IMG/VR virus record: IMGVR_UViG_3300025070_000144
Span: 1 to 31,394 of that record
DNA: 31,394 nucleotides
Strand: one strand, 5' to 3'
Source: a virus
Part shown: one piece after another, positions 1 to 31,394 of the stretch
Numbering within the stretch: position 1 is the stretch's first letter
Layout of the letters: each line of letters begins with the position of its first letter
The notes under the pieces: generated by a model
What the model saw: the letters and a program-made list of their open reading frames with translations, nothing else
The model's database searches: none
What the model was told of the DNA's origin: nothing
Made by a program: the position numbers and the translations under genes

Positions 1-1
1 T

Positions 2-88
2 TGCTTGAGGTCAGGAGACCTTGTGTTAGACTGCACACACAGTACAGAGGTCTTGTGTAAAGAATGCAAGGCTTTAAGAGAGAAATAA
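2..88 (+). CDS. C-terminal fragment of an unknown rightward gene
   Basis: An open frame enters from the left edge and ends at TAA 86-88, giving 28 residues with a CKEC (CxxC) motif and a Lys/Arg-rich tail. A strong hairpin terminator begins two bases after the stop, which is the main reason to believe this frame: the other frame with a nearby stop (TAA at 58-60) ends before the terminator. The CxxC could be half of a zinc-binding knuckle, but with only the tail visible no function can be assigned. The gene lies outside the window to the left. Confidence 0.5.
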   Translation, partial: CLRSGDLVLDCTHSTEVLCKECKALREK

Positions 89-89
89 A

Positions 90-117
90 AAAAGCCCTCT
101 TGGTCTTGAGGGCTTTT
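90..117 (+). terminator. Intrinsic terminator hairpin
   Basis: A perfect 10-bp stem, AAAAGCCCTC / GAGGGCTTTT, encloses an 8-base loop. It has a T-run on the plus strand and, by symmetry, an A-run before it, so it could stop transcription in both directions. It directly follows the stop codon at 86-88 and insulates the next gene at 186. Confidence 0.85.
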
Positions 118-185
118 AATTATGTTATGTAAACATCCCTTCCGAGGAATAGTACGAAATTAAATTAAATAAATTAAACAAACAA

Positions 186-800
186 ATGCAATTAGTAAAA
201 GATGTAGATACAAACTACAAAGATTATATGTTTATCCGTAACATATTAAGAAAAGGATACACTCACGAATCAACAGTATTAGGTTTATGTATTAAACATA
301 ATATGAAAAACTGCCGTCAGAAACTCTACGACCTTGTAGATTTAGGTCAGGTAGAAAAAATTGAGGTGAAAAGAAGTATTGGTGTTGAAGATTACGTAAG
401 AAAATACAAATACGTTCTTAAAAAAACAGAGTTATCTTGCTATGCAGCAGCAGGTGTAGATAAGCTAGGAGGTTGGCAAGCAGATAGCGAAATAAAACGC
501 AGGTTAGATTTCGATTCTTTGCTACTTATGGTTTCAAAGTTTTATGATGAGCCTAAGATAGATATAATATCTACGTCAAGAAAAAGAGAGCTTGTAATAC
601 CTAGACAAATGTTTTGCTATATAGCGAGGTTTAATATCCCTAATATAACTTTATCTAAGATAGGAAAGTTTCTTGGCAATAGAGACCACTCTACTGTGAT
701 ACATTCAGTAAATCAAGCTGAAAATTTTATGAGCTACGACAAGCAGTTTCAAGCTGATTACAGAAGGTTGGTTGATTTTATAAATAAAAAATTAGGATAA
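186..800 (+). CDS. DnaA domain IV-like DNA-binding protein (no AAA+ domain)
   Basis: The C-terminal half (about residues 108-204) matches the DNA-binding domain IV of the replication initiator DnaA. It has the SxSRKRELVxPRQ segment (about residues 129-141) and the signature GNRDHSTVIHS (about 166-176), equivalent to GGRDHTTVLHA in E. coli DnaA. The N-terminal half is unrelated to the DnaA ATPase; it is basic, predicted helical and may be a winged-helix-type segment. With 204 residues there is no room for an AAA+ module, so it cannot be a full initiator. By inference it binds DnaA-box-like sites, in the phage origin or the host chromosome, or acts as a regulator. The start has an A-rich leader (AAATTAAACAAACAA) and no Shine-Dalgarno site, as usual in Bacteroidetes. 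The 68-base gap to the upstream terminator holds an imperfect dyad (122-136) but no recognisable TAnnTTTG box. Confidence 0.85.
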   Translation: MQLVKDVDTNYKDYMFIRNILRKGYTHESTVLGLCIKHNMKNCRQKLYDLVDLGQVEKIEVKRSIGVEDYVRKYKYVLKKTELSCYAAAGVDKLGGWQADSEIKRRLDFDSLLLMVSKFYDEPKIDIISTSRKRELVIPRQMFCYIARFNIPNITLSKIGKFLGNRDHSTVIHSVNQAENFMSYDKQFQADYRRLVDFINKKLG

Positions 801-815
801 TTAAAATATATTATT

Positions 816-823
816 TAGATTTG
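816..823 (+). promoter_or_regulatory. Candidate Bacteroidetes -7 box (TAGATTTG)
   Basis: TAGATTTG fits the Bacteroidetes TAnnTTTG consensus. It lies in the 34-base gap between the DnaA-like gene and the gene at 835, with about 11 bases between the box and the ATG. No clear -33 TTG element is seen. The box would give a very short leader and separate control of the phosphoesterase cluster. Confidence 0.4.
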
Positions 824-834
824 AAACCACAGGG

Positions 835-1023
835 ATGAAATTGTCTGCATACGAAAAGGAGAGATTAGCTCACATCAACTATAAGATGGGAGTTATTCAC
901 GACTTTGTAGATGACATCTATGAACTTCTAGTCGACAGAGATTTTGATGAATTGAGTGATGTGCTTGTCGAGTTAATCGAGGAGTTAAGAGAAATTCAAT
1001 TATCAATTACCGATGAGCTATAG
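835..1023 (+). CDS. Small acidic helical protein
   Basis: A 62-residue protein, rich in Glu/Asp, Leu and Ile and apparently wholly helical. I recognise no family. It is the first gene after a possible promoter box, and its end overlaps the start of the phosphoesterase gene by 11 bases, so translation of the two is probably coupled. The charge pattern (alternating acidic and hydrophobic residues, e.g. VELIEELREI) suggests an amphipathic helix that binds a protein partner, perhaps the product of the adjacent gene. No catalytic or metal motif is visible. Confidence 0.7.
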   Translation: MKLSAYEKERLAHINYKMGVIHDFVDDIYELLVDRDFDELSDVLVELIEELREIQLSITDEL

Positions 1024-1729
1024 TGATTTTAGACCAAGACTAAAAGGCAACAAAAAAGATGCCTACCTAAACTTAACCAAAAACGAAAAGCGTATACTTG
1101 TTATAGGTGACCTGCACGCACCATTTACCCTTGACGGGTACTTTGAGTTCTGTAAGGACACCTATGCAAAGTATAACTGCAATCAAGTAATTTTTATTGG
1201 AGATATAATCGACAACCACTACTCGTCATTTCACGCAACTGACCCGGATGGGATGGGCGGTGGAGATGAGCTTGACTATGCGATTGAAGAGATTGCTAAG
1301 TGGCGAGATGAGTTTCCAAAAGCAGATGTGTGTATTGGAAACCACGATAGAATAATAATGCGTAAGGCTTTTGATTCTCAGATTCCTGCACGTTGGATAA
1401 AAGATTACAATGATGTACTTGGAACTAATTGGAATTGGGTTGAGCAGGTTGTCTATGATGGTGTACAATACGTTCACGGTGAAGGAGGAACAGCCCGGAC
1501 TAAATCTAAGAATGATATGATGTCAACCGTACAGGGACATATCCATACACAGGCATATACCGAATGGAATGTAGGTAAGAACTTCAAGATATTCGGAATG
1601 CAGGTAGGTTGTGGAGTTGATGGTAAGTCATACGCAGCAGCGTATGCTAAGAACTTCAAGAAGCAAGCTATTGGATGTGGTGTAGTATTCGGTGGACATA
1701 CAGCAATTAACTGTATGATGGAGCTATGA
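1013..1729 (+). CDS. Calcineurin-like metallophosphoesterase
   Basis: The full set of binuclear metallophosphoesterase motifs is present in order: GDLH (residues 32-35), GDIIDN (63-68), GNHD (109-112), a conserved His in VHGEG (His155) and GHIH (175-178). These residues bind two metal ions and hydrolyse phosphoesters. At 238 residues it is a compact, single-domain, cytosolic enzyme. The substrate cannot be read from the sequence; phage relatives of this fold include protein phosphatases, nucleic-acid or cyclic-nucleotide phosphodiesterases and DNA repair nucleases. It overlaps both neighbours (11 bases upstream, 4 downstream), and the nuclease-like gene follows, so a role in nucleic-acid metabolism or counter-defence is reasonable but inferred. 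The ATG at 1013 is preferred because it gives the coupled overlap. Confidence 0.88.
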   Translation: MSYSDFRPRLKGNKKDAYLNLTKNEKRILVIGDLHAPFTLDGYFEFCKDTYAKYNCNQVIFIGDIIDNHYSSFHATDPDGMGGGDELDYAIEEIAKWRDEFPKADVCIGNHDRIIMRKAFDSQIPARWIKDYNDVLGTNWNWVEQVVYDGVQYVHGEGGTARTKSKNDMMSTVQGHIHTQAYTEWNVGKNFKIFGMQVGCGVDGKSYAAAYAKNFKKQAIGCGVVFGGHTAINCMMEL

Positions 1730-2115
1730 GTTTAATAAGAAACAGTAATCAAGTAAAGCAAGCTATAGATTTTACAGGTGTTCAAAATGGTAGAATACAT
1801 CCATCAGATATAGATGCGGTTTTAGAGTTTGATAATGAGGCTTTAATACTTATAGAAGTAAAGAGAGAGAACAACGATATACCTACAGGTCAAAGACTTT
1901 TGTTAGAAAGAATTTGTAATTCTTGGAGAACAGATAAATCTATAGTTTTAAAAGTAGTTCATAAATATAAAAACGACTCATCAGACATACCATTAGATAT
2001 GTGTATGGTTGAAAGCTGTTATTATAATAAAAAGTGGATTGATAAAAAATCAACATTAATAGATGCCTTAAATAATATAGGCGTTAAGTGGAATATTAAA
2101 AAATTAAAATTTTAA
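1726..2115 (+). CDS. PD-(D/E)XK nuclease-like protein
   Basis: A 129-residue protein carrying HPSDIDAVLEFDNEALILIE with VK following: Asp30, then 13 residues, then Glu44-Val-Lys46. This is the spacing and beta-strand context of the PD-(D/E)XK core, in which the acids bind Mg2+ and the Lys activates water. A Gln at position 56 in the following helix fits the QxxxY-like element of some members. Size resembles small restriction-like or VRR-NUC-type domains and Holliday junction resolvases. Target and specificity are unknown. The gene overlaps the phosphoesterase gene by 4 bases (ATGA) and abuts the next gene without a gap, so it belongs to a co-translated cluster. Confidence in the fold is moderate, in the exact activity low. 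Confidence 0.55.
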   Translation: MSLIRNSNQVKQAIDFTGVQNGRIHPSDIDAVLEFDNEALILIEVKRENNDIPTGQRLLLERICNSWRTDKSIVLKVVHKYKNDSSDIPLDMCMVESCYYNKKWIDKKSTLIDALNNIGVKWNIKKLKF

Positions 2116-2382
2116 ATGGCAACATACGATGATAAATTAAGAACACTAGAAGCATTAAGAGAATCAGATGCAATGGTTGTAACAGGGTTTGGAGAAGCTC
2201 TTATGGGCTATTGTGACTTCAGAGGTAATCTAGTGGCAGCTTATGACATAGACAAGTGTATAGATATAATTGCACAAGATATGGAGTATGAAGATGCTAT
2301 AGATTATTTTTACTTCAACATACACGGTGCGTATGTAGGAGAAGGTTCACCAATTTTCATAAGATTAGACCACAACATATGA
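2116..2382 (+). CDS. Conserved small phage protein of unknown function
   Basis: An 88-residue protein with a YDIDKCIDII segment and the stretch EDAIDYFYFNIHGAYVGEGS followed by PIF. The pattern (predicted helix with E-x-A-x-x-x-F, then N-I-x-G-A-Y-V-G-E-x-x-P-I-F) recurs in many small phage proteins that I recall only as uncharacterised. It is likely a compact cytosolic alpha/beta protein. It starts right after the stop of the nuclease-like gene and overlaps the downstream microprotein by 4 bases (ATGA). No catalytic residues can be named. Confidence 0.75.
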   Translation: MATYDDKLRTLEALRESDAMVVTGFGEALMGYCDFRGNLVAAYDIDKCIDIIAQDMEYEDAIDYFYFNIHGAYVGEGSPIFIRLDHNI

Positions 2383-2468
2383 GCAAAGGACCAAACTACG
2401 AAGAATTTATAATAGCTACGCTAATTAATTTAGCTATAGTTTTGTTCGTCTTGAAGTTAATCTTGTAA
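2379..2468 (+). CDS. 29-residue single-span membrane microprotein
   Basis: An ATG overlaps the previous stop (ATGA) and opens a 29-codon frame ending at TAA 2466-2468. The product begins MSKGPNYEEF and continues as an uninterrupted hydrophobic helix (IIATLINLAIVLFVLKLIL), long enough to span the inner membrane. The translational coupling and the clean transmembrane segment argue for a real gene despite its size. Its 3' end overlaps the end of the opposing leftward gene by 35 bases. It may act at the membrane (lysis helper, superinfection exclusion or inhibitor), but the function is unknown. Confidence 0.5.
   Translation: MSKGPNYEEFIIATLINLAIVLFVLKLIL
2412..2437. terminator. Possible hairpin between convergent transcripts
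   Basis: ATAGCTA and TAGCTAT form a 7-bp AT-rich inverted repeat with a 12-base spacer that can extend the stem with CTAA/TTAG. It lies where the rightward early cluster and the leftward late operon meet, within the 3' ends of both. Only a short T-run (TTTT) follows on the plus strand, so it is weak as an intrinsic terminator. Confidence 0.3.
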
Positions 2469-2616
2469 TCTTCTTAGGCTTAAAGATGTTCTTCATCTTC
2501 TTTGGCTTAACTCTTGCAGGTAGATTCTTTGAGCCGTATTCCTTCTCCCACTTTGCTGCAAGCTCGGGCATATTTTTGTACATATATCGTCTCTGTGCTT
2601 CGCTTTTAAATGGCAT
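2434..2616 (-). CDS. Small basic phage protein (MPFKSEAQRRY family)
   Basis: A 60-residue protein starting MPFKSEAQRRYMYKNMPELA, then AKWEKEYG, an N-terminal pattern (MPFKSxxQRRYxxxxxPExAxxWxxxYG) I recognise from many small, uncharacterised tailed-phage proteins and from ends of larger phage proteins. The C-terminal half is strongly basic and probably disordered, which suggests contact with DNA or with acidic virion proteins. It is the last gene of the leftward late operon, 2 bases after the end of the giant 2334-residue gene, which also ends in a basic tail. It may be a virion component; no enzymatic motif is visible. Confidence 0.75.
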   Translation of the reverse strand: MPFKSEAQRRYMYKNMPELAAKWEKEYGSKNLPARVKPKKMKNIFKPKKITRLTSRRTKL

Positions 2617-2618
2617 AA

Positions 2619-5600
2619 TTATCTTCTTGTTCTTGAACTTCTTGTTTGTCTCCTCGGTCTTTCTTTTCCTTTACGAAATGCAGGTGCATAATTAATATCT
2701 CCTCCTTCTTTTATTATTTTATTCACTCTTCTCTGTAAGTTTTTTAATCTTTTTTCGGCTAACTTTTCGTCATATCCTTCAGATTTAGGACCGAACTGAA
2801 CCTCCCAAAGTGAATAATCATTGGTCTTCATATCTTTTTCGTCTTCATATCCCATTAGTTTTTCTTCCATAGCTTGCTTTTCTATTTTAGCTTTCTTTTT
2901 AGCTACAGTTAAATCCTTATATATGTCCTGATAAACCATCTTTTTTATATCTCTATAAAAAGGAATCATATTTAGATTACCAAATATTTCAAGAAGAAGC
3001 CTGTCTGTTCTTTCTCTATTTTGTCTTACTACTGCATCAGCTTTTGTTTTTTCAGGTGCAGTAGCTTGTTTAATCATAAAGTCTATTGACTTCATAAAAG
3101 GAGTAAGTGGACCTCCTATTTTCATTATAACATCACCTAAATCAGATTGTCCTTCTCTTCCTGTTTTTTGAAATAGATTAAATTGTATGGCATCTTTATA
3201 TGGGTCATAATCGCCATTTCTTAAAAACTGTAATTGCTCCTCATTAAACCATTCTACACCCGCATTTATAATACTTTTGAAAGCATTGCCAAAATCTCTA
3301 CCCAACGTAAGCTGAGTGAAAGTTGAAGCAAGTGCCTGACCAAGTTCTTGATAGAATGATTTTTCATCAGCATATAATAGCTCTTCATCCTCGATTTCAT
3401 CTCCAAATATTTCATTAGAAATTTTCAACATAATTTCTGTCATCAAGTTCATACCTACGGTATAAAGAGTCATACGAACAGTAACTGCTGCTAATAATGC
3501 TGCTCCTTGCTTTCTACTCATTTCTCCTCTTCCCACCATAGCATATACACCTGTCCTAGCTGCTGCATATTCAAAATGCAAGAATTTTGTCATAAACTTA
3601 TTGAATACATTATATCCTTTCAGCAATGTAGATTGATTAGGTTTTACAGTACCTTTAAGTATACCCATAAATGGATTATCTGTTGCACCGGTTTGAGTTG
3701 TTTTATTATCTGCCTTTTTCTTAGCAGCATCCAATGCCTTAGCGTTTTCGTTCATATACGCTTCGTCATTTTTAAGTATCTTTTGGAAGTCAGGAGATTT
3801 ACCCGTTATGTTCTTAAACTCAACATCAAAAGTACCCATCCATAATCGTTGCATAACAATCTTATCGGGAGTGGATATTAATTTATCAGCAACTCCCTCT
3901 ATTGCTTTATAGGATGACTTTAATGAGGCATCATACTTACCTATAGGGGCAGACTTATTTACTAGCTTAGTTAGAGTGTTCATAACTGTACCCTTCATCT
4001 TACCTGCCTCTCTTCCCTGTGTTTTATTTATTAAACTAGAGTCGACCAACTTACCTGAAAGCTCATCAAATCCAAAAATCCTTGATGTATTTACAGACCC
4101 AACATTATCCATTATTATAGAGCCATTATCTGCTGAAGTAAATTCTGCTAGCTTCATACCTCTAGCAAATTCTGTAGGGGAATTTATCGCAGCAAAAGCC
4201 AAGTTACTACCAAGTTCAGCAACAAATCTAGGTGCACTTGCTAGCATAGTTCTATAACCTGTCTTTGTCATATAGTTTAACACATCATCTGCAAACGAAG
4301 TTTCGATAAACGTTGTATCTAAGACATTACTTAATGCTTCATCAAAAGCATTTTCTATCGCATTCAATGTATTTAATTGTTTTTTTGAATCTGAGTCTAT
4401 TAACTTCCTAGCATCTTCTAATGTTTTGTATGTTCCTCTTATGGTGTCTGATAAATGATAATCCATAAGAAGTTTTTTAGAACTATTAGATACAGACGAA
4501 TATACATCCATATTTATTGCACTAGGCTTGCCTGTTCTTTTTATTAATAGCTTTGACTTTGTGTTTGGTTTTAACGACTCTTTGTATGCTTCTGATTCAA
4601 GTATTCCTCTTTTTTTTGCGTCTTTAACTTCAGGTAAAACATTCAATGAAATATAATTATCTAAAGTTTCTATTGGCTCTCCATATATGATGTTAGAAAC
4701 ATACTCAGCCATTGGTGTCATACTTTGATTAATATCTGTAAGAGTGTCTATAGATTCTTTTTCTGCTTTGTTAAACGAATCGTATAGTTTTTCGTTATCA
4801 AAAACGTCATCTACTGTGTAGTCTTTTAATATACTTTCAAATGCTTGTATATCTCTTTCATCATAAAAACCTTTCAGTTCCTTTGATTTTTTTATTGTAG
4901 CGTTTAAAATATCTGTAGCACTATTTACTTGTTTACTATCCGGGTTGCTCAAAAACTCTCTCTGAATCATATAAGCCATTTGCTTAAATGAAGATAGTGT
5001 AAACTTATTTGGGTCGTATCCAAGAGATTTGAATACCTTATCTTGTGCGTTTTGTATTCTTATGTTTGTAACATCACTTTGATTTTTATAACGAGAATAT
5101 GCTTCTGCTATTGGCTTAAATACCGTATCAAATATTGTGGTGGTTTTAAAGTCTCCAAATAAATTATCTATATATTTCAGAGGATTTCTTCTAATCATCT
5201 CATCTGTAGATTTTCTATTGGTCAACAAACTTTTTACATTGCTTATAAATTTACTTATAGGTAATGGTTTTGCTTTTTTTATAGAATTGTTCGCTAAATT
5301 TAAGGCTTTGTTATTTGATGATATATTAGTTGAAATCTTTTTAGCGTAGCTAGTAAAGTATCCATTATTAATGTTGTCTGCTATTTTTGATATATTTTTT
5401 AAATCATAGGTTGATAGATTTTCTAATCCTTTTGTTTTTAGTAATTTAAAAAAGTTATTAGCATCATCTCTCTCTAATCTAGTGTCTAGAGAGTTTATTG
5501 AATCTTGATTAGCTTTTATTTGACCTATTTCTTTTATTAGTTTTTTTCTTTCTTCCTGTTTTTGTTCCTCCGTCTTTTCTTCAACTTTTTTAGTTTGTGA

Positions 5601-8600
5601 TAAAATTTCAGTTTTATATTTTACCATAAGGTCATATTCGTCCTGATTGATGATACCTTCATCTCTCATAGAGTTTATTGTCTGATTATATGTTGACCCC
5701 TTATCAGATTTAGAATACTTTTCTATTAAGCTAGGGACAGTAGAATATTGTTCATTTAAACCCTTGACTATATTGCTAGCCATTTCTTCTACCTTAGCTC
5801 TTTTATCTAAAGATACTACAGCATCCTTCTTTCCGAACATTTCAACTAATGATTCGTAATCACTTAATACAGATTCAGGTATTATAGATGCATCTGTATT
5901 AAATATTTTTCTCAAGTTATTTATACTATTGGATAATATCCCTGCTTTTTTATTGGCTGTATTTTTTGCTATTTTTCTTTTTGAATTTAATGAAGACATT
6001 TTAGAAGAATAGTTTGCATCTTTTATAACATTCGCCATATAATCTACAAACTTACTAATAGAGGTTTCACTTAGTGGATTAACTCTAGATAGTCTAGACA
6101 ATATACTATTCATTTGCTTTGTAGTAATATTGCCCTCTTGATTTAAGTTTTTAACTTCAGTAGAAATTTGTTTTATACCATCCTTAGCTAATTTAATTAT
6201 TCTGTCAGCTATGTTAAGTTTGTCTTCATCGGTTATATTTTTTACATCTTCAAGACCTTCTAAAATCTTTGCTTTTTCTTTTTTTGGTTTTCGTACAACC
6301 TTTGGTTTCTTTTCTTTAGGCTCTACTTTTACAGCAGGTTTTTTTTCTGATATCTTTTTTAGTTTTCTTTCAGCCTTTCTTTTTTCTTTTTTTAACTCCT
6401 TGATATCATCTTTTAAATCTTGAATTATAGATTTTTGGCTATCTTTATAATCTGACTTTTCAGCTTTTAATTCATCAATACGTTCCGCTTTAGATTCCTT
6501 GTCTATTTTTGATGCACGAACTTCTTTTATCTCTGCATCAATCCTAGCTATTTCTTGTTTTTCATCACCTTGTTCAATTGAAATCTCCTCTTGTTTGCTT
6601 TCTATTTGACCATCAATATCTTCCATTTCAGATAGCAACGAAGACTCTTCTTCAGTAACTTCGGGAACAGCCTTTTCTTCTTTTACTTCAGGTTTAACTT
6701 CTTCAGTAACCTCTACCTCAGGTGCAACTTCTTCAACAACATCTTCTGCTGTTTCTAGTATACTATCATCCTTTATAATGTATTGCTCTTCAACTGTACC
6801 TCTTGCATCACGAGTGATTAGTTTCACAACCTGAGCATCCGAATTGTCAATTAGTTTCTCCTCTTGCTTTTTTACCTCACTTAAAGGTTGATTTGTATCT
6901 TCAACTTTTACCACGTCAATCGTAGTGCCGGGAGGAACTGTGAATTTTTTTAATGGCTTGTCTCCTTTGTAATCACTAGCTAATTTCTTATCAGCAGCAG
7001 CAAATTCACCTTTCTCTATTTTGTGTGCCGAGAAAGGCTTGCCATCTTTTATTTTAGGCTGCATACCTTTAAATAAGGTTTGCTCTTCAGTAGTTGTTAT
7101 TTGTTCTCCCGGGGTCTTAGCTTGCTCAAGCTCAACTTTTGCTTCAGGTGCAACTTCTTCAGTAACTTTAGTTAAGGATTGATTGTCAAAAACAATGTAA
7201 GAGTCTCCTTCTCCCTCAAACTTATTGTCATAAACAAATGCATCAATATTATTTTTATTTAAAACATTCAATACATCATCAAAAGTTTTTATTTCTTTTT
7301 TAGCAATACCTCTTTCTTTAGATATCAATCCTAAATCTTGGAGTATATTTCTATATTTTGAAAGAGTCCATCTTCCTACATCATCAACTCTAACAATGTT
7401 TTTAGGATTTATTCTAACCTTTATTAATCTTTTTTTATCCTGCGGTATATTTTTTGTTTTAGCTCTATTTTCTGATTGCTGTTTAGTTCCTAAATGAATG
7501 CCTAATTCCATACGGGGAGACTCGGTTGTTCCGTCCGTCATTCCCATAACTTTAAAATCTGTAAAATCCTCTGATGTAGCGTGAAATAATTCTATTTCTT
7601 CTTCAGGTGCAGCTTCTTCAGTAACCTGCTCTTTAACTTCTACTTCAGGTGCAGCTTCTATTGGATTATCTTCAAGCTCCTTCATTTGTTCGTTGAGCTC
7701 AGCTACCTTTCTTTTCCCTGCTTGTGTTTTATTGTCTTTTAACTTATCAGCCTCCATTTGAAGGTCTGCAATTTTATCTACAGTAGCATCATTTAACTCA
7801 GGCTTTGCTTGAGATATTTGTTCTTTAACAGCTCCCTTGACAATCTTGTTCTGCACTTTATCAGAAAGTTCTTTGTCATTTTCTATATTAATGTCAGAAT
7901 CAGCTAGTTCTTCGGGAGTCATTGATTCAACTACATCTTTAATAACAGATTCATTTACAGTATTGCCATTAATTTTATATGTCGCAGGGTCTGTTGCTTT
8001 TATTTGACTTTGAATAAAAGTCTTAGCACTACCCGGAGTTTCTGCAAAAAACTCAAGACCTACATCTGACCAAGTTGGTGTTTCTCCTATAGCTACAGTA
8101 CCCAATGCTTCTCCTGTTGCCCCTCCTGTACCTTCAAATCCTGTAGTGACAGCTAAAACTTTCCCTTTCCCTGCTCCTTTAGAAAGCATCTTAGCACCAA
8201 CGCTACCACCAATTAAACCAAAGGCTGTATCTATAATTCCAACAGTTAAACCTCTAGTTATTGCTTTGTTTCTAATTTTTTTATATGCCTCTTTATCATT
8301 GAGCATATTTTTTATATTCTCTCTATTAAGAGGTTTGTCTCCAACTTCCTCCATAAGTAATTCAGAAAACTTACTTCCTGCTTCTAAAACTGTACTTGCA
8401 GCACCAAAAGCAAATGGTATAGCTGAAGCAAATCCTGTTACTGTACCTACTGCTGCTCCGGGTAATGCACCAATACCACCAAGTGCAGCACCTGCTGTCG
8501 TGCCTGCTCCCGCACCATAAGCCATACCTGCTTGCAATGTTGTACTTGCTGCATCTAGCGATTCTTTATTTGCAGCCATTGATGCAAGACTAGTCGCAGC

Positions 8601-9623
8601 TACCTCTAAAAGAACAGTTGGGTTTTCTGCTAAACCTAAAACCATACCTAAAAATCCTCCTTCTTCTTCAGAGGTTTTAATGTATTCTTTCATTTCAGCA
8701 GACATTTGATATTCGCCTGCTTGTTTTTGAGCTTCAATAAATTTATCTATTTGCTCATTAGATGCCATAGAACCTTTGAGTAATAAATCATTTGTGGCTT
8801 CAGCTACATTACCTTGTGCTCTGCCTGACATTACAGCTCTTCCTAAATCATCAACAAACTCACCTAGACCTATGTAAGTCACATCGTCAAATGTCTTTAA
8901 CGCAGAACCAAAAGCTCCTTCAAAAAAATCTTCTTCTGTTTCGTATCCTTCTAAAGTTCCAAATTTGTTTATCCAATCGTCTTGAGCACTAAGCTCTCTT
9001 TTAACTTGGTCTTTTAGTTCAGGAAACTTTTCTTGTACAACAGATTCTAAATCTATGTCGCTTTCGTTTATTTCTCCCTTTTCTACTTTTTGCTTTATTA
9101 GTTCATCTTTAATAGCTTTTTGTCTATTAAGTCTATTAAATATGGCATCTGCTTGATTTTTTCTAGTCTCTATATCTAAAGCAGTTTCTCCGGGGACTAA
9201 TGGTTCTTCAGGTGCAACAAATGTTTCGGGGTCAATCTCTGTAGGTTGAATTGCAGACTCTTCAGTTGCAGTCTCTTCAGGTCTTAAAGGTATGGGTGTT
9301 TCCTCTACTTGCTCGCCAAACTGAAATTGCTCAGGAGATTGTAAAACCGATAAAGTATCTTCGACCGGAACTTCCTCTGTAACAGATTCCGTAACGTCCA
9401 CCTTTTCCTCCAAGGGTATAGAGTCTTTTTTTTTTACATCACCTAATGAAAACTTAGATAAAAAATCTTCTTTACTTTTTGTGTAAAAACCATCTCTAAA
9501 AACTACGTTAAAAACTTTATCTCTATATGCTTCATCTTGGTATTGAGATTGAAAATCATCAAAAGATTTTGTGTAATAACCCTCTCTTTTTAATACGTTA
9601 AATAACTTCTGTAGTTCTTCCAT
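2619..9623 (-). CDS. Giant internal virion/polyvalent protein with ADP-ribosyltransferase-like domains
   Basis: A 2334-residue protein. The N-terminus has two copies of a 21-residue motif, residues 7-27 and 37-57, sharing [LV]FNVxxRxG[YF]YTKSxxDF. Gly/Ala-rich, weakly hydrophobic stretches follow (about 335-410 and 460-510) that could insert in membranes. Residues about 676-818 resemble the ADP-ribosyltransferase module of phage polyvalent proteins: LFHATS (His681), ELGIHLGT, and YDNKFEGEGDSYIVF (Glu803-Tyr809). A second, weaker candidate covers about 848-955 and ends EEQYII (945-950). Acidic Ala-Pro-Glu linkers flank both. A Lys/Glu-rich coiled coil (about 990-1120), a long helical region, two near-transmembrane helices (about 2039-2068) and an Arg-rich tail follow. 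I see no RNA polymerase DxDxD motif. Position after the 294 and 604 aa genes suggests the T7 gp16 role of an ejected protein delivered into the host cell. Domain calls are from pattern recognition and moderately uncertain. Confidence 0.7.
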   Translation of the reverse strand: MEELQKLFNVLKREGYYTKSFDDFQSQYQDEAYRDKVFNVVFRDGFYTKSKEDFLSKFSLGDVKKKDSIPLEEKVDVTESVTEEVPVEDTLSVLQSPEQFQFGEQVEETPIPLRPEETATEESAIQPTEIDPETFVAPEEPLVPGETALDIETRKNQADAIFNRLNRQKAIKDELIKQKVEKGEINESDIDLESVVQEKFPELKDQVKRELSAQDDWINKFGTLEGYETEEDFFEGAFGSALKTFDDVTYIGLGEFVDDLGRAVMSGRAQGNVAEATNDLLLKGSMASNEQIDKFIEAQKQAGEYQMSAEMKEYIKTSEEEGGFLGMVLGLAENPTVLLEVAATSLASMAANKESLDAASTTLQAGMAYGAGAGTTAGAALGGIGALPGAAVGTVTGFASAIPFAFGAASTVLEAGSKFSELLMEEVGDKPLNRENIKNMLNDKEAYKKIRNKAITRGLTVGIIDTAFGLIGGSVGAKMLSKGAGKGKVLAVTTGFEGTGGATGEALGTVAIGETPTWSDVGLEFFAETPGSAKTFIQSQIKATDPATYKINGNTVNESVIKDVVESMTPEELADSDINIENDKELSDKVQNKIVKGAVKEQISQAKPELNDATVDKIADLQMEADKLKDNKTQAGKRKVAELNEQMKELEDNPIEAAPEVEVKEQVTEEAAPEEEIELFHATSEDFTDFKVMGMTDGTTESPRMELGIHLGTKQQSENRAKTKNIPQDKKRLIKVRINPKNIVRVDDVGRWTLSKYRNILQDLGLISKERGIAKKEIKTFDDVLNVLNKNNIDAFVYDNKFEGEGDSYIVFDNQSLTKVTEEVAPEAKVELEQAKTPGEQITTTEEQTLFKGMQPKIKDGKPFSAHKIEKGEFAAADKKLASDYKGDKPLKKFTVPPGTTIDVVKVEDTNQPLSEVKKQEEKLIDNSDAQVVKLITRDARGTVEEQYIIKDDSILETAEDVVEEVAPEVEVTEEVKPEVKEEKAVPEVTEEESSLLSEMEDIDGQIESKQEEISIEQGDEKQEIARIDAEIKEVRASKIDKESKAERIDELKAEKSDYKDSQKSIIQDLKDDIKELKKEKRKAERKLKKISEKKPAVKVEPKEKKPKVVRKPKKEKAKILEGLEDVKNITDEDKLNIADRIIKLAKDGIKQISTEVKNLNQEGNITTKQMNSILSRLSRVNPLSETSISKFVDYMANVIKDANYSSKMSSLNSKRKIAKNTANKKAGILSNSINNLRKIFNTDASIIPESVLSDYESLVEMFGKKDAVVSLDKRAKVEEMASNIVKGLNEQYSTVPSLIEKYSKSDKGSTYNQTINSMRDEGIINQDEYDLMVKYKTEILSQTKKVEEKTEEQKQEERKKLIKEIGQIKANQDSINSLDTRLERDDANNFFKLLKTKGLENLSTYDLKNISKIADNINNGYFTSYAKKISTNISSNNKALNLANNSIKKAKPLPISKFISNVKSLLTNRKSTDEMIRRNPLKYIDNLFGDFKTTTIFDTVFKPIAEAYSRYKNQSDVTNIRIQNAQDKVFKSLGYDPNKFTLSSFKQMAYMIQREFLSNPDSKQVNSATDILNATIKKSKELKGFYDERDIQAFESILKDYTVDDVFDNEKLYDSFNKAEKESIDTLTDINQSMTPMAEYVSNIIYGEPIETLDNYISLNVLPEVKDAKKRGILESEAYKESLKPNTKSKLLIKRTGKPSAINMDVYSSVSNSSKKLLMDYHLSDTIRGTYKTLEDARKLIDSDSKKQLNTLNAIENAFDEALSNVLDTTFIETSFADDVLNYMTKTGYRTMLASAPRFVAELGSNLAFAAINSPTEFARGMKLAEFTSADNGSIIMDNVGSVNTSRIFGFDELSGKLVDSSLINKTQGREAGKMKGTVMNTLTKLVNKSAPIGKYDASLKSSYKAIEGVADKLISTPDKIVMQRLWMGTFDVEFKNITGKSPDFQKILKNDEAYMNENAKALDAAKKKADNKTTQTGATDNPFMGILKGTVKPNQSTLLKGYNVFNKFMTKFLHFEYAAARTGVYAMVGRGEMSRKQGAALLAAVTVRMTLYTVGMNLMTEIMLKISNEIFGDEIEDEELLYADEKSFYQELGQALASTFTQLTLGRDFGNAFKSIINAGVEWFNEEQLQFLRNGDYDPYKDAIQFNLFQKTGREGQSDLGDVIMKIGGPLTPFMKSIDFMIKQATAPEKTKADAVVRQNRERTDRLLLEIFGNLNMIPFYRDIKKMVYQDIYKDLTVAKKKAKIEKQAMEEKLMGYEDEKDMKTNDYSLWEVQFGPKSEGYDEKLAEKRLKNLQRRVNKIIKEGGDINYAPAFRKGKERPRRQTRSSRTRR
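6718..7659 (-). repeat. Repeated acidic linker (Ala-Pro-Glu-Val) in the giant gene
   Basis: The unit TCAGGTGCA[AG]CTTCTTC (plus strand) occurs at 6718-6734, 7144-7160 and 7603-7619, a shorter copy at 7645-7659, and a partial one at 9208-9218. On the coding strand it gives Glu-Glu-[Val/Ala]-Ala-Pro-Glu. The copies sit just before, between and just after the two ADP-ribosyltransferase-like domains, marking them as beads on flexible acidic linkers. Confidence 0.7.
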
Positions 9624-9633
9624 TATTCTATAT

Positions 9634-11448
9634 TTAGTCTAATTCTCCTGAATCTTCCTCTTCAGTAACTGACCCTTCTCCTTTTACAATATCTCTATAT
9701 GCAGCTTCATTTGACCTCATATATTTTTGTATCATATCGTTTACTGATTTTATATAATTTCTTGCCCTTTCATTTCTGTCACTAAACGGAATACGATTAA
9801 GGTCTCCTACTATTTTAACGCTTAAGTCTGAGCCTAAAATAGATATTATACCTCCATCATCATCTCCATCGTACTCAAATTCTATACCTGTATCTGCGTA
9901 TGCATCTTTTAATGTATTGGCAAAAGTTTCTGCATCATCTATTAAGTCTTCTTGGAAATTATTTTTTTCAGCTAAACCTGAAACATATTTAGATATGTCT
10001 TTTTTAAGTGTAGGAGCTTTAGTTACTTCAGCAAAAATATCTTCACCTAATAAACTAAACTTCTCTTCCTTGCTGTAATTTGCTTTTTTAAGTGCTTCTT
10101 TTATATCTCTCTCTCCAACTAATAAAGGACTAGCTGTTTCTATAAACTCCTGTAAAGTCTTTCCTTTGAAGTCTATGTTTCTTCTTACTATTTGTTGAGT
10201 TTCTGAATCTTTAATGTCAACATATATTCCTTTATCAGTTCTTCCTACTTTTACTGTAGGGCTTTTTGCATCCATAAAAAAGTCTCTAAAATATTCATCG
10301 GCTTCTAATACATCTGATTTATTTCCCGACCATAACTTTTTCATCATATTTAAGACATCTGCATCTTTAGCTAATTTACCCTTTCTTTTTAAATATCTTT
10401 CAGTATCAGCAGCCGATGTTCGTCTTTCTTTTTTAGCGGTTTCAGTAACCATAGTTTTGCTGTCAATCATACCTTCCAACACCAATCCTATACGTTCTTC
10501 AGCTATTTCTTTTTGCGATTCAGTTAACTCAGCACGACCTTCTTTTCCATTGGATATATCAATATAAATTTGCTTTTCTCTTTCAGCAGGGTCTTTAGAT
10601 AATTCATCTCTTTTTGTTACAACATCGTAGCCTCCTATATAGTCGGCTAATACAGATGATGTACTTAGGTCTGAGCTAAGAATGCCATCTATTAAAGATT
10701 TTTTTAGCTCTAAGTAATCACCTCTTTGCCTAATATCTGTTATGACTTCAGTTCTACCTTTGTTCCTGTAGTCAGGTGCTGTTGCTGTGCTTGTAATAAA
10801 TGTTGCCAATCTATCCGCTGATTTTTTAGCCTCTGCTTCAACATCAACTTTATTTACAAAGTTTTGAGCTAAGTTAAACATAGCCTGTGCACTCATAGCT
10901 CTACTTGGGTCTATAGTTGTTACACCATTCTTATCTGTAACTAACGGAGCAGCTACGATAGCACCCGTACTGTCAATAAAGAAATCATTCTCATTGAAGT
11001 TAGTCATATTAGATATATCTTCAAATATCTGCTGCTCAACCTTACCTGAGATATCTTCATCTAGTCTGTTTAGATGCTCTTCGTATAGCTTATTGTAATT
11101 ATTGCTTAAGTTAAATATTTGGTCTGCACTACTGTTCATTCTCTGAACCTTACGCATATATTCAGCAGGAGTAATTCTACCTGCCTTAAGGTCTTTATTG
11201 GCAGCCAACAAGTAAGAACTTGCGTTATCTGCTAAGCCAATTATTCTGTCGTTAAAGTCTGTATTGTATCCCAAGGGTGCTTCTTTCAATGCATCCTGAG
11301 TTTTAATCATTGCATCATCAAGAAGGTCTTTCTTAGCTTGTCTCTCTTCTCGTTCTGCAACGAGCATATCAGCAAAGCCTTTTCCAACTTCACCCCAATT
11401 AACATCATTCTCGATGTTCCTTTCTACATATCCAAATTTAGTTGCCAT
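9634..11448 (-). CDS. Predicted internal virion (ejection) protein, gp15-like position
   Basis: A 604-residue, mostly helical, acidic protein without signal peptide, Cys motif or clear membrane segment. It begins MATKFGYVERNIENDVNWGE and goes on with GKGFADML, an opening I associate with large internal proteins of Bacteroidetes podophages. The middle has helical repeats rich in Asn, Ala and Asp; a DDDDGGI loop lies near the C-terminus (about 535), and the last residues are acidic. It lies 3 bases after the 294 aa gene and 10 bases before the giant gene, so the three are surely co-transcribed. By gene order it corresponds to T7 gp15, a core/ejection protein that lines a periplasmic conduit. 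That role is inferred from position and composition, not from sequence identity. Confidence 0.6.
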   Translation of the reverse strand: MATKFGYVERNIENDVNWGEVGKGFADMLVAEREERQAKKDLLDDAMIKTQDALKEAPLGYNTDFNDRIIGLADNASSYLLAANKDLKAGRITPAEYMRKVQRMNSSADQIFNLSNNYNKLYEEHLNRLDEDISGKVEQQIFEDISNMTNFNENDFFIDSTGAIVAAPLVTDKNGVTTIDPSRAMSAQAMFNLAQNFVNKVDVEAEAKKSADRLATFITSTATAPDYRNKGRTEVITDIRQRGDYLELKKSLIDGILSSDLSTSSVLADYIGGYDVVTKRDELSKDPAEREKQIYIDISNGKEGRAELTESQKEIAEERIGLVLEGMIDSKTMVTETAKKERRTSAADTERYLKRKGKLAKDADVLNMMKKLWSGNKSDVLEADEYFRDFFMDAKSPTVKVGRTDKGIYVDIKDSETQQIVRRNIDFKGKTLQEFIETASPLLVGERDIKEALKKANYSKEEKFSLLGEDIFAEVTKAPTLKKDISKYVSGLAEKNNFQEDLIDDAETFANTLKDAYADTGIEFEYDGDDDGGIISILGSDLSVKIVGDLNRIPFSDRNERARNYIKSVNDMIQKYMRSNEAAYRDIVKGEGSVTEEEDSGELD

Positions 11449-11451
11449 ATA

Positions 11452-12336
11452 TTATTGTATTTCTATTGGTTTTATTGGTCCTAAATCACTATATCTATAT
11501 GTCCGTTTCTTTCTTGGCACATTATACATATAATTAAACATATCTTGTTCAGGAGGAGTTATAAAACCCATACCTTTAGACACTCCCGGATAAAAATCAG
11601 TTTGAGTGGTCAGTAGCGATTGGTCTACAGGCTGTATTGACATTATTTGTTCCTGAGGGGTCAATGGTATTTGTGGTGGAGGTGTTTGAGTAACATTATA
11701 CCTAGCTGCTTGTTCTGCCGTTGGCTTAAGTCCTGTAATTTCAATATCTCCTTCGGGAACAGTAGTTCCTGTTACAGGTGCTTTTTGCTTACCATACAAT
11801 GCCATAGCCTCTAGACCTGTCATTGCTGCTCCTCCAATACCCTGTATCCCTGCTTGTAGTTGTTGTTGTCTTCTTTCTTCTGCGTTAGCTGCTGCAAGTT
11901 GTGCTCCTGTAACTTCTCCTAAATCAAGCTGTGTTCCTATGTCACGAAGTCTTGACTCTTCTTGTGCGGTTAGGTAATCTAAGTTAAATAACTCTTGACC
12001 CATAGCTGATGCTATTTGTCGCTGTGCTTGCTGCTGTTGACCGTATATAGCACCAACCCTACCCATACCTCTATCGCTTTCTCTAAGGGCTTCTGTTGCT
12101 TGTGCTCCCGCTACTAATGCAGCTTCTCTTTCTAATTCATATGGCTCTTTTTGAATAGCCAATGATTCCATATAATTCTTCTCGAGACTCCTTCGAGCAT
12201 CTGCCATATACTTATCGGCAGTTGCTTCTGCCTCTCTTTGTTTTGCCTTTTGTTTTCTAGCTTGAGAAAATGACTGTACAGACCCGGCTAACTGAGAACC
12301 TACTGCTGCTACGGTTAATGCTGTTGCTAATGCCAT
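11452..12336 (-). CDS. Predicted internal virion protein, gp14-like
   Basis: A 294-residue protein. The N-terminus is an Ala-rich hydrophobic helix (residues 1-20, MALATALTVAAVGSQLAGSV) followed by a long Gln/Ala/Glu-rich helical region (about 25-165) with GQQQQAQRQIASAMGQ, then a Gly/Ala segment (IGGAAMTGLEAMALYG) and a Pro/Thr-rich, extended C-terminal third. This organisation is like the small internal core protein of podoviruses (T7 gp14), which enters the outer membrane during DNA ejection. It is the first gene of the trio 294-604-2334 aa and starts one base after the end of the GNAT-like gene. Homology to gp14 is analogical, based on architecture and order. Confidence 0.6.
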   Translation of the reverse strand: MALATALTVAAVGSQLAGSVQSFSQARKQKAKQREAEATADKYMADARRSLEKNYMESLAIQKEPYELEREAALVAGAQATEALRESDRGMGRVGAIYGQQQQAQRQIASAMGQELFNLDYLTAQEESRLRDIGTQLDLGEVTGAQLAAANAEERRQQQLQAGIQGIGGAAMTGLEAMALYGKQKAPVTGTTVPEGDIEITGLKPTAEQAARYNVTQTPPPQIPLTPQEQIMSIQPVDQSLLTTQTDFYPGVSKGMGFITPPEQDMFNYMYNVPRKKRTYRYSDLGPIKPIEIQ

Positions 12337-12337
12337 A

Positions 12338-12748
12338 TTATAATTTCTTTATCATTTCAGATGAGTAGCTATCTCCCTCAATATACCCTAACTTTTTGTA
12401 GACATCTATCAGTCGTCTATGTTTTATTAGAGCATATGAAAAAGATGCACCATTCATCTTACATATCTTAGTTAACGTATTAATTAACAACTCAATAGCC
12501 ATTGACCTATTTGGTTTCTTTCTGTAGTTTTTATTAGAAATTATCCAATCAACCCAACAAACTTCTGAGTTTGTTCTATATATAAAACCTGCACATACAG
12601 GAATGTCTTCGTCATAAACCATAAAACCACCCGTAGCATTTTCAGGTAAGAATGATTTTGGAGGTGCTGCCCAACCCCAATCTTTCCACCAATCTACAAG
12701 TATATCGTCATAGTCAGTTTCGGATAATGGCTTAACGTCAAACATCAT
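12338..12748 (-). CDS. GNAT-like acetyltransferase-fold protein in the tail module
   Basis: The product has the alternation of strands and helices of the GNAT fold: GGFMVYDEDIPVCAGFIYRT (paired strands), VDWIISNKNYRKKPNRSMAI (core strand and the acetyl-CoA pyrophosphate loop region), a helix, then a final FSYALIKHRRLIDVYKKLGY, the usual C-terminal GNAT ending (xxxYxKLGF/Y). The classical Q/RxxGxG loop is degenerate. The frame is open to a TTG at 12757, but the first ATG is at 12748 with another at 12745; I prefer 12748 because the TTG overlaps a promoter-like TATCTTTG box. This gives 136 residues. Flanking genes encode tail and internal virion proteins, so it may modify a virion protein or a host target, or be a non-catalytic structural relative. 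Fold confidence is moderate. Confidence 0.6.
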   Translation of the reverse strand: MMFDVKPLSETDYDDILVDWWKDWGWAAPPKSFLPENATGGFMVYDEDIPVCAGFIYRTNSEVCWVDWIISNKNYRKKPNRSMAIELLINTLTKICKMNGASFSYALIKHRRLIDVYKKLGYIEGDSYSSEMIKKL

Positions 12749-12754
12749 TGACCA

Positions 12755-12762
12755 CAAAGATA
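12755..12762 (-). promoter_or_regulatory. Candidate -7 box TATCTTTG ahead of the GNAT-like gene
   Basis: On the minus strand TATCTTTG (TAnnTTTG consensus) lies between the tail gene ending at 12769 and the ATG at 12748, with only 6 bases between box and ATG. Transcription would start at or next to the start codon, giving a leaderless or nearly leaderless mRNA. No -33 TTG is clear. Confidence 0.4.
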
Positions 12763-12768
12763 ATAAAT

Positions 12769-13599
12769 TTAAGGGAAACTTTTCATAACCTCTGACTCAA
12801 CAGCAAATAACTCAACCTTTGTATTTTCTGAATACGTTAAGTCAAATACTGCATAGTGACCTAATACACCGTGAGATTCAGCAACTGAGTTCTTGATAAA
12901 TAAGAAGGTCTCTATGTTTGATGGTATTGGTGTAGTCCCGGAAGGTGTTGTATCAATAACTACATTATTTACACCTCTTCTAAGATTTATATCAATAGCC
13001 GTTACATTTCCTGCATACACAGGCTCATTAGTCCCTGACAAGAAGTAGAAGTAATCTCCTACACTTAATATATTGCCTATCTGAACTGTTACCGCAAAGT
13101 CTATTGTAGCAGCTCCTGCACCAATAACTACTGTTGTACTATTACCTATTCCGTTTAGTGAACGCAATGAAAACTCAGGTAAAGCAGCAGGTGATGAACC
13201 TAACCCTTCGTTCCTAACAAACGCAAACCAACTCTGCTCTTTCTTCTCAAAGTAATCTGAATTTATAAACCCTGAATCTTGTATGTCTGTTTTAATAGTA
13301 GCTGCCCAACTATCGTCTCCCTCTAAATTAAGCGTTTTGAAGAGTTTATTCTCTAATGGTGACACATTGAATACACTTTCCATTTTAGATGGCTTAAAAG
13401 CCTCGTCAGGAGTTCCTACCTGAGTCCAAAAGTCAGTATAAAACGTATTTCTACTCTCGTTCACATTATGGCGGTAAAGGTTACCCCCTTTGAAAGTATA
13501 AAAATAGTTATTCATTCCTATCATCCAATCAGGATAATAGCTATAAAAGGATGGGAATCCCTGTACTCCTTCGTCATATGTTAATGTGTAGTTAGGCAT
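12769..13599 (-). CDS. Beta-rich tail-associated protein
   Basis: A 276-residue protein rich in aromatic residues and beta-strand patterns. The N-terminal part (FYSYYPDWMIGMNNYFYTFK, then GGNLYRHN, and later MESVFNVSPLENKLFKTLNL with EGDDSWA) is like the blades of a propeller-type tail protein seen in several phage groups. The second half (about 145-240) is a small beta domain with VGDYFYFLSGTNEP. It has no signal peptide or enzymatic motif. It lies 3 bases after the 305 aa gene and belongs to the tail block. Likely a tail tip, collar or receptor-contact component; the exact place is unknown. Confidence 0.6.
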   Translation of the reverse strand: MPNYTLTYDEGVQGFPSFYSYYPDWMIGMNNYFYTFKGGNLYRHNVNESRNTFYTDFWTQVGTPDEAFKPSKMESVFNVSPLENKLFKTLNLEGDDSWAATIKTDIQDSGFINSDYFEKKEQSWFAFVRNEGLGSSPAALPEFSLRSLNGIGNSTTVVIGAGAATIDFAVTVQIGNILSVGDYFYFLSGTNEPVYAGNVTAIDINLRRGVNNVVIDTTPSGTTPIPSNIETFLFIKNSVAESHGVLGHYAVFDLTYSENTKVELFAVESEVMKSFP

Positions 13600-13602
13600 A
13601 TC

Positions 13603-14520
13603 TTAGCAGTTTGCTCTTTGTATTATTATTCCGTTTGCATCGACCTCAATAAACTCTAATGCATTTATTTTATAAAACCCTTGTGGCAATACATTACTTC
13701 CATATGCATCTGAGAATACCCAATCATTTACGGCAGGGTTTCCTGCTGTTCCTGATACAGGTGCATTGTATATTGGTGTGTTTATTACACTAAAACCACA
13801 AGCCTGTATTTGAGTATTACCTCTAACTGATGACAAAAATGATGTAAGTAACACAGGACATTGTACTTCTACTGTAAATGATGTTGTAGGACAAGTTCCT
13901 ACGATATCAATGTTTATATTATTTGGAGATGCAGCTACCTTTGGTATAACCATAATGCAATCACCGGGTGCTGAACCTGAAGTTAAACTTATTTCTCCTG
14001 CTTGAGGCGTTATATCTTCAGTCAAACCTGTGTCTTGAAAACCTACTCCATCTTTATATTTATACTTAATAATATTACTATATGTTGTCCCTGCTGTAGG
14101 ACAAGTACCACCTGCTTGCCCAAGATAAGTATATCCACCCGATACTGTGCTTCCGTGATATCCATCAACAGGAGAACTTAGTTTATTATATAACACACCA
14201 TTATATGTAGCTCGTATACCATCGGGTATGAATACAGGGATAAACTTAACAATAATAGCACCTAATGAACTTCCTACATCAACATTAAGTTCATATACAC
14301 CATCGTTCAGTAAGCCTGTACCTATGAGACTACCACAAGGAGTTAAGCACTCCGGGCAGCTTTGTATAGGTCCTAGTATTCCACTAACCTGCTCTCTGCT
14401 TATACCACTCCCATCAGCATAAAATCCATCTGCACTAACAATGGTTAATGCAGCATTATCATATACTGTTGTTGAGTTAGATAGTGTTGTTCCGTTTAAG
14501 TAATGTGTAGTTAAAGGCAT
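13603..14520 (-). CDS. Cys-containing tail fiber/tip candidate
   Basis: A 305-residue beta-rich protein dominated by Gly, Ser, Thr and Asn. The opening (YLNGTTLSNSTTVYDNAALT, then DGFYADGSGISREQVSG) and a Cys cluster SCPECLTPCG (about residues 53-62) are followed by Ig-like, strand-rich segments with further paired Cys (TCPT, GDC, GTCPT, QCP, ACG) and a C-terminal Cys. This composition fits an extracellular virion fiber or tip. It has an A-rich leader (GTTAAAAAAAAATAAACT), predicting good translation. The gene immediately upstream in the operon encodes the 1565 aa hub, which also ends in a Cys-rich tail. Receptor binding is inferred from position and composition. Confidence 0.55.
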   Translation of the reverse strand: MPLTTHYLNGTTLSNSTTVYDNAALTIVSADGFYADGSGISREQVSGILGPIQSCPECLTPCGSLIGTGLLNDGVYELNVDVGSSLGAIIVKFIPVFIPDGIRATYNGVLYNKLSSPVDGYHGSTVSGGYTYLGQAGGTCPTAGTTYSNIIKYKYKDGVGFQDTGLTEDITPQAGEISLTSGSAPGDCIMVIPKVAASPNNINIDIVGTCPTTSFTVEVQCPVLLTSFLSSVRGNTQIQACGFSVINTPIYNAPVSGTAGNPAVNDWVFSDAYGSNVLPQGFYKINALEFIEVDANGIIIQRANC

Positions 14521-14533
14521 AGTTTATTTTTTT

Positions 14534-17500
14534 TTAACAAGTACAACAAGCATCTTCTATTGTTGCTCCAAAACATAATTCATCTTCAGTTGATAATCTA
14601 TAATCCCAAATCAAGTACAAATAAGCTCCTTGATTAGGCATTGTAAATGTAGCAGAGTATCTATCGGGTGCATCCGTACTGTCTATTGGAGTAGGTACGT
14701 TTGCTAATGAAAGAAGTGTTTTTATATCTGCAACATTATTATAGTACCTTATATTGCTTCTTAAATATCTAAAGTTATTAGGTGTTGGAGGAAGAGGTGA
14801 AAGTACACCTTCGCTAAATACAAAATCATCAAAGTTAATCTTATTACATATCATACTAACAGTAGCTGAATCAGCAGGAATAACGCCTGCTCCTTGAAGC
14901 CCTGTTATTTGGTCATAATCAGATATCACAAACTCAGTTGTATTGTCATTGTCGAAATTAACTAACCTTGAATGTAATGGTGATACAAATGCACCGTCAG
15001 TCCAACTATATTCGCTGTGTATGTATTGACCATTGATTGCATCGCTTGTAATAGATATAGGTATAATGGTAATAGTCTCTGCTTCAGGACACCCAACATT
15101 AATACCTCGTATGTAACTTTTATTTGGTGAAGAATTTTCAACTACCAAAGTAACTTTTTGGTCAGCAACAGAACTCTTCTGAATAGTTATTGTATCACTA
15201 ACAGGAGTGGATGCACTAAAATATGTATTAGTAACCCCTGCATATGTATAGTCTATTCTAAATGATTGATTGCCCGAAACTGATGAGTCTATATCTATAT
15301 CTATAGTTACATCTCCAACTAAGTCTCCTACATCAACGCAGAAATCATAAGGTTTAGCTACATCTACGACTATATTTCCTACTATTACACCACAGTCTAT
15401 GCAGTCTATATCAACAGGTTTTACAATGTCATTAGAGCTAAGAACATACTCATCCATATACGGGTCGAATCCACCTAGCTTTTGAGTCTCAAAAGACTCT
15501 ATAAATAAGTCTCTAAACCAACTACGCATACCTTGCTCTGATATTACGGTCAGTTTTTCATTCTGAGCTGCACTACCTTTAAGCTGTATTACAGCACCAC
15601 GCTTAGCATCTGTAAAGTATTTATCTGCACCCCATTGAACAAAACTTTCAGGGTTATTAGATATACCATATTCTTCTGTACGAGCTACTTGCTTACCTAA
15701 TACTTCAGGTACTGTAACTAATGCACTACCACCTGTAGCACCCGTTATCATTTCTTTGCCTTGAAGAACATATGATATCCTATCTTCTTGCAATGTAAGT
15801 ATGTCAGTCTCTCTACCAAATAGTTTTTGAATAGGACCAAATGTACGTTCAAGTGGTTTAAAGTTTAGTAACCCTAAATTAAACTCGTTAAGTTTGTTTA
15901 TATTATTCTCTTCGTTATATACGCCACTATATGTCAAGTCAGCAAAACGATGTGCCTCTTTATATTCTTGTTCATCTGTGGTATAGACTCTATTACCAAG
16001 GTTAAATGTCTTACCCACAATTGAGTCTCTTATCTTATAACTTTCAGCTCCGTTACCAAAAGAAAAACAATTATAGAAATCTGTATTAACTATTGCAGGG
16101 TCTGTATCTGTTTGGTCTTGAATGTTTCCTTTATGACTACCCGGATATTCATCAAGAGTAATAGGGTCTACATATGTATATACTTCGTATGTGTCAGCAG
16201 ATTCAAACCATACATCAGGCAAAGAATCTTGAGGCTCTGTTTCAAATATTATATCTCCTCCTGACCTTATGACTTTAAAGTGTGCAGATATTTCGTTCTG
16301 TAATTGATTGCCATCTGTATTAGGAAAAGGACCACAATTAGGAGGACCTGTCATCCATAACTTTCCGCCTTGGTCTGCTCCGTTTCCATCAACCCACCAA
16401 AATGAATATATATCTCCTCCAATTTCATCTTGTTTTCCATTTTTAAATTGAAAAAATGGGTCATTAAATGGAGACTTTCCTACCATAAAATTACATCTTT
16501 GTGATGTAGGGTCACTAAAATTAGCGTTTAAATTCAATACTTGCTCAAAATTTTCTCCAACAAAAAAATCATACATATCAGCATAATCCCTAGAAGCAAT
16601 CATAGTAAAATCAAAACCCATTGCTTTTGGGTCACATCCTCCATATGAACTTCTATTGAAATTTAAAGATATTATAACTCTAGTTCCTGACGGAACATCA
16701 TAATCCACAGCGGGGTTTTCTATACTAAAAGGATATCCCGGATTAGGTAGCCCTGAACCATCTTTACCAACAGTAAGTAAATTATAAAAACCGGGAGTAG
16801 TAGTACTTAAAGATGTTAGTCCCTGTACTAAAGTTTGATTTGATGTAGGTATTGTACCAACAGTATGTCTCCCATAGTCAATTACTGCATTTTCTACTTG
16901 AGTTATATTTATAGAGTTTGTTTCTATTTTCATATAAGTTCCTGCAAGGCTATCTAATTCTAAATCTCCACTAGCATAAACTTCTTTATCAAGAACAGTA
17001 ACATATACACAATCATCTGTTGCTCCTTCAGAATCTTTTTTTACCATAAGCCTATCACCCTTTTCTATTTTTTGAGAGTTTTCTCCCTCTAAAAGAAAAT
17101 ATGCATAATTTGCATCAGAAGTTCTTACATATATGTTGCTATATATTACATCATAATTTTCTTCATCAGGCTTTATAACAAACTTATAATGCGTAGCCCA
17201 TTCAGGTGCAATTTGTCTTGTTGGTATATTAACTTGTATGTTGTTTTTATTTGAAGATGCACTACAAGGAACGTGAAGTGAATTGTTGTTACTTACAAGA
17301 GCTGTACTTGAACGACCATAATCATCCATATAAACCATACCTACCTCATATCCTCTATTACTATGAAGGCTTCCATTTGCACTTGAAGACTGAAGTGTGC
17401 AAGAAGCAAATGTTACATTATAAAACTCATACACATCTTCTGTTATATTTGCTCCATCTGTAACGTCATTTACAAACCTCATATAAGGTAAATAAATTCT

Positions 17501-19231
17501 TATTGTGTCTCCTAAAGGTCCTGAAGGAGTAGAACCAATAAAAATTGGCTCATTGTTATTATACGCAGTAGCTCCTACTAAATCTGAACCAAGACTAGCA
17601 CTAGCATATTTTTCTACACTATTGCTTGTTGCGGAACTTGCAGGAAGATTATTTGGTATAGAACAATTAATAGTATCAGTAAATGTTAACCCATCGCAAG
17701 AAGTATCTTCCGGTGAAGGAGCATAAACGGGTAAAATGTTTCTTGGAGAAAGACTCCCAATAGAGTTAATAAATTCTGTGCTTGTAGCTAAATCATAAAC
17801 ACTAGTATAATCTCTAATTAAATTAAATGAAAAAGATACGTTAACATTAGTTGTTTGAGAATCAGGAGTTATTGGACCTGCAAACGCTTGATGAGAAAAA
17901 GATATATTAAATGTTAACACAGCTCCTTTTTTTAACTCAAACTTAACTGTAGTTAAATTAAATAAAGCCTGACCATCAGTTGTAACCGAAATACCTCTAC
18001 TAAGTATTTCATAATCAACTGAATCTACGGTAGCTTCTATCGTGTTAGATAAAACATCCTCGCTAATTAAATCAACTGTATATTCTATTTGTGTTTTAAT
18101 ACCATTTCTTTCTAAGTTATATCCATCTATATAATTACCATATATAAGCCTATTACCCATTATTGTTTGTGCTAAAGAAAAACGTGGTACGTTATCATAT
18201 AATCTTAATATCTCAGAATCAGGTAGTATAGTAAATATATTGCTATTGTTAAATAAATATGTTTCAGTTGCATTATCTGAAAAACCTCTATCCTTTTTAT
18301 TAAATTTGTCAATAATTTTTATTGTACTATTTTGAGCTTCTTTAAATAATAAATCAACACTTTCTACTAACGGTCCTCCTGTGTTATAAGATACGTTTGC
18401 TGCATTGTAAAAATTCTCCATTCCTTCGTTAAGGAAACTCGATGCACTAAAATTAAATTTTTTAGGAACAAATGCAGGGTCTGAAAATGGAGATGTTGCA
18501 GAATATTCTCCATCTGCATATTTATATCTGTACGCAAAACATATGTATCTATCTTCTAAATAATTATCTTGAGAGTTCCCAACGGTCAATAAATTAACAG
18601 TAGGTGCATACAATGGTGGTTTTTTTATAACTAATAATCTTTCAGCTAATAATGAAGGATTGTTTCCGTAATCTACTATTCTAGGTGCAGATAATACAGG
18701 ATTGTCATATCCACTTTTTATATTAATAAATCTTGGTGGATTTATATTGTCTGTAAAAAACAATAAATCTTCTACTAAATCTACACCTGTAATTAAATAT
18801 TTTGAGTCAAAGTTTAATGTTGTATTTACATCATCGCCATCGTTTACACTAATAACGTGATAATCAATTATATTATCGGTAGCGTTATATGATACTATCA
18901 GGTCTATCTTTCCTGTTGGAAATAATGACGTAGGTAATCCTGCACCATCTCTAGCAAAATATGGGTCGTGAACAAACCAATATATAGTCTCGTTAGCCCC
19001 ATCTTCATATGCACCAATACATTTAGCTTGAGTGCTTAATTTTTCATTGTTGTATTGTAGTTCGGTTAAACCTAAGTTACCTTTAGTGTTTTCTATTACA
19101 CCAATCTCAGAACTTTCCGTAGACCCCATACGAACATTGATTGCATCTATGTATTCGCCATCAGGGATAAGTCGTTCATCAACCGACTTATTCATTCTAC
19201 CTTTTATGAAGTTTCTTGTAATATTCGCCAT
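14534..19231 (-). CDS. Tail hub/stabilization (muzzle-like) protein
   Basis: A 1565-residue beta-rich protein. The N-terminus has the hallmark of the P22 gp10/T7 gp12/crAss muzzle type: GRMNKSVDERLIPDGEYIDA, then INVRMGSTESSEIGVIEN and KGN. Propeller-type repeats follow (ENTKGN, YKYADGEYS), with recurring Thr/Asn-rich strands. Near the middle-to-C-terminal part are FGPIQKLFGRETDILTLQED and a conserved block with the WGADKYFTDAKRGAVIQLKG segment, which I recognise from Bacteroidetes phage tail hubs. The C-terminus is Ig-like and ends in a Cys-rich tail (CFGATIEDACCTC). The protein likely closes the tail and anchors the fibers. It starts 1 base after the 307 aa gene ends and precedes two beta-rich tail genes. 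The family call is good; the precise role (stabilizer or muzzle) is inferred. Confidence 0.75.
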   Translation of the reverse strand: MANITRNFIKGRMNKSVDERLIPDGEYIDAINVRMGSTESSEIGVIENTKGNLGLTELQYNNEKLSTQAKCIGAYEDGANETIYWFVHDPYFARDGAGLPTSLFPTGKIDLIVSYNATDNIIDYHVISVNDGDDVNTTLNFDSKYLITGVDLVEDLLFFTDNINPPRFINIKSGYDNPVLSAPRIVDYGNNPSLLAERLLVIKKPPLYAPTVNLLTVGNSQDNYLEDRYICFAYRYKYADGEYSATSPFSDPAFVPKKFNFSASSFLNEGMENFYNAANVSYNTGGPLVESVDLLFKEAQNSTIKIIDKFNKKDRGFSDNATETYLFNNSNIFTILPDSEILRLYDNVPRFSLAQTIMGNRLIYGNYIDGYNLERNGIKTQIEYTVDLISEDVLSNTIEATVDSVDYEILSRGISVTTDGQALFNLTTVKFELKKGAVLTFNISFSHQAFAGPITPDSQTTNVNVSFSFNLIRDYTSVYDLATSTEFINSIGSLSPRNILPVYAPSPEDTSCDGLTFTDTINCSIPNNLPASSATSNSVEKYASASLGSDLVGATAYNNNEPIFIGSTPSGPLGDTIRIYLPYMRFVNDVTDGANITEDVYEFYNVTFASCTLQSSSANGSLHSNRGYEVGMVYMDDYGRSSTALVSNNNSLHVPCSASSNKNNIQVNIPTRQIAPEWATHYKFVIKPDEENYDVIYSNIYVRTSDANYAYFLLEGENSQKIEKGDRLMVKKDSEGATDDCVYVTVLDKEVYASGDLELDSLAGTYMKIETNSINITQVENAVIDYGRHTVGTIPTSNQTLVQGLTSLSTTTPGFYNLLTVGKDGSGLPNPGYPFSIENPAVDYDVPSGTRVIISLNFNRSSYGGCDPKAMGFDFTMIASRDYADMYDFFVGENFEQVLNLNANFSDPTSQRCNFMVGKSPFNDPFFQFKNGKQDEIGGDIYSFWWVDGNGADQGGKLWMTGPPNCGPFPNTDGNQLQNEISAHFKVIRSGGDIIFETEPQDSLPDVWFESADTYEVYTYVDPITLDEYPGSHKGNIQDQTDTDPAIVNTDFYNCFSFGNGAESYKIRDSIVGKTFNLGNRVYTTDEQEYKEAHRFADLTYSGVYNEENNINKLNEFNLGLLNFKPLERTFGPIQKLFGRETDILTLQEDRISYVLQGKEMITGATGGSALVTVPEVLGKQVARTEEYGISNNPESFVQWGADKYFTDAKRGAVIQLKGSAAQNEKLTVISEQGMRSWFRDLFIESFETQKLGGFDPYMDEYVLSSNDIVKPVDIDCIDCGVIVGNIVVDVAKPYDFCVDVGDLVGDVTIDIDIDSSVSGNQSFRIDYTYAGVTNTYFSASTPVSDTITIQKSSVADQKVTLVVENSSPNKSYIRGINVGCPEAETITIIPISITSDAINGQYIHSEYSWTDGAFVSPLHSRLVNFDNDNTTEFVISDYDQITGLQGAGVIPADSATVSMICNKINFDDFVFSEGVLSPLPPTPNNFRYLRSNIRYYNNVADIKTLLSLANVPTPIDSTDAPDRYSATFTMPNQGAYLYLIWDYRLSTEDELCFGATIEDACCTC

Positions 19232-19232
19232 A

Positions 19233-20156
19233 TTATTTTATCCACTTATCTTGACCTCTTAGATTCATTAACAATCGACCCGGGTGGATGTTACTTATTC
19301 TTATCTTAGCGTTTCTCAATAAAGCAGTTTTTCTCTTTTGTGCTCTTCGTACAACGTACTCTTGCACATTAAGTTTACTATTTAATATTGCGTATTCGAT
19401 ATATGCATACACATAATCTTCAAATAATTTATTTACACTAATCTTAGAGTCATCTCCACCTTCCATACCGTCAGATACATACTCAAGTATACAAAGCTCT
19501 CCACTCATACCTGAGCTAAAGTTTATAACACCTGCTGCTTTATCTATCTTAAATGTAGGGTTTATATTTGCTGTTTCTGTATTCAAACCATATCGTGCAC
19601 CGATAGCATAATCAAAATACCAATTACCTTCATAATAGTAACCTTCCATTCCATCAAATTGACTTCCCTGATTAAGGTATATACTTTTCTTTTGGTTTGT
19701 AATTCTATCTAAATCAATCTGAGAAAACTGTGGTGACAATGCATTACCATCAGAATCAAATAATATTCTATTATTATTATCTTGTAAATACGCAAGCGAA
19801 GAGTTTATCTGAATATTCTCAGTTAGTGGTCTAAGCAAACCATCCTTATATATATTTACCCTAACCCAATTAACGTAGTCTGAAGGCAATATGTATCGTA
19901 AAGAGTCATTCACATTCAACTCCAATACTTTAAGCTCTTTAAACGCATCGTAATTAAGTTCTTGTATTGCTCTCTTTGCGTGAAACAATACTTTAAATCT
20001 TTCCTCGTTATTTACAAGCGAGTGGTTTCCTGAATACATCAACATAAAGTTGTTGACTATATCATACAAGCTGACATATTGGTATGAACCCCAATTCGCA
20101 TCTTCAGGAGCTGCTCCCCCATTTTCATAATATTGATACTGTGATATATATGCCAT
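19233..20156 (-). CDS. Tail tubular/ring protein (gp11-like position)
   Basis: A 307-residue protein with an early helical region (YDIVNNFMLMYSGNHSLVNN, then RFKVLFHAKRAIQELNYDAF and KELKVLEL) followed by strands containing LRYILPSDYVNWVRVNIYKD. The pattern of a helical start, the AKRAIQELNYD helix and the LPxDYVNW strand resembles ring proteins that sit under the portal in short-tailed phages (T7 gp11, crAss ring proteins). The C-terminal helices are basic (VVRRAQKRKTALLRNAKIRI). It overlaps the preceding 310 aa gene by one base and ends one base before the hub gene, an arrangement that fits connector, ring and hub made together. Function is from gene order and fold-like pattern. Confidence 0.6.
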   Translation of the reverse strand: MAYISQYQYYENGGAAPEDANWGSYQYVSLYDIVNNFMLMYSGNHSLVNNEERFKVLFHAKRAIQELNYDAFKELKVLELNVNDSLRYILPSDYVNWVRVNIYKDGLLRPLTENIQINSSLAYLQDNNNRILFDSDGNALSPQFSQIDLDRITNQKKSIYLNQGSQFDGMEGYYYEGNWYFDYAIGARYGLNTETANINPTFKIDKAAGVINFSSGMSGELCILEYVSDGMEGGDDSKISVNKLFEDYVYAYIEYAILNSKLNVQEYVVRRAQKRKTALLRNAKIRISNIHPGRLLMNLRGQDKWIK

Positions 20157-21088
20157 TATTGTTGATTATCTTTTTGTTCTTCTAAATTAGCAAACTGAAC
20201 TACCTGAGCTTCTCTTATCTGTATACCTGAGTATTGAAGTATCTTAATTACTAAATTTACTTCATCATCAATTGGCAACTCAAAGTCTTGGTAATCTGAT
20301 TGTGATTGGTCAAATACAGGCTGTCCTCCTGCAAGTGTACTATATGTCCACTTAGGGTCTTTAGGGTATCTAATATACTGACTAAATACCTGACCGGGAT
20401 TGTTTATTGTTTTTGGCAATACTGTTACCGAATCAGTATTTAAAGAATATGCAGGGAACATCTTGCTAGGTGCAGTAAGCAATGAGTTAGCTAACATACT
20501 AATCTTGCTATTTGTTACCTTTTCTACCTCATAATTCTCAGGCTTGAATATTGAGTAATTAATACCTGAAGAAGGAGGAGGGAATATATTATCCTCTAGG
20601 TTTAATATGTCATTAGAAACATTTGTAATTATTGTTTGCTCTAATGATTCTAGGTTTACTAAAATGTCTCCAACAGCAACCACTCCTGCAAAGCCACTAT
20701 CTCTCATCGTAAATGGCTGTGGACTAATCCCACTAATACCACTCTTTACAAACGTAGTATATGCCAATACTTTATTTAATAAATAGTAATCATCTCCTGT
20801 AGTTAATTGAGACGGTGTGAAGTATCTATTAAATGCTTTTTGGTCAAAGTTTCTTATTGTTGAGAATGTATCTATAGACTCCTCAATACCTTTTGTCATA
20901 TCAGCATACTCAGACCCTGATATCCTAGCGTTCTCTTTATTTATAGCCGTATTGTAATCACTAAAGTAATTCTCAAAGATTTCTAGCTGTGCTTGCTTAG
21001 CAAACAAATTAAAATCCTGTGGAGATATATACCCATAGTTGTTCTTGTTAAGAACCGAAAAGACTGTATTTCTTACTGAGTTTATCAT
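20156..21088 (-). CDS. Head-tail connector/ring protein
   Basis: A 310-residue protein opening MINSVRNTVFSVLNKNNYGY, then ISPQDFNLFAKQAQLEIFEN and YFSDYN, an N-terminal helix bundle common to Bacteroidetes phage connector proteins as I recall them. The middle is strand-rich (VGDILVNLESLEQTIITNVS), and the C-terminal part has YIRYPKDPKWTY and a short acidic helix. It has no membrane segment or catalytic motif. A TATCTTTG box and an intrinsic terminator lie directly upstream, so it may head a transcription unit with the ring, hub and fiber genes. The start at 21088 is the first ATG after the box. Confidence 0.55.
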   Translation of the reverse strand: MINSVRNTVFSVLNKNNYGYISPQDFNLFAKQAQLEIFENYFSDYNTAINKENARISGSEYADMTKGIEESIDTFSTIRNFDQKAFNRYFTPSQLTTGDDYYLLNKVLAYTTFVKSGISGISPQPFTMRDSGFAGVVAVGDILVNLESLEQTIITNVSNDILNLEDNIFPPPSSGINYSIFKPENYEVEKVTNSKISMLANSLLTAPSKMFPAYSLNTDSVTVLPKTINNPGQVFSQYIRYPKDPKWTYSTLAGGQPVFDQSQSDYQDFELPIDDEVNLVIKILQYSGIQIREAQVVQFANLEEQKDNQQ

Positions 21089-21102
21089 AATAAACTTTTG
21101 TA

Positions 21103-21110
21103 CAAAGATA
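21103..21110 (-). promoter_or_regulatory. Candidate -7 box TATCTTTG upstream of the connector gene
   Basis: On the minus strand TATCTTTG lies 3 bases beyond the T-run of the terminator, with 14 bases between its last base and the ATG at 21088. Placing a promoter just after a terminator would restart transcription for the tail genes. No -33 element is evident. Confidence 0.5.
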
Positions 21111-21112
21111 GC

Positions 21113-21145
21113 AAAAAAAAAGAGTCCGATGAAAAATCGAACTCT
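21113..21145 (-). terminator. Intrinsic terminator after the 249 aa gene
   Basis: On the minus strand a 10-bp stem, AGAGTTCGAT / ATCGGACTCT (one G-U pair), with a 5-base loop is followed by nine T. It lies 25 bases after the end of the 249 aa gene and just ahead of a TATCTTTG box. Confidence 0.85.
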
Positions 21146-21169
21146 CGTAATATATACTATATATGCTCG

Positions 21170-21919
21170 TTATCCTTCTATAAGGTTCTCAAGCATTTTT
21201 AGTGAGTCAATTCCTTCATCACTCTGCAAGTATGATGTTGCTAAATACAATGGGTCTTCATTGAATGGAACAACAAGCATTCTTGTTTTGTTAGATGGTG
21301 TATTAAACCATATCTCTTTATTGTTTCTTCTAAAAGTCAATAACCCTTTATCAAAGAACAGTTGTACTGTACCTTGCACTTTTACTGTTGGGTCATTAAT
21401 AGCATCTAAAAAGTCACTTGGATTGCTTTTAGCAAAAATCAATATATCTCTTTTTAATTCAGCAGTAGATATCTTAGAGGTATCTTTTCCAAATAATACA
21501 CGAGATAATGATTCAATCTGTTCAATAGATAATTTACTTGCCTCAACAAGTGCATCTACCTCTAAGTTAAGAAACTCAACTTCTTCTTCTGCGTCTTTAG
21601 CTTCATTAACTTCTACAAATCTAACACCATTCATAGGGTGATAATGTAAAAATTCTTGAAGTACAGGATTATTTGAAGGAACGTGAAGCATACCATCTTC
21701 AAATACAACAGGCTCTAAAATAAGATTGCCATCTTGCTCATCCTCAAATGGGGACTTTTGGTTTCTAGCATATCTAAGTGGTCTGTTTTCATTTCTTTCT
21801 TCATCGAAGTAAAGTAATGAATAGCTCCTAGAACTTTTCGTTGGTATCATAAACGATAAGGGAGCTTTTTCTGATTTTAATTTGTAGGTTTTAGCTACAG
21901 GGATTTTTTTATTTTTCAT
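21170..21919 (-). CDS. Unknown protein between capsid and connector genes
   Basis: A 249-residue protein I do not recognise by name. It begins with a Lys-rich segment and strands (PVAKTYKLKSEKAPLSFMIP), then VLQEFLHYHPMNGVRFVEVN, an acidic helical middle (about 105-160, KDAEEEVEFLNLEVDALVEA) and a strand-rich end (VQLFFDKGLLTFRRNNKEIW). Position right after the capsid gene suggests a virion role such as decoration protein, head vertex protein or completion factor. It is the only gene bracketed by two intrinsic terminators: one just upstream that follows the capsid gene and one just downstream. It may therefore be made in smaller amounts by read-through, or from a promoter I cannot see. It has an A-rich leader (AATTATAAATTAAATTAA) and no TAnnTTTG box. 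Confidence 0.6.
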   Translation of the reverse strand: MKNKKIPVAKTYKLKSEKAPLSFMIPTKSSRSYSLLYFDEERNENRPLRYARNQKSPFEDEQDGNLILEPVVFEDGMLHVPSNNPVLQEFLHYHPMNGVRFVEVNEAKDAEEEVEFLNLEVDALVEASKLSIEQIESLSRVLFGKDTSKISTAELKRDILIFAKSNPSDFLDAINDPTVKVQGTVQLFFDKGLLTFRRNNKEIWFNTPSNKTRMLVVPFNEDPLYLATSYLQSDEGIDSLKMLENLIEG

Positions 21920-21941
21920 TTAATTTAATTTATAATTTTTT

Positions 21942-21970
21942 AAAAAAAGGGGTGATATTTCACACCCCTT
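21942..21970 (-). terminator. Intrinsic terminator after the major capsid gene
   Basis: On the minus strand an 8-bp GC-rich stem, AAGGGGTG / CACCCCTT, with an 8-base loop is followed by TTTTT as part of a seven-T run. It lies 16 bases after the stop of the capsid gene. Confidence 0.85.
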
Positions 21971-21986
21971 GTAATGTTAGTTATTC

Positions 21987-23432
21987 TTAATCTTTAAAGA
22001 TAAAGAAGTTGTTTGCACCCATAGTACATACAGCTCTCTCAGAAAGGAAGTGTACTTCCATTGCATCAAGGTCGCTGTTCATTGCACCACCTGCTGAACC
22101 TGTAATCCAAGTTTTGTAACGTCTGTCTTCAGTTTCTGAAGCTCTGTAACGCACGTGTAAGAAAGGTCGCTTAGCGTTCTTTCCAAGAACTTGGTCATAA
22201 ACAGTAGTAGAACCCGCAGGTACTAACAATCCGTTTACTGTATCTGTTCCTAATGTAGAAGAAAGACCACCTCTCATAGTTGGGTCGTTTAGGTATTTCC
22301 AATCAGTCTTGTAGAAATCGTAACCTCTACGGAATCCTGTGAAACCTAAGTTAAGAGCCATATCCTTATCGTTGTCAAATAGTCCATAAGACGTACCACC
22401 TGCACCGTAAGAATTTTGAGCTGCTAACATATCATCGATAGCAAAACCAAATTCTCTGTTCAAGAAAATAACATTCTCTTCAATAGAACCTTGCTTATCT
22501 AATCGTCTGATAATGTTGTCAAAATCTTCTAATGCCTCAGGATTGCCTCCTGCCCATACGTTTCCTCGGTCTTCTACTGTGTAGAAAATACCTTCAGAAC
22601 CTTTGAAACCTGCTGCAACTGCACCTGAACCTGCTGCTGCCGGCTTAGCTTCAATCATTGCTGTTTCTAGGTAATCATCAAAACGTAAACGAGTTTCGTG
22701 CTCTGACTTTAAGTACCATAGATATCCTGTAGCACCGTTTTCAGTAGTAACCTCTACCCATCCGATTTGAGCCATATCAGAACCTGATACTGCATACTTA
22801 TCTTTAAGGATAATTGGAGAACATTCAAAGATGTCGTCATCAGCTTCTAAAGAACCTGACATTCCTTCAGTTCCTTTTTTAAACTCAGAACCATAAATGA
22901 ATATTTCATAAATGTTAGCTGCGTTATCATTGCTGATACCTGCTGCCTCGTAGAAAGCTACATCAATAGTTCCTGCTGTTGTATTTACTGCTGTAACGAT
23001 AGCTTTGTTAGTAGTACCTACTGAACCTGTTAAGGTTTTAGGGCTAATCATAATAGTTTGACCTATTCGAATAGCGATAGCACCTGCTGTAAGACCTACT
23101 GCTGCACGGTCAGGTACTAATGCATCGTTAATAGTAAATGTAGCTGTATCTGCATTAGTTAATACAGTTGTAGTACAGTTTACATATTTAGTGTGAAGTC
23201 TTCCTTGCTCAGCCCATTTGATAAGGTCAGAGTTAGAAGGCATTTCTGCTCCTACCATTCTAAGGAATGAGGAGATTGTACGATTACCATATCTCTCAAA
23301 TTCTTTCTCATAAGTATCAGGTAGATACTGATTCAAGAAATTGAAATCGGTAATATAATTTGTTGCGAGTGGGACTTGCTGTGCACTTGGCTGCAAATCA
23401 AACCCGGGGGTTGTTTGGACACTTCCTGCCAT
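21987..23432 (-). CDS. Major capsid protein
   Basis: A 481-residue protein directly after portal and scaffold genes, in the place and size range of HK97-fold capsid proteins of crAss-like and related phages (about 490 residues). The N-terminal arm (ITDFNFLNQYLPDTYEKEFE, then NRTISSFLRMVGAEMPS and DLIKWAEQG) is helical, as for such capsid proteins; strand- and Gly/Ala-rich segments follow, with an insertion around 95-190. Near the C-terminus, RPFLHVRYRASETEDRRYKT and a final strand-rich stretch close the fold. An A-rich leader (AAAAATTAAAAAAGAAAAATT) precedes the ATG, typical of highly expressed Bacteroidetes genes. An intrinsic terminator follows the stop. No signal, metal or protease motif is visible. 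The identification rests on order, length and composition. Confidence 0.85.
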   Translation of the reverse strand: MAGSVQTTPGFDLQPSAQQVPLATNYITDFNFLNQYLPDTYEKEFERYGNRTISSFLRMVGAEMPSNSDLIKWAEQGRLHTKYVNCTTTVLTNADTATFTINDALVPDRAAVGLTAGAIAIRIGQTIMISPKTLTGSVGTTNKAIVTAVNTTAGTIDVAFYEAAGISNDNAANIYEIFIYGSEFKKGTEGMSGSLEADDDIFECSPIILKDKYAVSGSDMAQIGWVEVTTENGATGYLWYLKSEHETRLRFDDYLETAMIEAKPAAAGSGAVAAGFKGSEGIFYTVEDRGNVWAGGNPEALEDFDNIIRRLDKQGSIEENVIFLNREFGFAIDDMLAAQNSYGAGGTSYGLFDNDKDMALNLGFTGFRRGYDFYKTDWKYLNDPTMRGGLSSTLGTDTVNGLLVPAGSTTVYDQVLGKNAKRPFLHVRYRASETEDRRYKTWITGSAGGAMNSDLDAMEVHFLSERAVCTMGANNFFIFKD

Positions 23433-23457
23433 AATTTTTCTTTTTTAATTTTTAAAC

Positions 23458-24552
23458 TTATTTTTTACTTCTAATTTTTAAACCTCTACCCGAGTCGTTG
23501 CCGAGAGATTTAATTTGCATCCCGCCTTTAGAAGTCACTTCAGGTGTTTTGCGTTCAGACATATTAATGTTTTTCGTCTTACGCATTACATCGTCAGTAG
23601 CCTCTGCTTTACCTTGTTCGTAAAAGAACTTGGCAAACTTTTCAGGATTCATTGCAATAGACAAAGCCTTGTGGTATCCTACTGCATCTTCGATAAGTCC
23701 ATCTTCATTTAAGAACTTTCCTATAAAGTTCTGTGGGTCAGATTGAATTTTCTTTAGTTCAGTAGCATCACCCGGAGAATACGTTACCTTTTTATCGTCA
23801 AGCGTGAACTCAAAACCTTTGAACTCACTTCCGAATACGTTATCAGTTTTTTTATTAAACCAATCACGCTTTCTTTGTATCGTCTCTTCGTAAGTCTTTG
23901 ATGACTCTATATATTGTTTATATGCCTCAAGGTCTTTCGCATCACTTTCAGAAATAGAACTCCCACTTGACTCAAGGGGAACTCTGTACTTTTCCTTCTG
24001 CTCATTAAAATACTTCTTGGCTTTAGCAATAGTCTTTTTCCTTGCTATTTTGATTTTCTTAATGTCAGCATCATCATCTACCTCCTCATCATATGAGTAG
24101 TCCTCCATCAACATATCAATGTCTTCGGAGTCTAATCCTTCTTCAGTTGCACTAAGATATTCTCGTAGCAATGTGTCAGGGGTCAATTCATCAAAGTCTT
24201 TGTTTAATCTAACATAGTCATCGATTCCTCTTCCTGTTTCTTTTTTGTACTTGTAATAAGCTGCAACATCTTCAGGCATCTCTTCAGATTCCTGAGCTGC
24301 TGTAAGCTCATCAAGAGAATTTATTTCTCTTCCGTACTTATTCTTAATAAATGAAAGAACACTTTCCTCGTTTAACTCTGAGGGTTGAGTTGTATCTTCT
24401 TCTTCGGTTTCTTCTTGAGCAACAACCTCAGTTGTTTCTTCAGATTCAACCTCTTCACTTAACTTTTCTTCGTGCTTTTCGAGTAGCTCCTGTTCAACTT
24501 GCTGTACAGACTTTTCCTCAACAACACCTACTTCTTTTACTTTAATTTCCAT
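23458..24552 (-). CDS. Capsid scaffolding protein candidate
   Basis: A 364-residue, highly charged protein between portal and capsid genes, the usual scaffold place. The first 75 residues are extremely Glu-rich; then come FIKNKYGREINSLDEL (about 68-83), an acidic patch around 140-165 (EDIDMLMEDYSYDEEVDDDA), a Lys-rich helix, a helical region, and a Lys/Arg-rich C-terminus (GRGLKIRSKK) that could bind the inner face of the capsid shell. It has no Cys and no membrane segment; helical, coiled-coil character is expected of scaffolds. A candidate promoter box, TAATTTTG, lies just upstream in the 45-base gap after the portal gene, so scaffold and capsid may form their own unit. Role inferred from position and composition. 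Confidence 0.7.
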   Translation of the reverse strand: MEIKVKEVGVVEEKSVQQVEQELLEKHEEKLSEEVESEETTEVVAQEETEEEDTTQPSELNEESVLSFIKNKYGREINSLDELTAAQESEEMPEDVAAYYKYKKETGRGIDDYVRLNKDFDELTPDTLLREYLSATEEGLDSEDIDMLMEDYSYDEEVDDDADIKKIKIARKKTIAKAKKYFNEQKEKYRVPLESSGSSISESDAKDLEAYKQYIESSKTYEETIQRKRDWFNKKTDNVFGSEFKGFEFTLDDKKVTYSPGDATELKKIQSDPQNFIGKFLNEDGLIEDAVGYHKALSIAMNPEKFAKFFYEQGKAEATDDVMRKTKNINMSERKTPEVTSKGGMQIKSLGNDSGRGLKIRSKK

Positions 24553-24568
24553 TTGATTTGATTTTATG

Positions 24569-24576
24569 CAAAATTA
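24569..24576 (-). promoter_or_regulatory. Candidate -7 box TAATTTTG upstream of scaffold-capsid
   Basis: On the minus strand TAATTTTG fits TAnnTTTG and lies in the 45-base gap between portal and scaffold genes, with 16 bases between the box and the ATG at 24552. It could drive scaffold and capsid expression. No -33 TTG is seen at the usual distance. Confidence 0.35.
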
Positions 24577-24597
24577 AACAAAAAATAATTATGTTTT

Positions 24598-27033
24598 TTA
24601 CCTAGGTTCAAACTCAGCTAGGTCAAATCCATCTAGACTATCCTCGTTAGATTCAAAAGTCATAGGTGGTAAATTATTCTTTCTTTGATTTATTAGTTTT
24701 GATTGCTCAGAGTTTTGTTGGCTAATTCTATCTGACTTCGCTTTTTCTCTTTGGTCTTCTCTATTCTGAAGCTGCTGTGATTCCATACCTCTTAGCTGCA
24801 TATTAAGACTAAACTCTTTATCCATTAGCCTCTCTTTGAGCATTGCTTCATTCTTTAATTTCTCTATTTCAAAAGCTACCTCTGCTTGCTTAAGTTGCAT
24901 TTTAGCCTGAGCTTCTGCTTGCATTTTTTGCATAGATGTTTGAGCAGCTAACTGCTGAGACTGCATTTGTTGCTGTGCTTGCATAGCTTGCTGCTGCATA
25001 GCCATCTTCTCTTCTCTTTCTTGCTTAGCTTTACGTTTAACTTTTAATAACTGATTAGCTAACTTAATATTTCTAATCTCACGAATATCAATTGCATCCT
25101 CAAGGTTTATATCACCTTTAGATAATGCCATTTGAATATTCTGCTCAAGCATTGATTTCTGCTCTTCATCAGGAGAAACCTCAATAAATATCCCAAAGTC
25201 ATATAAGTATAGCTCATTTATGTCATCCAATATGGATACATTGTACTTACCTATCTTATTAATAAACTCATCCTTGAAGTCAGCATATTCTAATACATCA
25301 CTTACTCTGTAAGATAAACTTTCAGCTAGTGACCTATACATATAAAGACTTCCATCTAGTATATGTCTAGTAGCCGTATTTGAGTTAGCTGCTGCTAGTT
25401 TCTGTAAACCAACTAAAGCATTCGGGTCAGGTGTGCTACCATCTCTAGCTTCATTAAGACCCGTTACATTTCTGATTTGGTTTAGGTAATGATTGTAATT
25501 ACCGATAAGCATCTGAGTTTTAGATGCACCTGAGTTAGATGTTAGCTGCTGTATCGGTACTCTTGCGTTATTAAATTCACCATCGCCTGTATAGCTTCTA
25601 CCAATAACACTACCTGTTTGAAAATATAGTCTTAATGCATCTTCAGGATTGTATGCTGCTCCTGTGCCTAAGTCTACTTCATTCAATCCATCGGCATCAA
25701 TAAACACACCATCAGGTACAACCTTAGCAATAACCTGCTGTAGTTTTAAATGAGTAATCTGAATCAAATCAGCAAATGGTATCATACGTCTTACTAAAGA
25801 CTCAATAACACCTTTATACATTCTTGGTGCTGTAGCAACGTAGTTAGGAAGTGCGTGCTGTGTAGCAGACTTTGGTCTTACCATATTCTCAGCCATTTCC
25901 CACTTGAGTATTATATTAGTACCCATAACCATAACACCGTTATACCACACATCAATAGTTTTCTCTACCTTTTCAAATGAACCTTCATCCATCATTTCTT
26001 TTGGTGGATTGAATTGGTCATCTTTTTCTACCATTGATATAGCTCCACTATCCTTAATCTTTTTCTTATATACAACTTTTTTAGTTGTCTTATAATTAAA
26101 ATACATTAAAGTAGTAGTATCTCTATAGAATATATCGTTGTCGTAATACTGAGCTACATTATAGTAATCATACCAAGACTGTCCATACTTAGATATTTCT
26201 TCTAAGTCTGCATTTGTCAAAGTTTGGTCTATCTTCTTTAGCTCAATAATTGGAACTGTTTTAATCTCACCCCAATAAAAACAATCTTTAAAGTTAGGGT
26301 CTTCGGTGTAGCTATACACAATATTGGCAGGGTCTACATATTCAACCTTTACGCCTGCACCCGGCAAAAACTCTGTCTTAGCTACACCCATACCTAATAC
26401 AGTTAAGTCATAATCAATTCTTTTACGAATATCTTGGTAGTGGTTTTCATCGAACATTGTATCAATAGCAGTCTCTTCTGCTATTTCAATTGCAGGCTTA
26501 TACTTAAGCTGCATATACAATGCTAGTTCTTCATCCGTTTCAGGTAGTTCTTCTGAATCTACAGTAAACGGATTTACTCCTGTGTTTTCTTGTATTTTTT
26601 GAAGGAATGGTTTTGCAATCATTTGCCCTTCAATCATTTCTTGAAACTTACTTCTTTTAGATTGAGATAAAGCATCTTGAGAATATGCCTTAACTTTAAA
26701 CAGTCTGTCAGACATTCCGTTAACAACAATGTCAACGAACTTTGGTAATATAGGAACAGGTGTCCAATCTAGGTTTAAGTACGATAAGTCACCATCTACG
26801 GCTAACTCATTTTTATATTTCCCTACAGATTGCTCTCCTCGAGCATATAGTCTTAGTCTGTGAAAATCTCCCCATTGGCTATAAAATCTACATTGTCTCC
26901 CATCTTTCTTGAACCATTCATATTGAATTGCTTGTCCAATCTGCAAGCCAAATTCATCAGTAGCCTTCTCGGCATCTGATACAAATTGACTAGGGAATCC
27001 TGTAGATGATATGTTTATTTTAACATCGTTCAT
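24598..27033 (-). CDS. Portal protein
   Basis: An 811-residue protein, the size of portals in crAss-like and related phages. It has the early block RFYSQWGDFHRLRLYARGEQ and SVGKYKNELAVDGDLSYLNL, followed by DWTPVPILPKFVDIVVNGMS, a pattern I associate with these portals. The central part includes VRRMIPFADLIQITHLKLQQ (portal stem and wing region). The C-terminus (about 690-790) is a long Gln/Met/Lys/Glu-rich coiled coil. The portal makes the dodecameric DNA channel at one capsid vertex and binds TerL. Its start overlaps the TerL stop by 4 bases. Many stem and wing residues are conserved in this group; the length and order make the call firm. Confidence 0.85.
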   Translation of the reverse strand: MNDVKINISSTGFPSQFVSDAEKATDEFGLQIGQAIQYEWFKKDGRQCRFYSQWGDFHRLRLYARGEQSVGKYKNELAVDGDLSYLNLDWTPVPILPKFVDIVVNGMSDRLFKVKAYSQDALSQSKRSKFQEMIEGQMIAKPFLQKIQENTGVNPFTVDSEELPETDEELALYMQLKYKPAIEIAEETAIDTMFDENHYQDIRKRIDYDLTVLGMGVAKTEFLPGAGVKVEYVDPANIVYSYTEDPNFKDCFYWGEIKTVPIIELKKIDQTLTNADLEEISKYGQSWYDYYNVAQYYDNDIFYRDTTTLMYFNYKTTKKVVYKKKIKDSGAISMVEKDDQFNPPKEMMDEGSFEKVEKTIDVWYNGVMVMGTNIILKWEMAENMVRPKSATQHALPNYVATAPRMYKGVIESLVRRMIPFADLIQITHLKLQQVIAKVVPDGVFIDADGLNEVDLGTGAAYNPEDALRLYFQTGSVIGRSYTGDGEFNNARVPIQQLTSNSGASKTQMLIGNYNHYLNQIRNVTGLNEARDGSTPDPNALVGLQKLAAANSNTATRHILDGSLYMYRSLAESLSYRVSDVLEYADFKDEFINKIGKYNVSILDDINELYLYDFGIFIEVSPDEEQKSMLEQNIQMALSKGDINLEDAIDIREIRNIKLANQLLKVKRKAKQEREEKMAMQQQAMQAQQQMQSQQLAAQTSMQKMQAEAQAKMQLKQAEVAFEIEKLKNEAMLKERLMDKEFSLNMQLRGMESQQLQNREDQREKAKSDRISQQNSEQSKLINQRKNNLPPMTFESNEDSLDGFDLAEFEPR

Positions 27034-29276
27034 CTAATAATTTCGCTAATATTTCCTTTATTGCTATACTTTGCAAAGTTAATCTTTATTTTTGATTGTT
27101 TTTTCTCCGACACGTATAGATGCTTTTGTGTAGCCATAATTGCTAACCCTGAACTTATCGAAGCATCAAACTTTGTTCTATTAGTTATATCGAACTTAGC
27201 CCAATCCTCAAGTGTTCTAGTAAATGGCATAGAGCCTATGTCTTCCGAGTCCCTATATGTACCTTCTACATCAAACCCTACATACTTCTCTATATATGAC
27301 TCAATCGCTGCTGCGTGTGCCTGCTTAACATCCTCACTACTATTAGGTATACCACCAAGCTCACGTTCAGTTTTTGATAACTTATTATATGACTTGTCAG
27401 GTCTATTCATACAGAACCCTCTGTATCCCCTGTTCTTAAAATGATACAGCAACCTTGGCTTGTTATTCTCTATAAGTATTGGCATACCATAAAATACGCA
27501 AGCCATCAATACCTCTTCAAAGAATATCTCTGCTGTCTGTGGTCTAGCTACATATTCTAAAAAGAACTCATTGCTTGGTGCTTCATCCATATTAAACATA
27601 GTCACCCCGTGCAATGCACCATTAGAACCACCACCACCTACTGTTCCTGATATATCATACGAGTCACAACCAAATGCACCTATGTGGTCATTCCCGGGAT
27701 ACTTAATACCGTTTCTGTCAACCACCCTATTCTGTAAGTTTTTATTGGGTGTCCAACTTACATTGAACCTACCACGCTTATCCGGGCTAAACACAACCTC
27801 GCTATCCTTAACCCCATTCTTCCAATGGAAGCTACCTCGTGTTATATGATGCTCTTTTATTAATGCATCGTTATAATCTATCTGCTGATATATCTTAGTT
27901 AAATTAAATATAGATTGCTTACTTTCATCCCTAAATGCGTGTGACTCTGTTCGTGGAAACTGACGATAAAATTCGTTGAGTGCATCTGCATCGTTCTTCA
28001 ATGAAGATACTTCATTCTCCCAATAGTCTACTGCACCCTGAGATATCATTTCATTATCTACACCTAGCACAGACTTATCAGGTGTCCTAAATACAGGCAT
28101 CCCAAACCTATCTATGAATCCTTCCATATTCCATTCCATTGGGATGAAAAGTGAATACATACCGCTTTTAGTTTGACCGTTTGAGTTACGATTTAAAACA
28201 TTAGAGTCATTATATAGCTTTTTAAAATTATCACCACCCTTGTTAAGTGCATTAGATGTAGAGCCCATCATACACTTACCTATAATCTTACTACCTAGTC
28301 GCAAACAGGTTTTAGTTACTCGCCAATTGTTTAAAATATTATTTGGCTTTATCCACTTACCACTCTCATCGTGTACTAGCAATAATAACTTCTCACCATC
28401 ATAGCTGTTATCATCCGTGTTCTTCCAATCTATTGTGGTGTCCAACCCAAACAACTCATCATCGCTTGTGTCGTACATATTCTTCTTGGTAATCTTAGCT
28501 GCCGGGATACGAAATGCAAGCTCTGTCTTCGGCTTATCCATACCATCCATAATAGGCTTGAAAAAGAAAGGTAGCCTACTATTTATAGGAACAACCTTAT
28601 CAGTAAACATCTTCTTAGCATCTGAACCTGTCTTTGATAATATACCAACCCTTGAATCTTTTGCAAGCGTTCCTGTATTAACACACTCAGAAGAACTCAT
28701 AAACGAGAACCCTGAACGTCTTATCTTAAGATATGTCATACCGAAACTTCTTTTGTCAGCCTTACAAGCCTCCCAAAATATATATAGTATACGGTTTGCT
28801 TCACGATAGTCAGGATACCCAACATCAATAGATGTCCATTGCAGGTACATATAATGTGCTCCTGTCATATATGTAGGCACGCCATTGTTCATAAACCAAT
28901 GCCCATACTCTCGTGAATCAAATTCAGATTCAATATAATCAACCCACCTATCTTTAAACTCAGATGGCTTATCATTCCATTGGAATATGGATTGAATCTT
29001 CTGTAAGTCTTTTGGTATTTCTTCTCTCTGCCAATACTGCTCCTCTTTCTTACCACTTCTTTTGTACACCTTATTAGGCACTAGTGGTAATGCTATAGGC
29101 AATCCCTGTATAGACACTACTTCACCTATCTCACCGGTCTTTGATATGATAACCATATCATACTTCTCATCATACCCATACTTCCAACTCTTTGCCTTGT
29201 TTTTATTTTTCAAGACACTCTTTGGGACGTAATCTTCTAGTGTGACGTATAAGTTATTTTGACCTTCGTTCTGCAA
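27030..29276 (-). CDS. Terminase large subunit (packaging ATPase/nuclease)
   Basis: A 748-residue protein with the two domains of TerL. The ATPase part has a deviant phosphate-binding loop, KIRRSGFSFMSSS (about residues 184-196), lacking the usual GKT/S Lys; a Walker B LLLLVHDE (about 297-304) with catalytic Glu; and a GKCMMGST coupling motif (333-340). The nuclease part is RNase H-like: GAFGCDSYD (Asp538), MPILIENN (Glu603) and NRTKFDASISSGLAIMA (Asp704) supply acidic residues in the right order. It cuts concatemeric DNA and pumps it into the head through the portal. The small-subunit candidate overlaps its start by 23 bases, and the portal gene overlaps its end by 4. Confidence 0.88.
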   Translation of the reverse strand: MQNEGQNNLYVTLEDYVPKSVLKNKNKAKSWKYGYDEKYDMVIISKTGEIGEVVSIQGLPIALPLVPNKVYKRSGKKEEQYWQREEIPKDLQKIQSIFQWNDKPSEFKDRWVDYIESEFDSREYGHWFMNNGVPTYMTGAHYMYLQWTSIDVGYPDYREANRILYIFWEACKADKRSFGMTYLKIRRSGFSFMSSSECVNTGTLAKDSRVGILSKTGSDAKKMFTDKVVPINSRLPFFFKPIMDGMDKPKTELAFRIPAAKITKKNMYDTSDDELFGLDTTIDWKNTDDNSYDGEKLLLLVHDESGKWIKPNNILNNWRVTKTCLRLGSKIIGKCMMGSTSNALNKGGDNFKKLYNDSNVLNRNSNGQTKSGMYSLFIPMEWNMEGFIDRFGMPVFRTPDKSVLGVDNEMISQGAVDYWENEVSSLKNDADALNEFYRQFPRTESHAFRDESKQSIFNLTKIYQQIDYNDALIKEHHITRGSFHWKNGVKDSEVVFSPDKRGRFNVSWTPNKNLQNRVVDRNGIKYPGNDHIGAFGCDSYDISGTVGGGGSNGALHGVTMFNMDEAPSNEFFLEYVARPQTAEIFFEEVLMACVFYGMPILIENNKPRLLYHFKNRGYRGFCMNRPDKSYNKLSKTERELGGIPNSSEDVKQAHAAAIESYIEKYVGFDVEGTYRDSEDIGSMPFTRTLEDWAKFDITNRTKFDASISSGLAIMATQKHLYVSEKKQSKIKINFAKYSNKGNISEIIR

Positions 29277-29535
29277 ATCCTTGTTTTGTATCTATCTTAC
29301 TTTTTCCTTTCTCGGCAGACTCTAATGCCTCCCTTTCAAGTTCTATCCTATTTAATATCTCAAACGCATCAAATATTGCTAACTTCTTTGTAGCTGCTGC
29401 ATTCTTTAGTTTATCGGCAGCTAAGTCATCTTCCGGGTCGTGCTTTATAATATCTTCCTTAGCAACCTTTATTAACTGCTCAACAGCTCTATGACCTGCC
29501 TGTATTATTTTTTTCTTTGTTTCCTTTACGTTCAT
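29254..29535 (-). CDS. Small helical protein before TerL (possible small terminase)
   Basis: A 93-residue, highly charged helical protein with a Lys-rich N-terminus (MNVKETKKKIIQAGHRAVEQ), an acidic patch (HDPEDDLAADKL) and a Lys/Arg-rich C-terminal tail. It lies immediately before and overlaps TerL by 23 bases, where the small terminase subunit often resides; small terminases also are helical and DNA-binding. No definite helix-turn-helix is visible, so the call is positional. Its start overlaps the stop of the GroES-like gene by 4 bases. Confidence 0.45.
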   Translation of the reverse strand: MNVKETKKKIIQAGHRAVEQLIKVAKEDIIKHDPEDDLAADKLKNAAATKKLAIFDAFEILNRIELEREALESAEKGKSKIDTKQGFAERRSK

Positions 29536-30095
29536 AGGCTCATTGTTATTTGATGGTCGTATACTCTATATAGCTTTTCATCATCAACCGTAAACTCGTA
29601 CTCGCTATCAGGAGTAAAGCTAATTCTATCCCCGGACTTTAATCCCATAGATGTCAGATACTCGTTAGGATATTTCATTATACCTACTAACGGTTCTTCT
29701 ACACTATTCTTATATATAACAGAATCCTCTTTTTTGATTGGCTCTACAAAACAATATCTATCGTGTGCGTTCCAACCCTTATCATTCTTATACATAAAGA
29801 ACTGTTCGTTGTCTACAAAAAACAGGTCATCCTTAAAAAAGCTCCTTCCGCTTTTTTGCCTACCCTTCATATCATTATAAAACTTAAATACGTTGTGATG
29901 TACGAGTAAGGTGTCTCCTACCTTAACTCCTCCTGTGTAGCCGATTGGAAGCTCGATAACCTCAGCATATCTGTTTGAAAACATATGGTCTTCTTCAGAT
30001 GTACTAACGACAAGCTCTAGTCCTGCTATCTCTTTTGTGTTGTCGTATCGTCTTCCTTTTAATGGCTTTACTATAAAGTAAAACGGTGATTTCAT
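29532..30095 (-). CDS. Tandem GroES (Cpn10)-like protein
   Basis: The 187-residue protein appears to contain two GroES-like beta-barrel domains. Domain 1 (about 4-105): FYFIVKPL, AGLELV after a mobile-loop-like YDNTKEI, NRYAEVIEL, then VKVGDTLLVHH (57-67, GroES VKVGDIVIFN) and FFVDNEQFFMYKND (GroES IDNEEVLIMSESD). Domain 2 (about 113-186): YCFVEPI, PLVGIM, GLKSGDRISF (151-160) and VDDEKLYRVYDHQI (170-183) repeat the same order. GroES caps the GroEL chamber; phage versions such as T4 gp31 replace it so that the large capsid protein can fold. The location in the head gene cluster, three genes from the capsid gene, supports a capsid-folding role. The second domain is more divergent. The alternative is a structural barrel protein not working with GroEL. 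Confidence 0.6.
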   Translation of the reverse strand: MKSPFYFIVKPLKGRRYDNTKEIAGLELVVSTSEEDHMFSNRYAEVIELPIGYTGGVKVGDTLLVHHNVFKFYNDMKGRQKSGRSFFKDDLFFVDNEQFFMYKNDKGWNAHDRYCFVEPIKKEDSVIYKNSVEEPLVGIMKYPNEYLTSMGLKSGDRISFTPDSEYEFTVDDEKLYRVYDHQITMSL

Positions 30096-30322
30096 TAAAA
30101 GTTTATGTTGTATTCAATAGATACGGGTACGGTTTCATTAAACTCTTTCCAAACAAATACTTCTTGCCCGGACTGTATCCATATCTCGATTGATTTTTTT
30201 TCTTTATTAAATTTAATTAAATGTATTGTATGACTATTATTCAGGACAGACTGACCTGTTATATAGTGCATAGCACCCGACTTATAGTCAGGTCCAATAG
30301 ATATCTTCCTAATAATTCCCAT
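30095..30322 (-). CDS. Conserved small phage protein of unknown function
   Basis: A 75-residue protein when started at ATG 30322, whose first base is the last base of the preceding stop codon (TAATG), a strong coupling signal; an upstream ATG at 30337 lies inside the previous gene and is less likely. The sequence begins MGIIRKISIGPDYKSGAMHY and has a strand-rich middle with IEIWIQSGQEVFVWKEF. It looks like a compact beta protein. I recall relatives in Bacteroidetes phages only as hypothetical proteins, and no function is visible. It sits between a fiber-like gene and the GroES-like gene. Confidence 0.7.
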   Translation of the reverse strand: MGIIRKISIGPDYKSGAMHYITGQSVLNNSHTIHLIKFNKEKKSIEIWIQSGQEVFVWKEFNETVPVSIEYNINF

Positions 30323-30579
30323 TAATAAACAACGCACACAACGCTAGAGCTTGTTCCGTCTCCTGCGTTTCTATACATTCTACCTACTGCTAGTCCTGCC
30401 GATACAGCAGCAGCATTATCTGCATACACAGGAAGTGTTACTGCTACTTGAGATAATAATGCAAGTACAGAATCTACCGTGTAGTTCTTAGTTTTATTTG
30501 CATCTTGTTCGTCAGAACCTATTAATATATCTGTTAGGTTAACTTGACCTGATATTGGGTATGTACTAATTATCGCCAT
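30322..30579 (-). CDS. Small head-fiber/structural protein candidate
   Basis: An 85-residue protein. The N-terminal half is a short strand plus helix (YPISGQVNLTDILIGSDEQD; TVDSVLALLSQ). The C-terminal half, PVYADNAAAVSAGLAVGRMY then RNAGDGTSSSVVCVVY, matches a pattern (hydrophobic-Y-A-D-N-A-x-A-x-x-A-G-L-x-V-G-x-x-Y-x...G-x-x-x-V-V) I associate with ends of phage fiber proteins, including head fibers of crAss-like phages. It is therefore probably a virion decoration or fiber element. It overlaps the upstream gene by 14 bases and the next by 1. A Cys near the end (VVCVVY) is unusual. Confidence 0.5.
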   Translation of the reverse strand: MAIISTYPISGQVNLTDILIGSDEQDANKTKNYTVDSVLALLSQVAVTLPVYADNAAAVSAGLAVGRMYRNAGDGTSSSVVCVVY

Positions 30580-30796
30580 TTGTTACTTTTCCTGTTTGCA
30601 CATTGATGACAGCATCATCTCCGTATTTTTCTAATAATTTTTTCTCTTCCTTAATGTAAGCAGCTTTCATTGACTCTATCTCTTTTAATAAAGCATCCTG
30701 TGCAATGAAGGTGTCAGCTATTCTGATTTTAACATTGTTATACTCTGTTACTAATCCTTGCAATAGCTCTAGCTCATCTTTACTTAATTCTTTCAT
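30566..30796 (-). CDS. Small coiled-coil protein, first gene of the late operon
   Basis: A 76-residue charged helical protein (ELSKDELELLQGLVTEYNNV and IESMKAAYIKEEKKLLEKYG). I chose ATG 30796 instead of the longer frame from 30856 because the latter would run over the start of the divergent gene and a TATATTTG promoter-like box lies just upstream of 30796. The protein is all helix with heptad-like spacing, then a short extended end. It heads the leftward structural operon. It may be a head-maturation or regulatory factor; no motif decides. Confidence 0.6.
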   Translation of the reverse strand: MKELSKDELELLQGLVTEYNNVKIRIADTFIAQDALLKEIESMKAAYIKEEKKLLEKYGDDAVINVQTGKVTNGDN

Positions 30797-30812
30797 TTGA
30801 TTATATTTTTTA

Positions 30813-30820
30813 CAAATATA
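30813..30820 (-). promoter_or_regulatory. Candidate leftward -7 box TATATTTG (late operon)
   Basis: On the minus strand TATATTTG fits TAnnTTTG and lies 16 bases upstream of the ATG at 30796. It would head the leftward structural operon and is back-to-back with the rightward box at 30830. Confidence 0.5.
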
Positions 30821-30829
30821 AAACTTTTT

Positions 30830-30837
30830 TATCTTTG
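30830..30837 (+). promoter_or_regulatory. Candidate rightward -7 box TATCTTTG (lysis-side genes)
   Basis: TATCTTTG (TAnnTTTG consensus) on the plus strand ends 4 bases before the ATG at 30842, so the transcript would start at or near the start codon (leaderless). A divergent box lies 10 bases to the left. Confidence 0.5.
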
Positions 30838-30841
30838 CAGT

Positions 30842-31114
30842 ATGAAGAGTCCACAAGTAATTATTTTTATAGCTTTATATTCACTTATAGCTACAGCCAT
30901 TATAACTAATCTATTGTTTGTTAAAAAAGCAGAGAATAAGATTATATCACCTAAACACAATACTATATCTACCGATACGGTGTATATGTCTATTGATAGC
31001 TTGGATTCTAAAAGAGATACAGTAAAAATATACTATGAAACAAAAATTAGCAATTATCATATACTGCCTTCTTCTGAACGTATCAGCCTATTCGCAAGTC
31101 GGATTAATAGATAA
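30842..31114 (+). CDS. Single-span membrane protein, possible inner-membrane spanin
   Basis: A 90-residue protein with an N-terminal transmembrane helix (residues about 5-26, QVIIFIALYSLIATAIITNL), a KK after it, and a polar extracytoplasmic-type segment ending YHILPSSERISLFASRINR. The size and topology match inner-membrane spanins (Rz-like): N-terminal anchor and a short periplasmic part. The start at 30842 is preferred to the ATG at 30797 because it lies 4 bases after a promoter-like box and the extension would be in the promoter region. The next gene starts inside this one in another frame, an overlap of 80 bases, as spanin gene pairs often do. No sequence-level spanin match can be claimed. 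Confidence 0.55.
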   Translation: MKSPQVIIFIALYSLIATAIITNLLFVKKAENKIISPKHNTISTDTVYMSIDSLDSKRDTVKIYYETKISNYHILPSSERISLFASRINR

Positions 31115-31394
31115 TAACGGAGATACATTGGTTGCCATCACTCTTGAGCAGATGGATAACATATACGTTGAGCTAATCCAAAAAGATAGCCTAATGGAAC
31201 AGGCTATTATAAGCTCTTCTAAGGAACTTAAACTATACGAGCTAGTATCTATATCCGAAAGTAACTTGAAGTCTTGTGAGGATGTCTTAAAAGATGCCTC
31301 AGATAACAATACTTATTTGATGTCTGAGAACAAGAAAATAGATAGTAAACTTAAAAGGACTAGAAAGGTTGCCATATATACTACTATTTTTGCT
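31035..31394 (+). CDS. Secreted/membrane coiled-coil protein, 3' end cut by the window
   Basis: The frame opens at ATG 31035 inside the previous gene and runs, without a stop, for 120 codons to the window end. It begins with a signal peptide-like segment MKQKLAIIIYCLLLNVSAYS (cleavage after SAYS, then Q); there is no lipobox Cys at the right place. A helical, coiled-coil-like middle follows (TLEQMDNIYVELIQKDSLME), with repeated Lys/Glu/Ser, and a second hydrophobic segment begins at the end (KVAIYTTIFA). This design, signal peptide plus helical rod plus late transmembrane segment, occurs in small Bacteroidetes phage proteins near lysis genes. It may be a spanin-like partner of the preceding gene; confidence in function is low. 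Confidence 0.6.
   Translation, partial: MKQKLAIIIYCLLLNVSAYSQVGLIDNNGDTLVAITLEQMDNIYVELIQKDSLMEQAIISSSKELKLYELVSISESNLKSCEDVLKDASDNNTYLMSENKKIDSKLKRTRKVAIYTTIFA

Follow-up and report, generated by a model that had tools for sequence, protein, structure and literature searches.

A giant polyvalent-type protein with an ADP-ribosyltransferase-like module in an environmental podovirus and a small gene nested in the linkers of its relatives

Gene order and architecture of the giant protein

The stretch of DNA analysed here, referred to as the window, comes from a virus and is 31.4 kb long (31,394 nucleotides). Most of its minus-strand genes belong to a late cluster. The cluster starts with small genes, followed by terminase, portal, a 364-aa scaffold-like gene, a capsid protein and connectors. 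After these come a tail protein of 1565 aa and several virion genes, then a GNAT-like gene and genes for proteins of 294 and 604 aa, and a giant gene is the last (Table 1). The GNAT-like gene (139 aa, 12338-12757) had no Pfam match and is conserved within the virion gene cluster, being 34-60% identical in relatives. Convergent with the late cluster are plus-strand genes at 186-2382, among them a calcineurin-like phosphoesterase (1013-1729, E=2.2e-6), and a tRNA-Leu gene (31181-31252) lies beyond the small genes upstream of terminase. Identity to MW202828 (Manatee Spring) amounts to 78% for the terminase and 75% for the portal; for the same two proteins it is about 45% to Flavobacterium phage elemo and 34-37% to Cellulophaga phage phi38:1. 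The virus is a podovirus of the elemo and phi38:1 kind, which infects marine bacteria.

Table 1. Coordinates of the features in the window
Feature	Position	Strand	Basis or remark
60-aa MPFKS gene, free-standing	2434..2616	-	ATG 2 nt behind the stop of the giant
Giant polyvalent-type protein, 2334 aa	2619..9623	-	last gene of late structural cluster; ORF; PHROG match; L001 homologue
Conserved C-terminal part (aa 1151-2238)	2910..6173	-	L001 and elemo alignments
Acidic linker 3 (aa 965-990)	6654..6731	-	
Mobile block with module 2 (aa 819-969)	6717..7169	-	DNA identity to L114
Acidic linker 2 (aa 820-842), 25-nt repeat copy 2	7098..7166	-	repeat
ADP-ribosyltransferase-fold module, module 1 (aa 676-822)	7158..7598	-	PF18760, pT24, relatives' alignment, AF2, Foldseek
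Acidic linker 1 (aa 656-676), 25-nt repeat copy 1	7596..7658	-	repeat
Gly/Ala-rich hydrophobic region (aa 330-530)	8034..8636	-	conservation within the N-terminal half of the giant is highest here
N-terminal tandem ~30-aa motif (aa 1-60), then KKKD	9444..9623	-	repeat family D3; layout in relatives
604-aa neighbour, probable second internal or ejection protein (phi38:1 gp100 position)	9634..11448	-	synteny
364-aa scaffold-like gene, between portal and capsid	23458..24552	-	nested gene absent here, present in relatives' version

A preliminary description, made from the letters of the window, had assigned positions 2619-9623 to one protein of 2334 residues with a duplicated N-terminal motif and Gly/Ala-rich membrane-like segments, and all three points hold. 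The region is a single 2334-aa ORF, which lies on the minus strand, a point not mentioned in that description. Residues 1462-2239 match phrog_32588 (E=2.7e-84), and L001 is a homologue of 3127 aa. The whole giant had no match in Pfam and none by tblastn against phages, because it is too divergent or too rich in linkers. The N-terminal duplication consists of two 57-nt copies that are 74% identical and 90 nt apart. Most giant relatives, including L001, L024, L034, L081, L114, L119 and MW202828, have the same tandem layout of about 30 aa followed by KKK[DE], with differing sequence. In place of this motif, phi38:1 gp101 has LDEFGIPxKK repeats. The retention of the layout with differing sequence in most giants suggests that the tandem motif is probably a packaging or ejection tag, and a candidate for loading the protein into the virion.

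In the membrane-like segment, residues 361-420 contain 29 Gly or Ala and two charged residues per 60 residues. The Gly/Ala-rich region is 29% identical to that of L001, while the C-terminal part is 42% identical to L001 over 1105 aa and 21% identical to elemo over 400 aa (E=2e-7). The middle region is not conserved; L001 and elemo carry other modules there, and HEIFH zincin-like motifs were found in both giants and DUF3293 in that of elemo. Despite a terminase identity of 78%, the giants of the window and MW202828 could be aligned in the membrane region only, making the giant the hypervariable member of the cluster.

The ADP-ribosyltransferase-like module and its linkers

Three landmarks mark the middle region, LFHATS at residue 679, YDNKFEGEGDSYIVF at 798 and EEQYII at 945, and the preliminary description had read module 1 as an ADP-ribosyltransferase (ART) and module 2 as perhaps a second one. 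Module 1 aligned with the full profile of ART-PolyVal (PF18760) with E=0.022 and 16 bits. Since this is below the curated cut-off of 31.2 bits, we call the module ART-PolyVal-like and not a Pfam member. Relatives of module 1 found by tblastn were Virus Rctr197k (2e-6), Tenacibaculum phage pT24, Lak phages and two plasmids; PF18760 matched two of the six members of their alignment (best E=4e-20), and the pT24 protein matched module 1 pairwise with E=3e-9. A direct viral scan with the module 1 sequence alone returned no relative; the alignment-based scan returned 25 loci, and PF18760 matched 16 of the 19 aligned phage ART modules. H10, G37, H39, G41, T42, D77, Y127, N129 and E132 are invariant in this 19-sequence alignment, and such conservation rules out LFHATS and the other landmarks as chance. 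ART-PolyVal (PF18760, Tox-ART-HYD2-type clade) shares with module 1 the ART fold and the strand-1 His, which is H10 in the alignment (aa 681 of the giant) and is invariant there. ARTs of the H-Y-D/E clade are marked by this His, a Tyr in strand 2 and an acidic residue in strand 5. However, the polyvalent ART clade is described with a Tyr in strand 2, whereas the subfamily of the window has a His there (G-x-H-[FL]-G-T), and it has its own C-terminal signature, Y-x-N-x-x-E.

AlphaFold2 gave a model of module 1 with a pLDDT of 83.9 and a pTM of 0.81 when the 19-sequence alignment was supplied; a single-sequence model (pLDDT 44.5) was discarded in favor of it. Foldseek matched the model with the cyanophage A4 pre-ejectosome, MbcT, PARP13, tankyrases and the catalytic domain of diphtheria toxin, as well as many ART-PolyVal phage proteins (best E=3e-9). 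TM values were about 0.4-0.5 to solved structures and up to 0.71 to viral models. The best solved-structure match belongs to a phage ejection machine, the A4 pre-ejectosome (PDB 9k3a chain B, 13% identity, TM 0.52), and this comparison is confined to the ART module. Searching the PDB by sequence with the modules of the giant yielded nothing meaningful. Taken together, the alignment-based model and its structural matches support an ART fold for module 1. A scaffold-nested relative (L036 record G004:C1:27014-27286, L108) has a 3090-aa open frame with an ART-PolyVal match (3.9e-6) that seems to be inserted within a HAD-like phosphatase module (FDFDDT ... FILTARP).

Module 2 is a discrete unit as had been proposed, but its reading as a second ART did not stand: residues 842-965 had no Pfam match up to E=10, and hhalign gave a probability of 0 against the ART profile. 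Residues 819-969 are 96% identical to L114 at the DNA level over 455 nt, whereas the two giants share about 30% aa identity elsewhere, and the borders of this block are sharp and fall in an APEA/TPGEQ linker. The linkers had also been described as repetitive just at module borders, and the 25-nt sequence GTTACTGAAGAAG[C/T]TGCACCTGAAG was indeed found on both sides of the ART module. Within the middle region of the giant, one 25-nt pair with at most one mismatch was observed, compared with none in 200 codon shuffles. In L116 and L117, the linker AAPEVEVKEKVTEEAAPE leads straight into module 2 with no ART between; in the window, the ART module is located at this junction with one repeat copy on each side. 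Based on the sharp identity borders and the repeats around the ART module, the linkers look like recombination borders, and we infer that recombination at the short repeats of linker DNA leads to gain or exchange of modules. That modules vary among related phages, as the preliminary description expected, is strongly supported by the differing middle modules, the swapped block and its sharp borders.

The giant thus combines the ART module, an unrelated mobile module, a membrane-like region and a conserved C-terminal body, which are several disparate domains. Could it be mainly a trans-envelope channel or an internal-core ejectosome protein, with the ART module as a structural or inactive passenger? 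The conserved parts of the giant are the Gly/Ala membrane-like region and the C-terminal body, and the best PDB match of module 1 lies within a pre-ejectosome, both as this alternative would expect. However, nine positions including H10 are invariant in 19 diverse ART relatives, and the enzymatic-looking modules vary in the manner of effectors (DUF3293 and HEIFH in elemo, HEIFH in L001), so we regard a channel with a passenger module as possible but somewhat unlikely. It is very probable that the giant brings an enzyme domain into the host cell. Its delivery together with the genome is plausible from gene order, from the annotation of its kin and from the presence of an ART-fold domain in the solved phage pre-ejectosome. 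A protein that is made late and acts unpackaged in the producing cell, for instance in lysis timing, seems improbable. Its position in the late cluster is compatible with packaged and unpackaged proteins alike, but in phi38:1 and elemo the annotation of its homologue or positional counterpart is 'structural protein', and two papers predict packaging in the head for polyvalent proteins that carry ARTs (PMC5512222, PMC9503650).

A small gene nested in the linkers of late virion proteins

The 60-aa ORF immediately behind the giant of the window (Table 1) matched DNA inside the giant gene of L001, read there in a different frame. Likewise, the peptide MPFKSKAQMKACYSQDNPKWDCKKWSKETPSKKSLP occurs in another frame within the giants of elemo and MW202828; the nested ATG of elemo is at position 53643 of MT497065, and its small protein includes MPFKSKAQMKACYSQDNPKWDCKKWSK. 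We counted a copy as nested when it was fully enclosed by a longer same-strand ORF with a length of 250 aa or more. In a viral scan for the MPFKS peptide, 63 of the 80 matches listed were nested, and a second, largely separate scan of divergent members gave 25 nested among the 79 matches listed, fractions that describe the listed matches and are not population estimates. All nested copies in both scans are in relative frame +2, and those of the second scan lie in host ORFs of about 400 to 2400 aa on contigs with 33-58% GC.

Synteny identified two unrelated kinds of host gene. One is the giant, which comes after the GNAT-294-604 genes; the other is the scaffold-like gene, which separates portal from capsid. 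In a terL tree with several weak deep branches, the scaffold-nested phages are apart from the group of the window, and elemo, which is giant-nested, is elsewhere. Exactly one copy of the MPFKS gene was present in each of 22 whole records out of 22. The copy is free-standing in L150, a close kin of the window, where it is 1 nt behind the giant. In L119, the closest relative by ART (81%), it is nested and occupies the linker immediately upstream of that module. No nested copy was found in the giant or the scaffold-like gene of the window itself. Bacterial genomes gave only 18 matches, all of them in metagenome bins.

Annotation has missed the nested gene because it is located inside another gene; among the 60 listed of 69 GenBank phage records with the MPFKS gene, only the host gene is annotated there. 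In open-licence papers, no description of the nested gene or its sequence was found, and a nested single-copy gene with alternative addresses is undescribed as far as this literature was searched. Free-standing homologues are represented by MPFKSKAQ small proteins and phrog_1375, a family of unknown function matched best by L084 (E=5e-7) and L079 (1.5e-5); the nested form containing Cys and Trp and the copy of the window had no PHROG match up to E=0.01. In other phages, L083 and L084, the MPFKS motif is at the N-terminus of proteins of about 195 aa. The phrog_1375-like homologues are located behind the portal gene in L214 and L223 and behind terminase in L163. Judging from this position, our best guess is a probable function of the small protein in the head or in packaging.

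To compare constraint in the two frames, we used 37 distinct scaffold-nested copies, in which the mean pairwise differences at small-frame positions 1, 2 and 3 (host positions 2, 3 and 1) were 0.157, 0.146 and 0.308, respectively. At host third positions the difference was 0.146 within the overlap, down from 0.487 in the downstream part. Giant-nested copies exhibited the same pattern, and in the second-scan copies small-frame position 2 was the most conserved and third positions the most variable. From crude pair counts on close pairs, omega was 0.23 and 0.19 for the small frame and 1.48 and 1.32 for the host frame. As judged from these substitution patterns, the nested frame is under purifying selection, while the host frame across the overlap behaves as a free linker.

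The region upstream of the nested ATG is rich in adenine at -3 (0.73), -6 (0.84), -12 (0.84) and -13 (0.92), and the mean upstream-adenine score was 3.33 of 4, compared with 1.5-2.2 at same-phase shifts. Adenines at these four positions drive initiation in Flavobacterium johnsoniae, according to ribosome profiling and reporter mutation (PMC6847099). At the level of sequence signals, the nested gene therefore has its own initiation signal of the Flavobacterium type. A chance alternative-frame ORF was rejected by the codon-position pattern, omega and the initiation context.

Truncated 5' ends of the nested gene were also present at module borders, as MPFKR in L001 (aa 703) and MPFKSKKLMK in elemo (L006, aa 1089), about 80-130 aa before the intact copy with another module between. 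From this arrangement we infer that the start region of the nested gene is also a place of module insertion. The modules that such ends flank upstream include an ART-like YRGTSISEW module in elemo. The same ends point to an involvement of nested-gene DNA in module exchange, which would fit an untranslated +2 frame that is conserved as a DNA site, for instance for recombination, or through constraint on the host linker. A DNA site or a linker constraint is nevertheless very unlikely, since it is the small frame, not the host frame, whose substitutions are synonymous, variation is greatest at small-frame third positions, the same protein is free-standing elsewhere and the initiation context is of the Flavobacterium type. 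Likewise very unlikely is programmed frameshifting into the nested frame, which would end the host protein early and add a basic tail to it: the same strand and fixed relative frame would suit it, but every nested copy examined starts with an ATG to which the initiation context is aligned, the free-standing homologues begin at the same MPFKS, and the fixed frame has a simpler explanation in stop avoidance. Codons before AAN, AGN or GAN ended in T in 0 of 1319 nested cases compared with 107 of 330 free-standing ones. This simply reflects the need to keep the host frame open, and only in the +2 frame does synonymous choice suffice to avoid host stops.

Proposed model and relation to known systems

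In the model that we propose, the giant would have a fixed frame consisting of the tandem N-terminal tag, the Gly/Ala membrane-active region and the conserved C-terminal body, and enzyme modules would be carried between these parts on acidic linkers, being gained and swapped via recombination at short repeated linker DNA. Once delivered, module 1 would most likely modify a host protein early in infection. The single-copy MPFKS gene would travel with the late cluster, either free-standing or nested in frame +2 within linker-coding DNA of the giant or scaffold-like gene. When nested, it would encode a constrained, independently initiated product, and the host frame across the overlap would be a passive linker. 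We consider this whole explanation, a polyvalent giant with an ART module, exchange at linkers and a nested MPFKS gene, to be likely. For the small gene itself our confidence is high: it appears to be overprinted in disordered linkers of late virion proteins, to change its address between scaffold-like gene, giant and free-standing position, to possess its own Flavobacterium-type start, and to take module insertions in its start region. Consequently, linkers of polyvalent proteins reading [DN]A[IV]Q[EVK] would be mostly the shadow of the hidden gene.

A group of environmental podoviruses that is widespread and little studied thus probably delivers ADP-ribosyltransferase-type enzymes on a modular giant protein, in which the linkers seem to be the route of module exchange. 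The analysis also reveals a conserved small gene, and further nested cases of it can be found by looking for [DN]A[IV]Q in the host frame of acidic linkers. Because a change of the nested start codon can be silent in the host protein, the function of the gene is testable in cultured elemo (Flavobacterium sp. BAL314).

Compared with phage polyvalent proteins, as far as the available part of their description extends (Iyer et al. 2017, PMC5512222), the giant is likewise a very large multidomain late protein with an ART module, a membrane-like region and variable enzymatic modules on linkers, and the zincin-like HEIFH motifs of its relatives are another likeness. The overlapping gene in the linkers of relatives is not mentioned for polyvalent proteins in that part. 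In the giant, neither an LPD domain of Pfam nor any other named polyvalent domain reached threshold. The giant is a polyvalent protein with an ART-PolyVal-like module and is a further member of a kind already known.

Nested and overlapping genes are classical in phages, as with E in D of phiX174 and Rz1 in Rz of lambda. In these pairs and in the MPFKS gene alike, a complete gene lies within another in a different frame. However, unlike phiX174 E and lambda Rz1, the MPFKS gene is located in two unrelated host genes or is free-standing among members of a single virus group, with one copy in each record.
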